64,000 nucleotides of DNA from Bradyrhizobium guangdongense (GTDB lineage Bacteria; Pseudomonadota; Alphaproteobacteria; Rhizobiales; Xanthobacteraceae), in the NCBI RefSeq assembly GCF_004114975.1, contig NZ_CP030051.1, positions 124,001 to 188,000 of the forward strand. The letters run 5' to 3'. This document shows, one piece after another, positions 1 through 64,000 of the stretch (its first letter is position 1; every line of letters starts with the position of its first letter). A program made the position numbers and the translations under genes. A model generated the notes under the pieces. It ran no database searches. It was not told the DNA's origin and saw nothing but the letters and a program-made list of their open reading frames with translations.

Positions 1-634
1 CGCGCTTCTTGCGCGAGGGCTCGACCACTTCGAGCACGGCGCGGATGTTCTGCTCGACGGTGAGGCCGCGGAAGATCGAGGCTTCCTGCGGCAGGTAGCC
101 GATGCCGAGCCGCGCGCGCTGATACATCGGAAGTTTCGTGACGTCGTGGCCGTCGAGCTCGATCGCGCCGCGATCGGCCTTGATCAGGCCTGTGATCATG
201 TAGAACACGGTGGTCTTGCCGGCGCCGTTCGGGCCGAGCAGGCCGACCGCCTCGCCGCGGCGGACATAGATGCTGACGCCGCGCACGACCTGCCGGCTGC
301 CGAAACTCTTTTCCACGCTATGCACAGCCAGGAAGCCCGGCCGGCGCAACAGCTGCGGGCCGCCCGAACCATTGGTCTTGGCGCTGGATCTGGCCCTGGG
401 GGGCTGCGCCGGCTTGGGCGGCTGCGCCGGGGCCGGCCGCGATCGCGGCGGAGCCTCGAGGCCATAGGGATCGGAGGCCTGCATGGGCTCACGGGCGATC
501 GGCGGCGCGTCGCGCACCGGGCTCGGCACCAGGCCACCGACGCTGTCACCGAGGGCGGTGATGTCCTGACGGGCAAATCCTGGCCGGCCGCGCTTGGCGG
601 GGCGCCGACGGAACATGCTGAAGAGATCGACCAT
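1..634 (-). CDS. lptB: LPS export ABC transporter ATP-binding protein LptB (3' end outside window)
   Basis: ATPase of the LptBFGC transporter that powers extraction of lipopolysaccharide from the inner membrane. The reading frame opens at the ATG at 634 and runs off the left edge after 211 codons. Residues 1-95 are a proline/arginine-rich extension that typical LptB of about 240 residues lacks. The ABC domain then starts near residue 100, with a Walker A motif GPNGAGKTT at 134-142 and a Q-loop at 181-187 (LPQEASI). The signature motif and Walker B lie outside the window. lptA and lptC lie upstream on the same strand, the usual alphaproteobacterial order. The family call is very safe; what the extension does is unknown. 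Confidence 0.95.
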   Translation of the reverse strand, partial: MVDLFSMFRRRPAKRGRPGFARQDITALGDSVGGLVPSPVRDAPPIAREPMQASDPYGLEAPPRSRPAPAQPPKPAQPPRARSSAKTNGSGGPQLLRRPGFLAVHSVEKSFGSRQVVRGVSIYVRRGEAVGLLGPNGAGKTTVFYMITGLIKADRGAIELDGHDVTKLPMYQRARLGIGYLPQEASIFRGLTVEQNIRAVLEVVEPSRKKR

Positions 635-854
635 CCCCGCCTTCTAGCCTTCTGCTGACCCTGCGCAGTACTCGCGCGGTCTGCGGCGCCGGCCTCTCGA
701 TTCGCCGACGCAGCATGAATGAAGGGATGTCTCATGCCCAGTGAAACACGCCCGAAAAGCGGCGGACCCGCTTCGAAAGCCCTGCGCGCTAGATACAGTC
801 TCGCCACGCAAGCTTCAACCTCGGATCGGCCGCATCAGAGCCAAGCTGTTGAAT

Positions 855-1583
855 TCACTTTTGTTTAGTTCCACCCGGCAATTGCAGGGGCGAGCCTGCG
901 CCCGGAGCGACCGGCGTTCCGCATTTGCCGTTGCCGCCGCCCTGAGACTGGATGAACAGGCCCTGGACCTTGCCGCTGTCGGATTCCACCCGGGAGACGC
1001 CGGTGGTCATGTCGACCATGAGGCGGTCACCGCGCAGCACGTTCTGGCACTGGGTCAGCACCACCTGGCCCCCGGGGCCACCGACCACGGTGATGAGGTT
1101 GGTCTTGGTATCGAACACGGCGGTCTCGCCTGTGACCACCTGGTCCTTCTGGGTGACGACGACACTGCCGCGCGCCTCCAGCCGCTTGATCGAGGAGGCG
1201 CCGCCCGGCCCCGGCGTCGCCGATTGCATCGGCGGTGCCGCCTTCGCGCCCTTGGCAGGAGCTGCCTGCGGCGCGGCCTGCTTGTCGCTGCTGGATTCGT
1301 AGAACACCACCAGCGTCTTCGAGGTCATGGTGGTGTCGCCCTGCACGACCTTCACATTGCCGGAGAAGGTCGCCTCCTTCTTCTTGTCGCGCATCTCGAG
1401 GGAAGCCGCCTCGATCTGGATCGGCTGATCGCGGTTCTGCGAAAAGCCCTGCATCGCATTGGGCACACCCTGCATGGCGCCTTGCGCGCGCACCGCATCC
1501 GTTGCGCCCAGCGCGAGGCCAGCGACAAGCGCAGCCGTACGAAGGATCGCGCACCATTCATTGCGCGGGAAAAGACTGACCAT
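855..1583 (-). CDS. lptA: LPS transport periplasmic protein LptA
   Basis: Periplasmic bridge protein carrying LPS from the inner-membrane LptBFGC complex towards LptD. The product has an N-terminal signal sequence (hydrophobic stretch ending near AVRAQG) followed by an OstA-like beta-jellyroll with repeated short strands, for example IQIEAASLEMRD. A low-complexity Ala/Pro insert interrupts the domain. The ATG at 1583 is six bases beyond the lptC stop. A GTG at 1592 would instead overlap that stop by four bases, so the exact start is uncertain. It lies between lptC and lptB and is very likely co-transcribed with them. Confidence 0.92.
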   Translation of the reverse strand: MVSLFPRNEWCAILRTAALVAGLALGATDAVRAQGAMQGVPNAMQGFSQNRDQPIQIEAASLEMRDKKKEATFSGNVKVVQGDTTMTSKTLVVFYESSSDKQAAPQAAPAKGAKAAPPMQSATPGPGGASSIKRLEARGSVVVTQKDQVVTGETAVFDTKTNLITVVGGPGGQVVLTQCQNVLRGDRLMVDMTTGVSRVESDSGKVQGLFIQSQGGGNGKCGTPVAPGAGSPLQLPGGTKQK

Positions 1584-1588
1584 GAAAA

Positions 1589-2311
1589 TCACTTTGAGTT
1601 CGCAGATTTGTTCCTGGACTTCGGCGGTGGCGGCGCGGGCTGCTCGACGGGAGCCGGCGCCAGCTCATCCGTGCTGATCCTGTCCAGATGCATCACCACA
1701 TTGCCTTCGAAACGAATGACGTCACCGCCTTCCGTGATGCGCAGCCGGTCGGCGGTGAGCGTGCCGTTGGTCAGCTTGACGTCGACCCGCTCGTCCGAGG
1801 AGACCGTGCCCTTGTTCATGTCGACGAAAGCCGAGTTCAGCCGTGCCTCGTAGCCGGTCGAGGTGCGCAGGAAGATGTCCTTGTGCAGATCGAGCTGCTG
1901 CTGCTTGTTGTCGAAGCGGCCGGTGCGGGCATCGAGGAATATGGTCGACTTGTCTTCCATCAGCACCTTCGCCTTGAGGTCGTTGAGATCGACATGGTCG
2001 GGATCGGTGATGTCCTGCGTCGCGGTCTTGGCCCAGAGCTCGTAGGGCCGCTGGTCCGGCGTGAAGCCGGACAGGTGCGGCGTTTCCATCGTGATCTTGG
2101 TGCCTGTGACCACGAGATTTCCGGAGTCGAGCTTGATGGGGATCTTGAAAGGATTGAGGAAGGTCGAGACCGCGACGATCGCCGCCAGGGACGCGGCCAC
2201 TGTCGCCGGCACCGCGATGCGCAGAATCCGCACCAGGCGGCTGTGGCGCGCCGCGCTGGCAAACTTCGCCGCAAGCTCGGCGTCGTAAGTGGGATTGTGG
2301 GCCGAATTCAC
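1589..2311 (-). CDS. lptC: LPS export ABC transporter periplasmic protein LptC
   Basis: Bitopic inner-membrane protein that hands LPS from LptBFG to LptA. About 30 basic cytoplasmic residues are followed by one membrane span (around IAVPATVAASLAAIVAV) and a periplasmic beta-jellyroll containing SGFTPDQRPYELWA-type strands. The C-terminus is a Pro/Ala/Lys-rich tail. I place the start at the GTG at 2311 because GGAGA lies a few bases upstream; an in-frame upstream start would add about 20 unconserved residues. The gene runs into lptA with almost no gap, which supports an lptC-lptA-lptB operon. Confidence 0.9.
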   Translation of the reverse strand: MNSAHNPTYDAELAAKFASAARHSRLVRILRIAVPATVAASLAAIVAVSTFLNPFKIPIKLDSGNLVVTGTKITMETPHLSGFTPDQRPYELWAKTATQDITDPDHVDLNDLKAKVLMEDKSTIFLDARTGRFDNKQQQLDLHKDIFLRTSTGYEARLNSAFVDMNKGTVSSDERVDVKLTNGTLTADRLRITEGGDVIRFEGNVVMHLDRISTDELAPAPVEQPAPPPPKSRNKSANSK

Positions 2312-2457
2312 CTGATCTCCAGGGTGCCGCTCGCCTTGTCCTGATAAAGGCCGCGCCATTGTACCCGGCAACGTCCGAATATGCAGCCTCGGATGTCAGC
2401 CTTGGACATGTCAGCCCCGGACAGGCCGCAGGAAAGTGTCCGAAACGGGGCGATCGT

Positions 2458-2485
2458 CTCTCCCTTGCCCGCTTGCGGGGAGAGG
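2458..2485. repeat. short palindrome of the CTCTCCC...GGGAGAG family
   Basis: Imperfect inverted repeat just downstream of the RNase D-like gene on the opposite side from lptC. It shares the CTCTCCC and GGGGAGAGG arms with many other intergenic palindromes in this window (for example near 12770, 14987, 21165 and 48742). It could act as a weak transcription barrier between the two genes. Confidence 0.5.
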
Positions 2486-2495
2486 TTAAAACACC

Positions 2496-3110
2496 TCAGG
2501 AATGCGCGAAAATGTCCTCTTCCGCCCACCCCTGGAGGTCGAGCAGGGCACGGGTCGGCAGGAAGTCGAAACAGGACTTCGCGAGCTGGGTGCGGCCCTC
2601 CCGGACCAGCATGGCGTCCAGCCGCTCGCGTAAGGCATGCAGGTGCAGCACGTCGGAGGCGGCATAGGCGAGCTGCGGCTCGGTCAGGCTGTCGGAACCC
2701 CAATCGCTGGACTGCTGCTGCTTGGACAGATCGACATTGAGCACCTCGCGCACGAGATCCTTGAGGCCGTGGCGATCGGTGTAGGTGCGGGTCAGGCGCG
2801 AGGCGATCTTGGTGCAGTAGATCGGCCCGGTCATCACGCCGAAAGTCTGGTACAGCACGGCGACGTCGAACCGGGCGAAATGGAAGATCTTCGTATTGGC
2901 GGGATTGGCGAGCAGGGCCTTCAGGTTCGGCGCATCGGTGTGCCCCTTCGGGATCTGCACCACGTCGGCGCTGCCGTCGCCCGGCGAGAGCTGGACCACG
3001 CAGAGCCGGTCGCGATGCGGGTTCAGCCCCATGGTCTCGGTGTCGATCGCCACCGCGCCGGTGTAGCGGGAGAGATCAGGCAGGTCGCCGCGATGCAGGC
3101 GTACGGTCAT
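2496..3110 (-). CDS. rnd: ribonuclease D-like 3'-5' exonuclease (DEDDy, no HRDC)
   Basis: Predicted cytoplasmic 3'-5' exoribonuclease of the DEDDy superfamily, probably in RNA trimming or turnover. All three exonuclease motifs are visible: Exo I D23-T-E25 (IDTET), Exo II with D82 (HFARFD), and Exo III with Y149 and D153 (YAASD). The protein is 204 residues, so it is only the exonuclease domain and lacks the HRDC domains of the enterobacterial enzyme of about 375 residues. Short forms like this are common in Rhizobiales. It stands alone, with its ATG at 3110. Confidence 0.88.
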   Translation of the reverse strand: MTVRLHRGDLPDLSRYTGAVAIDTETMGLNPHRDRLCVVQLSPGDGSADVVQIPKGHTDAPNLKALLANPANTKIFHFARFDVAVLYQTFGVMTGPIYCTKIASRLTRTYTDRHGLKDLVREVLNVDLSKQQQSSDWGSDSLTEPQLAYAASDVLHLHALRERLDAMLVREGRTQLAKSCFDFLPTRALLDLQGWAEEDIFAHS

Positions 3111-3212
3111 GGCGTTTCAAACCTTCAATCGAATCGATCGGTCGGCAGCATAGGCTTGGCAGATGGCCCGCGATTTAGCCACTGCAGGCGGGCCATGCAA
3201 GCCGCGGATGGT

Positions 3213-4538
3213 TCAGATCGCCGCCAGCATGATGCAGACCATCGCCGCCACGGTTAGGCGGCTGGCGCCGTCCCGGAAGGCATACAGAATCGGATCGTCG
3301 GGCATCTCGCGGCGATGCGCGATCATCAGGGCGCGGCCGAACCAGTAGAGCAGCAAAGGCGCGAGCAGCCACAGCATCCAGGGCCGGCTGTAGAGCGGCG
3401 TCACCGCGGAGGAGGAGACGTAGAGCGTAAATACCGTCACCGCGTTCATGGCGCTCGCGGCCGCCATCGCGGCGATGATGTTGAGGTCGGTGATGCGATA
3501 GTCGCGGTTGGAGGGATCGGCGAGGCCCTCGCCCTGGCGCATGCTGAGCTCGCTGAAACGCTTGATCAGCGCCAGCGAAGTGAACACGAACAACGAGAAC
3601 ACCATCAGCCATTCCGACAGCACGACGCCGGCCGCGACCGCGCCGGCGACGATGCGCAAGGAATAGAGCCCGGCGAGCGTGACGACGTCGACCAGCATCT
3701 TGCGCTTGAGCACGAGCGAATAGGCGATGGTGGTGGCGAGATAGGCGGCGAGCACGCCGAGGAAGCTGGCCGAGATGCAGAGGCTGGCGACGAGCGCAAA
3801 GCCCCACAGCACGGGGATCGCCGAGAGCGCCGAGGAGATCTTGAGATCGCCGGCCGCGAGCGCGCGATGACGCTTGGTCGGATGCTGGCGATCGGCGGCG
3901 AGATCGAGCAGGTCGTTCATCAGATAGGCGCCGGACGCACAGGCCGAGAACGCCAGGAACGCCAGCAGCGTCGTGCCGAGCGTGGCAAGATTGATCTGAT
4001 GCGCGGTGATGACGGGCACGAACAGCAGCGTGTTCTTGGCGTATTGATAGACCCGCAGCGCTTTCGCCCAGGTCTTCAAACTTGCGCGGCCGCGGCTGAC
4101 ATGATCGATGCGATCGACGGCAGTACGGTCGAACGGCAGATGATCGCCGGCGGCGAGATCGGAGGGCGTGACGACGCCGTCGAAGCCGAGATGCGCGGCG
4201 ATGCCGGCCGCATGAGAGGCAAAGCGGTCCGCGACCAGATAGATCTTCGCGCCGCGCGCCCGCGCCGCCAGCGCCTGGTTCAACACGCCGGCATCGTAGG
4301 GCAGGTGGGCATAGTCGAGCTCGGCGCGCGCCAGGATCTCGGTGAGTGCCGCCATCCCGGCGCGGCCGCCCGCGCCGAAGCGGGCGAGCATGCGGGCAGG
4401 GCTTGAGAACAGCGCTTCCATCAGCAGCTCGGAGCGCAGCAGCGCGCCTTCGAGATCGATCACGAGCGTGCGAGCCTGCGCCGGCGCAGCCTGCGGCGCG
4501 GGCTCGCTGCGATCGTACTGCCTGACGGGCTGCTCCAT
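3213..4538 (-). CDS. UbiA-family prenyltransferase with degenerate HAD domain (decaprenyl-phosphate phosphoribosyltransferase-like)
   Basis: Likely transfers phosphoribose from PRPP to a polyprenyl phosphate, as mycobacterial Rv3806c does and as proposed for Azorhizobium NoeC. The C-terminal two thirds form a polytopic membrane domain with the UbiA motif NDLLDLAADRQHPTK and a second aspartate motif near LKRKMLVDVV. The N-terminal roughly 130 residues resemble a HAD phosphatase, but the catalytic motif reads DLEGA instead of DxDGT and the later HAD motifs appear lost. The DprE1/DprE2-like partners lie at 12818-14890, across the genomic island. The ATG at 4538 was chosen; an upstream TTG at 4574 is possible. 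Confidence 0.8.
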   Translation of the reverse strand: MEQPVRQYDRSEPAPQAAPAQARTLVIDLEGALLRSELLMEALFSSPARMLARFGAGGRAGMAALTEILARAELDYAHLPYDAGVLNQALAARARGAKIYLVADRFASHAAGIAAHLGFDGVVTPSDLAAGDHLPFDRTAVDRIDHVSRGRASLKTWAKALRVYQYAKNTLLFVPVITAHQINLATLGTTLLAFLAFSACASGAYLMNDLLDLAADRQHPTKRHRALAAGDLKISSALSAIPVLWGFALVASLCISASFLGVLAAYLATTIAYSLVLKRKMLVDVVTLAGLYSLRIVAGAVAAGVVLSEWLMVFSLFVFTSLALIKRFSELSMRQGEGLADPSNRDYRITDLNIIAAMAAASAMNAVTVFTLYVSSSAVTPLYSRPWMLWLLAPLLLYWFGRALMIAHRREMPDDPILYAFRDGASRLTVAAMVCIMLAAI

Positions 4539-4791
4539 CCGAAAACGCTCTGACTGACCTCGGCACGGCCGCAAACGGGCTGGGAGGCGGGAAAAGGACG
4601 GCCGCGAGCCTAGGCGGCATTGGCTAAGGCCGGCTTAATCCGGCCGCAAACGGGCACGATCACCGAGCTGTTGCACGGATCACACAATCCGGCGCGGTCG
4701 CGATATACCAGCGGAACTTGATGCACGCCGCGATGGAAATCGCCCACGCCGACCCTATCTGAGGCCAGCTTCCTATCACGCCTCAGGTGCC

Positions 4792-6063
4792 ATGACAGAC
4801 CAGACGCTCGCCGCGCCGATCGACGATCAGCAGGAACGCCAGCGCGGCTTTACGCGCTACCAGTCACTCCTGGTGGCGCTGCTCGCCTTCGCGCAATTCA
4901 CCATCATCCTCGACTTCATCATCATGTCGCCGCTCGGCGCCATCGTGATGCCCTCGCTCGACATCACGGCCGCACAGTTCGGCGTGGCGGTGTCGGCTTA
5001 CGCCTTCAGTGCAGGCTTGTCGGGCATCCTGGCGGCCGGCTTTGCCGACCGGTTCGATCGCAAGCGGCTGCTGCTGTTCTTCTATACCGGCTTCACGCTC
5101 GGCACTGCGCTCTGCGCGGTCGCGCAGGATTATCACGTGCTGCTGGTCGGCCGCGTAGTGACCGGCTTGTTCGGCGGCGTGATCGGCTCGGTCGTGCTGG
5201 CCATCGTCACCGACCTGTTTCCCCTGCATTTGCGCGGCCGCGTGATGGGATTCGTCCAGACCGCCTTCGCCGCGAGCCAGGTGCTCGGCGTGCCGGCCGG
5301 GCTGTTTCTCGCCAATCACTGGAGCTGGCATGTCTGCTTTGCCGCGATCGTCGGCCTTGCGATCGTGACCATCGCCATCATCGCCTTCGCCATGGAGCCG
5401 GTCGATGCGCATCTGAAGCTGAAGCAGGACAAGAACCCGTTCCACCATCTGGTCGCGACGATATTCGAGCCGCGCTACACGCTGGCCTTCTGCGTCACCA
5501 CCTTGCTGGCGACCGGCGGCTACATGCTGATGCCGTTCTCCAGTGCGTTCACCGTGAACAATATCGGCATCGACATCGTGCATCTGCCGACGATCTATCT
5601 GGTCTCCGGCCTGTTCAGCATCGTCACCGGCCCGCTGGTCGGCCGCGCCGCCGACACCTTCGGCAAATATCCGACCTTCGTGTTCGGCTGCGCGATGACC
5701 GTGCTCATGGTGCTGATCTACACCCATCTCGGCCACGTCTCGCTGGTATCAGCGATCACCGTCAACGTGCTGCTGTTCGTCGGCATCTTCTCGCGCATGA
5801 TCCCGTCGCAGGCGGTGATGTCGGCGATCCCCGAGCCCAGCCAGCGCGGCTCGTTCAGCGCCATCAGCGCCTCGCTGCAGCAGCTCTCCGGCGGCCTCGG
5901 CTCGGTGCTCGCGGCCGCGATCATCTCGCAGCAGCCCGACGGCTCACTGCTGCATTTCGAGCGGATCGGCTACGTCGTCGTCACGACCACGCTCATCACG
6001 CTGGTGGCGATGTATTTCGTGCAGAAGGGGGTGGCGGAGCGGACGGGGAAGCGGGTGGTGTGA
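4792..6063 (+). CDS. MFS transporter, DHA1-like
   Basis: Inner-membrane carrier of the major facilitator superfamily with about 12 predicted membrane spans in 423 residues. The first half carries the MFS motif between spans 2 and 3 (GFADRFDRKRLL), and a related motif recurs in the second half (GRAADTFGKYP). The DHA1-type layout suggests a proton-driven exporter of small molecules, but the substrate cannot be read from sequence. It is divergent from the UbiA-type gene, with about 250 bases between them, and its stop lies about 110 bases before the left end of the integrated island. Confidence 0.85.
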   Translation: MTDQTLAAPIDDQQERQRGFTRYQSLLVALLAFAQFTIILDFIIMSPLGAIVMPSLDITAAQFGVAVSAYAFSAGLSGILAAGFADRFDRKRLLLFFYTGFTLGTALCAVAQDYHVLLVGRVVTGLFGGVIGSVVLAIVTDLFPLHLRGRVMGFVQTAFAASQVLGVPAGLFLANHWSWHVCFAAIVGLAIVTIAIIAFAMEPVDAHLKLKQDKNPFHHLVATIFEPRYTLAFCVTTLLATGGYMLMPFSSAFTVNNIGIDIVHLPTIYLVSGLFSIVTGPLVGRAADTFGKYPTFVFGCAMTVLMVLIYTHLGHVSLVSAITVNVLLFVGIFSRMIPSQAVMSAIPEPSQRGSFSAISASLQQLSGGLGSVLAAAIISQQPDGSLLHFERIGYVVVTTTLITLVAMYFVQKGVAERTGKRVV

Positions 6064-6176
6064 GGGGGGCGGGGTTTGGCCCCACGAACGACCTATCGCG
6101 GCGGCGAGACCAAGATCGCCGTCCGGCTAGCTCCAACGATGGGAAGCAACCCTATTCGGGGACCAAATCCCGCAAA

Positions 6177-6196
6177 ATGGTGCCCAGGAAAGGACT
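6177..6196. other. attL-type direct repeat (copy of tRNA-Leu 3' end)
   Basis: The sequence atggtgcccaggaaaggact matches 11556-11575 exactly over 20 bases, and the flanking bases differ on both sides. It copies the CCA end, acceptor arm and part of the T arm of tRNA-Leu(CAG), on the same strand. This is what site-specific integration at a tRNA 3' end leaves at the distal boundary. Confidence 0.88.
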
Positions 6197-6256
6197 GGGT
6201 CGCCACCACTGAAATAGCCCTATTTTCTAGGGGATTCGAGCCTACCGGCTGGGTCA

Positions 6257-6279
6257 TGTGTACCGGTGTTGTGTACCGG
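6257..6279. repeat. left-end paired direct repeat (TGTGTACCGG x2, 13-bp period)
   Basis: The ten-base motif TGTGTACCGG occurs at 6257-6266 and again at 6270-6279, a start-to-start spacing of 13 bp. A second pair with the same TGTACC core and the same 13-bp spacing lies at the right end of the island (11472-11492). The match at both ends suggests arm-type sites for the integrase or an accessory protein. Confidence 0.6.
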
Positions 6280-6290
6280 AAACAAGCAGC

Positions 6291-7736
6291 TCAGTTCGAA
6301 CCGCCGAGGGTCACCTCCATCTGGTAACCCATGGCGTCGCGCTCCATCTGCCGTGCAAATTCCTCATCACGACGCCGCCGCTGGCCCGCCAGGGCCTTCC
6401 AGTGCGCCAGCTCCGCTTTGGCACCAGCGCCGTCGAGATACATGTTCATCGGAATGAAGGCGTCCTTGCGTCCGATCAGCTCACCAGTGTCCGCCTCGAC
6501 GATGTGGAGCTGGCCGTTGCCAAAATAATCCTGCTCGAACCGCCTGACTTCATGAACCCGCTCCGCTGAGTCAGCGCTGCCGGTGTCCCGCACCCCGATA
6601 TCCTTGAACACGTCGAAGACGATACGCTCCTGCCCGAAATCGAGCAAAAACCTGAACGTGACGTCCCCTTGAAGCGACTCGAAGTGCATCTGAACGAGGC
6701 TGCCCGAATGGCCCAGGCGTTTGCACCGCAGACCTTCGAGCGGGCCGTAGGCCCCCTTTCGGCGAATGCGCACGCTGATGTCCGGCACGTCCACGACGGG
6801 ATCACCGGAGAGCGGCTTACCTTCCTGCATGAACTTCACGATCTCAGGCCCCAAGATCTTCTTGAAGCCCGCCAGCTCGTAGAGGTGCTTCCTGAAGTTC
6901 GTACCCCGAGTTTCGACGCCAAAAACCTGCTCAATTGCCCTGATCGCGAGAGCCCGCACGATCGGAAGCTCAGACCCGAGCCGACGGAGATCGCCCGGGA
7001 TGTCAGGGTCAACGATCGGCTTCCGTGCGCCATGCGCCATGGCACATCGGCCAGATTTGAACAGGTGCGTACCGACCTCCTCGGCGGTCAAAAAGCCCTG
7101 CGCCTTGATACCGTCGATTGCCTCCTTGACCCCGAAGCCTTCAAGGTCGGCTATCGCGCCCGCGATCCAGGCAATGCGCTTCTCGTCGCGTGGGAAGGCG
7201 GTTTCGAGCACCTTGTAGAACGACAAGAATGCGTAGCCGACGTGGTTGAGGCTGCGCCCCTCCCGCATCAGCGCCAAGGCGAGCATCGCCTTCTCTGCGG
7301 TGACCTCGGGGAAGTAGGACAGGTCGAACTCGTCGCAAATCATGAAGCCGCGCTGCTTGTCGCGTCCCATGGGACTCGGGAGACTTCCGCCGCCAAGACC
7401 ACCGCCCTCGACCGCGTAACCCCGCTCCTCGACCCAGCTGAGCGTGGAGATGAAGCGCATCACCAGCTCCTCGCATTCGTGCCGGGCTTTGCCAGATGGG
7501 ACCATCATGGCGACGGCCGGGAAGAAGTCCTTCATCACCGGCATGATCCAGATGTCGACCCCGCGCCACCGCACCTTCTGCGCGACGATCGGCCAAGGAC
7601 TGGTGGTCGCGATGTTGGCGACGATCCACTCACCGCGCTGAGCCAGCTCGCCCTTGATGACGTCTCGGTGGTCCGAAATATCGCGCCGGAAGACCGAGTC
7701 TTCTTCGAGGTCCGAGATCTTTGCCGCTACATTCAT
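6291..7736 (-). CDS. uncharacterised HEPN-like protein, candidate defence RNase
   Basis: A 481-residue cytoplasmic protein I cannot assign to a named family. The centre (about residues 165-275) looks like an all-helical HEPN domain: a helix with LSFYKVLE near 171-178, then R230-CAMA-H235, which fits the Rx4-6H catalytic motif of HEPN RNases. No membrane span or signal peptide is visible. The C-terminal part is beta-rich and ends in a charged helix. It is the largest cargo gene of the island, starting about 100 bases from the left att copy, with the serine recombinase upstream on the same strand. A role in phage defence is inferred from the motif and location only. Confidence 0.55.
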   Translation of the reverse strand: MNVAAKISDLEEDSVFRRDISDHRDVIKGELAQRGEWIVANIATTSPWPIVAQKVRWRGVDIWIMPVMKDFFPAVAMMVPSGKARHECEELVMRFISTLSWVEERGYAVEGGGLGGGSLPSPMGRDKQRGFMICDEFDLSYFPEVTAEKAMLALALMREGRSLNHVGYAFLSFYKVLETAFPRDEKRIAWIAGAIADLEGFGVKEAIDGIKAQGFLTAEEVGTHLFKSGRCAMAHGARKPIVDPDIPGDLRRLGSELPIVRALAIRAIEQVFGVETRGTNFRKHLYELAGFKKILGPEIVKFMQEGKPLSGDPVVDVPDISVRIRRKGAYGPLEGLRCKRLGHSGSLVQMHFESLQGDVTFRFLLDFGQERIVFDVFKDIGVRDTGSADSAERVHEVRRFEQDYFGNGQLHIVEADTGELIGRKDAFIPMNMYLDGAGAKAELAHWKALAGQRRRRDEEFARQMERDAMGYQMEVTLGGSN

Positions 7737-7840
7737 CGTCGAGAACCCTTAGCTCTTCCTTTCGCCTGTCCTTGCCATTGAGAACGACTCCGGCAGGGAA
7801 TCGCGCCTGAGAGTCCCAGCATATAGCGCCTACCGAGAAA

Positions 7841-7858
7841 TCTACACCTAAATGTAGA
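7841..7858. promoter_or_regulatory. inverted repeat upstream of the HEPN-like gene
   Basis: TCTACA and TGTAGA form a 6-bp perfect inverted repeat separated by six A-rich bases. It lies between the recombinase stop (7900) and the HEPN-like start (7736), about 105 bases upstream of that start. It could be an operator for the cargo gene. The arms are too short and lack a T-tract, so it is not a convincing terminator. Confidence 0.35.
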
Positions 7859-7899
7859 GGCTCGCACCCTGTAGCCCGGGGGTGTTGCGGACCCTAAGG

Positions 7900-8604
7900 T
7901 CACAGCTCACCCAGCATCCTGGCGACGGCGGTGGCTGCGTAGGGCTTCCCGGATTCGCTGACGAACCCGGCATCGGCAAGTGCAGCAGAAATATCTCGCA
8001 ACGACCGTCGTCCTGCTTTAGGAGATCGCCGCCGCAGCTTCCGCGCCAGGGCAATCATCTGACCCCCGTGCTCGCGCTGATCCAGCTCTGCGTAGCTCTT
8101 GCGGCCTTCGACCTTCACGCCTGAGGCGCGCTTGCGGTCACGAGCGGCCTTCAACTTGGCGACCAGCCGTGCTTTTTCGAGTTGAGCAAACACGCCAGCG
8201 ATCTGCCGCATTGCGACCTTGAACGGATCTTCCGTGGCAGTGAGGTCGTCCCCGGTAGCGGTGAGCACCCGAACGCCACGCTCGATCAGCGCAATGATCC
8301 CCGCTTCCTGCACGATTAGCTGCCGGGCGAAGCGCGATGCGTCCTCGACGATGACCGTGCGCACGCCATTGCCCTCGATCCGATCCAAAAGCGCAGAGAA
8401 CCCCGGCCTGCTTTCGATGGGATCAGCACCGGAGACGTCGGCATCGTAGTACTCGGCGACGATCTCCCAGCGATCCCGCTTGGCGAACGCCTGGATGGAC
8501 TCCCGCTGACGCTTGTCGCTGTCCTTGTCCGCCCCGACGTTGGCCGCACTCGACGTCCTGAGGTAGGCAATAGCCTGTCGTGATTTCGCAGTTGTATCAG
8601 ACAC
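7900..8604 (-). CDS. serine recombinase (resolvase/invertase family)
   Basis: Site-specific DNA recombinase acting through a serine nucleophile. The N-terminal catalytic domain (about residues 10-150) shows YLRTSS, with S18 the likely nucleophile, plus the downstream motif EDASRFAR and the helix IAGVFAQLEKARLVAKLKAA. The C-terminal 80 residues contain a helix-turn-helix-like segment typical of the small resolvase group (SLRDISAALADAGF). At 234 residues it matches resolvases rather than large serine integrases. The start is a GTG at 8604. It is a second recombinase in an island that already has a tyrosine integrase, and may have served dimer resolution or an inversion. Confidence 0.85.
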   Translation of the reverse strand: MSDTTAKSRQAIAYLRTSSAANVGADKDSDKRQRESIQAFAKRDRWEIVAEYYDADVSGADPIESRPGFSALLDRIEGNGVRTVIVEDASRFARQLIVQEAGIIALIERGVRVLTATGDDLTATEDPFKVAMRQIAGVFAQLEKARLVAKLKAARDRKRASGVKVEGRKSYAELDQREHGGQMIALARKLRRRSPKAGRRSLRDISAALADAGFVSESGKPYAATAVARMLGEL

Positions 8605-8960
8605 TTGATTAGAATCTCTGTTTCGTAATCTTGAGAAATCGTAACAGACTGAAGGCTACGTTTCAACGAAGATCTAGAAGTCTGCATCCTGTGACTGCGG
8701 AATGTTGGAGATTTTAGTGAAGGACTTCTCGGAACGAACCGTGAGCAATGTTCTCTACATGTTCTCATCCATCAGTAGGCGCTGCCCTGTTTCAACCCCT
8801 AGGCCTGATTTGCGAGTGGCCTGATTTGGTCGCCTTCCCGAAATTGGGCTGGCTATCTGCCTGCTAAAGGCGCACACTCCTGCCATCACAGCCCGGACCG
8901 TGGCCTCTTTCTGTGATGAGATCGCACAGCGTTCCCGCCCTTTCGTTTTTGGGACCGCCC
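8605..8960. other. intergenic stretch within the island
   Basis: No convincing gene on either strand. It is visibly more A+T-rich than the neighbouring core genome near 8610-8760, where the promoter of the serine recombinase is expected. The only repeat noted is GGCCTGATTT at 8802-8811 and 8818-8827 (16-bp period). Confidence 0.4.
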
Positions 8961-9146
8961 ATGTGCAAAGATTGCAATCAGATCGACATTAGGATTCGAC
9001 AGCTACGCAGGGTGCAGGAGCCACCAGGTCTGGATGAGCTTAGCCACGCCATGATCCGAATGGCTATTGAGGCGCTAGAGACCGACAAGGCCGCCCTGAA
9101 GTGCGGCGGTATCCAGCGAGAAGGTAAGCTGCCCGATGGACCGTGA
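8961..9146 (+). CDS. small hypothetical protein with CxxC
   Basis: About 61 residues beginning MCKDCNQID, with an N-terminal CxxC pair and then a helical segment (ELSHAMIRMAIEALETDKAAL). I favour the ATG at 8961 over the upstream GTG at 8913 because the preceding residues look like non-coding sequence. The 3' end overlaps the next gene by 11 bases, suggesting translational coupling. Function unknown; a small nucleic-acid- or metal-binding cargo protein is possible. Confidence 0.45.
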   Translation: MCKDCNQIDIRIRQLRRVQEPPGLDELSHAMIRMAIEALETDKAALKCGGIQREGKLPDGP

Positions 9147-9351
9147 GATGCTTCAGAGGCATCTAGAGGAAGCCGATCGCCACGTTGCGCAAGGCGAACG
9201 CCATATTGCCGAGCAAGAGATTCGGATCGCGAACCTTGCTAGGCTAGGGCGAGATACGATCGAGGCCCGGAAGCTTCTGGACAACTTTTACGTCAGCCAG
9301 GTCCAGCACGTTCAGCACCGGGATCGGCTCAGCGAGCAACTAGCGCAGTAA
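9136..9351 (+). CDS. small helical hypothetical protein
   Basis: A 71-residue, highly charged and helical protein (EADRHVAQGERHIAEQE, then ARKLLDNFY) with coiled-coil character and no membrane segment. It overlaps the preceding CxxC protein by 11 bases and is presumably translated from the same message. Proteins of this look are common as uncharacterised small genes in Bradyrhizobium accessory DNA. No function can be assigned. Confidence 0.5.
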   Translation: MDREMLQRHLEEADRHVAQGERHIAEQEIRIANLARLGRDTIEARKLLDNFYVSQVQHVQHRDRLSEQLAQ

Positions 9352-9980
9352 GGCCGCCCCAGTTGGCGGCCTCTCACGTTTGGCCACGCGACGCACGTCG
9401 ATGCATCAACGAATCGGAAGGTAGGGCATTCGAACTGGAATTGGCTCTCAGCCGCGAGCGTGCCCGACCGCCGTCGGTGACTAGGGAAAAGCGGGACGAG
9501 ACATCCGTCGAGGGCTCGGGGCGTGGACTCCTCCGGGGTGATGTACCACCATCCAAGGTCTGATTTTTTTCTTGCATAGGCCCCCCACTCGGATGACCCA
9601 CTCCTACTTCGAACTCCCAAAAGACCCCTTTTCCGCGAACGACAACTTTCAAGAACTGGAGATGCAGTTCTTTGAGGTCGCCGAATGCGAAGACCTGCCA
9701 ATTTCTCGGGATTCTTCGACGGTAGGCGGCCCCGAGCTGCAACTGCGCCCGCAGGTTCTCCCTTCTATGGTTTCAGGCGCTCCTGGGGCGGAGCACCATT
9801 CTGGAGGGGTATCTCCGTCATCAGGAACACACCGGTACGCCAACTGGACGACCAAGACCAAGATCGGCCGCCGCAAGGTCACGAGGTGCCTCTCGCTGGC
9901 TCAGGTCAAAGACGCACAGTCCGCCTGGCATCACGCCAGAAGTATCGGCCAGCCCATGAATGTGAATGCTGATCGAAGAA
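9352..9980. other. gene-poor remnant region in the island
   Basis: No frame here has recognisable motifs or a good ribosome binding site. Open frames on both strands overlap each other and read as low-quality, Arg/Ser/Pro-rich peptides. The stretch directly abuts an IS21-like terminal sequence and a truncated integrase. I read it as decayed or foreign DNA that replaced the lost 3' end of the integrase gene. Confidence 0.4.
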
Positions 9981-10087
9981 TGACCCCCAATCGGCGTCAT
10001 GCTGACCCCACTAGGTCGTTGATTTTATTGAATTGCAACTATGAGACCCCGGCGCCGATCGACGTCGGGACCCCGCGCCGAAACACA
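9981..10087. mobile_element. IS21-like insertion-sequence end (remnant)
   Basis: The sequence carries iterated GACCCC blocks around AATCGGCGTCATG and GATCGACGTCGGGACC, and on the minus strand opens with TG (TGTGTTTCGG) exactly where integrase similarity stops. Iterated GGGGTCA/GACGCCGAT blocks near the tips are typical of IS21-family elements in Rhizobiales. No istA or istB coding sequence is present, so only an end survives. Family assignment is by pattern memory and moderately uncertain. Confidence 0.4.
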
Positions 10088-11471
10088 CGTTGACCTTATT
10101 CCGCGCTGTCTTCACCGCCCTGCGAACGCCAAGATCCCCGGCTTTGGGATCGATGAATAAATAGCCTCTTGAGGACCTCTCATAAAATTCTGGAAAACCT
10201 TCCTCGATGATTTGCCGATGCAGCACTACGTCTCTGGCTTCGTCAGTCTTCACGGGGCCCGCCTCGGGCGTCACGTGCACGACCCAATTTTTACCTTCAC
10301 GGCGAATGTCCTCTTTGCGAAGCTGAAGCATCTCGCCTACCCGCGCTCCCGTGAAGGCACACAACCACGGCACCCACCGTTTGGCCAACGCCAGCTTCGG
10401 AGCAACCCTCCCAGCAACAGAATTCCGGGCGTGCTTGAGAATGGCGGATGCTTCTCGGTCGTAAAATCCCTTTGACCTAAGCTTGCGCGATTTGCCGACC
10501 TTGATGGTAAGTCCTTCGGCAGGGTTGGAGTGCATGCGGCGGTTCATGACTGCCCAGCCAAACACCGTCTTTAGGCCGGCTAAGTCACTGTCCTTCACGG
10601 TCTTAGCACTCGCGCCGCCTAGCAGCCGGTGATCCTTGAAGCGGACTATGTCCTCCGGCGTTACGCGGCCCGCCTCGTCATGCTTCAGGAAGGCCACGAG
10701 CTTCATCATCGTTTTCTCATAGCTCTCATAGGTACTCTGCTTGCGACCGGCGGCCTTCGCCTCCTTCCACCAATCCTCGACCAATGCCGATAGCGAGCCG
10801 TTCGAGGCGCCAGGCTCTAAGGCTGCCTTTCCTCGTTCTGCCGCAGCGTTCCTTTGCGGGAATGGAATTGCTTGGGAATCGGGCGAGTAGTCGCCTTCAC
10901 CTCTTGCCAATTTGGCCAAAAGTACGCTGGCACGCTGCATGGCCGCACCGAGCGCGCGGGCCATGGTTCGGCGGTTGTCAAAATTAATAAAGATCCCGTT
11001 GGCCGTCAGATAGCCGTCAGCAGCATCCAAACACGCCTGTTCCATCCGGAAAATCTTGTCCTCCGGCAATTCCGGAGCGCCATCCAACGCTCGCTGAGAC
11101 GCAGCAAGTCTGTGCTCGCTCGTCTGCGGGGGGCCAAACAGCCGATCTCCGGCCACGACATCCCAGCCGGTCTGTTGGCTTGGATTATCCCTGTACATCT
11201 GCAGCCACTGATCGTAGGCGGCCAGGGCAAGTTGATGCGCCTCGCGTTCAGTCAGCAGTTTTGGCCCTGCGCGCAGGTTGGCCCAGCGGGCCTCGAGCTC
11301 GGCAAGTGCCTTCGCGAAGCGCTGTTTGGCCTCGCCCGGATCGCGGGTCTGAAGGCTTACCTTCTCCTCGCGCTTGCCGACGATCTTGCGCAAATCGTCC
11401 GGGACAGCCTTTCGGAGCTGATAGATTCCAGTTTTGGGATGCTTCCACGGACGCGACATAGCCAACGGCAT
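10011..11471 (-). pseudogene. tyrosine-type integrase truncated before its catalytic C-terminus
   Basis: This was the island's integrase: an N-terminal DNA-binding region (RPWKHPKTGIYQLRKAVP), a SAM-like core-binding domain near residues 220-310, then the start of the catalytic domain with TGARVGE (first catalytic Arg) and a Lys-containing turn near VKTDEARDVVL. After ARNKVN the frame passes into an unrelated Arg/Ser tail. The HxxR, His/Trp and Tyr positions are absent. The switch falls at about 10087, the tip of an IS21-like end. Recombination activity is therefore very unlikely. The ATG at 11471 has AAGGG upstream; 11459 is an alternative start. Confidence 0.75.
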
Positions 11472-11492
11472 TGTACCACCCTTCTGTACCAC
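11472..11492. repeat. right-end paired direct repeat (TGTACCAC x2, 13-bp period)
   Basis: TGTACCAC occurs at 11472-11479 and 11485-11492, start-to-start spacing 13 bp, immediately upstream of the integrase start and enclosing its Shine-Dalgarno-like AAGGG. The core TGTACC and the spacing match the pair at the left end of the island. It may be an integrase arm site, an autoregulatory operator, or both. Confidence 0.6.
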
Positions 11493-11556
11493 TGAGGAGC
11501 GGGTAAGCCGTTGAATTTGCTAATTTGCTTTGGATTTCACGCTCTTAGAAGAGCGA

Positions 11557-11643
<87 letters not shown>

Positions 11644-11793
11644 ATGCCGTTTGGGGCACGGAGGCGGTTACTACGGTTCGGTGACGCCGTTGTCAATTCA
11701 TGCTTGGTCATGCGGATTGCGCATTGCACACCGGGCCGATACAAGCCTGATATCACGCACTTGTTCGCAAAAATGGACCGCAGGATAGCTCCC

Positions 11794-12759
11794 ATGGCAT
11801 CGAATCTGGAAACTCTCGTCACGGTTTTCGGCGGATCGGGCTTTTTGGGCCGGAATGTCGTCCGCGCGCTGTGCCGCCGGGATTACCGGGTCAGGGTCGC
11901 GGTGCGGCGGCCGGAACTGGCCGGATACCTCCAGCCCTCGGGCAAGGTCGGGCAGGTCCACACCATCCAGGCGAACCTGCGCTATCCAGCCTCGGTCGAG
12001 GCGGCGGTGCGTGATTCGCAGGTCGTGATCAATCTGGTCGGCATCCTCGCCGAGGGCGGCGCCCAGACCTTCGACGCTGTCCAGGCCAAGGGCGCCGAGA
12101 CGGTGGCCAAGGCGGCGGCCGCAGCCGGCGCCAGCCTGGTGCATGTCTCGGCGATCGGTGCCGATTCCGAATCGCCCTCGCGTTATGCCAAGGCAAAGGC
12201 GGCCGGCGAAGCGGCGGTGCTGGCCGCAGTGCCGTCGGCCGCGATCTTCCGTCCCTCCGTGATGTTCGGCCCCGAGGACCAGTTCACCAACCGTTTCGCG
12301 GCGCTGGCGCGGATGTCGCCGGTGCTGCCGCTGATCGGCGGCGAAACCAAGATGCAGCCGGTTTATGTCGGCGACGTCGCCACCGCGATCGCGGACGCCG
12401 TCGACGGCAAGGCCAAGGCGGGCGCGACTTACGAGCTCGGCGGGCCGGAGGTGCTGACCATGCGCGAGATCATCGAGGCGATCCTGGAGATCACCGATCG
12501 CGAGCGGATGCTGGTGCCGCTGTCGTTCGGCCTCGCGCGCCTCAAGGCCGCCTTCCTGCAATTTGCCCCCGGCGCGTTCAAGCTGACGCCGGACCAGGTC
12601 ACGCTGCTCGAGCGCGACAATGTCGTCTCGGAGGCGGCGAAGGCCGCCGGCCTGACGCTGGAAGGCCTCGGCATTACGCCCGATTCCCTGGAAGCGATCG
12701 CCCCGCAATATCTCTGGCGCTTCCGCCCGCAGGGTCAGTTCCAGCGCAAGAACGCGTGA
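11794..12759 (+). CDS. complex I NDUFA9-subunit-like NAD(P)-binding protein (atypical SDR)
   Basis: Atypical short-chain dehydrogenase of the NDUFA9 / NmrA-like group, associated in alphaproteobacteria and mitochondria with respiratory complex I assembly. The Rossmann motif TVFGGSGFLGRNVVRAL opens the protein, followed by DSQVVINLVGIL and the region VHVSAIGAD...SRYAKAKAAGE. The C-terminal half lacks the catalytic features of extended SDRs. The ATG at 11794 has AGGA eight bases upstream; longer in-frame starts run back towards the tRNA and are unlikely. It stands alone and converges on the DprE2-like gene. Confidence 0.85.
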   Translation: MASNLETLVTVFGGSGFLGRNVVRALCRRDYRVRVAVRRPELAGYLQPSGKVGQVHTIQANLRYPASVEAAVRDSQVVINLVGILAEGGAQTFDAVQAKGAETVAKAAAAAGASLVHVSAIGADSESPSRYAKAKAAGEAAVLAAVPSAAIFRPSVMFGPEDQFTNRFAALARMSPVLPLIGGETKMQPVYVGDVATAIADAVDGKAKAGATYELGGPEVLTMREIIEAILEITDRERMLVPLSFGLARLKAAFLQFAPGAFKLTPDQVTLLERDNVVSEAAKAAGLTLEGLGITPDSLEAIAPQYLWRFRPQGQFQRKNA

Positions 12760-12769
12760 GGCGTTTTCA

Positions 12770-12791
12770 CCTCTCCCGCTTGCGGGAGAGG
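12770..12791. repeat. palindrome CCTCTCCCGCT/TGCGGGAGAGG between convergent genes
   Basis: Near-perfect inverted repeat between the convergent NDUFA9-like and SDR genes. It belongs to the same intergenic palindrome family as 14987-15011 and the arms of 21165-21298 and 48742-48870. The position suggests a bidirectional transcription barrier. Confidence 0.6.
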
Positions 12792-12817
12792 GAGCGCACC
12801 GTCGGCGCGGCGAGATC

Positions 12818-13558
12818 TCAAAACTTCAGCTTCTTGAATACTGCCTCGGGCAGCGTCTTGATGACCAGCATCACGAGGCGCCATTTGCCGCTGACGTAGA
12901 CGACGTCCGTCTTGTTCTCGACGGCGCTGAGGATCGCATCGCCGACGACAGGGGCTTCGACGGTCAGCGGGCCGATCAGCTTCATGCCTTCGGTCATTTT
13001 CGTGCGGACGAAGCCGGGCTTCACGGTGACGACATGCACGCCGCCGCGGCTCGCGCGGGCGCGCAGGCCTGACAAGAAGGCGCTGAAGCCGGCTTTCGCC
13101 GAGCCGTAGACATAGTTCGAGGCGCGGCCGCGATCGCCGGCCACCGACGACACGCCGACGATTGTGCCACTGCCACGGTTCAGGAATTTTTCCGCGAACA
13201 GGCCGAGGATCAGCGAGGGGCCCTCGTAGTTCGAGCGCATGATCGTGGTGGCGTGCGCAAGATCGCTCTCGGCGGCTGGCTGCACACCGAGAAGGCCGAC
13301 GATCGAGATCACCACATCGGGCAGGGCGGGAAGGCCGGCGACAAAGCCCTCGAACGACGCGGTGTCGAGCACATCGAATGTGTGCGTGCTCGCTTCGATC
13401 GCATAGCGCGCGCGCAGATCGGCGGCGTCAGGCTCCAGCGCCGCGACGTCGCGGCCTGCGAGGCCGACGTCGTAACCCGCCTTGGCAAAGGCGCGCGCCG
13501 CGGCGCGGCCGATATCGGAGGAGCCGCCGAGCACCAGAACGGACTTGCGTGACGTCAC
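12818..13558 (-). CDS. SDR oxidoreductase, DprE2/NoeP-like
   Basis: Classical short-chain dehydrogenase: TGxxxGxG-type loop (LVLGGSSDIGRAAARAF), SIVG in place of NNAG, catalytic Ser in VGVSSVAG and a YGSAK (YxxxK) motif. Its stop-to-start neighbour, only three bases away, is a DprE1-like flavoenzyme. The pair matches DprE1/DprE2, which epimerise decaprenyl-phosphoryl-ribose to the arabinose form through a 2-keto intermediate; DprE2 is the NADH-dependent reductase. Azorhizobium NoeP (Nod-factor arabinosylation) is the rhizobial parallel. The role is inferred from context; the fold is certain. Confidence 0.78.
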   Translation of the reverse strand: MTSRKSVLVLGGSSDIGRAAARAFAKAGYDVGLAGRDVAALEPDAADLRARYAIEASTHTFDVLDTASFEGFVAGLPALPDVVISIVGLLGVQPAAESDLAHATTIMRSNYEGPSLILGLFAEKFLNRGSGTIVGVSSVAGDRGRASNYVYGSAKAGFSAFLSGLRARASRGGVHVVTVKPGFVRTKMTEGMKLIGPLTVEAPVVGDAILSAVENKTDVVYVSGKWRLVMLVIKTLPEAVFKKLKF

Positions 13559-13561
13559 GGC

Positions 13562-14890
13562 TTAGACCTCATCGAACAGGCGTTGTGAAAGTTTGGAGCG
13601 GATGTTCTTGGCGGGATCGAGCGCTTTTCGGATCGCGTTGAAGCGCGCCAGCGCGGGATAGCCGGCCTCGAAGGTGGCGCGCGACTGCCGCGCATCCTTG
13701 GCAAGATAGAGCCGGCCGCCCGCCGCGACGACCAGACGGTCGATCTCGTCGAGAAATTTCAAAATGTCGCCCTTCACAGGAAAGTCCAGGGCCAGCGTGT
13801 AGCCGGGCAGCGGAAACGACAGCAAGCCGTCGCCATGGCCGAGCTTCTTCAGCACCGCCAGGAACGACGCATCGCCGCGCGTCGAGGCGCGCTCGAGGAT
13901 TTCGCCGAGAACCTCGCGCGCGCGGACTTCCGGAATCACGCATTGATGCTGCAGGAAGCCGCGCCGCCCGTAGATGCGATTCCAGTCGGCGATGCTGTCG
14001 AGCGGAAAGAAATACGGATAGAGCGAGACCACATGATCGCCGCCGGCGCGCCGCGCACCCATGCGGTAATAGATCTCGTTGAAGGCGCGGATGCTATGGC
14101 GGTTCAGCGTCATCGACGGCAGGTCGATCGGGACAGCGAGCCCGGGATTCCTGCCGACGGGGAATCGATCGGCGCCTCGGCCAAGCTCATCCGCGCTTGC
14201 GTGCTCGCCGAGATAGATCAGCGATCGGCCGAGATCGCGACTGCGCGCCGCGCAATCGATCCATGCCACCGAATAGGTTGCGGAGTCACTTGCCTCGAGC
14301 GCGCGCATCGCGGCGTCGAGGTCGGACGCGGAAATCACCCGCTCGCGGATCCAGCCGGTTTCCACGGAGCGCAACCGCATCGTCGCCTCCAGGATCACGC
14401 CGGTGAGGCCCATGCCGCCGATGGTCGCGAGGAAGGCATCGGAATTCTGCTCGCGCGAGACTTCGATGGTCTCGCCCGCGCCTGATCGCAGCAGGATGCT
14501 CTCGACATAGCGGCCAAAGCCGCCCTCGCCGTGATGGTTCTTGCCATGCACGTCGGCGGCAATGGCGCCGCCGATCGAGACGAAGCGCGTGCCCGGCACC
14601 ACGAAGGGCAAAAAGCCGCGCGGGCCGAAAGTGTCGATCAGGTCGGACAGCAGCACGCCGGCCTCAAGGCGGATGCGCCCCGTCGCTGGATCGAACGACC
14701 TGATCCGGTCGAACGCGGTCATGGCGATGGTCCTGGCAGCGCCGATCGCGGCATCGCCATAGGCGCGGCCATTGCCGCGGGCCACCGAGCCGGCGACGAC
14801 AGCCTCCGCCACGCCCTCGAACGATCGCGGCCGCAGCATTTCGCTATCGACGACCGGGAAGCGCCCCCAGCCGCTGACTGTCGTCATCAT
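13562..14890 (-). CDS. FAD-linked oxidase, DprE1/NoeO-like
   Basis: VAO-type flavoprotein of 442 residues, similar to DprE1, which oxidises the ribose 2'-hydroxyl of decaprenyl-phosphoryl-ribose. The N-terminus holds the PP-loop (ARGNGRAYGDAAIG) and the second FAD stretch (FVVPGTRFVSIGGAIAADVHGKNHH). The C-terminal part resembles arabinono-lactone oxidases (GYTLALDFPVKGD...). The gene is followed after three bases by the DprE2-like SDR, so they form an operon, and uppP lies upstream on the same strand. With the UbiA protein at 3213-4538 this gives three of the four expected steps. Alternative: a generic sugar-lactone oxidase. Confidence 0.78.
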   Translation of the reverse strand: MMTTVSGWGRFPVVDSEMLRPRSFEGVAEAVVAGSVARGNGRAYGDAAIGAARTIAMTAFDRIRSFDPATGRIRLEAGVLLSDLIDTFGPRGFLPFVVPGTRFVSIGGAIAADVHGKNHHGEGGFGRYVESILLRSGAGETIEVSREQNSDAFLATIGGMGLTGVILEATMRLRSVETGWIRERVISASDLDAAMRALEASDSATYSVAWIDCAARSRDLGRSLIYLGEHASADELGRGADRFPVGRNPGLAVPIDLPSMTLNRHSIRAFNEIYYRMGARRAGGDHVVSLYPYFFPLDSIADWNRIYGRRGFLQHQCVIPEVRAREVLGEILERASTRGDASFLAVLKKLGHGDGLLSFPLPGYTLALDFPVKGDILKFLDEIDRLVVAAGGRLYLAKDARQSRATFEAGYPALARFNAIRKALDPAKNIRSKLSQRLFDEV

Positions 14891-14986
14891 TCAGCTCCGC
14901 CCGCGGGCCACCCCGCTCCAGGAACTGCCTAGCGGCGAAAAGCTGATATTGCGTTGAGGCGGACTGGCAAGTTTGCGGCCGGTGTC

Positions 14987-15011
14987 CACCTCTCCCCGCA
15001 GGGGAGAGGTG
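14987..15011. repeat. palindrome CACCTCTCCCC/GGGGAGAGGTG
   Basis: Perfect inverted repeat with 11-base arms and a three-base loop between uppP and the DprE1-like gene. It is another member of the CTCTCCC intergenic family. It may attenuate transcription from uppP into the flavoenzyme gene. Confidence 0.65.
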
Positions 15012-15058
15012 AGTCGGAGCGCACCCACCAACATCGAAACCGTGGCGGATTCCTAGAC

Positions 15059-15865
15059 TTAACGTCCCAGCGCCAGCGCGATCAGGCCGAGCGTGCCGAC
15101 GATGACGCGCCACCAGGCGAACACCACGAAACCGTGCCGCGTGACGTATTCCAGGAACGACTTCACCACGATGATTGCGGTGATGAACGACACCACGAAG
15201 CCGATCGCGACGATGCCCATGTGGTCCATCGTCATCTCGGCGCGACTCTTGTAGAAGTCGTAGGCGAACGCGCCGATCATGGTGGGGATGGCGAGGAAGA
15301 ACGAGAACTCCGCCGCCGCGCGCTTGTCGGCGCCCAGCAGCATCGCGGCGACGATGCTGGCACCGGAGCGCGACACGCCCGGGATCATGGCGACGCACTG
15401 GGCGATGCCGATATAGAGATACATCAGCAGCGGAAATTTGGTGGCGTCATGCTCGCGCGGCTTGAGATCGAGCCTGTCGACCCAGAGCAGGATGGCGCCG
15501 CCGACGATCAGCGTGAAGCACACGACCCACGGATTGAACAGCATGCTCTTGATGTATTTGCCGGCGACGAGACCGACGACGACAGCGGGCAGGAACGCTA
15601 CCAGCACGCCGATCACGAAGCGGCGCGAATAGGTGTCGCCCGTGAAGAAGCCGATCACGACGTCCCACAGCTTCCTAAAATAGAGCCCGACGATCGCGAG
15701 GATCGCACCCAACTGGATCAGAACCGTAAACGAATCCCAGAACGCGCCCTCGCCGAGGCCGAAGAAACGTTCGGCAAGCAGGAGGTGGCCGGTCGAGGAG
15801 ACGGGAAGGAACTCGGTCACACCCTCGATGATGCCGAGGATCACTGCCCGTATTGTATCTGACAT
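15059..15865 (-). CDS. uppP: undecaprenyl-diphosphatase UppP (BacA)
   Basis: Integral membrane phosphatase that recycles undecaprenyl pyrophosphate to the monophosphate carrier for peptidoglycan and polysaccharide synthesis. The 268-residue protein has the two signature motifs: GVTEFLPVSSTGHL near the N-terminus and PGVSRSGASI in the middle, with about eight membrane spans. Length is normal for the family. It sits upstream of the DprE1/DprE2-like genes on the same strand, so a lipid-carrier recycling enzyme adjoins putative users of the carrier. Confidence 0.96.
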   Translation of the reverse strand: MSDTIRAVILGIIEGVTEFLPVSSTGHLLLAERFFGLGEGAFWDSFTVLIQLGAILAIVGLYFRKLWDVVIGFFTGDTYSRRFVIGVLVAFLPAVVVGLVAGKYIKSMLFNPWVVCFTLIVGGAILLWVDRLDLKPREHDATKFPLLMYLYIGIAQCVAMIPGVSRSGASIVAAMLLGADKRAAAEFSFFLAIPTMIGAFAYDFYKSRAEMTMDHMGIVAIGFVVSFITAIIVVKSFLEYVTRHGFVVFAWWRVIVGTLGLIALALGR

Positions 15866-16035
15866 ATTTACGGTCCATTTCCGCTGGAAAAGCGGGGCTC
15901 TTCTCGCCTATTCGCCCCCATGCCGCAATCGCAAAAATGCGCCATCACGCCCTTGCTTCGCGGTTTTGAGGGACTAGTGTGGCGCCGCACAAACATTGAT
16001 GGATTCTTAAGCACCATCAAATAGTCAAAGGATTC

Positions 16036-16728
16036 ATGTTTACCCTGTTTCATCATCCGTTCTGTCCGCATTCGCGCTTCATCCGCCTGATCGCGGGCGA
16101 ATACGGGCTCGAACTGAAGCTGATCGAGGAGCGCAGCTGGGAACGCCGCGAGGCATTTCTGCTGCTCAATGCGGCGGGCACGACGCCTGTTCTGATGGAC
16201 GACGAACAGCCGCCGATCCCGGGCGCCGCGATCATCGCCGAGTATATCGACGAAGCCTATGGCGCCGAAATGGGGCCGAAGCGGCTGATGCCGGAGACGG
16301 TTGCCGAGCGTGTCGAGGTGCGCCGGCTGATGGCGTGGTTCAACGAAAAATTCTTCGAGGAAGTCTCGCACCCGCTCGTCACCGAGCGCATCTACAAGCG
16401 CTTCATGAGCGAGGAAAATGGCGGCGGGCCGCCTTCGGCCGACGTGATGCGCGCGGCCAAGGCCAACGTGCGCTATCATCTCGCCTATATCGGCTGGCTG
16501 GCGCAGACGCGTAATTTCCTCGCCGGCGACCGGCCCACTTACGCGGATCTCGCCGCCGCGGCGCATCTCTCGGCGATCGACTATCTGGGCGACGTGCCAT
16601 GGAGCGAGGACGACGCAGCAAAGGCGTGGTACGCGCGGGTGAAATCCCGCCCGTCGTTCCGCCCGCTGCTGAGCGAATGGCTGGCGGGCGTGCCGGCGTC
16701 GCGCACCTATGTGGACCTGGATTTCTGA
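16036..16728 (+). CDS. glutathione S-transferase family protein
   Basis: Soluble GST-fold protein of 230 residues. The N-terminal thioredoxin-like domain opens [17 protein letters not shown] and holds the glutathione-contact motif TTPVL and the following region [15 protein letters not shown]. An all-helical C-terminal domain follows. AAAGGA lies just before the ATG. Substrate unknown. Its 3' end overlaps the likely queG start by about 50 bases, so the two genes are probably translated together, an arrangement common in Rhizobiales. Confidence 0.88.
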
Positions 16729-17852
16729 ACACCGATCCAACTGAACTGAAGGCGGCGCTGGCGCGCGAGGCGCGCGGGCTCGGCTTCGACTGCATCGGCA
16801 TCACCGAGCCCGGCACGATCGAAAAGGCCGGCGCGCATTTCCTCGAATTCATCGCATCGGGCGGCCATGGCGACATGGACTGGCTCGCGAGCCAGCCGGA
16901 GCGGCGCATCGATCCGCGCGGGCTTTGGGAGGACGTGCGCAGCGTCATCATGCTCGGCGTCAACTATGGACCTGACCAGGATCCGCTCGCGATCCTGCAG
17001 CAGCGCACGCGCGCGGCGATCTCGGTCTATGCGCAGGGCGACGATTATCACGACCTGATCAAGAAGCGGCTGAAGGCGCTGGCGCGCTGGCTGCTGGCGA
17101 CGGCGCCCTCGGACGTAAAAGTGTTCGTCGACACCGCGGCGGTGATGGAGAAGCCGCTCGCGCAGGCCGCACATCTGGGCTGGCAGGGCAAGCACACCAA
17201 TCTGGTCTCGCGCGAATTCGGCTCCTGGCTGTTTCTCGGCGCGATCTACACCACACTCGAGTTGCCGCGCGACCGCGCCGAGATCGATCATTGCGGATCG
17301 TGCCGGGCCTGTCTCGACATCTGTCCGACCGCGGCATTCCCTGCTGCTTACAAGCTCGATGCGCGGCGCTGCATCTCCTATCTCACCATCGAGAATAAGG
17401 GCCAGATCCCGCACGAGTTTCGCCAAGCCATCGGCAACCGGATCTATGGCTGCGACGATTGTCTTGCGGCGTGTCCCTGGAACAAGTTTGCGCAGGAGGG
17501 CCGTGAGGCCAAGCTCGCCGCGCGTGATGAACTGCGCGCGCCTGGTCTTGCCGAGCTTTCGCGGCTCGACGATGCGGCGTTTCGCGCGCTGTTCACGAAG
17601 TCGCCGGTGAAGCGCATCGGCCGCGATCGCTTCTTGCGGAACGTGCTGATTGCGATCGGCAACTCAGGTGATGCGGCACTGGCACAGGAGGCGCGGCGAT
17701 TGCTCGACGATGCGAGCCCGCTGGTGCGTGGGGCGGCCGTGTGGGCGTTGGCGCAGTTGGTTGGGCGGGATGAGTTTGCAGCCATGAAGGTCATTGCGCT
17801 GAGCAACGAGCACGACGATAGCGTTCGCGAGGAATGGCACACCGTCTCCTAG
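16677..17852 (+). CDS. queG: epoxyqueuosine reductase QueG
   Basis: Cobalamin- and [4Fe-4S]-dependent enzyme for the last step of queuosine tRNA modification. Two ferredoxin-type cysteine clusters are visible: [13 protein letters not shown] and [13 protein letters not shown]. The C-terminus carries a HEAT-like repeat ([16 protein letters not shown]). The start is uncertain: the ATG at 16677 overlaps the GST gene by 52 bases, whereas conservation seems to begin near the CTG at 16725, which overlaps the GST stop. I give the ATG because CTG starts are rare. Confidence 0.93.
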
Positions 17853-17860
17853 CTATCGGT

Positions 17861-17958
17861 GTCATTCCCCGCGGAAGGGGAATCCAGTGCGCCGCAGCCT
17901 CTCGATCCATCACTGCCGTCTCGGCGGACTGGATCGCCCGGTCAAGCCGGGCGATGAC
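17861..17958. repeat. 98-bp palindromic intergenic repeat (GTCATTCCCC...GGGCGATGAC)
   Basis: Two hairpins (CCCCGCGGAAGGGG-type and GATCGCCCGGTCAAGCCGGGC) enclosed by GTCAT/ATGAC ends. A second copy of the same design lies at 19375-19474. The family resembles Rhizobiales palindromic elements found between genes. Here it lies between queG and the thioesterase gene. Confidence 0.6.
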
Positions 17959-18037
17959 GGCGGAGTGTGAATGCGCGCCCGCGACCACACGAACACTCAC
18001 CCTTGATTTCCCCACTCGTTCCCGCAAAGTCGCACGC

Positions 18038-18835
18038 ATGACAAACATGCCTTTCTTCACCCGCGACGGCGACACATTCCATCCGACGGAAGTCGCCAAC
18101 GGTCCCTGGGATCCGAAATCGCTGCACGGTCGTGTCATCGTCGGCCTGCTCGGCTTCGCCATCGAGGAGCGCCATTCCGGCCCCGAATTCGTGCCGGCGC
18201 GATTGACCGTCGACATGTTTCGGCTGCCGACGATCGACAAGCCGATTCACGTGACGACGCGGCTCGTGCGCGACGGCCTGCGCATTCGCGTGGTGGAGGC
18301 GGAGTTCCTCTCCGGCGGCGTCAGCATGGCGCGCGCTTCGTGCCAGCTGTTGCGCAAGACGCAGAATCCTGACGGCAATGTCTGGTCACCGCCGAATTGG
18401 GACGTGCCGAAACCGGCTGACATTCCGAAGCCCACCGACCCCAGGCTCGGCATGAACGGCAAATGGACGACGCGCCCCATCGTCGGCCATATGGGCTCGC
18501 TCGGCCCGCGCCGGCTGTGGATGAGCGAGGTGCGCGAGCTCGTTGCCGGCGCGCCGATGACGCCGTTCGTCCATGTCGCTGTTGGTGCCGACTTCGCGAG
18601 CCCTTTCGCCAATGCCGGCGACAAGGGGCTCGGCTACATCAACAGCGACGTGACGATCTATCTGCACCGTCTGCCGGTGACGAACTGGATCGGCTTCGAC
18701 GTGGTGAATCACCAGGCCACCGACGGCGTCGCGATCGGCGAATGCTGGCTCTACGACGAGCAGGGCCCGATCGGCATAGCCACAGTCGCCGCACTGGCGC
18801 AGCGCAGGCCGATGGCGAATCCATCGAAGCGGTAG
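18038..18835 (+). CDS. acyl-CoA thioesterase-like (double hotdog) protein
   Basis: A 265-residue protein with two hotdog halves, like TesB-type thioesterases. The first half has the helix region LHGRVIVGLLGFAIEE and strands RLTVDMFRLPT; the second half has NWIGFDVVNHQATDGVAIGECWLYDEQGPIG, the typical hotdog end. It probably hydrolyses acyl-CoA or an acyl conjugate. ATG at 18038 chosen; upstream in-frame sequence runs through an intergenic repeat. It converges on the SnoaL-like gene. Substrate unknown. Confidence 0.8.
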   Translation: MTNMPFFTRDGDTFHPTEVANGPWDPKSLHGRVIVGLLGFAIEERHSGPEFVPARLTVDMFRLPTIDKPIHVTTRLVRDGLRIRVVEAEFLSGGVSMARASCQLLRKTQNPDGNVWSPPNWDVPKPADIPKPTDPRLGMNGKWTTRPIVGHMGSLGPRRLWMSEVRELVAGAPMTPFVHVAVGADFASPFANAGDKGLGYINSDVTIYLHRLPVTNWIGFDVVNHQATDGVAIGECWLYDEQGPIGIATVAALAQRRPMANPSKR

Positions 18836-18840
18836 TTTTT

Positions 18841-18883
18841 CGTCATTCCGGGGCGCGCCATTTGGCGCGAGCCCGGAATGACG
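18841..18883. repeat. palindrome CGTCATTCCGGG...CCCGGAATGACG
   Basis: Inverted repeat with 11-12-base arms directly after the thioesterase stop, between convergent genes and preceded by a T-run (TTTTT). Copies occur at 47043-47084 and 55066-55103. It could terminate transcription from the left gene. Confidence 0.65.
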
Positions 18884-18884
18884 G

Positions 18885-19352
18885 CTAGGTGAGATGCCGC
18901 TTCATCTCGTCTCGCGCCTTCAGCTCCGCACCCTGCTTGGCGACGATCTTCGCGATCCTTTCAGGCGCGAATTTCAGATCGACGAACGCCGGCGCGGTGT
19001 TGGCGACCTCGTGGTAGCTGGCGATCTTGACGTCACGCAGCGTCATGATCGCCACGCCCTCGAACATCGCACGCGCACCGGCAGCTTCCGGCAAGGTCGA
19101 GCGATAGCTGAAGGTGTAGCGCGCATAGAGCGTGGTGCCGTCGGTGACGGGATCATGCATGTCCCAGCGGAAATCCGTCGCCGTGCGATAGAACCAGTCG
19201 TCGATCATGCCGGCGATGTTCTCGCGGCCTGCGAAGGCCCCGTAGAAGACATCGTGATAGACGCCGTCCTCGGTGAAGAGCTCGGCGAAGGCGCGGCCGT
19301 TGCGCTGCTCGACAGCGTCGCAGAAGGCGCGCAGCAGGGTGGTGGCGCTCAT
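18885..19352 (-). CDS. SnoaL/NTF2-like fold protein
   Basis: A 155-residue protein with the NTF2-like cone fold seen in SnoaL-type isomerases and many uncharacterised proteins: TTLLRAFCDAVEQRNGRAFAEL followed by FTEDGVYHD and WRWD-like strands (FRWDMHDPVTDG). The ATG at 19352 has GGGAGAA upstream; a longer frame passes through an intergenic repeat. No catalytic residues can be assigned. It could be a steroid- or polyketide-type cyclase relative or a binding protein. Confidence 0.75.
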   Translation of the reverse strand: MSATTLLRAFCDAVEQRNGRAFAELFTEDGVYHDVFYGAFAGRENIAGMIDDWFYRTATDFRWDMHDPVTDGTTLYARYTFSYRSTLPEAAGARAMFEGVAIMTLRDVKIASYHEVANTAPAFVDLKFAPERIAKIVAKQGAELKARDEMKRHLT

Positions 19353-19374
19353 TGGCTGTTCTCCCGGCTTCTTG

Positions 19375-19474
19375 GTCATGCCCCGCGGAAGCGGGGCATC
19401 CAGTACGACGCGACCTATCGATCGAACCACAACAGCCTCGGCGTACTGGATCGCCCGCCTTCGCGGGCGATGAC
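19375..19474. repeat. 100-bp palindromic intergenic repeat (second copy of the 17861 family)
   Basis: GTCATGCCCCGC...GCGGGGCATCC and GATCGCCCGCCTTCGCGGGCGATGAC form two adjacent hairpins, matching the design of 17861-17958. It sits between the SnoaL-like gene and the alpha/beta hydrolase gene. Confidence 0.6.
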
Positions 19475-19494
19475 ACCGAGTGGTTGGCAATACT

Positions 19495-20295
19495 TCACCC
19501 GATCTCCGCCACCGCCGCAAGAATGCGCGCGATGTCCTGCGGGCGGGACAGGCGGTGATCGCCGTCCTGGATCATGGTGAGCACGACATCATCGGCCGGC
19601 AAACGATGCGTCAGCGCGAAGGCGTGCTGCCACGGCACATCGGGATCCTGCGCGCCTTGCAGGATGCGGACGGGGCAACCGAGATCGATGGCGCTGCCGA
19701 GCACGAGATGATTGCGTCCCTCCTCGATCAGCCGGCGCGTGATCGGATAGGGCGTGCCGTCGCCATATTCGGATGGCCTGAGCCAAAAGCCCTTGGTCTC
19801 GATCTCCTTCTTCACCTCGGGCGAAAACTTCTTCCACATCAGCTCTTCGGTGAAGTCCGGCGCCGGCGCGATCAGCACGAGGCCCGCGAGCGATGCTTTC
19901 CCCGCACGCTTCTTGATCTCGCGCGCGAGCAGCAGCGCCATCCAGCCGCCCATGGAGGAGCCGATCAGCACTTGCGGACCGGTACAGAAGCGCTCGAACA
20001 CCGCCACGCTGTCCTCGAGCCAGCCCCCGATGGTTCCGTCGGCGAACTCGCCGCTGGATTCGCCGTGGCCGGAATAGTCGAACCGAACCACGGCACGGCC
20101 GTGCTCTGCGGCCCAGCCATCCAGCGCCACCGCCTTGCCGCCCTGCATGTCCGATTTGAAGCCGCCGAGCCAGACGAGACCGGGACCTTGGCCGGCCTCC
20201 TTTCCGGCGCGATGGCGCACCGCGATCCTGCGCGCTGACGGACCCTCGCCAACGTCGATGAAGTCGAGCACGGCATCGGGAATTGCTGCGGTCAT
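19495..20295 (-). CDS. alpha/beta hydrolase
   Basis: Soluble 266-residue hydrolase of the alpha/beta fold. The nucleophile elbow is GSSMGGW, the oxyanion-hole stretch is WLGGFKSDMQGGK, the acid region is GAQDPDVPW and the catalytic His is probably in DGDHRLS. The strand FDYSGHGESSG is typical of carboxylesterases related to the human ABHD10/palmitoyl-thioesterase group. ATG at 20295 chosen, since upstream codons look non-coding. Divergent from infC. Physiological substrate not inferable. Confidence 0.85.
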   Translation of the reverse strand: MTAAIPDAVLDFIDVGEGPSARRIAVRHRAGKEAGQGPGLVWLGGFKSDMQGGKAVALDGWAAEHGRAVVRFDYSGHGESSGEFADGTIGGWLEDSVAVFERFCTGPQVLIGSSMGGWMALLLAREIKKRAGKASLAGLVLIAPAPDFTEELMWKKFSPEVKKEIETKGFWLRPSEYGDGTPYPITRRLIEEGRNHLVLGSAIDLGCPVRILQGAQDPDVPWQHAFALTHRLPADDVVLTMIQDGDHRLSRPQDIARILAAVAEIG

Positions 20296-20558
20296 GGAAC
20301 GTTTACTCTGGCTGTGGGGTTTGAGGGCTTGAGAGCACATTGGGATACGTCCCGCAGGGCAACCCTATCTTGGTATTGACCCTTTGGGACGCTTGCGGAA
20401 CAGGGGCAAGGTGTCTATGTCGAGCACCGTGCCGATAGGCGTGGCCAAAATGCCTCGCATTTGAAGGTTTTTCGCTCCTCGCAGGGGCGACTTGCTTGCC
20501 GGCATCAGCATCTTCCTTCAAAATAGCCGCTTCCTTTCACAACTTTGGAGAACCACCC

Positions 20559-21098
20559 ATTCGCCGTCCCAATAGAGCCCCGGCCCCTGCCGCCAAAGAC
20601 GGGCCGCGCATCAATGATGATATTCGCAATGCGCAGATCCAGCTGATCGACGCTGCCGGTGAGAACAAAGGCACCGTCGAGACCATGCTTGCCATCAAGA
20701 TGGCCCAGGAAGCCGGCATGGATCTGGTCGAGATCTCACCAAATGTCAGCCCTCCCGTCTGCAAGATCATGGACTACGGGAAGTATAAGTATTCCGCCCA
20801 GAAGAAGGCCGCGGAAGCCCGCAAGCGTCAGAAGACGGTCGAGATCAAGGAGATCAAGCTCCGCCCGATGATCGACGATCACGATTATGACGTGAAGATG
20901 CGCGCGATGCTGCGGTTCTTCGAGGAGGGCGACAAGGTCAAGATCACCTTGCGCTATCGCGGCCGCGAAATGGCGCACCAGGAGATCGGCACCAAGTTGC
21001 TGGACAAGATCAAGACCGACGTCGCCGAACTCGCCAAGGTCGAGCAGGACGCCCGGTTCGAGGGCCGCCAGGTCGTGATGGTATTGGCGCCGCGCTGA
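20559..21098 (+). CDS. infC: translation initiation factor IF-3, ATT start
   Basis: Binds the 30S subunit and enforces start-codon selection. The 179-residue protein has both IF-3 domains: N-terminal [14 protein letters not shown]...[14 protein letters not shown], then the linker with [15 protein letters not shown], then the C-terminal domain with [26 protein letters not shown]. The frame has no ATG or GTG at the right place. Homologues begin RRPNRAP, which here follows ATT at 20559 with GGAG upstream. An ATT start is the known self-regulating start of infC. Downstream genes rpmI, rplT and pheS complete the usual cluster. Confidence 0.95.
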
Positions 21099-21126
21099 GC
21101 GCAGCTGTTCAGGACTTGAGAATTCA

Positions 21127-21164
21127 ACGGCCCGTCCGGATCATCCGGCGGGCCGTTTTGTTTT
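21127..21164 (+). terminator. Rho-independent terminator after infC
   Basis: ACGGCCCG and CGGGCCGT form a perfect 8-bp stem extended by an inner TCCGGATCATCCGG hairpin, followed by TTTTGTTTT. It begins 28 bases after the infC stop. It implies that rpmI and rplT have their own promoter rather than depending on infC read-through. Confidence 0.85.
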
Positions 21165-21298
21165 CACCTCTCCCGCTTGCGGGAGAGGTCGACACGCGAA
21201 GCGTGGCGGGTGAGGGCCTTTTCCTCTGGGGTTGTCCCGTTGCGAAGAGAACCCTCTCCCCGACCCTCCCCCCAAGTCGGGGGAGGGAGCGCACCGGG
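21165..21298. repeat. composite palindromic repeat, subfamily A (copy 1)
   Basis: About 134 bp made of a left hairpin (CACCTCTCCCGCTTGCGGGAGAGG), a GTCGACACGCGAAGCGTGGCGGG segment split by spacer, and a right hairpin (CCCTCCCCCCAAGTCGGGGGAGGG) ending AGCGCACC. The same order of parts recurs at 48742-48870. It lies between the infC terminator and the secreted hypothetical gene. Confidence 0.7.
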
Positions 21299-21307
21299 CT
21301 TTCTCGG

Positions 21308-21706
21308 CTACGTTCGTGTCGCCTGCCAGGTGCCGCTGCATTGATCGCCGGAGATGACGCCCCTCCAGGAACCGGCACCCGCTGCGCCGCCGAGCCGGCC
21401 GCCGCCGCTGGCGTGGGAGGCGCCGACCGACACCTGCACCGCGACAGCGCCACCGCGATTGACCTTGCCCGAGACCCGGCCGCCGCCGGCGGACGACACC
21501 CGGCTGCCTGTGACGGTGAAGGGAACGCTGTAGCCCGAGCTGCAATTCCCGCGCGTGGTGGCGAAGGTGACATTCCAGACGCCGTCATAGCCGCCGATGC
21601 GGGCATCGGCGGTCGAGGGGACAGCGATCGCGGCAAGCACGGCGAACAGCGCAAGGTGGCGCGGACGGGTCAAACCAGACAAAATCGATTGGGAAAAATG
21701 GACCAT
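21308..21706 (-). CDS. secreted hypothetical protein
   Basis: A 132-residue protein with a clear signal peptide (basic start, hydrophobic core LALFAVLAAIAVPSTADA, cleavage after ADA). The mature part begins RIGGYDGVWNVTF and is Gly/Ser/Val-rich, ending with a SWRGVISGDQCSGTW segment that holds one of two cysteines. It resembles small periplasmic beta-proteins common in Bradyrhizobium, function unknown. The ATG at 21706 follows a GGA-rich stretch. It is inserted between infC and rpmI on the opposite strand. Confidence 0.7.
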   Translation of the reverse strand: MVHFSQSILSGLTRPRHLALFAVLAAIAVPSTADARIGGYDGVWNVTFATTRGNCSSGYSVPFTVTGSRVSSAGGGRVSGKVNRGGAVAVQVSVGASHASGGGRLGGAAGAGSWRGVISGDQCSGTWQATRT

Positions 21707-21980
21707 TTTGGTCCTGCTCCGGACGGGACGGCGTGAACGATGAGGTGGCAACTCCCAATAGTCGGCGAGCGGGTTCCAGCGGTTCATCGTTGCCTTCCGG
21801 CCCGTTCTCTGTCATAAGCCCGGCCTTCATCGCCCGGCTGATTAAGGGCTGCCGTGGCGGTGTTTCGTGCGGGTTTTCGCGCTTGTTCGCAAAACCTGAG
21901 CACAATCAACGCTCTAACGAGCATTTTTGACGGCCATGCCGCCTTCGCGGGCGGAGTTCTGTGGCCATGAGGAGAGCCAA

Positions 21981-22181
21981 ATGCCCAAGCTGAAGACCAA
22001 ATCGGGCGCTAAAAAGCGCTTCAAGGTGACTGCCACCGGCAAAGTGATGTTCGCCCATCGCGGCAAGCGTCACGGCATGATCAAGCGAACGAAGAAGCAG
22101 ATCCGTCAGCTGCGCGGTACCGCGGTGCTGTTCAAGACCGACGGCGACAACGTCAAGAAATACTTCTTGCCGAACGCCTGA
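21981..22181 (+). CDS. rpmI: 50S ribosomal protein L35
   Basis: A 66-residue, strongly basic large-subunit protein beginning [17 protein letters not shown] and ending KKYFLPNA, both typical of bL35. GGAGAG lies seven bases before the ATG at 21981. rplT follows after 82 bases. In enterobacteria L20 represses this pair; no such control structure could be confirmed here by eye. Confidence 0.97.
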
Positions 22182-22263
22182 TCGCGTTCACGATCATTGC
22201 CATCTCCGCCGCGCCATCCGCGGCGATCCGAAACCCTAAGTCATCTTTCGAAGGATTTTTGTC

Positions 22264-22623
22264 ATGTCTCGCGTCAAACGCGGTGTGACCGCCCACGCCA
22301 AGCACAAGAAAGTCTACAAGGCCGCCAAGGGCTTCTACGGCCGCCGCAAGAACACCATCCGCGCCGCCAAGCCGGCCGTGGAGAAGGCCCAGCAATACGC
22401 CTTCCGCGACCGCAAGCGTAAGAAGCGCACCTTCCGGGCACTCTGGATTCAGCGCATCAACGCGGCCGTCCGTCCGTTCGGCCTGACCTACAGCCGATTT
22501 ATCGACGGCATGGCCAAGTCCGGCATCACCGTGGACCGCAAGGTGCTGTCGGATCTCGCGATCAGTGAGCCCGCGGCGTTCCAGGCGATTGCCGAGAAGG
22601 CCAAAGCCGCCCTCGCAGCCTAA
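22264..22623 (+). CDS. rplT: 50S ribosomal protein L20
   Basis: A 119-residue basic protein that binds 23S rRNA early in assembly. The hallmark N-terminus [20 protein letters not shown] and the central segment [23 protein letters not shown] are intact, with normal length. AAGGA precedes the ATG. It follows rpmI and is followed by a convergent gene, so the rpmI-rplT unit ends here. Confidence 0.97.
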
Positions 22624-22631
22624 GGCCAGCG

Positions 22632-23030
22632 CTAGCGGGCCTTCAGCGCGCGCTCGGAGTAACGCTGGGCGACCTCCGCCCGGCAGAATGCCGTGAACGA
22701 GAGATACATGGTGCCGGACTTGTTCCGGTACTTGATGTCGCACGCGTGCATCTCGCGCTTGTAGGCTTGGTTCTGCGACGCGTTGAGGCCGGGCTTGAAG
22801 TCGGCTTCGCATTTCTTTTCGACGGCGGCGCCGAGCTCGACGTCACCGCTCGCGGTCAACTCGCAATCCTTGAAGACCTTCATCGCGCTTTCGCAGCTCT
22901 TCTGGCTGCTGATGGTGTCCGCGACCTCGTCCAGCGTCATGGATTTGTCCATGCAGACCATGGCACGCGCCGGAGTGCCGGCCACCGACAGACCAACGGC
23001 CAGGACGGCCAGACAGCATTTCGAAAGCAT
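22632..23030 (-). CDS. secreted cysteine-containing hypothetical protein
   Basis: A 132-residue protein with a signal peptide (MLSKCCLAVLAVGLSVAGTPARA) and a mature region with six cysteines, likely forming disulfides in the periplasm (VCMDKS, KSCESAM, KDCEL, KKCEADF, HACDIKY, AFCRAEV). The ATG at 23030 has GGAGA upstream. It is wedged between rplT and pheS on the opposite strand, starting about 150 bases from the pheS start. No family recognised. Confidence 0.7.
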   Translation of the reverse strand: MLSKCCLAVLAVGLSVAGTPARAMVCMDKSMTLDEVADTISSQKSCESAMKVFKDCELTASGDVELGAAVEKKCEADFKPGLNASQNQAYKREMHACDIKYRNKSGTMYLSFTAFCRAEVAQRYSERALKAR

Positions 23031-23181
23031 CGCAAGGGTCTCCTCGTATCCTGTCTTGGTGCCGGGCCCCCGCGCGAGGTTCAATCCAGCCGCTCAGAGG
23101 CTCAAATGACCGGCTTTTTGCTTGACGTTACGCCCTTCCGGCGGCGACAACCCAGCCGAATTTGGAGCTAAGGATTTGACT

Positions 23182-24264
23182 GTGTCCGACCTCGCAACGC
23201 TCGAAACATCCATCCTCGACCAGATCGCCGCCGCCGGCGATGAAGCCGCGCTCGAAGCGGTGCGCGTCGCTGCCCTCGGCAAGAAGGGCTCGATCTCGGC
23301 GCTGCTGGCCACGCTCGGCAAGATGTCGCCCGACGAACGCAAGACACAGGGCGCGGCAATCAACCAGGCCAAGGACAAGGTGACCGGGGCGCTCGCCGCT
23401 CGCCGCGACGTGCTGAAGTCCGCGGCGCTCGATGCGCGGCTCGCGTCCGAGACCGTCGACGTCACCCTGCCGCTGCGCGATGCGCAGGCCGAAGCCGGCC
23501 GCATCCATCCGCTCAGCCAGGTCTGGGACGAGCTGACCACGATCTTCGCCGACATGGGATTCTCGGTCGCCGAAGGCCCCGATATCGAGACCGACGATTA
23601 CAACTTCACCAAGCTGAACTTCCCGGAAGGTCATCCGGCGCGCGAGATGCACGACACGTTCTTCTTCCATCCGAAAGAGGACGGCTCGCGCATGCTGCTG
23701 CGGACCCACACCTCGCCGGTGCAGGTGCGCACCATGCTCAGCCAGAAGCCGCCGATCCGCGTGATCTGCCCGGGCCGCACCTACCGCATCGATTCGGATG
23801 CGACCCACACACCGCAATTCCACCAGGTCGAAGGGCTGGTGATCGACAAGCATTCGCATCTCGGCCACCTCAAATGGATCCTGCACGAGTTCTGCAAGGC
23901 GTTCTTCGAGGTCGACCACATCAACATGCGCTTCCGTCCGTCCTTCTTCCCGTTCACCGAGCCGTCGCTGGAAGTCGACATCCAGTGCCGCCGCGACAAG
24001 GGCGAGATCCGCTTCGGCGAAGGCGAGGACTGGCTGGAGATATTGGGCTGCGGCATGGTGCACCCGAACGTGCTGCGCGCCTGCGGCATCGATCCCGACG
24101 AGTACCAGGGTTTTGCCTGGGGCATGGGCATCGACCGCATCGCCATGCTGAAATACGGCATTGCCGACCTGCGCCAGCTGTTCGACAGCGACGTCCGCTG
24201 GCTGAGCCATTACGGCTTCAAGCCGCTCGAGGTGCCGACGCTGGCCGGAGGGCTGAGCGCGTGA
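23182..24264 (+). CDS. pheS: phenylalanine--tRNA ligase alpha subunit
   Basis: Catalytic subunit of the alpha2-beta2 PheRS, which charges tRNA-Phe. The 360-residue protein has an N-terminal coiled coil (about 1-85) and a class II core: motif 1 region [19 protein letters not shown], motif 2 around [12 protein letters not shown]...[19 protein letters not shown], and motif 3 [15 protein letters not shown] chose the GTG at 23182 because AAGGA lies seven bases upstream. pheT should follow directly but is displaced by a DUF559 gene with inverted-repeat flanks. Confidence 0.96.
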
Positions 24265-24302
24265 TGAGTTGCGCTGGCGGCATCTCTGCAAAGACTCTCT
24301 CC

Positions 24303-24342
24303 GTTCCCTCCCCCCTTGTGGGGGAGGGTCAGGGAGGGGGGT
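24303..24342. repeat. left arm of 40-bp inverted repeat flanking the DUF559 gene
   Basis: Forty bases pair with 24722-24761 in inverted orientation with a single mismatch (39/40). The arm itself contains a small hairpin around CTTGTGGGGGAGGG and resembles the right arm of the composite repeats at 21165-21298 and 48742-48870. Confidence 0.85.
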
Positions 24343-24350
24343 AGCCGCGG

Positions 24351-24815
24351 ATGCCGCACGCAGTTGTGAGCGAACGTCAGCGCAGCCGGGCGAGGCAACT
24401 TCGCCGGACGATGACGCGCGCTGAAACACTGCTGTGGCGCTATCTGAAAGCCAATCGAATCGACGGTCTTGGCATCCGTCGCCAAACACCGATCGGAAAC
24501 TACGTTGTCGACTTCGTCTGCTTTTCCTCGAAGCTCATTATCGAGCTTGATGGCGAGTCGCACGACTTTGAAGAGCGACAAAAGGCAGATCAGCGCCGCG
24601 ACGCATTCTTTGCCGCCGAGGGTTTTCACGTACTGCCTTTCACCAATGAGCAGGTGATGTCGAACCTCGAGGGAGTTGTTGAAGCGATCCGCCAAGCCGC
24701 TTCCGCCGCGGCCCGCGGCTCACCCCCCTCCCTGGCCCTCCCCCACAAGGGGGGAGGGAACGCTGACACCGACCAAAGCAACTCAACCGACAAGAGCCGA
24801 GGCAGACAGCCATGA
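24351..24815 (+). CDS. DUF559 endonuclease-domain protein, inserted between pheS and pheT
   Basis: Small Vsr/PD-(D/E)xK-like nuclease family (DUF559). The core is visible: [20 protein letters not shown], then D54 in NYVVDFVC, then E65-L-D67-G in [11 protein letters not shown] and a C-terminal segment [17 protein letters not shown]. At 154 residues it is about 30 longer than the usual domain because translation runs on through the right inverted-repeat arm (residues about 124-137). The stop overlaps the pheT start as ATGA, preserving coupling. Its position inside pheST and its 40-bp inverted flanks suggest an acquired mobile module. Nuclease activity is unproven. Confidence 0.85.
24722..24761. 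repeat. right arm of 40-bp inverted repeat flanking the DUF559 gene
   Basis: Reverse complement of 24303-24342 with one mismatch. It is translated as the Pro/Gly-rich tail of the DUF559 protein and ends 50 bases before the pheT start. Confidence 0.85.
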
Positions 24816-27220
24816 AATTCACCCTCTCCTGGCTGAAGGACCATCTCGACACCGACGAGCCGCTGGAAAAGCTCGCCGACAAGCTCACCATGATCGGGCT
24901 CGAGGTCGAGAACATCGAGGACAAGGCGAAGGCGCTCAAGCCCTTCACCATTGCGAAGGTGATCTCGGCCGAGCAGCATCCGAATGCGGATCGCCTGCGT
25001 GTCTGCATGGTCGAGACCGGCAACGGGGCTGCGCCGGTGCAGGTCGTGTGCGGGGCGCCGAATGCGCGCGCCGGGCTGGTCAGCGTGTTCTCGCCACCCG
25101 GCACCTACATTCCCGGCAAGGACATCACGCTCGGCATCGGCACGATCCGCGGCGTCGAGAGCCGCGGCATGCTGTGCTCGGCGGCCGAATTGCAGATCTC
25201 CAACGATCATGACGGCATCATGGAATTGCCGGCGGACGCGCCCGTCGGCGCTGGTTACGCCGAATGGGCCGGGCTCGGCGATCCCGTGATCGAGATCAAT
25301 CTGACGCCGAACCGGCAGGACTGCACCGGCGTGCACGGCATCGCGCGCGATCTTGCCGCGGCCGACATGGGCAAGTTCAGGGATCCCGGCATCAAGCCGA
25401 TCAAGGGCGAATTCCCCTGCCCCGTGAAGGTCACGGTCGAGGACGCCACGCTGTGTCCGGGCTTCGCGCTGCGCCTCGTGCGCGGCGTCAAGAATGGTCC
25501 GTCGCCGGAATGGCTGCAGAAGCGGCTGAGCGCGATCGGCCTGCGCCCGATCAATGCGCTGGTCGACATCACCAACTTCATGACCTACGACCGCGCGCGC
25601 CCGCTGCACGTGTTCGACGCCAAGAAGGTGAAGGGCAATCTGGTCGTGCGCCGCGGCCGCGAGGGCGAGAGCCTGCTCGCGCTCGATGGCCGCACCTACA
25701 ATCTCGATCCCTCGATCTGCGTCATCGCCGACGAGCACGGCGTCGAATCGCTCGCCGGCATCATGGGCGGCGAAGCCTCGGGCTGCGACGAGAACACGAC
25801 CGACGTGCTGATCGAATCGGCGCTGTGGAACGAGATCAACATCGCCCAGACCGGCCGCAAGCTCGGCATCAATTCGGACGCACGCTATCGGTTCGAGCGC
25901 GGCGTCGATCCGGCCTTCATGGTACCGGGGCTGGAGCTCGCCACCAGGCTGGTGATGGAGATGTGCGGCGGCACGCCGTCGGAGAACGTCGTGGTCGGCA
26001 AGGCCTTCGGCGACGACCGCCTGATCGAATTCCCGGTGACCGAGGTGAAGCGTCTCTCCGGCATCGAGGTGCCGATGCCTGAGATGAAGCGCATCCTCAC
26101 CCATCTCGGCTTCATGATGGCCGGTCCCGGTCCCGTCGTGAAGGTCGCGGTGCCCTCCTGGCGCTCCGACGTGCATGGCAAGGCCGACATCGTCGAGGAG
26201 GTCGTGCGGATCTACGGCGTCGACAAGGTGCCGATGACGCCGTTCGAACGCGGCGAGGATGCGCGCAAACCGGTGCTGACGCCGCTGCAACTTCGGACCC
26301 GCCGGGCCCGGCGCGCGCTCGCGAGCCGCGGCATGACCGAAGCGGTGACCTGGTCGTTCATCACCAACTCTGCAGCAAAGCTGTTCGGCGGCGGCCAGCG
26401 CGAGCTCGAAGTGGCCAACCCGATCGCCGCCGATCTCTCCGACATGCGGCCGAGCCTGTTGCCGGGCCTGGTCGCGGCCGCCCAGGCCAATGCCGATCGC
26501 GGCTATGGCGATGTCGCGCTGTTCGAGGTCGGGCAGGTGTTCCGGGGCGATCGCCCGCAGGACCAGTTCATGGCCGCGAGCGGCGTGCGTCGCGGGCTTG
26601 CCTCGTCGGAAGGCGTGGGACGGCACTGGTCCGGCTCGGATCAGGCCGACGTGTTCGACGCCAAGGCCGACGCGCTCGCGGTGTTGGCTGCCGCCGGCGC
26701 GCCGATGCAGGCGCTGCAGATCGTCGCCGGCGGTCCCGCCTGGCTGCATCCCGGCCGCTCCGGCACGATCCAGATCGGGCCACAGAACGTGCTCGGCACT
26801 TTCGGCGAGATGCATCCGCGTGCGCTGGAGGCGCTCGGCGCCGACGGCCCGCTCGTCGTGTTCGAGGTGACGCTCGACCGCATCCCCGAGGCGAAGAAGA
26901 AGCCCACCCGCGCCAAACCGCTGATCGAGCTCTCGGCGTTCCAGCCCGTCTCGCGCGACTTCGCCTTCATCGTCGATCGTGCCGTGAAGGCGGCAGACAT
27001 CGTGCGCGCGGCGCAGAGCGTCGACAAGAAGCTGATCACTGGCGTTATTGTGTTCGACGTCTACGAGGGCAAGGGCATCGACGACGGCAAGAAGTCGATC
27101 GCAGTCGCGGTGACGCTGCAGCCGCGCGAGAAGACGCTGACCGATCAGGAGATCGACGCCGTCGCCGCGAAGATCGTGGCTGAGGTCGCGAAGAAGACCG
27201 GCGGCACGCTGCGGGGATGA
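24812..27220 (+). CDS. pheT: phenylalanine--tRNA ligase beta subunit
   Basis: Non-catalytic editing and tRNA-binding subunit of PheRS. At 802 residues it is full length with the expected domains: N-terminal EMAP-like tRNA-binding domain ([26 protein letters not shown]), the B3/B4 editing region ([21 protein letters not shown]), B5 ([16 protein letters not shown]), a catalytic-like core and a C-terminal anticodon-binding FDX-ACB domain ([22 protein letters not shown]). It starts in a four-base overlap with the upstream DUF559 gene instead of the usual pheS. Confidence 0.96.
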
Positions 27221-27273
27221 TGCCGAAAAGTGGGACGCGGTTTTCGGACAACATCATGCTCCAGAAGTAAAGC

Positions 27274-28044
27274 ATGAGCTTTACGGATTTCCTCCCGAGG
27301 GACGTCAGCCTCACCATTGCGATGGCGCTCTGCGCCATCGCTTTCGTTTCCGGCACCGCACGCGGCTTTTCCGGCTTCGGCGCGGCGCTGATCTTCATGC
27401 CGCTGGCGAGCAGCGTCGCGGCGCCGCGACTTGTCGCAGCGCTGCTCCTCGTCATCGATTTCGTGTCCGCCGCACCATTGGCGCCCGACGCCTGGCGCAA
27501 GGCAGACCGCAGGGCAACTGCGGTGATCGTGCTCGGCGCGCTGGTCGGCGTGCCGCTCGGCACCTATTTCCTCAGCGTGCTCGAACCCGTCACCACGCGC
27601 TGGATCATCTCCGGCTTCGTCGCAGCGCTCCTGCTTCTGCTGCTGTCCGGCTGGCGCTATCGCGGCAAGGACCATGCCTGGCTCTCGGTCGGCATCGGCG
27701 GCCTCTCCGGCTTCTGCAGCGGGCTGGCGCAGACCGGCGGGCCGCCGATCGTCGGCTACTGGCTCGGCCGCCCGATCGCACCGATCGTCGCGCGCGCCAA
27801 CATCGTCTTGTTTTTCGGCGCCTCGGATTTCTTCTCGATGATCAGCTACGCCACTTCAGGCCTGATCTCGCGCGAGTCGCTGGTGCTGTCCCTGATCGTC
27901 GGCCCGGTCTATGCGCTCGGCGTCGCCTTCGGCGCGTCGCTGTTCGGCCGCGCCAGCGAAACCATCTTCCGCAGAATCTGCTACGCCCTGATCGCAATCG
28001 CGGTGATCACCGGCCTGCCGGTGCTGGACGGGGTGTTGCGGTAG
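27274..28044 (+). CDS. TauE/SafE-family sulfite/anion exporter-like membrane protein
   Basis: Inner-membrane protein of 256 residues with about eight spans and two homologous halves, as in the TauE/SafE (DUF81) family. The first half has the typical ARGFSGFGAALIFMPL and the second GGLSGFCSGLAQTGGPPIVGYWL. The family moves sulfite, sulfoacetate or similar organosulfur anions in some bacteria. No sulfur genes adjoin it, so the substrate is open. It converges on the flavin oxidase gene. Confidence 0.85.
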   Translation: MSFTDFLPRDVSLTIAMALCAIAFVSGTARGFSGFGAALIFMPLASSVAAPRLVAALLLVIDFVSAAPLAPDAWRKADRRATAVIVLGALVGVPLGTYFLSVLEPVTTRWIISGFVAALLLLLLSGWRYRGKDHAWLSVGIGGLSGFCSGLAQTGGPPIVGYWLGRPIAPIVARANIVLFFGASDFFSMISYATSGLISRESLVLSLIVGPVYALGVAFGASLFGRASETIFRRICYALIAIAVITGLPVLDGVLR

Positions 28045-28051
28045 ACTGCCT

Positions 28052-29440
28052 CTACCGCCGGGGCGCGCGGCGCTTCTTCGTCGATTGCGTCGGCACCTCG
28101 GCGGGCTCGTCCTTCAGCGCACCGATCTTGCGTAGCGCGGCGTCGGCGGCGCGCTCACCGCTGTCCCAGGCACCATCGACGGTGCCCCACAACGTCTCAT
28201 GCGTGGCTTCGCCTGCGAGGAACATGTTGCCGATCGGCTCGGCCAAAACCTTTCGCGAGAGCTGGCCGCCGGGCGCGGCCGCCGACATTGCGCCCATCAC
28301 ATAGGGCGAGGCGTTCCAGCGCGTCGCGGCGGTCTTCTGCACGGCGGCCGCGGCCTCGCTGCCGAACAGCTTCGTGATCCATTCCCTGGCGAAGGCCGTC
28401 ATCGCCTTCTCGCCCTGCTCGGAGAGATCGCGCCCGAAGGAGCCCCCGACGTCGATCGAACACAGCGAGGAACCACCGATATTGGCGATCATCAGCGCGG
28501 TGCGGGTCGAGTTGCTCTGCTCGATCAGGACGTCGTCGCGCGAGAGGCCGAGCGGATTGCCCGGGAGCTGCAGCACGATGTGATCGTAACTGCCGAGCGT
28601 GAGCTTGGACGCCGCATCCAAGGTGCGCTTGGGGATGTCGGGCGCGAACTTGATCGCGCCGCTCGCGAGCACATTGGTCGAGACCGTGATGATGGCCGCA
28701 CGCGCGACGATCTTTCCGGCCTGCGTCTCCACGCTGACGTCGCGATTGGTCCAGAGAATCCGGTTGGCCGGTGTCGCGAACGCGACCGGCACCTGCTCGC
28801 CGAGCCTCGCGATCAGGGTGCCCAGACCCTGGCGGCAGGCGATCGCGGCATTGCGGTCCTGGGCGCGCGCCTTGTCGATCGCGGACAGCTCCTTCAGGTC
28901 CTTGCCGGCAAAGCTCGCGCCGAGCACGAACTCCGCGGCGCCGGCCCAATCGCCGAGGTCCTTCGGCAAGGCCGAGGCGCAGGACGTATCGAGCTTGCCG
29001 CGCGCGGCCTCGTCGATGGCCCTGTTGGCGCGCACCAGCGCCGCCAGAAACTCCTCGGTCTCGCCAGCACGCGCATTGCGGCGGCCGATGCGCATCTTCT
29101 GACCCGACGGCGCCGGCGAAACATCGAGCCCGGCATTGCGGGCGAGCCGGATCATCGGGTTGGTGTCGGGATTGTGCATCCAGCGCGCGCCGCGATCGAA
29201 CGGCACGTCGAAGGTGGCGACGTCAGTGATGCAGCGCCCGCCGATCTGCGACGACGCCTCCACCACGATCACCTTGCGGTTGGCCGCCACGATACGCCGC
29301 GCCGCAGCGATGCCGGCCGCACCCGCACCGATCACGACAATGTCAGCCTCGCGCGGCAGCGGCGCAGCCGTTGCGCGCAGAACCGGCGCGGCCGCAAAGG
29401 CCGCCGACGCCGATAGGAAGCTGCGGCGCGTGATTTTCAT
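28052..29440 (-). CDS. Tat-exported flavin monoamine oxidase family protein
   Basis: FAD-dependent amine oxidase of 462 residues. It begins MKITRRSFLSASAAFAAAP, a twin-arginine signal, so the folded flavoprotein is probably exported to the periplasm. The dinucleotide motif is VVIGAGAAGIAAARRI with GGRCIT following, and the C-terminal FAD motif is NMFLAGEATHETLWGTVDGAWDSGERAA. The substrate amine is unknown. The ATG at 29440 is set by the Tat motif; longer in-frame starts precede it. It is convergent with the TauE/SafE gene and divergent from the YiiX-like hydrolase gene. Confidence 0.88.
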   Translation of the reverse strand: MKITRRSFLSASAAFAAAPVLRATAAPLPREADIVVIGAGAAGIAAARRIVAANRKVIVVEASSQIGGRCITDVATFDVPFDRGARWMHNPDTNPMIRLARNAGLDVSPAPSGQKMRIGRRNARAGETEEFLAALVRANRAIDEAARGKLDTSCASALPKDLGDWAGAAEFVLGASFAGKDLKELSAIDKARAQDRNAAIACRQGLGTLIARLGEQVPVAFATPANRILWTNRDVSVETQAGKIVARAAIITVSTNVLASGAIKFAPDIPKRTLDAASKLTLGSYDHIVLQLPGNPLGLSRDDVLIEQSNSTRTALMIANIGGSSLCSIDVGGSFGRDLSEQGEKAMTAFAREWITKLFGSEAAAAVQKTAATRWNASPYVMGAMSAAAPGGQLSRKVLAEPIGNMFLAGEATHETLWGTVDGAWDSGERAADAALRKIGALKDEPAEVPTQSTKKRRAPRR

Positions 29441-29627
29441 GTCATGGTTTCCGGAAACTTGCGGGCGACGGGAACAGCCGGCGAACCTTGCCGCATCTGA
29501 TGTTGCGCAGCAACCATCATGGTGAATCAATCGTGCTTGAACTCACAGAGCCATGAACCGAATTGCAACAGGTTTCGACCATGATACAGATGGAAAAAAG
29601 ACGGCCAGAAAAGCCCGGGGAGAGCTC

Positions 29628-30599
29628 ATGGGGACGGTCCTGGATTCAGTCGGCAAAGTGATTGCCGCGTACCTCTCGAAGGAGGTGCCGGGTTACGAGC
29701 CGTTCACGCCGAGCGACCCCGAACACCTGCGCGGCGTGATCCAGCCCGGCGACGTCATGCTGGTCGAGGGCAACAACCGCATCTCCGGCATCATCAAATA
29801 CCTGACGCAGTCGACCTGGTCGCATGCCGCGCTCTATGTCGGTCCTGTCGAGGGCGCGGCCGAGCCCGACGGCGAGCCGCATGTGCTGATCGAGGCCAAT
29901 ATCGGCGAAGGCGTCACCTCCGCTCCGCTGTCGAAGTACTTCCCCTATCACACCCGCATCTGCCGGCCGGTCGGGCTGTCCTACGAGGACCGCACCACGG
30001 TGTGCCGCTATGCGATCAACCGCATCGGCTTTGGCTATGACACCAAGAACATCATCGATCTGATGCGCTTCCTGTTCCCGCTGCCGGTGCCACAGCGCTG
30101 GCGGCGGCGCATGATCGCGCTCGGCTCGGGCGATCCGACCAAGATCATCTGCTCGGCACTGATCGCGCAGGCCTTCGATGCCGTGCGCTACCCGATCCTG
30201 CCGAAGATCACCAAGGCCGGCAGCCGCGCCGCCCGCCGCGAGATCCTGCACATCCGCGATTCCTCGCTCTACATGCCCCGCGACTTCGATATCTCGCCCT
30301 ATTTCGAAGTGGTCAAACCCACCATCGTGCACGGCTTCGACTACACGGCCTTGCACTGGGCCGACAAGCAAAAGCCGCTCGAGGAGGTGGCGGGCTCATT
30401 CGGTGTGTTTCCAGAAACGTTCCGTGCGCCGCCGCTCGTTCCTGAAGCGATTGACGAAGAAGCGCCGGCTTCGGCTGAGCAAGTGATGCCGGCGACGACG
30501 CTCGATCGCGTCACCGCCTCCGAACATGTGCCGCTGCTGAGGAGGCTGGCCGCGTATCGCCCGAGACGCCGCGGACGGACGAGAGAGCGGGCGGCCTAA
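29628..30599 (+). CDS. YiiX-like NlpC/P60-type cysteine hydrolase
   Basis: A 323-residue protein of the permuted papain-fold NlpC/P60 group (YiiX/YebB-like). The catalytic His is likely in TWSHAALYVG and the Cys in IICSALIAQAF; an upstream strand GDVMLVEGNNRISGIIKYL is typical. Members are proposed to cut peptides or amide/ester-linked lipids. No signal peptide is evident. The C-terminal 80 residues are disordered and end Arg-rich (RRRGRTRERAA). GGGGAGAG precedes the ATG at 29628. Confidence 0.82.
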   Translation: MGTVLDSVGKVIAAYLSKEVPGYEPFTPSDPEHLRGVIQPGDVMLVEGNNRISGIIKYLTQSTWSHAALYVGPVEGAAEPDGEPHVLIEANIGEGVTSAPLSKYFPYHTRICRPVGLSYEDRTTVCRYAINRIGFGYDTKNIIDLMRFLFPLPVPQRWRRRMIALGSGDPTKIICSALIAQAFDAVRYPILPKITKAGSRAARREILHIRDSSLYMPRDFDISPYFEVVKPTIVHGFDYTALHWADKQKPLEEVAGSFGVFPETFRAPPLVPEAIDEEAPASAEQVMPATTLDRVTASEHVPLLRRLAAYRPRRRGRTRERAA

Positions 30600-30641
30600 C
30601 CGCCAGCGTCGTCCTGGCGAAGGCGCCTCAACCGGAGAGAA

Positions 30642-30917
30642 CTACCGCTCCGCCCGTCCGATCACCGCCATCAGCTCTGCGATCTTCTCGCGCTGATCGG
30701 CCTTGTCGCCGCTCGCGATCGCGTGCTCGACGCAATGGGCGACGTGGTCCTTCAGGATCTCTTCCTCGACCCGGCGCAGCGCGGCGCGGACAGCCGATAT
30801 CTGCGTCACGATGTCGATGCAGTAGCGGTCTTCCTCTACCATTTTCGACAGGCCGCGAACCTGGCCCTCGATCCGGCCGAGACGTTTTCCGACAGATGCC
30901 TTGATGTCCTTGCGCAT
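30642..30917 (-). CDS. csoR: CsoR-type copper-sensing repressor
   Basis: A 91-residue all-helical metal-sensing repressor of the CsoR/RcnR family. The copper ligands C33, H58 and C62 fall with exactly the spacing of M. tuberculosis CsoR (C36, H61, C65), which supports Cu(I) rather than nickel or formaldehyde sensing. It is divergent from the copper ATPase, and a 19-bp palindrome lies between the two genes. Cu(I) binding should release DNA and induce the exporter. Confidence 0.9.
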
Positions 30918-30925
30918 GCGGTCTA

Positions 30926-30944
30926 TATACCCTTACCGGGTATA
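30926..30944. promoter_or_regulatory. predicted CsoR operator in the csoR-copA divergent region
   Basis: TATACCC, five bases, GGGTATA: a perfect 7-bp inverted repeat in the 56-base gap between the csoR and ATPase start codons. G/C-tract arms flanked by TATA are characteristic of CsoR-family operators. Its position allows one site to control both genes. Confidence 0.75.
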
Positions 30945-30973
30945 GGTTGCAAGACCGAGTCAAGGACCGGAGC

Positions 30974-33427
30974 ATGGAAATGAGCGACGCGGATCACGGG
31001 CATCATCACAACGAACAGACTCACGGCGGATGCGGTTGTTCCAGCAAGGCGGCCGCTGCTCCCGTGCCCGCGACTTCCTCCTGCTGCGGCGGCCATGGCG
31101 ACCATTCCGGCCATGATCACGGCCACGACGCCGCCGTCACAAAGGTTCTCGATCCCGTCTGCGGCATGACGGTCGATCCTGCGACCTCGAAACATCGCTT
31201 CGAGCATCACGGCGAGACCTTCCATTTCTGCTCGGCCGGCTGCCGCACCAAATTCGCCGCGGATCCCGCCAAGTATCTCACCAAAAACAAAACGCCCGAG
31301 CCCGAGATGCCGGCGGGCACGATCTACACCTGCCCCATGCATCCCGAGATTCGCCAGGTCGGACCCGGCAGCTGCCCGATCTGCGGCATGGCGCTGGAAC
31401 CGGAGGTCGCGAGCCTGGAGACGGGACCCAATCCCGAGCTCGCCGACATGACGCGGCGCTTCTGGATCGGCGGCGCGCTGGCGTTGCCGCCCGTCGTTCT
31501 GGAGATGAGCGGCCATCTCGCCGGGCCGCACAATTGGATCGATCCGACCTTATCGAACTGGATCCAGCTCGTGTTCGCAACGCCCGTGGTGCTGTGGGCC
31601 GGCTGGCCGTTCTTCGTCCGCGGCTGGCAGTCGCTGCTGACGCGCAACCTCAACATGTTCACGCTGATCGCGATGGGAACCGGCGTCGCCTATGTCTACA
31701 GCCTGATCGGCACCATCGCGCCGCAGATTTTCCCCGCAACCTTCCGCGGCCATGAAGGCGCGGTCGCGGTCTATTTCGAGGCCGCCGCCGTCATCACCGT
31801 CCTCGTGCTGCTCGGCCAGGTGCTGGAGCTGCGCGCCCGCGATGCGACTTCTGGCGCCATCAAGGCGCTGCTGCAGCTCGCGCCGAAAACCGCGCGCCGT
31901 GTCGACGCCGATGGCAGCGAGCACGAGGTCGAAATCGACACGCTCCATGCCGGCGATCGCCTGCGTGTTCGTCCCGGCGAGAAGGTGCCGGTCGACGGCG
32001 TCATTCTCGAGGGCCGCTCCTCGCTCGATGAATCGCTGGTGACGGGCGAATCCATGCCGGTGACAAAGGAGGTCGACGCCAAGGTCATCGCCGGCACGCT
32101 CAATCAGTCCGGCAGCTTCATCATGCGCGCCGACAAGGTCGGGCGCGAGACGCTGCTGTCGCAGATCGTGCAGATGGTGGCGGATGCCCAGCGTTCGCGC
32201 GCGCCGATCCAGCGGCTGGCCGACCAGGTCGCCGGCTGGTTCGTGCCGTCGGTCATCGCTGTCGCCATCGCGGCCTTCGCCGCCTGGGCCTGGTTCGGAC
32301 CGGAGCCGCGGCTGGCCTTCGGCCTCGTCGCCGCCGTCAGCGTGCTGATCATCGCCTGCCCCTGCGCGCTGGGGCTCGCCACCCCGATGTCGATCATGGT
32401 CGGCGTCGGCCGCGGTGCACAGGCCGGCGTGCTGATCAAGAACGCCGAGGCGCTGGAGCGGATGGAGAAGATCGACACGCTGGTGGTCGACAAGACCGGC
32501 ACGCTCACCGAAGGCAAGCCCAAGGTGGTCGCGATCGTGCCGGCATCCGGTTTCGCGGAAAAGGACATCCTGCGGCTTGCCGCCACCGTCGAGCGCGCCA
32601 GCGAGCATCCGCTGGCTGACGCGATCGTGCGCGCCGCGAAGGAGAAGCAGCTTGCGCTGGGCCAGGTGGAAGAATTCGACTCGCCAACGGGCAAGGGCGC
32701 GACCGGCAAGGTCGACGGCAGGAGCGTGGTGCTCGGCAACGCAAGATATCTGACATCGATCGCCATCGACACCAAGCCGCTCGATGCCGAGGCCGAACGC
32801 TTGCGTGGCGACGGCGCGACCGTCATCAACATGGCGGTCGACGGCAGGCTTGCCGGCCTGTTCGCCATCGCCGATCCGGTCAAGGCCTCGACCCCGGACG
32901 CGCTGAAGGCACTCGCCGCTGAGGGCATCAAGGTGATCATGCTGACCGGCGACAACAGAACCACGGCCGAAGCGGTGGCGCGCCGGCTCGGCATTGCCGA
33001 TGTCGAGGCCGAGGTGCTGCCCGACCAGAAGAGCGCGGTGGTGGCGAAGCTGCAGAAGGCCGGCCGCAGCGTCGCAATGGCCGGCGACGGGGTCAACGAC
33101 GCACCGGCGCTGGCGGCGGCCGAGGTCGGCATCGCCATGGGCACCGGCACCGACGTCGCGATGGAAAGCGCAGGCGTCACGCTGCTGAAGGGCGATCTCA
33201 CCGGCATCGTGCGGGCGCGAAAGCTGTCGCAGGCGACGATGAGCAATATCAGGCAAAACCTGTTCTTCGCCTTCATCTACAACGCCGCCGGAATCCCGAT
33301 CGCCGCAGGCATCCTCTATCCGGCCTTCGGCCTGCTGCTGTCGCCGATCATCGCGGCCGCCGCGATGGCGCTATCCTCGGTGAGCGTGGTCGGCAACGCG
33401 CTGCGGCTGCGCGCAACGCGGTTGTGA
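30974..33427 (+). CDS. copper-translocating P1B-type ATPase with YHS and heavy-metal-binding domains
   Basis: Cu(I) exporter of the inner membrane, about 817 residues. The N-terminus is His/Cys-rich ([31 protein letters not shown]). A YHS domain ([15 protein letters not shown]...FCSAGC) and a heavy-metal-binding domain ([11 protein letters not shown]...CPICGM) follow, replacing the usual HMA ferredoxin-like domains. The catalytic core has the metal motif CPCALGL, phosphorylation site DKTGTL, TGES, HP (ASEHPLAD) and [10 protein letters not shown]. Divergent csoR is the likely regulator. Starts at 30974 or 30980 are both possible. Confidence 0.93.
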
Positions 33428-33430
33428 TGA

Positions 33431-33586
33431 CCTCTCCTCTCCCTCTCCCCGTTCTTACGGGGAGAGGGTTGGGGTGAGGGGCCGCCTCCGCGAATTCATT
33501 GCAAGTGAGACTTGCGGAGGGTCCCCCTCATCCGAAATTCAAGCTACGCTTGAATTCCGACCTCTCCCCGCACGCGGGGCGAGGTA
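33431..33586. repeat. composite palindromic repeat, subfamily B (copy 1)
   Basis: Roughly 156 bp downstream of the copper ATPase: a left hairpin (CTCTCCCCGTTCTTACGGGGAGAG), a central CTCCGCGAATTC...GCGGAGGGTCCCCCTC segment, an AATTCAAGC/GCTTGAATT hairpin and a right CTCTCCCCGC/GCGGGGCGAGG hairpin. The same order recurs at 45352-45500. Confidence 0.65.
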
Positions 33587-33616
33587 AGAAACAGCGGTAC
33601 CCGCGGAGAGGGCCTG

Positions 33617-34057
33617 ATGCAGCGGATTACCATCACGATCGAGGACGATCTTCTGGCGGAGATCGACGCCGCGGCCGAGGCGCGCGGCTACCAGAACCGC
33701 TCGGAGATCATCCGCGATCTCGCCCGCGCGGGCCTGCAGCAATCGAGCGAGGACACTGCACAAACGGGCGCCTGCGTCGCCGGCCTCGTCTATGTCTACG
33801 ATCACGCCGCCCGAGACCTCTCGAAGCGGCTGGTGCAGGAATTCCACGGCCATCATGACCTCGCGCTCGCGACCCTGCATGTTCATCTCGACGACAACAA
33901 TTGCATGGAGATGACGGCGCTGAAGGGCGATGCTGCCGAGGTCCGGCACTTTGCCGACCACATCATCGCCGAGCGCGGCGTCCGCTACGGGCGTGTGGTG
34001 ATGATCCCGACGGGGGACAGCAAGCCGAAGGTGCGGAAGCACGGCCATCGGGCATGA
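33617..34057 (+). CDS. nikR: nickel-responsive transcriptional regulator NikR
   Basis: Ribbon-helix-helix repressor of 146 residues that senses Ni(II). The N-terminal RHH domain is RITITIEDDLLAEIDAAAEARGYQNRSEIIRDLARAGL. The ACT-like C-terminal domain carries the four nickel ligands H77, H88, H90 and C96, matching E. coli H76, H87, H89 and C95. No nickel transporter gene lies next to it here, so its targets must be elsewhere. It follows the copper ATPase gene, separated by a composite repeat. Confidence 0.93.
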   Translation: MQRITITIEDDLLAEIDAAAEARGYQNRSEIIRDLARAGLQQSSEDTAQTGACVAGLVYVYDHAARDLSKRLVQEFHGHHDLALATLHVHLDDNNCMEMTALKGDAAEVRHFADHIIAERGVRYGRVVMIPTGDSKPKVRKHGHRA

Positions 34058-34090
34058 GTGAGCCTAGTGCTCGTGCCCCGGACAGGAATC

Positions 34091-34180
34091 GTAGGGTGGG
34101 CAAAGGCGCACTTGCGCCATGCCCACGATTAATCCAAGACGGCATAGAGGTCGTGGGCACGCTTCGCTTTGCCCACCCTA
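34091..34180. repeat. 90-bp palindromic repeat (GTAGGGTGGGCAAAGGCGCA...), copy 1
   Basis: The outer arms GTAGGGTGGGCAAAG and CTTTGCCCACCCTA are inverted, with GTGGGCACGC/GCGC...GCCCAC inner arms. A second copy of the same 90-bp length lies at 59611-59700. It sits between nikR and the convergent HMG-CoA lyase gene. Confidence 0.75.
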
Positions 34181-34202
34181 AGATAGTGCCTGAGTGGCGA
34201 GA

Positions 34203-35147
34203 TCACGCCGCCTTCGCACTCGCACCCGGCAACCCCGCCCGCGCGAGGCCGCCGTAGAGCTGCTCGTTCGGCATTTCCTCCCGCAAAATCTTGCGCACCG
34301 CGATCAGCCTGTCGAGATCGATCCCCGTCGCAAAACCCTTGCTCTCGCACAGGAACACGAGGTCCTCGAACACGACGTTGCCGGTCGCGCCGGGCGCAAA
34401 GGGGCAGCCGCCAAGGCCGCCGAGCGAACCGTCGAGGATGCGGACACCTTCGTCCAGCGCCGCGGCGGCGTTGGCGATGCCCATGCCGCGGGTGTCGTGG
34501 AGATGGATGCAGATCGGCTTTGTCCCCGCGAGCTTGACAGCGGCGCGCGACAATTCGGCCACCTGTTTCGGCCCGGCATAGCCGACCGTGTCGGCGATCG
34601 CGACGAAATCGACACCGGCCTCGAGGCATTTCTCGACGAGACGCAGCACCTCTTTCGGATCGACCGCGCCGGTGATCGAGCAGCCCAGCGCCATCGAGAT
34701 CGCCGCGTTCACCAGCGGCTTGTGGCTGCTGGCATCGCGCAGCTCGCAGAGCCGCTTGATGTTGGCGATCGCCGAATCGCGCGAGCGATGCGCATTGGCC
34801 TGGCTGTGCTCCTCGGTCGCCGATACCACCGAGGCGATCTCGCCGACGCCTGATTGCAGCGCCTCGTTGACCCCGCGCTCGTTCAGCGCGAGCGCGATGC
34901 CATGGGCGCCGGGAAGGCTCGCCACCGTTCCGATGACCTCGCGGACATCGACGAATTGCGGAAAGGTCTTGGCCGGCAGGAACGAACCGACCTCGAAATG
35001 CCTAACGCCGGCGGCGTATTCCTCGCGCGCCCAGCGCTGCTTCGCGGCGGTCGAGGGAAACTTTTTCACGAGCTGGAGCCCGTCGCGCAGGCCGACCTCG
35101 CGCAAGACGACGCGGTCTGCGGGGTAGATGGTCTCGATCCGGCTCAT
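34203..35147 (-). CDS. hydroxymethylglutaryl-CoA lyase family protein
   Basis: TIM-barrel lyase that cleaves (S)-HMG-CoA to acetyl-CoA and acetoacetate, or a close analogue. Of 314 residues, the first strand motif is LREVGLRDGLQ, the metal-binding stretch is ICIHLHDTRGMG, and the catalytic-cysteine loop is GGLGGCPFAPGATGN. It overlaps the upstream CoA-transferase by four bases (ATGA), so the two act in sequence: a carboxylate is activated to its CoA ester, then split. Citramalyl-CoA- or HMG-type substrates are both possible. Confidence 0.9.
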   Translation of the reverse strand: MSRIETIYPADRVVLREVGLRDGLQLVKKFPSTAAKQRWAREEYAAGVRHFEVGSFLPAKTFPQFVDVREVIGTVASLPGAHGIALALNERGVNEALQSGVGEIASVVSATEEHSQANAHRSRDSAIANIKRLCELRDASSHKPLVNAAISMALGCSITGAVDPKEVLRLVEKCLEAGVDFVAIADTVGYAGPKQVAELSRAAVKLAGTKPICIHLHDTRGMGIANAAAALDEGVRILDGSLGGLGGCPFAPGATGNVVFEDLVFLCESKGFATGIDLDRLIAVRKILREEMPNEQLYGGLARAGLPGASAKAA

Positions 35148-36319
35148 GCGCGCCTCCCAGCGGCTTTTGACGTGATATCGTTGCTGTCGACCTCGGCGCG
35201 AACCGCCGAGGTGTCGGCGCCGAGCGGCGCGACCTTGAGGCCTTCGCCGAGATGATCACCGTTCCACTCGATCGGCAGCGTCGGCACGTGGAACGGCTTG
35301 CCGTCGGCGGTGACGTTGGTGACGAGCCCGCCCGGCCGCAGCACGTGCGGATCGGCGAGGAGATCCTCGGGCCGGTTGATCGGGGAGAAGCAAATGTTGA
35401 GCGCGTCGAGCTTTTGCGACAGCTCGGCCACGTTCCACTGGCGGATGATCTCCGCCACACGCGGAAGGATCCGCGGACGCGCGAGGATGCGATCGGTGGT
35501 GGTGCGCAAGGCGGGATCGTCGAGAAACTCGTTCAAGCCGAACTCGCGGCAGAACGCCTGCCAGTGGCCCTCGGTCACGACGCCGATGAAGATGCGGCCC
35601 TCACCGGCGGCATCGAAAATGTCGTAGATCGGCCAGGCGTGCTCGCGCTCCGGCATCGAGCGCGGCTTGTTGCCGGTCATCTCGTATTCCACCATGTGCT
35701 GGGCAACCAGGAACAGGCAGTTCTCGAACAGCCCGATGCGGATGTCCGCACCGTCGCGCTTGCCGCCGCGTTTCTGATAGAGCGCGGCGAGAATCGCGAT
35801 CACGCCGAACATGCCGCCCATGATGTCGTTGGCGGAGGAGCCGACGCGCTGCGGCTTCTCCTTGGTGCCGGTCATCGCGGCGAGCCCCGACATCATCTGC
35901 ACGACCTCGTCGAGCGCGGGACGATGCTCATAGGGGCCGGAGAGAAAGCCCTTGTGGCCGGCGATGATCAGATGCGGATGCCTGCGGCGCAACTCCTCGG
36001 CGCCGAGCCCCTGCTTCTCGAGCAAGCCATCGCGAAAATTTTCCAGGAACACATCGGCGGTTTCCAGCAGCCGGTGCATGGTGTCGCGATCCTCAGGGAC
36101 CTCGAAGTCCAACACCACGCTACGCTTGCCGCGGTTGAACAGCGGGAAGAACGCGGTGCCCATGCCGCCCAGGGAGCGGGTCTTGTCGCCGGCGGGCGGC
36201 TCGACCTTGATCACCTCGGCTCCCAACTGCGCGAGGATCATGCCGCAGGTCGGGCCCATGACCATGTGGGTCATCTCGACGACCCGCACGCCTTCGAGCG
36301 GCAATCCGGTCTCAGCCAT
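35144..36319 (-). CDS. class III CoA-transferase (CaiB/BaiF family)
   Basis: Family III CoA-transferase of 391 residues that moves CoA between acyl groups through an aspartyl-CoA anhydride. The family opening GVRVVEMTHMVMGPTCGMILAQLGAEVIKVEPP is present, and the catalytic Asp is in GSSANDIMGGMFGV. The HMG-CoA lyase gene follows with a four-base overlap. A LysR regulator diverges upstream and an MFS carrier lies beyond it, giving uptake, activation, cleavage and control in one locus. Confidence 0.92.
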   Translation of the reverse strand: MAETGLPLEGVRVVEMTHMVMGPTCGMILAQLGAEVIKVEPPAGDKTRSLGGMGTAFFPLFNRGKRSVVLDFEVPEDRDTMHRLLETADVFLENFRDGLLEKQGLGAEELRRRHPHLIIAGHKGFLSGPYEHRPALDEVVQMMSGLAAMTGTKEKPQRVGSSANDIMGGMFGVIAILAALYQKRGGKRDGADIRIGLFENCLFLVAQHMVEYEMTGNKPRSMPEREHAWPIYDIFDAAGEGRIFIGVVTEGHWQAFCREFGLNEFLDDPALRTTTDRILARPRILPRVAEIIRQWNVAELSQKLDALNICFSPINRPEDLLADPHVLRPGGLVTNVTADGKPFHVPTLPIEWNGDHLGEGLKVAPLGADTSAVRAEVDSNDITSKAAGRRA

Positions 36320-36380
36320 CCGTCACTCCCTGTCGGTTCGGCGCAAAGACTAGGTCTTCACAAGCCTTCTTAAAAATATA

Positions 36381-36406
36381 ATCTGTCGAAGAATGCCTTC
36401 GCAGAT
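36381..36406. promoter_or_regulatory. predicted LysR-regulator binding palindrome
   Basis: ATCTG-CGAAG and CTTCG-CAGAT form an inverted repeat around a five-base centre, with one extra T in the left arm. It lies 20 bases before the lysR start and about 60 bases before the CoA-transferase start. A dyad in the shared divergent promoter is where LysR proteins usually bind. Confidence 0.55.
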
Positions 36407-36425
36407 CTAGAACGTTGGCCCGCCC

Positions 36426-37358
36426 ATGGATTCGCGCCAGCTCCGCTATTTCATCGCCGTTTACGAGCAGCGGAACCTGTCGCGCGCCGCCGACCAGGTG
36501 AATGTCGCCCAGTCCGCGCTCAGCCATCATATCTCGAATCTGGAGGCCGAGTTCGCCACGCCTTTGTTCGAGCGCAAGTCGCGCGGCATGGATCCGACCG
36601 CGGCCGGCGAGCGGCTCTACGAGCATGCGCGCATCATCCTGCGCGCGATGGCGGAGGCCGAGACCGAGGTGCGCGAGGGCGCCCGCGTCATCGCCGGCGA
36701 GATCTCGATCGGCATGGCCAATTCCGGCGTCAAGGCGATCGGCGTCGAGCTGATGCGCACGGTGCTGACGAAATATCCAAAACTCAAGCTGTCGCTCACC
36801 GAGAGCCTGTCGGGCGCGACGCTGATGCATCTGATGGTCTCCAATGTCGACCTCGCCCTGGTCTACAATCCGCCGTCCGAGAAGGAGCTGATCACCGAGG
36901 CGGTGCTCGAAGAGGAGATGTTCCTGGTCGGCATCCCCAAACTCGTCGGCAAGGGCAGGGCGCCGATCCGGTTCGAGGAGCTGAGCCGGCTGCCGCTGAT
37001 CCTCTTGCGCTACGGCCTCGGCCTGTCCTCCCGCGCGCTGCTCGATGATCCCGTGCTGCTCAAGCGGCTGGAGGGCGCCGCGATCCTGCACGCCAACTCC
37101 ATCACGGGCATGACCGGCGCGCTGGTGGAGGGGCTCGGCTGCACCATTGCCACCAAGCTGTTCGCGCGCGAGGAGCTGGCCGCTGGCCGCCTGGTCGCGC
37201 GCAAGGTGGTCGAGCCGAAATTGACCCGCACGCTCTATCTCTGCCGCCTCCGCAACCGCCCGATGACCTACGCCATGGAAGAGATGCGCCGCTTGATGCT
37301 CTCGCTGATCGCCGACCAGGTGCGCAGCGGCGGCTGGCAGGCGACACTGGCGGGGTGA
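36426..37358 (+). CDS. LysR-family transcriptional regulator
   Basis: A 310-residue regulator. The N-terminal winged helix-turn-helix (about 1-60: DSRQLRYFIAVYEQRNLSRAADQVNVAQSALSHHI) is canonical, and the C-terminal half is a periplasmic-binding-protein-like effector domain. It is divergent from the CoA-transferase/HMG-CoA lyase genes and upstream of the MFS carrier, so it probably controls this catabolic set in response to the substrate or its CoA ester. It most resembles the CynR/Cbl-like LysR type; effector unknown. Confidence 0.92.
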   Translation: MDSRQLRYFIAVYEQRNLSRAADQVNVAQSALSHHISNLEAEFATPLFERKSRGMDPTAAGERLYEHARIILRAMAEAETEVREGARVIAGEISIGMANSGVKAIGVELMRTVLTKYPKLKLSLTESLSGATLMHLMVSNVDLALVYNPPSEKELITEAVLEEEMFLVGIPKLVGKGRAPIRFEELSRLPLILLRYGLGLSSRALLDDPVLLKRLEGAAILHANSITGMTGALVEGLGCTIATKLFAREELAAGRLVARKVVEPKLTRTLYLCRLRNRPMTYAMEEMRRLMLSLIADQVRSGGWQATLAG

Positions 37359-37371
37359 GTTCTCGCCACGC

Positions 37372-37451
37372 CGTCATTGCGAGCGCAGCGAAGCAATCCA
37401 GAGTCTTTCCGTAGTGGGATTCTGGATTGCTTCGCTGCGCTCGCAATGACG
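37372..37451. repeat. 80-bp palindrome CGTCATTGCGAGCGCAGCGAAGC..., copy 1
   Basis: Almost perfect inverted repeat: the left arm CGTCATTGCGAGCGCAGCG continuing AAGCAATCCAGA pairs with TCTGGATTGCTTCGCTGCGC continuing TCGCAATGACG. It lies between lysR and the MFS gene. A diverged copy occupies 39039-39121, on the other side of the MFS gene. Confidence 0.85.
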
Positions 37452-37612
37452 CGCGGATGGCTCGTTCGAAAATCTCGAACGCTTCCATCGATATGTTCTT
37501 CTGGATTTCCGGCTTCCAACCGCCAACATGGCACGATCCGGCAAGGTTCACAAAAGACCACAGAGATGAGCCGCCGGAACCGCGCGCTTATAGCGCGCCA
37601 CGGGAGGACATC

Positions 37613-39028
37613 ATGAGCGTCGTGGGAATCGACACGAATATCGGGATCGACACGCCATCACCATCAGGACCCGACGAGATCTCGCGGCGGCTCGAGGCGA
37701 TGGCGGCGACGGGCTATGTCTGGAGGCTCGTCATCCTGCTTTCGCTCGGCGGCTGCTTCGAGATCTACGATCTGTTCCTGACCGGCTACATCGCGCCCGG
37801 CCTCAGCCGCAGCGGCCTGCTCTCCACGACGACGCAGGCCTTCTTCGGCTTCTCCGGCATCGGCGCCTTCGTCGCCGCAACCTTCGCCGGCCTGTTCGTC
37901 GGCACCTTCTTCCTCGGCTTCCTCGCCGATCGTTTTGGCCGGCGCGCGATCTTCACCTATGCCCTGCTCGCCTACACCACCGCGTCCGTGATCATGGCCT
38001 GCCAGACCTCCTCCGGAGGTCTTCTGCTGTGGCGCTTCCTCGCCGGCATCGGCATCGGCGTCGAGGTCATCACCATCGATGCCTACATTACCGAGCTGGT
38101 GCCGAGCCGGATGCGCGGACGCGCCTTTGCGGTGAACCAGTCGATCATGTTCGTCGCGGTGCCCGTTGTCGCCTTCCTCGCCTGGTGGCTGGTGCCGCTC
38201 GCGCCTTACGGCGTCGAAGGCTGGCGCTGGGTGGTACTGATTGGCGCCGCCGCCAGCATGATCATCTGGGTGCTGCGGCTGTTCGTGCCCGAAAGCCCGC
38301 TCTGGCTGGCGCGTCACGGCCGCACCGAGGACGCGTTCCGGATCCTCGCAACCCTCGAAGCCAGAGGCGGCGCAGCGATGAACCCCTCAACTTCGCCCGC
38401 GCGGCCAGCGACTCAGACGACCACACGCGTCGCCTTCGCCGATCTTTTCCGGCCGCCTTATGTCTCGCTCGTCGTCCTGTTCATGGTGTTCAACCTCTGC
38501 CAGGCCTTCGGCTTCTACGGCTTTGCCAATTGGGTGCCGACGCTGCTGGTGGAGAAAGGCATCACCGTCACCAAGAGCCTGCAATATTCCTTCATCGTCG
38601 CCTTCGCCTATCCGATCGCGCCGCTGCTCGCCGCCAGCTTCGCCGACAGGTTCGAACGCCGGTGGATCATCGCCGGCGCCTGCATCGCCATCATCGTGTT
38701 CGGGATGGCGTTCGCGCAGATGACCGCGCCGGCCTTGCTGATCGTCTGCGGCGTGCTGCTGACCGCCTGCAACACGACGATGTCCTACGCCTATCACGCC
38801 TACCAGACGGAGGTGTTTCCGACCCAGATCCGGGCGCAGGCCTCGGGCCTCGTCTATTCGATGAGCCGGCTCTCCGCGACATTCTCCGGCTTCATCGTCG
38901 CCTACATGCTGAAGGAGGCCGGCGTGACCGGCGTGTTCGGCCTGATCACCGCGGCGATGCTGATCGTGGTGATCGCCATGGCGCTGTTCGGCCCTGATGT
39001 GCGCGGCAAGGCACTGGATACGGTGTAG
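37613..39028 (+). CDS. MFS transporter (sugar/metabolite:H+ symporter-like)
   Basis: A 471-residue, 12-span carrier of the metabolite:H+ symporter type. The span 2-3 loop GFLADRFGRRAIFTYALLAYT and the motif after span 6, VPESPLWLARHGRTEDA, are typical of the group that imports aromatic acids, citrate-like acids and sugars. The GGGAGGA six bases before the ATG at 37613 fixes the start. It probably supplies the acid handled by the divergent CoA-transferase and HMG-CoA lyase. Copies of one palindromic repeat family flank it on both sides. Confidence 0.88.
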   Translation: MSVVGIDTNIGIDTPSPSGPDEISRRLEAMAATGYVWRLVILLSLGGCFEIYDLFLTGYIAPGLSRSGLLSTTTQAFFGFSGIGAFVAATFAGLFVGTFFLGFLADRFGRRAIFTYALLAYTTASVIMACQTSSGGLLLWRFLAGIGIGVEVITIDAYITELVPSRMRGRAFAVNQSIMFVAVPVVAFLAWWLVPLAPYGVEGWRWVVLIGAAASMIIWVLRLFVPESPLWLARHGRTEDAFRILATLEARGGAAMNPSTSPARPATQTTTRVAFADLFRPPYVSLVVLFMVFNLCQAFGFYGFANWVPTLLVEKGITVTKSLQYSFIVAFAYPIAPLLAASFADRFERRWIIAGACIAIIVFGMAFAQMTAPALLIVCGVLLTACNTTMSYAYHAYQTEVFPTQIRAQASGLVYSMSRLSATFSGFIVAYMLKEAGVTGVFGLITAAMLIVVIAMALFGPDVRGKALDTV

Positions 39029-39038
39029 CTGAGTTCGC

Positions 39039-39121
39039 CATTGCGAGCGTAGCGAAGCAATCCAGAGTCCGTCCGCAGAGACAGTCTGGATTGCTTCGTC
39101 GCGAGAGCTCCTCGCAATGAC
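39039..39121. repeat. 83-bp palindrome, copy 2 of the 37372 family
   Basis: CATTGCGAGCG...CTCGCAATGACG with central AATCCAGAGTC/CAGTCTGGATT arms. It is more diverged than copy 1, with several mismatches near the tips. It lies directly after the MFS stop, before the convergent peptidase gene. Confidence 0.8.
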
Positions 39122-39143
39122 GGAGGAGAGAGCGCCGATAGGC

Positions 39144-40799
39144 TCACGCCGCCAGCAGATCCTGCAACGCCGCGCCGTTGGGAACGCCGAGGCCGGAGCA
39201 GGGATCCCAGCCGGGACCGGCCTTGTACATGCCGTGCAGCGAGCCGGTGATGTCGTTATTGCCGACCGTGATGTCGCGGAACACGCCTTGCGCGTGCGAG
39301 GCGTAGATCAGTGGGTTGATGAAGCCGACGGTCTTGCCGAATTTCTTGGTCGTAGCCTCGTTGATGCGGGCGATCAGCCCGGCCATCAGCGGCGCCACCG
39401 CACTGGTACCGCCGATCGTGGTCATCACACCGTTGAGGAAGATCTGATAGCCGGTCGCAGGGTCGGCATCGCCGGCGACGTCAGGCACGCCGCGGCCGCT
39501 CCGATGGGCCGGCGATTTCGGGACATGCGCGTTGGCCTGGTATTTCGGCTCGGCGAACATCACGCTGACGCCGCCACCACCCGCGCCGTCCTGCGGACCG
39601 CCGTTCCAGACCACCTCTGTAATCGAACCATTTGGCGCTCTGAGATTGGTCCCACCGCAGGCGAGCGCAAAGGGGCTCGACGCCGGGAAATCGGCATGCG
39701 GCTTGCCGTCCCAGCCCTCGGCCATGTCGGCCGAACCGTTGTCACCGGACGCGACGCAGACAGTGACGCCCATGGCGGCGGCATCTCGGATCGCTTCGTT
39801 GAGACCGTCCACGAATTGCTGCGAGCTCTCCGGATCCTCCGGTCCGCCCCAGCTGATCGAGATCACCGAGGGTTTTCGCGCGTTGTCATGAACGGCGGCC
39901 TTGACCGCATCGATGAAGCCGTTGGTCGTGTTGGGCGCGAAATAGACGACCATCTTGGCGCCGGGCGCGACCGCGCCGGCCACCTCGATATCGAGCACGA
40001 CCTCGCCGTCGGCGTCGGAGTGGCCGGGCTTGTTGGCACCGCCGTCGACGCTTGCGGGTGCGATCTGCGGCATCGGGATGCCCGCCTTCTTGAAGAACGT
40101 TTTCAGATCCGAGGTCTTGTAGCCTGCGCCCGTGGGATGACCCTTGGTGTCGATGTCGTTGAGCTCGATGATGGCGATGCACTGCCCGGCGCCGGTCTCG
40201 CCGCCCGGGAAGTTGTAGAGCTTGGCGATCTCTTCGACCGAGAAGCTGCCGCCCTGCCCTGCTCGCGCGGTCGCCCCCTTCTTCGCTGTCTTGCTGGCCG
40301 ACTTGCGCCGGAAATGCGGCTGCGCCACCGGCCGGTTATCGAGGCCATGCACGCCGACCACGATGCCTTCGAGCTCGGCCGGGATCTGCACATTGCCCTT
40401 GCGCATGCGATAGGTCGCGCCCTCGTGCTTGACCTTGTTGAGCTTGACGCCGAAAGCCGCACCCATCGCTTTCACCGTGCCGGTCAGCTTCACCGTGCGG
40501 GAAGCCAGATGCACGCTCTTGACGTTGAGGTCATGGTGATGGGCGAAATCGTCGATCTTGGCGACATCGGCCGTATCGGCGCCCATCTGTTCGGCGAACT
40601 CGGTGCGGGAAAGATATTGTCGCTCGCGCGGCGGTTGCGCGCCGAGTGCCATCACCTGTTCGTCGTCGGCGCGTTTGGCGCGGAGACGAACGCTGATCTC
40701 GATTTCCTGCTTGGGGTCGGCCGCGCCGACGAGCTTGGCCCCCTTCGGCAATTTGCGGGCGCTGTTCGCCAGCGTGACACGCTTAGTCGAGCTTGCCAT
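39144..40799 (-). CDS. S53 family serine-carboxyl peptidase (sedolisin/kumamolisin-like)
   Basis: A 551-residue sedolisin. The N-terminal roughly 170 residues match the pro-kumamolisin activation domain (YLSRTEFAEQMG...VHLASRTVKLTGTVKAMGAAFGVKLN). The catalytic domain shows the Glu/Asp pair in DGEVVLDIEVAGAVAPGA, the oxyanion-hole Asp region in VCVASGDNGS and the serine in GGTSAVAP, with a C-terminal calcium site (DITVGNND). No signal peptide is visible, so how or whether it leaves the cell is unclear. ATG at 40799. Divergent from a phosphorylase-superfamily gene. Confidence 0.92.
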   Translation of the reverse strand: MASSTKRVTLANSARKLPKGAKLVGAADPKQEIEISVRLRAKRADDEQVMALGAQPPRERQYLSRTEFAEQMGADTADVAKIDDFAHHHDLNVKSVHLASRTVKLTGTVKAMGAAFGVKLNKVKHEGATYRMRKGNVQIPAELEGIVVGVHGLDNRPVAQPHFRRKSASKTAKKGATARAGQGGSFSVEEIAKLYNFPGGETGAGQCIAIIELNDIDTKGHPTGAGYKTSDLKTFFKKAGIPMPQIAPASVDGGANKPGHSDADGEVVLDIEVAGAVAPGAKMVVYFAPNTTNGFIDAVKAAVHDNARKPSVISISWGGPEDPESSQQFVDGLNEAIRDAAAMGVTVCVASGDNGSADMAEGWDGKPHADFPASSPFALACGGTNLRAPNGSITEVVWNGGPQDGAGGGGVSVMFAEPKYQANAHVPKSPAHRSGRGVPDVAGDADPATGYQIFLNGVMTTIGGTSAVAPLMAGLIARINEATTKKFGKTVGFINPLIYASHAQGVFRDITVGNNDITGSLHGMYKAGPGWDPCSGLGVPNGAALQDLLAA

Positions 40800-41070
40800 G
40801 ACTTCCTCCGTTTGTGATTGGAAGGCTGATTGTCGCACCTCAACTATAGGTGTAATCTCAGCAGCGAATTGGTTCAGGTGATTGATCGATTATTTTCGCA
40901 CGCGAGCTTGTTTGATAGGGCGAGCGCCCTTCCACTCTCAAAGCGACACGGAATGGGTCAATAGCCCCGACCATTCCGTGAACGGATTTTCGATCTAAGA
41001 TTGCAACCGTCGGCTGATCCGGCCGACCAACGAAATACGTTTGTCAAAAACAATTGGCGGAGACCGCGTG

Positions 41071-42240
41071 ATGCCTGCTGACCGCAAATGGATTGAGAGA
41101 AATCTGGGGTTCGATCCGATCACCACGCCGCCGCCGCGCGAGACCTTTACAGTCAAGCGTATCGCGGACGCCGCCGTGAGGAAGACCGCGAAGGTCGCGC
41201 CCGAGGACTTTCAGCGCGAAATCATCGATTTCGATTCCGAATCGACCGAAGGCCGTGAGTTCATGGCCTTCTCGACCGCGACCGGACTGTCGCGCTTCAC
41301 CGACATTCCCTGGCCCAAGGGGCTCGCCCCGCAGACCGGGCCGAAGCCGGGCAACGGCAAGGGCCCGCTGCCCCGTGCCGACGTACTGGTCGTGACCTGG
41401 ACCGTCGACGAAGGGCACGCAACCAGCCGCGTGCTGACGCCAGGCAAGGATTCGCACAACGACTACGTTCCTTACACGCACAACTACGCAACCATCTCGA
41501 AGAAGATGCGGAATGGCTGCCCGGCCAAGGAGCTGAAGCGGCTCGGCAGCTTCTGGACCACGACGATCGGCAAGAAGAAGGTCGTGGTCTTCAAATCCGA
41601 TTCGCACATGTCGCAGGACGGTCCGCAGTTGCCGAACATCGACGTCTGGCGCCAGATCATCACGGAGGTGCAGCCGACGCTCGTCATCACCACGGGCACG
41701 GCCGGCGGCATCGGCAGAAAGGTCGAGGTCGGCGACGTCGTCGTCAGCCCGATCGTGCGCTTCGACTGCCTGTCGAAATTCAAGAAGCAGCCGTTTGCGC
41801 AGGCGCATTTCTCCAGCAAGCCGGCCAAGACGACGAAGTTCGCAACCGCCAAGACGCTGTTCAAGGCCAATGCCGGACAGCTGCCAAAGGACAACACGAG
41901 GCCGCCGAAGATCTTCGTGGTCAAGCCGAGCGAACTGTCGTCCTCCGTGGTCACGACCGATTTCTTCGGCTTCGACACCTCGGACAATCACTTCAAGCTT
42001 CAAGGGCTTGGCGACGTCTCCGAGATGGGCGATGCCGTCCTCGGCCTCGTGGTGCAGGAGATGGGCGCCAAGGCGCCGCGCTGGCTTGCGATCCGCAACG
42101 TCTCCGATCCGCAGATCAAGGCCGAGGGCACCTTGAAGCAGCAGGAGCAGGTCGCCGCCCAGATCTACAAGGGGTTCGGCCGCTGGAGCACGGTCTGCAG
42201 CGCCATTGCCTGCTGGGCCAGCATCGCAGCGGAGCCTTAG
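41071..42240 (+). CDS. phosphorylase-superfamily (PNP/UDP-like) hypothetical protein
   Basis: A 389-residue protein whose C-terminal two thirds resemble nucleoside phosphorylases: phosphate/glycine loop VITTGTAGGIGRKVEVGDVVVS and the base/ribose-binding region VSEMGDAVLGLVVQEMGAKAPRWLAIRNVSDP. The N-terminal roughly 90 residues have no recognised domain, and the core contains insertions near residues 125-190. True nucleoside phosphorylases are shorter, so a signalling or effector nucleosidase is possible. GGAG precedes the ATG at 41071. It is divergent from the S53 peptidase gene. Confidence 0.7.
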   Translation: MPADRKWIERNLGFDPITTPPPRETFTVKRIADAAVRKTAKVAPEDFQREIIDFDSESTEGREFMAFSTATGLSRFTDIPWPKGLAPQTGPKPGNGKGPLPRADVLVVTWTVDEGHATSRVLTPGKDSHNDYVPYTHNYATISKKMRNGCPAKELKRLGSFWTTTIGKKKVVVFKSDSHMSQDGPQLPNIDVWRQIITEVQPTLVITTGTAGGIGRKVEVGDVVVSPIVRFDCLSKFKKQPFAQAHFSSKPAKTTKFATAKTLFKANAGQLPKDNTRPPKIFVVKPSELSSSVVTTDFFGFDTSDNHFKLQGLGDVSEMGDAVLGLVVQEMGAKAPRWLAIRNVSDPQIKAEGTLKQQEQVAAQIYKGFGRWSTVCSAIACWASIAAEP

Positions 42241-42324
42241 GACTGATCAAGCCAAGGGTCAGCCTCCCTTGCCGAAGCGGCCCGGGGTGTCTACCTCTCG
42301 CGGATGGTTTGGTGAGAGGTTCCC

Positions 42325-43065
42325 ATGCTGGATGCCGCCGTCAAGGCGCTGTCGCAAATGATGTCGCCGCCGATGCGATCGATCCTGTGGCGGTCGATCG
42401 GCCTTGCGCTGGTGCTCATCGTGGTGCTCGCGATCGGGCTGCAGCGGCTGCTGAGCTGGTTCGCGACCTATGGCGAGGTCTGGCTGGAGGGCCTGCTCGG
42501 GCCGAGCTGGCACTCCTCGCTGGAGGTGCTGGCCTGGATCATCTCCATTGCCGCCGGCTTCGGCGTCGTGTTCGGCAGCGTATTCCTGATGCCGGCGATC
42601 ACCTCGCTGGTGGCGAGCTTCTTCGTCGACGACGTCGCCGACATCGTCGAGCGCGAATATTATCCGGCCGAGCGGCCGGGCATGGCGCTGCCGTTCAACC
42701 AGGCGATCCTCGAAGGCATCAAGACCGCGCTGTTGACCATTCTGGTCTATCTCGCCGCGTTGCCGCTGGTGTTCCTGGCCGGCGCCGGTTTCCTGATTTT
42801 CTTCCTTGCGGCAGCATGGCTGCTCGGGCGTGAATATTTCGAGCTTGCCGCGATGCGCTTCCGCTCGCCGGAGGATGCGAAAGCGATGCGCCGCGACAAT
42901 GCCGCGACGATCTTCACCGCGGGCCTGTTCATCGCGGCTTTCGTCTCGATCCCGGTCGTGAACCTGGCGACTCCGATCTTCGGCATGGCCTTCATGGTCC
43001 ACATGCACAAGCGGCTGTCGGGCTCCCGGCCCGAGCTGATCGAGCCGGCGCGGCAGGTGCGATAG
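42325..43065 (+). CDS. EI24/CysZ-family membrane protein
   Basis: A 246-residue polytopic membrane protein with an EI24-domain fold (CysZ-like). It has several long hydrophobic helices, a conserved region SLVASFFVDDVADIVEREYYPAERPG, and the late motif AAWLLGREYFELAAMRF. CysZ imports sulfate, but many alphaproteobacterial members are uncharacterised and no sulfate genes adjoin. It is convergent with nth, with only six bases between the stops. Confidence 0.82.
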   Translation: MLDAAVKALSQMMSPPMRSILWRSIGLALVLIVVLAIGLQRLLSWFATYGEVWLEGLLGPSWHSSLEVLAWIISIAAGFGVVFGSVFLMPAITSLVASFFVDDVADIVEREYYPAERPGMALPFNQAILEGIKTALLTILVYLAALPLVFLAGAGFLIFFLAAAWLLGREYFELAAMRFRSPEDAKAMRRDNAATIFTAGLFIAAFVSIPVVNLATPIFGMAFMVHMHKRLSGSRPELIEPARQVR

Positions 43066-43071
43066 CGGTGC

Positions 43072-43851
43072 TCACACCGTCTTCTCCGGCCACCGGCAGA
43101 GGTCGTTGATCAGGCAGACTTCACAGCGCGGCTTGCGCGCGAGGCAAGTGTAGCGGCCGTGCAGGATGAGCCAATGATGAGCATGCAGCATGAATTCGGC
43201 CGGGATCACCTTTTCGAGACCAAGCTCGACCTCGAGCGGCGTCTTGCCGGGTGCAAGGCCCGTGCGGTTGCCGACGCGGAAGACGTGCGTGTCCACCGCC
43301 ATCGTGTGCTCGCCGAAGGCCATGTTGAGCACGACATTGGCGGTCTTGCGTCCCGCGCCCGGCAGCGACTCGATCTCGGCGCGCGTGCGCGGCACCTCGC
43401 CGCCGAACTCGGCGAGAAGTTTCGCCGATAGCGCGATCACGTTCCTGGCCTTGGTGCGATAGAGGCCGATGGTCTTGATGTAGTCGCGCAAACGCTCCTC
43501 GCCGAGGTCGAGCATCTTCTGCGGCGTGTCGGCGATTTTGAACAATTCCCGCGTCGCCTTGTTGACCCCGGCATCGGTCGCCTGCGCGGAGAGCACCACG
43601 GCGACCAGCAGCGTGAAAGGATTGACGTGCTCGAGCTCGCCCTTCGGCTCGGGATTGGCTTTGCGGAAGCGGCTGAAGACCTCGCGAACTTCGGCCGGTG
43701 TCCAAGGCTTGATGGAATTGGGCTGTGGCGCCTTGAGGGATTTCTTCGCGGGCTTGTTCTCAGCAGGCTTGGGCTTCGCGATGGCCGCCTTTGCCGTTTT
43801 CTTCGGCACGGCGGCTTTGCGCGGGGCCGGCTTGCGGGTGATTTTCGCCAT
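43072..43851 (-). CDS. nth: endonuclease III (Nth)
   Basis: Base-excision-repair glycosylase/AP lyase for oxidised pyrimidines. The 259-residue protein starts with a basic tail of about 50 residues rich in Lys, Ala and Pro, which E. coli Nth (211 residues) lacks. The core has the helix-hairpin-helix LPGAGRKTANVVLNM, the catalytic Asp in AVDTHVFRV and the [4Fe-4S] loop C-x6-C-x2-C-x5-C (CLARKPRCEVCLINDLC). ATG at 43851. It is divergent from the DUF2244 gene, with just 22 bases between starts. Confidence 0.95.
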   Translation of the reverse strand: MAKITRKPAPRKAAVPKKTAKAAIAKPKPAENKPAKKSLKAPQPNSIKPWTPAEVREVFSRFRKANPEPKGELEHVNPFTLLVAVVLSAQATDAGVNKATRELFKIADTPQKMLDLGEERLRDYIKTIGLYRTKARNVIALSAKLLAEFGGEVPRTRAEIESLPGAGRKTANVVLNMAFGEHTMAVDTHVFRVGNRTGLAPGKTPLEVELGLEKVIPAEFMLHAHHWLILHGRYTCLARKPRCEVCLINDLCRWPEKTV

Positions 43852-43873
43852 GATCGGGATATACTGAGGGACG

Positions 43874-44392
43874 ATGAGCACAGGCAACGAAATTGAGCGC
43901 GAGAATGAGCAGCAGATCTTCTCCGCGCTGCTGACGCCGCATCGCTCGCTCAACCGCACCGGCTTTCTCGCCGTGATGCTGTTCCTGAGCGTCGTCAGCT
44001 TTGCCACCGGCATCGTCTTCCTGATGAAGGGCGCCTGGCCGGTGCTCGGCTTTTTCGGCCTCGACGTGCTCGTGGTCTGGTGGGCCTTCAAGGTCAATTT
44101 CCGCACCGCCCGGGCGCGCGAGGAGATCACCGTCACGACCTCCGAATTGCGCGTGCGGCGGATCAGTCATCGCGGTCAGGTCGCCGAATTCACCTTCAAT
44201 CCGCTCTGGGTCCGCCTCGACATGGAGGTCGACGAGGATTTTGGCATCGAGCATCTCTACCTGATCTCGCGCGGTCAGCAGATCCAGATCGCGCGGTTCC
44301 TCGGACCGGATGAAAAAGCAAGCTTTTACAAAGGCTTGATTGAGGCGCTCAACGCCGCCAAGCGGGGCCCGACCTACAACCCGATCACCTGA
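43874..44392 (+). CDS. DUF2244 membrane protein
   Basis: A 172-residue protein of the alphaproteobacterial DUF2244 family. Two adjacent membrane helices (FLAVMLFLSVVSFATGIVF and WPVLGFFGLDVLVVWWAF) are followed by a cytoplasmic beta-rich domain (EITVTTSELRVRRISHRG). Members often sit beside nth, as here, and beside cytochrome oxidase genes; their function is not established. It starts 22 bases from the divergent nth start. Confidence 0.88.
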   Translation: MSTGNEIERENEQQIFSALLTPHRSLNRTGFLAVMLFLSVVSFATGIVFLMKGAWPVLGFFGLDVLVVWWAFKVNFRTARAREEITVTTSELRVRRISHRGQVAEFTFNPLWVRLDMEVDEDFGIEHLYLISRGQQIQIARFLGPDEKASFYKGLIEALNAAKRGPTYNPIT

Positions 44393-44448
44393 TCGGCGGG
44401 TCGGAAATCGGGTGGTTTCGACCCGGTGCCGGGCCTACATTTCCGCTC

Positions 44449-45345
44449 ATGATGACACTCGCCATACATGACCAGCGCCTGGCCAGGCCGGGCTCCCAGA
44501 CCGCCGCGTTGCGCGACTATGATTCGGTGCGCCGGGCGATCGCTTTCATCTCGGAAAACTGGCGCGCGCAGCCGACCATCGAAGCGGTGGCGGACGCGGC
44601 CGGCGTCACGCCGGATGAGCTGCACCATCTGTTCCGCCGCTGGGCGTCGATCACGCCGAAGGCTTTCATGCAGGCGCTGACACTCGACCACGCCAAGGGA
44701 CTGTTGCGGGACTCTGCGAGCATCCTCGATGCGGCACTCGACTCCGGGCTTTCAGGTCCCGGCCGCCTGCACGACCTCTTCGTCACCCACGAGGCGATGT
44801 CTCCCGGCGAATGGAAGAACGGCGGCGCAGGACTCACTTTGCGCTACGGCTTCCATCCCTCGCCCTTCGGCACCGCGATCGTGATCGCGACGGACCGCGG
44901 CCTTTCAGGTCTCGCCTTCGCCGATCCGGGCGAGGAGCAGGTCGCGCTCGCCGACATGACGCGGCGCTGGCCCAACGCCACCTATGTCGAAGACCACGAA
45001 GGCACCGCACCGCTGGCGGCGCGCATCTTCGACACCAAGCTGTGGCGGCCGGACCAGCCGCTCCGCATCGTGCTGATCGGCACCGATTTCGAGGTGCGGG
45101 TATGGGAGACGCTGTTGAAGATCCCGATGGGGCGCGCGGTGTCCTATTCGGACATCGCCTGCAACATCAACAATCCGAAGGCCTCGCGGGCCGTCGGCGC
45201 CGCCGTCGGCAAGAACCCGGTCTCCTTCGTCGTGCCCTGCCACCGCGCGCTCGGCAAGAGCGGCACGCTCACGGGCTATCACTGGGGCATCACCCGCAAG
45301 CAGGCGATGCTGGGCTGGGAAGCCGGACAGCTGGGGATGCAGTGA
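44449..45345 (+). CDS. Ada-like protein: AraC domain fused to O6-methylguanine-DNA methyltransferase
   Basis: A 298-residue fusion. Residues about 20-110 form an AraC-type DNA-binding domain (FISENWRAQPTIEAVADAAGVTPDELHHLFRRW). The C-terminal half is a suicide methyltransferase: strand region LRIVLIGTDFEVRVWETLLKIPMGRAVSYSDIA and active-site PCHR with the acceptor cysteine, then ALGKSGTLTGYHWGITRKQAML. The N-terminal zinc/phosphotriester-sensing domain of E. coli Ada is missing, so it cannot sense methylphosphotriesters in the same way. It follows the DUF2244 gene by about 55 bases. Confidence 0.9.
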   Translation: MMTLAIHDQRLARPGSQTAALRDYDSVRRAIAFISENWRAQPTIEAVADAAGVTPDELHHLFRRWASITPKAFMQALTLDHAKGLLRDSASILDAALDSGLSGPGRLHDLFVTHEAMSPGEWKNGGAGLTLRYGFHPSPFGTAIVIATDRGLSGLAFADPGEEQVALADMTRRWPNATYVEDHEGTAPLAARIFDTKLWRPDQPLRIVLIGTDFEVRVWETLLKIPMGRAVSYSDIACNINNPKASRAVGAAVGKNPVSFVVPCHRALGKSGTLTGYHWGITRKQAMLGWEAGQLGMQ

Positions 45346-45351
45346 TCTTTC

Positions 45352-45500
45352 TTCCCCCTCGCCCCGCTCTTGCGGGGAGAGGGTCGGGGCGAGGGGCGGC
45401 TTCCGCAAAATCGGAGGCAGCTGGACTCGCGGAGAGTCCCCCTCACCCGGAATCCGCGCTGCGCGCGAATTCCGGCTCTCCCTGCAGGCGGGGAGAGCCG
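45352..45500. repeat. composite palindromic repeat, subfamily B (copy 2)
   Basis: Same order of hairpins as 33431-33586: CCCCGCTCTTGCGGGGAGAGGG, GGCTTCCGC...GCGGAGAGTCCCCCTCA, GAATCCGCGC/GCGCGAATTC and a right CTCTCCCTGC/GGCGGGGAGAG hairpin. It lies between the convergent Ada-like and gpmA genes. Confidence 0.65.
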
Positions 45501-45507
45501 AAGAAGC

Positions 45508-46131
45508 CTATCCCGCCAGATCCAGCTTCGACGCCACCGTCGAATCCGCATTCAGCCGGTAGATGATCGGAACACCGGTCGCGAGTTCGCGCTTCAAGAT
45601 TCCTTCGGGCGAGAGCTTTTCCAGCACCATGATCAGCGCGCGCAGTGAGTTGCCGTGCGCGGCCACCAGCGTGCGCTTGCCGTTGAGCACGCCAGGTAGA
45701 ATCTCCTGCACGTAATACGGCAAGGCGCGCGCGAGCGTGTCCTTCAGGCTTTCGCCGCCGGGCGGCGGCACATCGTAGGAGCGGCGCCAGACATGGACCT
45801 GCTCCTCGCCCCATTTCTTGCGGGCGTCGTCCTTGTTGAGGCCGGAGAGATCGCCATAGTCGCGCTCGTTCAGCGCGAGGTTCTTCGAGGTCGGCAGGCC
45901 CTGCTGGCCGAGTTCGCCGAGAATGAGATCGAGCGTGTGCTGCGCGCGCGTCAGGACCGAGGTGAAGGCGACATCGAACACGAGCCCCTGTGCCTTGAGC
46001 TTGCGCCCGGCTTCCCTGGCTTCCTTCACACCAAGCTCGGTGAGGTCAGGATCTTTCCAGCCTGTGAACAGGTTCTTCAGATTCCATTCGCTCTGGCCGT
46101 GGCGCACGAGCACGAGAAGACGTTCGCTCAT
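45508..46131 (-). CDS. gpmA: 2,3-bisphosphoglycerate-dependent phosphoglycerate mutase
   Basis: Glycolytic enzyme interconverting 3- and 2-phosphoglycerate. The 207-residue protein begins [21 protein letters not shown], holding the phosphohistidine motif RHG, and carries the second histidine in [12 protein letters not shown] and the family segment [17 protein letters not shown]. The short length matches alphaproteobacterial GpmA, which lacks part of the loop of the enzyme of about 250 residues. It follows dapB by 26 bases on the same strand. Confidence 0.95.
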
Positions 46132-46157
46132 TGACTGCTTTCCGTTCGCTAATTTGG

Positions 46158-46976
46158 TTAGATGTCGGCGAGGCCAAGCACGTCGGCCATGGAATAGTGC
46201 CCCGGATTCTTGCCATGCGCCCACAGCGCCGCCTTCAGCGCGCCATGGGCGAACAGCATGCGGTCCTCGGCCTGGTGCGACAGCGTCAGGCGTTCGAACG
46301 GGCCGAGGAACGTCACGCTGTGATCACCGGCGACGGTGCCGCCGCGCAAGGAGGCAAAGCCGATCGCGCCCGGCTTGCGCGCGCCGGTGATGCCATCGCG
46401 GCCGCGCTCCGAATGCGCCTCATCGAGCGGGATACCGCGACCGCTCGCCGCCGCCTGCCCCAGCATCAGCGCGGTGCCGGAGGGCGCATCGACCTTCATG
46501 CGGTGATGGGATTCGACGATCTCGATGTCGAAGCTCTCGTCGAGCGCCTTGGCGACGCGCTTGACCACCGCGGCCAGCAGATTGACGCCGAGGCTCATAT
46601 TGCCTGACTGCACCACGACCGCGCGGTTTGTGACACTCTTGATCACGGCGTTGTCGGAGCCCGAAAGCCCGGTGGTGCCGACGACGTGGACGATGCCGCG
46701 CTCCGCCGCGATCGCGACATTGGCGATCGTCGCGGCCGGCACGGTGAAATCCAGGATGCCGTCGGCATCCTTCGACATCGCCCAGAGGTCGGCGGACAGC
46801 TTGATGCCGTTGGCGGGCAGACCGGCCAGCACGCCGGCATCCTTGCCAAGCAGCTCCGAGCCCGGCGCCTCCAGGGCGCCGGCCAGCACCGCGCCTTTGC
46901 TGTCGGCAATCGCCCGTACCAGGGCGCGGCCCATCCGGCCGCCGGCTCCGGCTACAATCAAGCGCATGTCTGACAT
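46158..46976 (-). CDS. dapB: 4-hydroxy-tetrahydrodipicolinate reductase
   Basis: Reduces hydroxytetrahydrodipicolinate in lysine and meso-diaminopimelate synthesis. Of 272 residues, the NAD(P) motif is [16 protein letters not shown], the substrate/catalytic region is [19 protein letters not shown], and TTGLSG marks the cofactor loop. Complete and of normal length. It is followed closely by gpmA. Confidence 0.97.
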
Positions 46977-47042
46977 GGTGTGATCCTCTCAGCTGCGTTG
47001 TAGCGGCGCGATGCAGTTCCGGCAACCGAGGGGGATCTGAAG

Positions 47043-47084
47043 CCGTCATTCCGGACCGCCCCAAGGGTGAGCCCGGAATGACGG
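47043..47084. repeat. palindrome CCGTCATTCCGG...CCGGAATGACGG
   Basis: Twelve-base inverted arms between DUF1330 and dapB, both minus-strand genes. Same family as 18841-18883 and 55066-55103. It may separate the pyrF-DUF1330 unit from the dapB-gpmA unit. Confidence 0.7.
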
Positions 47085-47090
47085 GGCGCC

Positions 47091-47402
47091 TCAACCGTCC
47101 TGCGGCTGCGGGCCGTCATAGCCCTCGATGATGATGAGGTCGGCGATCGAGTGCGGCTGCCGCACCTTGATGTTGGCCTGGTATTCCGGCGAATTGTAAC
47201 AGGCGATCGCGGTCTGATAGTCAGGGAATTCGATCACGACGTTGCGGGTTCGGCTGGCGCCCTCGACAGTGGTGAACTTGCCGGCGCGGACCACGAAGCG
47301 GCCTCCCCATTTCTTGAAAATGGGACCGTTGGCGACGGCATAGGGCTTGTAGCCCTCGTCATTGCTCACGTCGACGCGCCCGATCCAGTAGCCTTTTGCC
47401 AT
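47091..47402 (-). CDS. DUF1330 domain-containing protein
   Basis: A 103-residue protein of the dimeric alpha/beta-barrel DUF1330 family. Typical features are MAKGYWIGRVDV at the start, GRFVVRAGKFTTVEG in the middle and VVIEFPDYQTAIACYNSPEYQ near the end. No catalytic function is established for the family. It follows pyrF by 24 bases and is probably in the same operon. Confidence 0.9.
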   Translation of the reverse strand: MAKGYWIGRVDVSNDEGYKPYAVANGPIFKKWGGRFVVRAGKFTTVEGASRTRNVVIEFPDYQTAIACYNSPEYQANIKVRQPHSIADLIIIEGYDGPQPQDG

Positions 47403-47426
47403 TGTTCTTCTCCTTGGTTTTTGCCG

Positions 47427-48137
47427 TTAGCCGAGTGCTTGCACGATCTCGGCCTGGATGGCGTCAGCCGCGGCCTTGGGGTCCGCAGCTTCCACCACAG
47501 GACGCCCGACGACGAGATAATCCGCGCCAGCGCTGATCGCGCGAGCGGGTGTCATGATGCGCTTCTGATCTCCGGTTTCCGAGCCCGCCGGGCGAATGCC
47601 GGGCGTGACCAGAGCCATCTGGTGGCCGACGATCTTGCGCAAGGCTCCGGCTTCTTCGGGCGACGACACCAGCCCGTCCATGCCGAGCGCCCGGGCCTGT
47701 TGCGCGCGCGCTTCGACCAGTTCGGAAACGTCGAGCCGGAAGCCTGCCGCGCGCAGATCATCGTCATTGTAGGAGGTCAGCACCGTGACGGCGAGGAGCT
47801 TCAGCTTTGAAGAACCGCGACCTTCAACGGCGCCCTTCATGGTCTGCGGATAAGCGTGCACGGTCAGGAAGGTCGCACCGAGCTTTGTGATGCTCTCGAC
47901 GCCCTGAGCCACGGTGTTGCCGATGTCGTGCAGCTTGAGATCGAGAAAGACCTTCTTGCCGCTGTCGGCAAGCTTTGCCACCAGCGGCAATCCACCGGCA
48001 TAAGCGAGGCGATAGCCGATCTTGTAGAAGGTGACGCTATCGCCGAGCCTTGCGATCATCGCCTCCGCAGCATCGACGCTTGGCAGATCGAGCGCGACGA
48101 TCAGACGATCCTTCGGGGCGATTTCGGCTGGCGTCAT
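47427..48137 (-). CDS. pyrF: orotidine 5'-phosphate decarboxylase
   Basis: Last step of UMP synthesis. The 236-residue TIM barrel opens [15 protein letters not shown], carries the catalytic Lys/Asp array in [15 protein letters not shown] and the phosphate-binding end [14 protein letters not shown]. Complete. It is packed between the FMN reductase gene (6-base gap) and DUF1330. Confidence 0.97.
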
Positions 48138-48143
48138 GTCACC

Positions 48144-48722
48144 TCACATCATGCGTTGGGAAATGTCGATCAATTGCCGCGCCAGCTCCTTCAGGGCCGC
48201 GATGTCGCCCTCGTTCTTCAACCTGTCCATATCGTCATAGGCCTGGTCGGCAAAGGCGAGCGTGAGCTGGCTGGCAATCACATTGGCGTGGCAGGAGGTC
48301 AGGATCAGCCGCAAGGCCTGGAGCGCGCGGGCGGCACCTAGCCGGCTCTGCGATGCGCCGGCGAGCGCAAAGGTGCGATTGCGGAACACCTCGCCGCGGG
48401 CCTCGTGCAGTTCGTGGACGCGGCTGACCCAGTCGATCGCGTTCTTGAGCAGCGGCGGCACCGAGGCGTTGTATTCGGGCGAGACGATCAGCACGCCATG
48501 ATGCGCACCGATCATGCGCTTCAGATTGATCGCATTCTTGGGTACCCCCGACTTGGCCTGGAGATCGCCGTCATAGATCGGCAGCGGAAAATCGGCGAGC
48601 GAGATGCGGGTGACGTCAACGCCGGCCTGGGCGAATTCATACGCGGCGACCGCGGCCAGCTTCACATTGTGAGAGCCGCTGCGGGTCGAACCAGGAATGA
48701 CCAGGATTTTCGGAGCTGACAT
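48144..48722 (-). CDS. NADPH-dependent FMN reductase family protein
   Basis: Flavodoxin-fold oxidoreductase of 192 residues. The FMN-phosphate loop is PGSTRSGSHNVKLA, and the second flavin region is VSPEYNASVPPLLKNAIDWVSR, as in azoreductase/chromate-reductase-like NADPH:FMN reductases (YieF/ChrR type). The ATG overlaps nothing upstream, and pyrF starts six bases after its stop. Physiological electron acceptor unknown. Confidence 0.9.
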   Translation of the reverse strand: MSAPKILVIPGSTRSGSHNVKLAAVAAYEFAQAGVDVTRISLADFPLPIYDGDLQAKSGVPKNAINLKRMIGAHHGVLIVSPEYNASVPPLLKNAIDWVSRVHELHEARGEVFRNRTFALAGASQSRLGAARALQALRLILTSCHANVIASQLTLAFADQAYDDMDRLKNEGDIAALKELARQLIDISQRMM

Positions 48723-48741
48723 CCGGGCGGCGAACTCCGTT

Positions 48742-48870
48742 CACCTCTCCCGCTTGCGGGGGAGGTCGACGCGCGAAGCGCGGCGGGAGGGGGCTTTCTC
48801 GACTGGGGGAATCCACCGTGGAAACACCCCCACCCCAACCCTCCCCCGCAAGCGGGAGAGGGAGCGCACC
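48742..48870. repeat. composite palindromic repeat, subfamily A (copy 2)
   Basis: About 129 bp with the same parts as 21165-21298: CACCTCTCCCGCTTGCGGG, GTCGACGCGCGAAGCGCGGCGGG, spacer, then an ACCCTCCCCCGCAAGCGGGAGAGGG hairpin split by its loop, and AGCGCACC. It fills the gap between the FMN reductase and the methyltransferase genes. Confidence 0.7.
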
Positions 48871-48887
48871 GCGTTCGTGGCGACAGA

Positions 48888-49487
48888 TTAGTCCTTGCGA
48901 TACACCCAGACGCGGGCCGGCGGAAGGTTCATCCAGATCCGTTCCGAGGCCTCTGTGGACACACCGGGCAGTGATTTCGGGATCGGCGGCACCACCGCAT
49001 AGGTGAACTGGACGAAGGGCGCGCCGGGCGCGAGCGCCGTGAAGGCATCGCGGATCAGCCGCAGCCGCGTCAGCATCGGTTTCGTGACCAGCGGCAGGCC
49101 GGAGACGACGGCGCTCGCCGGCGCGCTCAGGACATTCCAGAGCGTGTCGCGCAGACGATAGGCATCGCCCTGCACCACCTTGGCCTGCGGATAGCGGTCG
49201 CGCAGCAGGGCGCAGAAGCCGGGATTGTATTCGACGAGGACGAGACGCTTCTGGTCGACGCCGCGCTCGACCAGGGCCGAGGTGATGGCCCCCGTGCCGG
49301 GCCCGAGCTCGACCACCGGCGCATCCGAATCGGGATCGACATAGTGAGCCATGGTCCGCGCCAGCAGCTTGCCGGACGGCATCACCGCGCCCATGTGCAG
49401 CGGCTTTTCGATCCACGACCTGAGAAAACGCACCTCGTCATCGAGACGGGGCTTCTTCAACGCACGCGCGGACGATGGCAAGGGCAT
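48888..49487 (-). CDS. class I SAM-dependent methyltransferase, PmtA-like
   Basis: A 199-residue methyltransferase resembling rhizobial phosphatidylethanolamine N-methyltransferases (PmtA). The N-terminal helix EVRFLRSWIEKPLHMGAVMPSG precedes the SAM motif VVELGPGTGAITSALV and the post-I region LVLVEYNPGFCALLRDRYP; SGLPLVTKP is the motif IV stretch seen in PmtA and KsgA relatives. It may methylate membrane phospholipids towards phosphatidylcholine, but a sister methyltransferase with another substrate cannot be excluded. Confidence 0.8.
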   Translation of the reverse strand: MPLPSSARALKKPRLDDEVRFLRSWIEKPLHMGAVMPSGKLLARTMAHYVDPDSDAPVVELGPGTGAITSALVERGVDQKRLVLVEYNPGFCALLRDRYPQAKVVQGDAYRLRDTLWNVLSAPASAVVSGLPLVTKPMLTRLRLIRDAFTALAPGAPFVQFTYAVVPPIPKSLPGVSTEASERIWMNLPPARVWVYRKD

Positions 49488-49575
49488 GTCAGGACCGGAC
49501 GGGACCGCGGGACCGCGGCGTGTCAGAAAATGGTCATAAAGACGTATAGGCCGAACACGATACGGTCAAGCCGAG

Positions 49576-50703
49576 TCAGTTCGCCCGATTACCGAAGAAA
49601 TCCTTGACCTTGGCGAAGAAGCCCTCGGATTCCGGCTGGGTATTGCCGGAGGAGAGCTTTTCGAACTCGGCCAGCAATTCCTGCTGTTTCTTGGTGAGGT
49701 TCTGCGGGGTCTCGACCACGACCTGGACGTACATGTCGCCCATCTGCCGTGAGCGCAACACCGGCATACCCTTTGACGCAATGCGGAATCGGCGGGCGGA
49801 CTGGGTTCCGGCGGGGACCTTCACCTTGGCCTTGGCCTTGTCGATGGTCGGCACCTCGAATTCGCCGCCGAGCGCGGCGGTCACCATCGAGATCGGCACG
49901 CGGCAATGCAGATCGGCGCCGTCGCGCTGGAAGAACTGGTGCTGGGCCAGCGACAGGAAGATGTAGAGGTCGCCGGGCGGGCCGCCACGAACGCCAGCCT
50001 CGCCTTCGCCGGCGAGCCGGATCCGGGTGCCGTCCTCGACGCCCTGGGGGATGTTGACCGACAGCGTCCGCTCGCGGGTGACGCGGCCCTGTCCCGAGCA
50101 GGACGGGCAGGCATCCTCGATCATCTGGCCACGGCCCTGGCAGCCGGGGCAGGTGCGCTCGAGGGTGAAGAAGCCCTGCGACTGGCGCACGCGGCCGGCG
50201 CCGCCGCAGGTCGAGCAGGTCTTCGGCTTGGTGCCGGCCTTGGCGCCGATGCCGGAGCAGGCCTCGCAGGTGACCGAGACCGGGATCTCGATCTGGGCGG
50301 TCTTGCCGCTGAAGGCCTCCTCGAGGGTGATTTCCATATTGTAGCGCAGATCGGCGCCGCGCTCGCGACCGCCGCGGCCGCGCTGCCCGGCCATGCCGAA
50401 CAGGTCTTCGAAGATGTCGGAGAAGGACGAGGCAAAACCGGCGCCGAAGCCGGCACCGCCGCCCCCCTGCTCGAAAGCGGCGTGACCGTAACGGTCATAG
50501 GCGGCGCGCTTGTCCTTGTCCTTGAGGACCTCGTAGGCCTCGTTGATTTCCTTGAACTTGACCTCGCTGGTCGCATCGCCGGGATTGCGGTCGGGATGGA
50601 ATTTCATCGCCAGCTTGCGGAATGACGACTTCAGCCTGCTCTCGTCGGCATCGCGTTCGACTTCGAGGGTCTCGTAGTAGCAGCGCTTTGTGGACGTGGA
50701 CAT
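49576..50703 (-). CDS. dnaJ: chaperone DnaJ
   Basis: Hsp40 co-chaperone stimulating DnaK ATPase. Of 375 residues: J domain with HPD ([10 protein letters not shown]), Gly/Phe-rich linker (about 78-110, [15 protein letters not shown]), four CxxCxGxG zinc repeats ([32 protein letters not shown]) and two C-terminal beta domains. Length and order are standard for class A DnaJ. It lies 245 bases downstream of dnaK on the same strand. Confidence 0.97.
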
Positions 50704-50876
50704 GTCTGACTCAGGTCTATCCGATCGCGATTCAAGTCGGGGCGAAACACCGTCGCCATGCGACGATATAGGCAGCCTTCCGCATCTCCGCAGAGGGCTG
50801 CATGGCAGTGTTGAGCATAGCGGCTGGGAATTGATCGATCGTAACGGGCCGATCGCCCGCCCGCTCCGACACCAAA

Positions 50877-50899
50877 GCCTCCCCCCTCAGGGGGGAGGC
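50877..50899. repeat. GC hairpin in the dnaK-dnaJ intergenic region
   Basis: GCCTCCCCCCT and AGGGGGGAGGC form an 11-bp stem with almost no loop, downstream of dnaK. There is no T-tract on the minus strand after it, so it may limit read-through into dnaJ or stabilise the dnaK message rather than terminate fully. Confidence 0.5.
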
Positions 50900-50948
50900 C
50901 AGAGAAGCGTGTCGGGTCCAAGCCGTCCGCATCATACCCTCGCGGGCT

Positions 50949-52850
<1,902 letters not shown>

Positions 52851-52955
52851 GGTCCTGATATCCTTCTTTTTGCGGCAGGTTGGTTGGGCCCAGAAGGCAC
52901 CCAATCCGAAACCCCCTAAGATCAAACATTCGCGAGATTGCGATGGTTGAGGCTC

Positions 52956-52983
52956 ATATAGGAGGGGGGGAGGGGCCCGCAAG
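52956..52983 (-). promoter_or_regulatory. sigma-32 (RpoH) heat-shock promoter of dnaK
   Basis: On the minus strand, CTTG (52983-52980) is followed after exactly 17 bases by CCTATATGAG, whose CCTATAT occupies 52962-52956. This fits the alphaproteobacterial RpoH consensus CTTG-N17/18-CYTATNTNNG at every specified position. It leaves a leader of about 95-100 bases before the dnaK ATG. Confidence 0.8.
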
Positions 52984-53254
52984 GACCGAACGCAAGTTTG
53001 GACCGTGAAAACATTAGGATTTGGCAGATCATATCCGGGCTCGACCGAGCTTGCGGATGAGGAATTATTAACAGGTCGGTGGTCTGCCGGCGCTTCCGCC
53101 GGGGAGATGCCCCGCCCTGTTACCGGCACGCCAAACCCGCTAAAAGGCGGACCGGCCGAACGGCTGGAGGCTCGCCCTCGGGGCTGCTTTGCGCGAAAAA
53201 GCGGCCCGCCTGCCGACCATCGAACGGCCTCAATGTGAACCAATCAGAGTGCCC
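52984..53254. other. divergent intergenic region between dnaK and the secreted hypothetical
   Basis: No gene seen. A short A+T-rich patch near 53000-53075 (ATTAGGATTTGG, ATTATTAACAGG) probably holds the rightward promoter. The rest is GC-rich. No CIRCE inverted repeat (TTAGCACTC/GAGTGCTAA) is present, so HrcA control of dnaK is not supported. Confidence 0.4.
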
Positions 53255-54196
53255 ATGAAGCTGACCCGCCCCCTCGCCGCGCTCGCCCTCCTCGTCGCCT
53301 CCGCATGTCAGGCGCTCGCTGCCGACGCCGTCTATCCGCCTGGGCTGCGCCTCGGCATGGTGCCGCTGGTCGGGCTGAACACGGCAAAGACCTTTCCGGG
53401 CTTCGAGAGCGAGGACGGCAGCGTCAAGGTGCTGGTCACCGAGCTGCCGCCTGCGGCCTATGGCGAAGTCGTGGCCGCCTTCAACGCCAATCCGGCCGGC
53501 AGCAACGGTGTCAAGCCGGACAAGATCGAGACGCCGGCGGGCCTTGCCTATTTCACCACCGAGAGCGGCAAGTCCGGCGAGACCCCGGTGAAGCGCTATT
53601 CGATGATCGTGCCCGGCGCCGGCTTCTCCGGCTACGTCGCGGTGCAGGTCCCCGAAAAGGCGTCGAAGATCTACACCGACGAGGCGGTGAAGCAGATGTT
53701 TGCGACCGCCGTGACCCGCAGGGAGGTATCGGCGGAAGAACAGCTCGGACTGATGCCGTTCAAGATCACCGAGCTTGCCGGCTTCAAGGACATCCGTACG
53801 CTGGCGCCGGGAGCCAGCATCATCCTGGCCGACGGCAGTGAGAGCGCAGGCTATGAATCCAAGCCGTTCATGATCCTCGGCGTGATCGGCGCGACGCCGC
53901 AGGCCGCCGACGACCGCGCCCGTTTCGCCCAGGAGGCCGCGCTTCAGATTCCCGGTCTGCGCGAATCCCGCGTCACCATGTCCGAGCCGATCCGCATCAA
54001 CGGCCAGCAGGGCTTTGAGACCCGGATCGATGGCGTCAGCGGCAAGGACAAGACGCCCGTCACGGTGGTGCAGTGGATTCGCTTCTCGAGTGGCGGCGCG
54101 TCGCTGCGCATCATCGCCAGCGCGCCGCGCGATCAGTGGTCTGACGCCTTCACCCGCTTCCGCGCCGTGCGCGACGGCATCCAGCCGAAGGGATAG
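53255..54196 (+). CDS. secreted hypothetical protein
   Basis: A 313-residue protein with a signal peptide (MKLTRPLAALALLVASACQALA). A cysteine inside the hydrophobic segment is not in a good lipobox. The mature part begins with DAVYPPGLRLGMVPLVGLNTAKTFPGFES and has two similar alpha/beta segments, ending with a WSDAFTRFRAVRDGIQPKG helix. Such proteins are widespread in Bradyrhizobium and unannotated. It is divergent from dnaK. No function can be given. Confidence 0.75.
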   Translation: MKLTRPLAALALLVASACQALAADAVYPPGLRLGMVPLVGLNTAKTFPGFESEDGSVKVLVTELPPAAYGEVVAAFNANPAGSNGVKPDKIETPAGLAYFTTESGKSGETPVKRYSMIVPGAGFSGYVAVQVPEKASKIYTDEAVKQMFATAVTRREVSAEEQLGLMPFKITELAGFKDIRTLAPGASIILADGSESAGYESKPFMILGVIGATPQAADDRARFAQEAALQIPGLRESRVTMSEPIRINGQQGFETRIDGVSGKDKTPVTVVQWIRFSSGGASLRIIASAPRDQWSDAFTRFRAVRDGIQPKG

Positions 54197-54330
54197 GGCG
54201 ACGGTGACGGGCCTGACAGCCCAACCGCTCACCAGCGCCGGCTGCATTTTCAGGCTTTCGTTCGTACACGAACGGAACTAGGCTTCCCGCATTGGATCAG
54301 CTTCAGATCATCCTTCAGGGGAGGCGGACG

Positions 54331-55053
54331 ATGCTTAATCGACGACAGATCTTGGCCGCGCTGGGGACGACCGCGCTTGCGAGCTTCGCCCCCTCAACTC
54401 TTTTCGCAGCAGCCGCGATCAAGCCGGACGATAATTCCGCGCTGCTCGTGATCGACGTCCAAAACTGCTTCCTGCCCGGGGGCAGTCTCGCGGTGAAGGA
54501 AGGCGAGCAGGTCGTGCCCGTGATCAACAAGATCGCGAAGGGCTTTGCGAACGTGGTGATGACGCAGGACTGGCACACGCCCGGCCACGTCTCGTTCGCC
54601 TCTGTGCATTCCGGCAAGAAGCCGTTCGAGACCATCGACCTGCCCTACGGCAAGCAGGTGCTGTGGCCCGACCATTGCGTGCAGGGCACCGAGGGCGCCT
54701 CGCTGTCGAAGGACCTCTCGATTCCGCAGGCCGAGCTCATCATCCGCAAGGGCTTTCACAAGGACGTCGACAGCTATTCGGCCTTCCTCGAAGCCGACGG
54801 CAAGACAACCACTGGCCTTGCCGCATATCTGAAGTCACGCAAGATCAAGCGCGTCTTCGTCGCGGGTCTCGCCACCGACTTCTGCGTCGCCTGGACCGCG
54901 CTCGATGCACGCAAGGCGGGCTTCGAGGTCTATGTCGTGGAAGACGCCTGCCGCGGCATCGACAATCAGGGCTCGCTGGCCAAAGCCTGGGCCGATATGG
55001 CCAAGGCCGGCGTGAAGCGCATTCAGTCCGCCGACATCGCGGTCAGCGCGTAA
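54331..55053 (+). CDS. pncA: nicotinamidase/pyrazinamidase PncA with predicted Tat signal
   Basis: Hydrolyses nicotinamide to nicotinate. The isochorismatase-fold core has the catalytic Asp in LLVIDVQNCF (D42), the metal site in TQDWHTPGHVSF, the catalytic Lys in IIRKGFHKDVDSYSAF and the nucleophile Cys in TDFCVAWTA. Unusually it begins MLNRRQILAALGTTALASF followed by an Ala-rich stretch, a twin-arginine export signal, so the enzyme probably acts in the periplasm. GGGGAGG lies six bases before the ATG at 54331. It stands alone. Confidence 0.9.
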   Translation: MLNRRQILAALGTTALASFAPSTLFAAAAIKPDDNSALLVIDVQNCFLPGGSLAVKEGEQVVPVINKIAKGFANVVMTQDWHTPGHVSFASVHSGKKPFETIDLPYGKQVLWPDHCVQGTEGASLSKDLSIPQAELIIRKGFHKDVDSYSAFLEADGKTTTGLAAYLKSRKIKRVFVAGLATDFCVAWTALDARKAGFEVYVVEDACRGIDNQGSLAKAWADMAKAGVKRIQSADIAVSA

Positions 55054-55065
55054 AGCTCTCACGCA

Positions 55066-55103
55066 GTCATTCCGGGGCGCGTATCAGCGCGAGCCCGGAA
55101 TGA
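55066..55103. repeat. palindrome GTCATTCCGGGGCGCG...GCGAGCCCGGAATGA
   Basis: Inverted repeat between the convergent pncA and grpE genes, same family as 18841-18883 and 47043-47084. Probably a bidirectional transcription barrier. Confidence 0.7.
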
Positions 55104-55132
55104 GGAGAGAGTAGGAAGCGCGCTGACGCCGC

Positions 55133-55738
55133 TCAGTTCGCGTCGTTGCTGTTGGCCGCGGGCGCGGGCTTTGCGCCGCCCTTGGCGACGCCGACCAGCG
55201 CCGGGCGCAGCACGCGCTCGCCGATGGTGTAGCCGGCCTGCATGACCTGCACGACGGTGCCCGCTGGCACCGAGGCGTCAGGGACTTCGTACATCGCCTG
55301 CTGGAAGTTCGGATCGAATTTCTGGCCCTGCGGGTCGAACTTCTTCACGCCGTGCTTTTCCAGTGCGTTGAGCAGCGAGCGCTCGGTGAGCTCGACGCCC
55401 TCGATCAACCCCTTCAGGCCGGCATCGGCATTGGCGCGCGCTTCCGCCGGAACGGCATCGAGAGCGCGCTGCAGATTGTCGGCGATGTCGAGCACGTCGC
55501 GAGCAAAGCCCGTGATGCCGTAGAGGCGGGCGTCAGCCACTTCCTTGGTGGTGCGCTTGCGGAGGTTCTCCATCTCGGCCAGCGTCCGCAGCATGCGATC
55601 GCGCGCTTCACTGGCTTCCTTCTGCAACAGCTCGACCGAGCCCGGCTCGGGATCGTCGGGCATGATGTAGGGTTTCGACACTACGGGCTCGCCGGTCGGC
55701 GCGGTCGTGTCTTCGGGTTGCCGGTCTTGCTCGCTCAT
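55133..55738 (-). CDS. grpE: nucleotide exchange factor GrpE
   Basis: Exchanges ADP for ATP on DnaK. The 201-residue protein has a disordered N-terminus, a long coiled coil ([33 protein letters not shown] in overall span) and the C-terminal four-helix/beta-wing part with the GEVMQ-like stretch [27 protein letters not shown]. It lies 98 bases downstream of hrcA on the same strand, the standard hrcA-grpE order. Confidence 0.96.
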
Positions 55739-55836
55739 CGGCGGTAATCTCGAACTCGTTTCAAGGGATTTGCTGGCCCGGATATCGTGCTTCGGGCGCC
55801 GAAAATCAAGCGCCCGTGATCGCAGGCAAATACCGG

Positions 55837-56925
55837 TCAGCCCCCCAACAGGCGGCTGACGATGCGGGCGGCATAGTCCACGGTCGGGATCACACGGGCA
55901 TAATTCAGCCGCGTCGGCCCGATCACGCCCAAAACGCCGACGATATGGCCGGCGGCATCCCGATAGGGCGAGATGATGGTGGAGGAGCCCGACAGCGAAA
56001 ACAGCTTGTTCTCGCTGCCGATGAAGATGCGCACGCCCTCGGCGGTTTCGGCCCGTCCCAGCAGGTCGATCACGCCGCGCTTGGTCTCGAGATCGTCGAA
56101 CAGCAGCCTGACACGTTCGAGATCCTCCAGCGCATGCAGGTCTTCCAGCAGGTTGGCGTGGCCGCGGACGATGAGCTGGCGGTCCTCGTTCTCGCCGCCA
56201 GACCAGCTGGCGATGCCCGCGGAAATCACCTTTTGCGCGAGCTGATCGAGCTCGGCGCGGGCCTCTGCGAGCGCGGTTTCCAACTCGAGGCGCGCCTCGG
56301 CCAAGGTGCGGCCGCGGATCCGCGCGTTGAGGAAATTGCCGGCTTCGGTGATGGCCGAGGAGGGAACTCCGGGCGGCAACGTGAGCACGCGGTTTTCGAC
56401 CTGACCGTCCTCACCGACCAGAATCACCAGGGCCTTTTCGGGTTCCAGTCGGACGAATTCGATGTGCTTCAGCCGCGCATTGGATTTCGGCGTCAGCACC
56501 ACGGCGGCCGCACGGGTGAGGCCGGAAAGCCGGGTCAGGGCCTGATCCAGCGCGGCTTCAACCGAGTGGGCTTCGCCGACGGACGTGAGCTGGCTCTGAA
56601 TCGACTGGCGTTCGGCCTCGTTGAGATCGCCGACCTGCATCAGCGCATCGACGAAGAAGCGCAGGCCGAGTTCCGTCGGCAGCCGGCCGGCCGAGGTATG
56701 CGGGGCGTAGATCAGGCCGAGCTGTTCCAGATCGGCCATGACATTGCGGACCGAGGCCGGCGACAGCGGCATGGCGATCAGCCGCGAAATGTTGCGCGAG
56801 CCGACCGGCTCGCCGGTCGCAAGGTAACTTTCGACAATTTGACGAAAGATGTCGCGGGAACGCTCGTTGAGCTGGGCGAGGCCTGCGCGCGGCGCGATCA
56901 GATGGATCGGATCGTGATGGGCCAC
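55837..56925 (-). CDS. hrcA: heat-inducible transcription repressor HrcA
   Basis: Represses CIRCE-containing chaperone operons, usually groESL. The 362-residue protein has a winged-helix N-terminus ([30 protein letters not shown]), followed by [32 protein letters not shown] and the GAF-like and dimerisation domains, ending [21 protein letters not shown]. No CIRCE element was found in this window, so its targets lie elsewhere. It is divergent from rph. Confidence 0.96.
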
Positions 56926-57096
56926 AGACGGTAACTCCTCTCAGATCCTCATAATTTGTCCATCCGGGGCGGTTCTGACAAGCGTTGCGTTTGCGGGGTG
57001 GATATCCGGGGGTGAAAAAGCCTTGCTGCCCACCCTCACCCCACCTACAAGCACCGCCAACAGCCCTATCCCTTGCGAGTTTTGGAGGATTTTCCC

Positions 57097-57810
57097 ATGC
57101 GGCCAAGCCGCCGTGCGCCCGACGAATTGCGCCCCGTGACGCTGGAGCGCGGCGTGGTCAAATATGCGGAAGGCTCCTGCCTCGTGAAATTCGGTGACAC
57201 CCACGTGCTGGTCACCGCCACGCTCGAAGAACGCCTGCCGCCTTGGCTGAAGGGCCAGGGCCGCGGCTGGGTCACCGCCGAATACGGCATGCTGCCGCGC
57301 GCGACCTCGGAACGCACCCGCCGCGAAGCGGCCGCGGGCAAGCAAAGCGGCCGCACCGTCGAGATCCAGCGCCTGATCGGCCGCTCGCTGCGCACCATCG
57401 TCGATCTCGAAGCGCTCGGCGAGCGCCAGATCACGGTCGATTGCGACGTGCTGCAGGCCGACGGCGGCACCCGCACCGCCTCGATCACCGGCGCCTGGGT
57501 CGCGCTCGCCGATTGCATCGCCTGGATGAAGGCGCGCAACATGATCAAGACCAATGTGATGCGCGACAACGTCGCCGCGATCTCCTGCGGCATCTACAAC
57601 GGCACCCCGGTGCTGGATCTCGACTATGCCGAGGATTCGGAAGCCGAGACCGACGCCAATTTCGTCATGACCGGCGATGGCCGCATCGTCGAGGTGCAGG
57701 GCACCGCGGAACGCGAGCCGTTCACGCAGGACGAGTTCCTGGCGTTGATGGCGCTGGCACGCAAGGGCGTGTCGCGGCTGGTGGATTTGCAGAAACTCGC
57801 TGTCGCGTAG
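57097..57810 (+). CDS. rph: ribonuclease PH
   Basis: Phosphorolytic 3' exoribonuclease that trims tRNA precursors. The 237-residue protein begins [19 protein letters not shown] and has the RNase PH landmarks [16 protein letters not shown], the Arg-rich patch [15 protein letters not shown], and [24 protein letters not shown] precedes the ATG at 57097. It is followed after 11 bases by rdgB, then hemW, a common alphaproteobacterial operon. Confidence 0.97.
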
Positions 57811-57821
57811 TCAATAGGCCC

Positions 57822-58457
57822 ATGCACCGTCGAATCACCGGAAAGCTCGTCATCGCCACCCACAATCCCGGCAAGCTCGCCGAGATGCGGGAGCTGCTGG
57901 CGCCTCACGGCGTCGAGGCGGTGTCGGCCGGCGAGCTCGGCTTGGGCGAACCTGAAGAGACCGGCAACGATTTCCGCAGCAATGCCGCGATCAAGGCGAT
58001 CGCCGCAGCACAGGCGACCCGCCTTCCGTCCTTCGCCGACGATTCCGGCATCGTGGTCGACGCGCTCGACGGCGCGCCCGGCATCTACAGCGCCCGCTGG
58101 GCCGGACCGTCGAAGGATTTCGCCGCGGCGATGGCGCAGATCGAACGCCTTTTGCAGGAGCGCGGCGCCACCACGCCTGACAAGCGCAAGGCCCATTTCG
58201 TCTCGGCACTCTGCGTCGCCTGGCCCGACGATCACCTCGAAGAGGTCGAGGCGCATGTCCACGGCACGCTGGTCTGGCCGCCTCGCGGCACCGCCGGTTT
58301 CGGCTACGACCCGATGTTCCTGCCCGACGGCCACGCGCGCACCTTCGGCGAGATGACTAGCATCGAGAAGCATGGCCTGCCGCCGCTTGGCCTTGGCCTG
58401 TCGCACCGCGCCCGCGCCTTCGTGAAACTGGCGGAGATCTGCCTTGAGCCGCGCTAA
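57822..58457 (+). CDS. rdgB: dITP/XTP pyrophosphatase RdgB (Ham1)
   Basis: House-cleaning NTPase removing non-canonical purine triphosphates. The 211-residue protein opens [19 protein letters not shown] (THNxGK), has [25 protein letters not shown] in the middle and [11 protein letters not shown]...SHRARA at the end, all hallmark stretches. It overlaps the hemW start by 14 bases, so coupling within the rph-rdgB-hemW operon is likely. Confidence 0.97.
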
Positions 58458-59601
58458 TAAGGATGCGTTTGGCGTCTACGTGCATTGGCCGTTCTGCCTG
58501 TCGAAGTGTCCCTATTGCGACTTCAACAGCCATGTCCGCCACGCCGCGATCGACGAGGCGCGGTTTGCGAGCGCCTTCGCCCGCGAGATCGCAACCACGG
58601 CCGAGCGCGCGCCCGGCCGCGAAGTGACGTCGATCTTCCTCGGCGGCGGCACGCCGTCTCTGATGCAGCCGTCAACCGTCGGCGCCGTTCTCGATGCGAT
58701 CGGCAGGCATTGGAGCGTCGCCAAGGACGTCGAAGTGACGCTGGAAGCGAACCCGACCAGCGTCGAAGCCACGCGCTTCGCAGGCTATCGCGCCGCCGGC
58801 GTCAATCGCGTTTCGCTCGGCGTGCAGGCGCTCGACGATGCCTCGCTGAAAGCTTTGGGCCGCATGCACAGCGCGCGGGAAGCGCTCGATGCCGTCGCCA
58901 TCGCGCGCCGCTCGTTCGACCGTTACTCGTTCGACCTGATCTACGCCCGCCCCGACCAGACGCCTGACATGTGGGCCGATGAATTGCGCCTCGCCATCGG
59001 CGAAGCCGCCGAGCATCTGTCGCTCTATCAACTCACCATCGAGGAAGGCACGCCGTTCTTCGGCCTGCATCAGGCCGGCAAATTGAAGACGCCGGACGAA
59101 TCGATCGCGCGCGCTCTCTACGACGTGACGCAGGAGACCTGCGACAAGCTCGGCCTGCCCGCCTACGAGATTTCCAACCACGCGCGGCGCGGTGCAGAGT
59201 GCCGGCACAATCTGGTGTACTGGCGCGGCGAGGAATATGCCGGCATCGGCCCCGGCGCGCATGGCCGCCTCGACATCGACGGCGTGCGCCATGCCACCGC
59301 GACCGAGAAGCGTCCCGAAGCCTGGCTGATGCGCGTCGAAAGCAGCGGCCACGGCGTCGTCACCGACGATCTCCTCAACAGCGAAGAACGCGCCGACGAA
59401 TTCTTGCTGATGGGATTGCGCTTGGCCGAAGGGATCGACCCCGAGCGCTACAAGACACTCTCCGGCCGCCCGCTCGACCCCCGCCGTATCGCGCTGCTGC
59501 GCGAGGAAGGCGCGATCACCGTCGATGCGACGGGCCGCCTGCGCGTGACCAGCAGCGGATTCCCGGTGCTGGATGCGGTGGTCGCGGACCTCGCCGCTTA
59601 G
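58444..59601 (+). CDS. hemW: radical SAM heme chaperone HemW
   Basis: Heme-trafficking radical SAM protein, once called coproporphyrinogen III oxidase-like. The 385-residue protein has the cluster motif C-x3-C-x2-C ([14 protein letters not shown]), then [10 protein letters not shown] and [10 protein letters not shown], typical of HemW. It starts with TTG at 58444 with GGAG seven bases upstream, inside the rdgB end. A classical HemN-type CxxxCxxC followed by a further Cys is not present, favouring HemW over the oxidase. Confidence 0.95.
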
Positions 59602-59610
59602 CGAGATCTC

Positions 59611-59700
59611 GTAGGCTGGGCAAAGGCGCACTTGCGCCGTGCCCGCGATCTCTCTCGATCACGAAAAATGCGTGGGCACGCTTGGCTTTGCCCATCCTAC
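59611..59700. repeat. 90-bp palindromic repeat, copy 2 of the 34091 family
   Basis: Outer arms GTAGGCTGGGCAAAGGCGCA and GCTTTGCCCATCCTAC, inner GTGCCCGCG/CGTGGGCAC. It has the same length as 34091-34180, and most differences preserve pairing. It lies between the convergent hemW and LpoA-like genes. Confidence 0.75.
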
Positions 59701-59717
59701 GGCACCGTCGTCCTGGG

Positions 59718-60950
59718 CTACGCCCCAAAGCTCTTCGGCGAGCCTGCGACCGCCACACCGCCGCCGGTCGTCACCTTCATCACCGCAAGGCCCCGCTCAT
59801 TGGTGCCGTCGGCGCGGAAGCGGAACAGGCCGTCGATGCCGGCGAAGCCGGAAGGATTGGTGAGCACGTCGGACGAGAAGCGCGTCGTGCCTTGCGTGCG
59901 CGCGAGCGCGGCGACGAGCGCGACGGCGTCATAGGCGAGCGTCGCGGTGCGGATCGGCTCGGCGCCGTATTTGGTGCGATAGCGGCCGGAGAAGGCGCGG
60001 AAGCCGGCCGGATCCGGCGCAGCGTAGAGGCCGCCTTGCAGCGCGGGGCTGGCATAGACACGTGGATTGTCCCACAGGCCGGTGCCGAGCATCTGGATGT
60101 TGCGCAGATTCGCGCCGGCCGCAGTCATCGCATCCGCGACCGCGACGACGGCATCGCCATCATCGGCGATGAACAGCGCATCCGCACTGCCGAGCTGCTG
60201 CGCAACGTTGCGCGCCGGCGTGGCGCGATCGGCGCCGTATTTCTCGAATGCGACGATGCGGCCGCCGCGGCGCGGCACCGCGGCCTTCACCGTGGCTTCG
60301 ACCACGTTGCCATAGGCATTGTCGGGCACCAGCACGGCGACCGAGCGTTTCCCGATGCCGGCGGAATATTCGATGATGCGATTGACGTCGGACTCCGGCA
60401 GGAAGCTCAGCAGGTAAACGCCGCGGCCGGCGATGCTCGAATCGGTCGAAAACGCGATCACCGAGATGTTGCGCGTGCGCGCGACCTGCGCCACCGCCGG
60501 CACCGATTGGGCGAACAGCGGCCCCAGAATGATCTCGGCGCCTTCGTCGACCGCCTGCTGCGCGCCCGCTTGCGCGCCTTGCGGGCTGCCATTGTCGTCC
60601 TTGATCAGGAGCTGGATGTTCGGATTCTGGAACTCGGCCAGCGCCATCTCCGCGGCGTTGCGCATGGATTGCGCGGCGAGGCCGGCATTGCCGGCGGCCG
60701 AGAGCGGCAGGATCAGCGCGACCTTGACCCCGCCGGTGCCGGCCGTGGTGGCCTGCTGCGGCGGGCCGGCGGGCTGAGCCGGTGGCGCGGAACTTGAGAA
60801 CGGACTGGAGAACTGGCTCAAACTCTGCTGCACGCCGGCGCAGGCCGAGAGCAGGGGCGCGCCGAGCAGCAGGCCGAGCGCGCTTCGCCGGGTCGCCCTT
60901 GATATCAGGGGCCCCTGAACGGGAGACTTTGGATGACGCGGGCCCTGCAT
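59718..60950 (-). CDS. penicillin-binding protein activator (LpoA-like) lipoprotein
   Basis: A 410-residue lipoprotein with a twin-Arg-like basic start, hydrophobic core and lipobox LLSACAG. After a low-complexity Ser/Pro/Gln linker comes a periplasmic-binding-protein fold (VKVALILPLSAAGNAGLAAQSMRNAAEMALAEF ... VPDNAYGNVVEATV), as in the C-terminal domain of LpoA or branched-chain amino-acid binding proteins. In many proteobacteria this gene adjoins rsmI and yraN, as here, which supports a role with peptidoglycan synthases. ATG at 60950. Confidence 0.85.
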   Translation of the reverse strand: MQGPRHPKSPVQGPLISRATRRSALGLLLGAPLLSACAGVQQSLSQFSSPFSSSAPPAQPAGPPQQATTAGTGGVKVALILPLSAAGNAGLAAQSMRNAAEMALAEFQNPNIQLLIKDDNGSPQGAQAGAQQAVDEGAEIILGPLFAQSVPAVAQVARTRNISVIAFSTDSSIAGRGVYLLSFLPESDVNRIIEYSAGIGKRSVAVLVPDNAYGNVVEATVKAAVPRRGGRIVAFEKYGADRATPARNVAQQLGSADALFIADDGDAVVAVADAMTAAGANLRNIQMLGTGLWDNPRVYASPALQGGLYAAPDPAGFRAFSGRYRTKYGAEPIRTATLAYDAVALVAALARTQGTTRFSSDVLTNPSGFAGIDGLFRFRADGTNERGLAVMKVTTGGGVAVAGSPKSFGA

Positions 60951-61295
60951 GGCAGCTTCTCTTCTGACCGGCCGTTGCCAGCCCGTCACAACATTCGTCA
61001 CGTTTGCCGCGACACAAGCCGCGGATTCAGACATATTGTCGGCAAATAGTTAACCAAAACAAAAGGATAATGACCGCTGAAGGCAGCGTTCCTCCCGTCC
61101 TGGCCAGCCATTCGCCGCCCCTTGCGCAGCATCAAGGCGGCGTTTCCGCCGCCAATATGGCGTGAGCGCTTCATTCCCTCTCGAATGCAATCCAGTTGGA
61201 TCACATTCCCGTCTTTCCTCGCCCCTTGCCTCGGCACGATCTTTTTCGGAGGACCAGTTCCCAGCCCTCCAGATCGTACCTAAGTTGACCTTATT
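60951..61295. other. divergent intergenic region (LpoA-like / rsmI)
   Basis: No gene seen. An A+T-richer patch at about 61035-61075 (TTGTCGGCAAATAGTTAACCAAAACAAA-like composition) is the best candidate for the divergent promoters. No strong palindrome or terminator noted. Confidence 0.4.
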
Positions 61296-62246
61296 ATGCG
61301 CGCAAAGCCGGCCCCGATAAATACGCCTGAAGCCCTAGACCCCGCCGCGCGCGGCTTCTCGATCGATGCCCATCGCATCACGGTACCAAAGGCCGTGCCC
61401 GGCCTTCATCTGGTCGCAACCCCGATCGGCAACCTCGGCGACATCACGCTGCGGGCGCTGCAGACTCTGGCCGGCGTCGACGTCATTGCCTGCGAGGACA
61501 CGCGCATCACGCGCCGGCTGACCGAGCGCTACGCCATCGCGGCGCCGCTGAAGCAATACCACGAGCACAATGCGGAAGCCGCACGGCCAAAAATCCTGGA
61601 AGCGCTTGCGGCAGGCGGTTCGATCGCGCTGGTCTCGGATGCCGGGACACCGCTGATCTCCGACCCCGGCTTCAAGCTGGTGCGAGAGGTCTGTGCGGCC
61701 GGCCATGCGGTCCATGCGCTGCCCGGTCCGTCCTCGGTGCTGGCGGCGCTGTCTGTCGCGGCGCTGCCGACCGATCGCTTCTTCTTCGAGGGCTTTCTGC
61801 CGGCGAAGTCGGCGGCGCGGAGGTCACGCCTTGCGGAACTCGCGCGCATCGATGCCACGCTGGTGATGTTCGAATCGGGAAATCGGATGCAGGACACCTT
61901 GACCGATCTCGCCGAGATCATGGGTGATCGCGATGCCGCGGTCTGCCGCGAGCTGACAAAGCTGCATGAAGAAGTCAGGCGTGCGCCCCTCGCCGAACTG
62001 GCGCGACAAGCAGATGCGCCCGAGACGCGCGGCGAGTTCGTGTTGGTGATCGGGCCGCCCGCCGCGGATGCCGACGTGCTGACATCCAATGCGCTGGACG
62101 ATCTCCTGCGCGAACAGCTTGCCGCGCACAGCGTCAAGGATGCCGTGGCGCATGCGGTTGCTCTCTCGGGGCGACCGCGCCGCGAGGTCTATGCCCGCGC
62201 GCTCGAGCTCGCCAAGGACCTGCGGGGCGGCGATGGCGAAGAGTGA
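61296..62246 (+). CDS. rsmI: 16S rRNA (cytidine1402-2'-O)-methyltransferase RsmI
   Basis: SAM-dependent methyltransferase acting on C1402 of 16S rRNA. Of 316 residues, the tetrapyrrole-methylase-like fold begins [47 protein letters not shown] and [20 protein letters not shown] are the conserved stretches. It overlaps yraN by 14 bases, and gshB follows. Confidence 0.97.
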
Positions 62247-62634
62247 GGTCCCGGCGGAACCGAAAATGGCCTCGCCCGCGCGTGTCGCCGCGTTCCGGAC
62301 CGGCATTTCCGCCGAGAGCCGAGCCGCCGCCTACCTCATGGCGAAGGGCTACCGCATTCTCGCCAAACGCTACCGCACGCCGCATGGCGAGATCGATCTG
62401 GTGGCGCGGCGCCGCAACCTGATCGCCTTCGTCGAGGTCAAGGCGCGCGCCAGCCTCGACGAGGCCGCCTATGCCGTGACACCGCGCCAGCAGCAGCGCA
62501 TCATCGACGCCGCGCAGGGCTGGCTTGCCGCGCATCCCGAGCATGCGGAATTCGAATTGCGATTCGACGCCATGCTGATTGCGCCACGCTCGCTTCCACG
62601 CCATGTGTTGGCGGCATTCGACGCCTCGACCTGA
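62233..62634 (+). CDS. YraN-family (UPF0102) nuclease-like protein
   Basis: A 133-residue protein of the UPF0102 family with a restriction-endonuclease-like core: [21 protein letters not shown] holds the Asp and the ExK pair expected for metal-dependent cutting. The N-terminal [25 protein letters not shown] is conserved. Members are suspected Holliday-junction or DNA-uptake-related nucleases, with little experimental proof. It starts inside the rsmI end. Confidence 0.92.
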
Positions 62635-62644
62635 AAGGCAGACC

Positions 62645-63589
62645 ATGAAACTGAACGTTGCCGTCCAGATGGACCCCATCGCCCGCATCAACATCAAGGG
62701 CGATTCGACCTTTGCGTTGCTCCTGGAGGCGCAGAAGCGCGGCCACGGCCTGTCTTATTACACGCCCGACAAGCTCTCGATGGTCGGCGAGGAGATCGTT
62801 GCGCCCGTGCAGCTGCTCACCGTGCGCGACGACGCCGGCGATCATTTCACCCTGGGCGAGCCCAAGCGCGAGGCGCTGAACGGCTTCGACGTGGTGCTGC
62901 TTCGCCAGGATCCGCCGTTCGACCTCGCCTACATCACCTCGACGCACCTGCTCGAACGCATCCATCCGAAGACGCTCGTGGTCAACGATCCGGCCTCGGT
63001 GCGCAATGCGCCGGAAAAGCTGTTCGTGATGAACTTTCCGCAGCTGATGCCGCCGACGCTGATCTCGCGCGACATGGATGAGATCAACGCGTTCCGCGAC
63101 AAATACGGCGCCGTGGTGATGAAGCCGCTGCACGGTCATGGCGGCGCCGCGGTGTTCCGCGTGATGCCGCAGGACATGAATTTCGGCTCGCTGTTCGACA
63201 TGTTCTCGGTCACCTTCAAGGAAGCCTGGGTGATCCAGCAATTCATCCCCGAGGTGAAGCACGGCGACAAGCGCATCATCCTGGTGAACGGCGAGTTCGC
63301 CGGCGCCGTGAATCGCGTGCCTGCCGCCGACGACCTCCGCTCCAACATGGTGCGCGGCGGCGCCGCGCAGGAGACCGAGCTGACACCACGCGAGCGCGAG
63401 ATCTGCGCCACCGTTGGTCCTGCGCTGCGCGAGCGCGGCCTCTTGTTCGTCGGCATCGACGTCATCAACGGCAATCTCACCGAGATCAACGTGACCTCGC
63501 CCACCGGCATCCGCGCCATCGCACGGCTCGGCGGCCCCGACGTGGCCGCGAAGATCTGGGACGTCATCGAGCAGAAGCGAAAGAAGTAG
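62645..63589 (+). CDS. gshB: glutathione synthetase
   Basis: ATP-grasp enzyme joining gamma-glutamylcysteine and glycine. The 314-residue protein starts [28 protein letters not shown] and has the typical [57 protein letters not shown] and [19 protein letters not shown]. It begins ten bases after yraN and closes the rsmI-yraN-gshB unit. Confidence 0.97.
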
Positions 63590-63906
63590 GTACCCGCGTA
63601 ACTCGGACGGAGCGCATTTCGCCAAGGGATCGATTCCCGGATTTCGCTGCGCTCCATCCGGGCTACGGGCATCGATACAAGTGCCCCCGGCCTTTCACTA
63701 ACCACACGTTCACCATAGCGCCCTGCGTGAAACTACGGGGCCACTGGCCGAGCGAATAACGCGCCGTTCACCATCTGCCTAAAACGCGGGCCGTCACGCG
63801 ACATCACACTCGGTCTCGCAACATCCCTTATACTTTTACTCCCTACTCATCGATGCGGGGGAACCCGCCACGTGCGGTCCGAGTGCCCCGCGTATGAGTA
63901 GAGCGT
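63590..63906. other. intergenic region upstream of cpaB
   Basis: After gshB, about 63623-63668 carries a palindromic patch (GATTCCCGGATTTCGCTGCGC...TCCGGGCTACGG) of a kind common between Bradyrhizobium genes. The rest up to the hairpin at 63843 is the presumed promoter region of the Tad pilus operon (GGGCCACTGG...CGCCGTTCACC). No coding sequence is seen. Confidence 0.45.
63843..63901 (+). promoter_or_regulatory. nested hairpin leader immediately upstream of cpaB
   Basis: CTACTCAT (63843-63850) pairs perfectly with ATGAGTAG (63894-63901), GCGGGG (63855-63860) with CCCCGC (63886-63891), and an inner CCGC/GCGG hairpin sits at 63865-63877. The structure ends five bases before the cpaB ATG and would tie up the only purine-rich ribosome-site candidate (GAGTAGAG). 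Confidence 0.55.
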
Positions 63907-64000
63907 ATGAACACCGCACGCATTGTCGTTCTCGTCATCGCACTGGGCGCCGGCGGCGTCGCTGCGTATCTGGCGAGCAGCTACGACAAACAGCTCGCGC
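63907..64000 (+). CDS. cpaB: Flp/Tad pilus assembly protein CpaB (5' end only)
   Basis: The first 31 codons read MNTARIVVLVIALGAGGVAAYLASSYDK, a signal-anchor typical of CpaB/RcpC, the periplasmic SAF-domain protein of Tad pilus machines. The gene runs off the right edge, so the SAF domain is not seen. Downstream tad genes are expected beyond the window. It starts just after a large hairpin that may control its translation. Confidence 0.75.
   Translation, partial: MNTARIVVLVIALGAGGVAAYLASSYDKQLA

Follow-up and report, generated by a model that had tools for sequence, protein, structure and literature searches.

The window, a 64,000-nt stretch of DNA to whose positions all coordinates refer, contains a 5,379-bp element between two perfect 20-bp direct repeats at the 3' end of a tRNA-Leu(CAG) gene. 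We give a probability of about 0.7 to the overall reading of a stranded tRNA-site element whose MauJ cargo is most likely a HEPN ribonuclease, with abortive-type defence as the likeliest benefit; in this reading, we infer both the RNase activity and the defence role.

The element and its integration site

The element and its target gene comprise the following features:

6177–6196: attL, left copy of the 20-bp core, an exact repeat of 11556–11575
6257–6279: pair of TGTGTACCGG direct repeats on the inner side of attL, read by eye as candidate arm sites of the integrase; the same pair occurs in the relative G210
6291–7736, minus strand: MauJ-family protein (PF17419), 481 aa, the main cargo, with a predicted HEPN domain at about residues 145–270 and an Rx4H motif (R230–H235)
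7900–8604, minus strand: small serine recombinase (PF00239) of 234 aa, whose end is separated by 164 bp from the mauJ start on the same strand
8961–9146, plus strand: small ORF, 61 aa, for which the search found no relative and returned only the window's own protein
9136–9351, plus strand: small ORF, 71 aa, conserved hypothetical, overlapping the 61-aa ORF by 11 bases
9593–9961, plus strand: truncated N-terminal part (123 residues) of a 309-residue protein in G210 (tblastn 56% over residues 1–123; blastp; genus search)
9962–10094: putative junction of an internal deletion, where both convergent flanking genes lose similarity
10011–11492, minus strand: tyrosine integrase (DUF6538 and part of Phage_integrase) without the C-terminal HxxR and tyrosine part
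11472–11492: pair of TGTACCAC repeats close to the right end, read by eye as candidate arm sites, which differ from the left pair
11556–11575: attR, right copy of the 20-bp core, beginning one base outside the tRNA 3' end
11557–11643, minus strand: tRNA-Leu(CAG), the target gene (ARAGORN)

Given the position of the tRNA gene, the right repeat copy consists of the tRNA 3' end and one further base. By a naive estimate, an exact 20-mer would arise by chance within 5.5 kb with a probability of about 5e-9; elsewhere in the window, no match counted from the start of the repeat extends beyond its first 8 bases. The matched end repeats had been described in the first-pass annotation and are exact; the integrase at the tRNA-proximal end, the serine recombinase, the 481-aa protein and the two small overlapping ORFs, which it had also reported, were all confirmed at their coordinates. 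The GC content of the island is 59.3%, compared with about 65% in the flanks. By eye, TGTGTACCG-type variants of the left arm-site pair, some copies being altered, are present in G142, G006 and G022, and near the right ends of G210 and G142 there is one copy of the left arm-site repeat together with one variant. A small integrative element would have entered the 3' end of tRNA-Leu(CAG) via tyrosine-integrase recombination, leaving one 20-bp core copy at either end.

The distance between the MFS gene and the tRNA was tabulated for 30 of 35 same-genus relatives (G013, G016, G020, G033 and G035 were left out). The 30 include two short loci (3.8 and 2.4 kb), and the MFS gene was found in 18. The gap amounts to 112–272 bp in six of these 18 loci (G009, G015, G004, G032, G012, measured to MFS residue 401 of 423, and G021), which are empty or nearly so; excision from the window would leave 113 bp. 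The G009 locus matches the sequence to the left of attL in the window (82% over 96 bp) and then runs directly into the tRNA. Empty sites in relatives, which the first-pass annotation had named as the check on its proposed insertion, are therefore present.

Other relatives carry islands at the same tRNA. The G210 island measures 9,943 bp from attL to the tRNA, contains a related serine recombinase (79%) and has MerR/MerT/HMA and a MerA-like reductase as cargo. The G142 island, of about 6.1 kb, also has a related recombinase and carries O-antigen acetylase-like cargo, while a 1,963-bp remnant in G006 retains the recombinase in pieces and unassigned cargo, with no integrase recognised. The tRNA-Leu(CAG) site is a hotspot. 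That no insertion took place, and that the repeats simply flank ordinary chromosomal genes, is scarcely conceivable: the empty sites refute it, and the sister islands with repeats at this tRNA and the lower GC content of the island also speak against it. The window element would belong to a Bradyrhizobium group with a common attL end and serine recombinase, two members of which also have the conserved 309-aa protein. An exchangeable cargo slot would lie between attL and the recombinase, filled in the window by the MauJ-family protein.

The first-pass annotation also had the island part a UbiA-type gene from its probable DprE-like partners. The likeness to this pathway stands, with UbiA at 435.7 bits (cut-off 351), and the DprE1-like and DprE2-like proteins at 414.6 (cut-off 500) and 192.1 (cut-off 250). 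Separation by the island alone does not, as an MFS gene, the tRNA and an epimerase-like gene also lie between UbiA and the DprE-like genes in the window. At the nearly empty G021 site, UbiA, MFS, tRNA and epimerase-like gene are consecutive, in the same order as in the window.

Integrase truncation and a probable internal deletion

Complete tyrosine integrases have the motif R, K, HxxR, H, Y, which the window integrase does not complete because its C-terminal part is missing. In Pfam, DUF6538 is matched above cut-off, while Phage_integrase is matched only at positions 8–100 of 172 and below that cut-off. The N- and C-terminal parts of the protein resemble different integrases. In G210 and G278, by comparison, the integrases look complete. 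On the opposite strand, the ORF at 9593–10093 begins with 123 residues that correspond to the start of a protein with 309 residues in a relative. This complete relative has no match in Pfam, PHROGs, NCBIfam or PDB sequences; its H-x-H stretch resembles the HUH replication-protein motif, and the HUH-type replication protein suspected on this ground is supported by no library searched.

Both similarities end at 9962–10094, that of the ORF after residue 123 and that of the integrase after about residue 466, and a single deletion could have removed the ends of these two convergent genes. Lacking the catalytic C-terminus of its integrase and the ends of both genes, the element is probably unable to move by itself. 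Judged from its sequence, it is probably a stranded remnant and not a mobile island, and the earlier description as a degenerate carrier agrees with the state of the integrase.

As regards the remaining content, 31 proteins were listed for the 71-aa ORF including the window's own, the others being 50–83% identical. The six island proteins gave no match to PADLOC 2023 models at E ≤ 1. At the DNA level, the island has matches in 18 plasmid records; the matching pieces cover 3–9% in the 10 that were listed.

The MauJ-family cargo protein

The 481-aa protein scores 89.1 bits against Pfam MauJ (PF17419), for which the curated cut-off is 28. Structures were predicted as models mfe6095a042a0 and med06502fb1cc, and the middle domain is predicted to form two helical hairpins (H4-18, H22-36, insert H40-51/H57-68, H74-87, H103-126). 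Passages of a review on HEPN proteins describe a fold of two such hairpins, in which helices 2 and 3 are often separated by an insert (PMC3710099). The Rx4H motif is present in 80/80 aligned sequences and in 21/21 divergent ones, and in the predicted model it is found at the end of the third core helix, which fits the active-site position given in these passages (PMC3710099). They also mention a conserved acidic residue in helix 2 of many HEPN families (PMC3710099); the corresponding E34 of the domain (E178), located in the predicted helix H22-36, is E in 21/21 divergent sequences, and E in 78/80 and D in 2/80 of the aligned ones. A polar residue (mostly N, D or H) after the motif arginine is described there as typical of HEPN, although not required (PMC3710099), and MauJ departs from this pattern, with mostly C and also Q, M, H, I, V and N at this position.

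The HEPN structural matches came from searching the domain alone and not the whole protein. In the structural re-alignment of the domain, the ten best rows are HEPN structures, three of them presumably so, and their scores are modest. Whole-protein structure searches gave no useful match: flavin enzymes at about residues 10–119 and long helices at 385–470 were scattered and weak, and nothing convincing matched the N- and C-terminal parts. A BFVD structure search gave nothing at E ≤ 0.001, and the PDB sequence search only weak hemerythrin rows (E 0.11 and above).

On the basis of motif and predicted models, the middle domain of MauJ shows most of the features expected of HEPN, and MauJ-type proteins are probably single-gene HEPN ribonucleases. 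The first-pass annotation, which had named a HEPN-like protein as main cargo, holds at the level of motif and predicted fold. MauJ would combine the ribonuclease in a single polypeptide, with the middle domain cleaving RNA via R230/H235 and the flanking domains keeping it inactive or sensing a trigger. The likeliest benefit would be protection against phages or other elements, for the cell or for the island, by an abortive type of defence.

Distribution, role and related systems

MauJ is patchily distributed, occurring in 16 of 264 other genomes of the genus. The closest relatives are P0001 (97%), P0002 (87%) and P0003 (86%). A tRNA gene is present in the stretch examined in 11 of 36 other MauJ-type loci, and MauJ lies on the tRNA 3' side in all 11 (sign test p = 0.0005, a test picked after the data were seen). 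This count replaces an earlier test of 35 loci (p = 0.021); L099, which repeats the ORFs of L098, and L112, which repeats the DNA of L078, were dropped, and L082 and L084, which share 12.8 kb at 90% or more and have no tRNA, were both kept. Four other class-wide matches, a second G019 copy (L007; short flanks) and a 32-residue G287 match containing a stop were left out. Owing to their position on the 3' side, MauJ-type proteins look like recurrent cargo of tRNA-site islands. Such islands are seen in Alpha- and Betaproteobacteria, and relatives of MauJ also occur in Arcobacter, Xanthomonas and Bryobacterales. Phage records contained no match, and plasmids four weak ones (27–38% identity).

A tRNA-end repeat is found beyond MauJ in three of the 11 loci (L113, 17 bp; L087, 16 bp; L095, 56 bp). 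At L095, MauJ is the sole sizeable gene between tRNA and repeat, and there is no recombinase. L113 and L087 have a complete-looking integrase and related cargo; they provide the elements with shared cargo and complete integrase for which the first-pass annotation had proposed a search, although they sit at other tRNA genes and the identity of their MauJ is only 49% and about 39%. MauJ adjoins Hma genes in L081 and type I restriction genes in L089. MauJ aside, every neighbour family is confined to at most 4 of 22 loci among the matches listed, so that MauJ seems to work alone; a conserved toxin–antitoxin partner was rejected on the same count. The window, L113 and L089 each have a serine recombinase directly upstream of MauJ, and L087 has one about 0.9 kb upstream; none was recognised directly upstream in the other loci listed. 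For this reason, and because the recombinases of L087 and L089 fall outside the cluster of the window recombinase among the matches listed, a fixed recombinase–MauJ pair was likewise discarded, and the association is loose.

Three other readings of the 481-aa protein were weighed. It could be a HEPN ribonuclease that acts for the element itself, through addiction, exclusion of competitors or the processing of element RNA, instead of in phage defence. This is possible but rather unlikely: the apparently solitary gene, its place on the island side of the tRNA in every tRNA-bearing locus and the recombinase just upstream in three loci favour it, whereas the lack of a conserved antitoxin-like partner among the matches listed, the recombinase-free L095 locus and the copies beside defence genes in L081 and L089 do not. 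The protein could also have only a HEPN-like helical bundle, with a structural function for the motif, and act as a scaffold or in binding. The modest structural scores, the cysteine after the motif arginine and the similar scores that many helical bundles give are consistent with this idea, but R and H are invariant over divergent relatives, at the active-site position given in the passages of the review (PMC3710099), and helix 2 has its acidic residue, which makes a scaffold unlikely.

A metabolic role, with MauJ as an accessory protein of methylamine metabolism and metabolic cargo of the island, is suggested by the Pfam family name and the match above the curated cut-off. It is very unlikely, as the Rx4H motif in every aligned relative and the HEPN-like fold are unexpected of such a protein, and no mau genes were recognised by eye in MauJ neighbourhoods. 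The methylamine dehydrogenase light chain (PF02975) is found in 0/16 MauJ-bearing Bradyrhizobium genomes, which is weak evidence because 14 controls are also silent.

A HEPN ribonuclease thus remains the preferred reading of MauJ, perhaps with a role in phage defence. In a broader proposal, which we hold tentatively and at somewhat below even odds, Pfam 'MauJ' comprises HEPN immune ribonucleases that consist of a single protein, a family so far unrecognised and spread as interchangeable cargo of islands at tRNA 3' ends. The methylamine name would then go back to the chance setting of the first member, and the Aquitalea locus, with MauJ alone in its islet, would represent the minimal mobile form, moved in trans. 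If this is true, the name of a metabolic pathway has been given to a mobile ribonuclease family, so that genomes carry a wrong functional annotation and a candidate phage-defence protein has been overlooked. The Bradyrhizobium tRNA-Leu(CAG) site offers a natural comparison of related backbones at one address with different cargo in the same slot, namely a HEPN-like protein, genes resembling those for mercury resistance, or an enzyme that modifies the cell surface. The exchange of cargo between very small islands can thus be tested directly.

Among known systems, the HEPN abortive-infection proteins (AbiV, AbiJ and others) differ from MauJ, which has extra N- and C-terminal parts and matches none of the PADLOC models in sequence; passages of the review describe AbiV as typically devoid of the motif histidine (PMC3710099), whereas MauJ has it. 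The Pfam MauJ family, described as a methylamine utilization protein, is matched directly, but the window protein is island cargo, and the metabolic name appears to fit neither motif nor context. As in other small tRNA-site integrative islands with a tyrosine integrase, the core repeat is the tRNA 3' end, the integrase lies beside the tRNA, and relatives show polymorphic cargo and empty sites. In contrast to these, the 5.4-kb window element has a truncated and mosaic integrase and is probably not self-mobile. The G210 and G142 islands at the same tRNA-Leu(CAG) have the same attL end, a related serine recombinase and the same 309-aa protein, truncated in the window, in the same order, but they carry other cargo (mer-like genes and an acetyltransferase, respectively) and an integrase only about 28% identical.

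The element at tRNA-Leu(CAG) and its site in relatives

The window spans bases 124001-188000 of contig C1. An exact 20-bp direct repeat delimits an element of 5,379 bp; the longest stretch matched elsewhere in the window spans 8 bases when counted from the repeat's first base. The GC content of the element is 59.3%, versus 65.4% and 64.7% in the flanks. Integration into the 3' end of the tRNA gene re-formed the tRNA and produced attL and attR, as the sequence shows. The island is of an unremarkable kind, and the evidence for it is good.

Features of the island from left to right (window coordinates)
6177-6196: left copy of the direct repeat (attL)
minus strand: MauJ-family gene
minus strand: small serine recombinase gene
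plus strand: two small overlapping ORFs
plus strand: truncated ORF
10011-11492, minus strand: tyrosine integrase gene
11556-11575: right copy of the direct repeat (attR)
11557-11643, minus strand: tRNA-Leu(CAG), whose 3' end plus one base forms attR

A DNA query consisting of the tRNA and the downstream gene matched in 60 of 60 genomes: that of the window itself, 35 same-genus genomes and 24 same-order genomes, the last group giving mostly weaker or split matches. Scanning with flanking proteins covered 30 of the 35 same-genus loci and located the MFS gene lying before the island in 18 of them. The distance from this gene to the tRNA is 0.7-15.5 kb in 12 of these loci and below 300 bp in six (related genomes G009, 122 bp; G015, 112 bp; G004, 157 bp; G032, 122 bp; G012, 174 bp; G021, 272 bp); the gap computed for the window after removal of the element is 113 bp. 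The left flank of the island matches G009 at 82% over 96 bp including the core, after which G009 runs directly into the tRNA. The empty site in relatives, for which the first-pass annotation had called when describing a degenerate tRNA-Leu island, is borne out by these short gaps and by the G009 match. The element is a genuine insertion, and several relatives have an empty site.

In the G009 locus, a serine recombinase copy and a left-end-like stretch are located ~9-11 kb before the tRNA, near but not at the empty tRNA-Leu(CAG) site. The window also contains genes for a UbiA-type prenyltransferase (3213-4574), a DprE2-like protein (12818-13558) and a DprE1-like protein (13562-14890), with the MFS gene and an epimerase-like gene between them. 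This set resembles a decaprenyl-phospho-arabinose-type pathway, with DprE matches under the curated cut-offs.

Sister islands and the state of the integrase

Other insertions at the same tRNA carry core repeats at their far ends, with 17 bases each in G005 (14,361 bp) and G007 (8,318 bp), and further insertions are found in G006 (1,963 bp, 19-base repeat) and G022 (3,080 bp, imperfect repeat, 17 of 20). The G005 island encodes, among others, an SMC-like ATPase and a DUF4411 protein accompanied by an XRE/M78 protein. Relatives of the serine recombinase occur in 177 of 265 genus genomes, the closest (79%) being in G210, where attL and the tRNA are 9,943 bp apart. Between attL and the recombinase, G210 contains MerR, MerT, HMA-domain and MerA-like genes; beyond it follow genes for an M78 peptidase-like protein, a protein of 309 aa and an integrase of 583 aa, in which the catalytic set appears complete on inspection by eye. 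The G210 cargo is likely, rather than proven, to confer mercury resistance, because the MerA-like reductase scores 299.7 bits versus an NCBIfam MerA cut-off of 454.45. The G142 island (about 6.1 kb) has the same plan, its cargo slot being occupied by an O-antigen acetylase-like gene. The window and G210 share an attL end that bears two TGTGTACCGG-type repeats, and variant forms of it occur in G142, G006 and G022; no serine recombinase match was found in G022. Comparison of these islands shows that the cargo between attL and the recombinase differs among related elements and that the tRNA-Leu(CAG) site is a place where related backbones hold different cargo. Homologous recombination between same-site elements would be the simplest route of exchange.

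A genus-wide search with the 309-aa protein (L148:12137-13066) hit 8 of 265 genomes, one of the hits being the truncated copy in the window; Pfam, PHROGs, NCBIfam and the PDB sequences gave no match. Its H-x-H stretch might hint at a replication-type enzyme. The truncated plus-strand ORF matches the G210 protein over the first 123 residues only. The similarity of the window integrase to those of G005 and G007 extends to about residue 466, and the residues after that show no convincing resemblance. The alignment lacks the HxxR and tyrosine part, and a search of the adjacent 3.1 kb did not find it either. As the two shortened genes converge, their state would be explained most simply by a single deletion at about 9962-10094. 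Residues 8-200 of the integrase are 67% identical to a tRNA-Phe-adjacent integrase elsewhere in the same genome and residues 206-466 are 76-77% identical to the G001/G005/G007 type; by these alignments, the integrase is a mosaic.

Distribution and probable role of MauJ

Relatives of MauJ were detected in 16 of 264 other genus genomes, with about 50% identity in two only (G268, 54%; G278, 49%), and in four of 384 other class-wide genomes, three of them over the cut-off. On these searches, MauJ is a patchy family. Besides the window, 36 distinct MauJ loci were collected (20 from named genomes, one from a viral-collection contig and 15 further Bradyrhizobium loci), of which 11 contain a tRNA gene within the examined stretch (8-21 kb); control stretches 100-400 kb off in Bradyrhizobium contain one in 1 of 20. 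MauJ lies on the 3' side of the tRNA in 11/11, like in the window (sign test p = 0.0005, a test picked after seeing the data). A tRNA-end repeat is present beyond MauJ in three of the 11 loci; in the other eight loci, none of at least 13 bases was found within the examined stretch.

MauJ loci with a tRNA-end repeat
L113, Bradyrhizobium G278: tRNA-Ser, 17-bp repeat; integrase, PIN protein, and serine recombinase 121 bp upstream of MauJ
L087, Rhodobacter: tRNA-Asn, 16-bp repeat; integrase with DUF6538 under its cut-off, serine recombinase
L095, Aquitalea: tRNA-Ser, 56-bp repeat; MauJ as the sole sizeable gene, then another islet in which a gene looks ParA-like by eye

The Aquitalea locus (L095:9580-13564) shows tandem islets, each edged by a duplicated tRNA-Ser 3' half and a terminator-like stretch; no integrase was recognised in them.

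MauJ is found near HmaA/HmaB at one locus (L081) and near type I restriction genes at another (L089), where a serine recombinase is directly upstream and tRNA-Val follows 193 bp after the gene. PADLOC matched seven of 20 hand-picked neighbour proteins, two weakly (L094, L091), and gave no match for the other 13. In Arcobacter (L094:5537-15324), MauJ is flanked by two very large proteins, one with a 76.9-bit match of about 100 residues to the PADLOC model Aga_REase and the other nuclease-like by eye.

The name of the family, which refers to methylamine utilization, is probably a misnomer in view of its HEPN features and its travel on tRNA islands. The interest lies in this cargo, together with a site at which the backbone is shared and the cargo is not. 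MauJ would probably cleave RNA via its HEPN motif, the remaining domains serving as a sensor or lock. A tRNA-site island with a probable HEPN cargo and a likely defence role is the overall explanation, to which we assign a probability of about 0.70, a figure kept down by the thinness of the neighbour and repeat counts. That MauJ serves the element itself instead, as its repeated location on tRNA islands might suggest, appears less likely. Phage defence is considered its most likely role because two MauJ copies lie among defence genes, because HEPN proteins are found among the abortive-infection proteins in several cases (PMC3710099), and because protection by a one-protein HEPN system, DS-11, has been demonstrated (PMC13092281).
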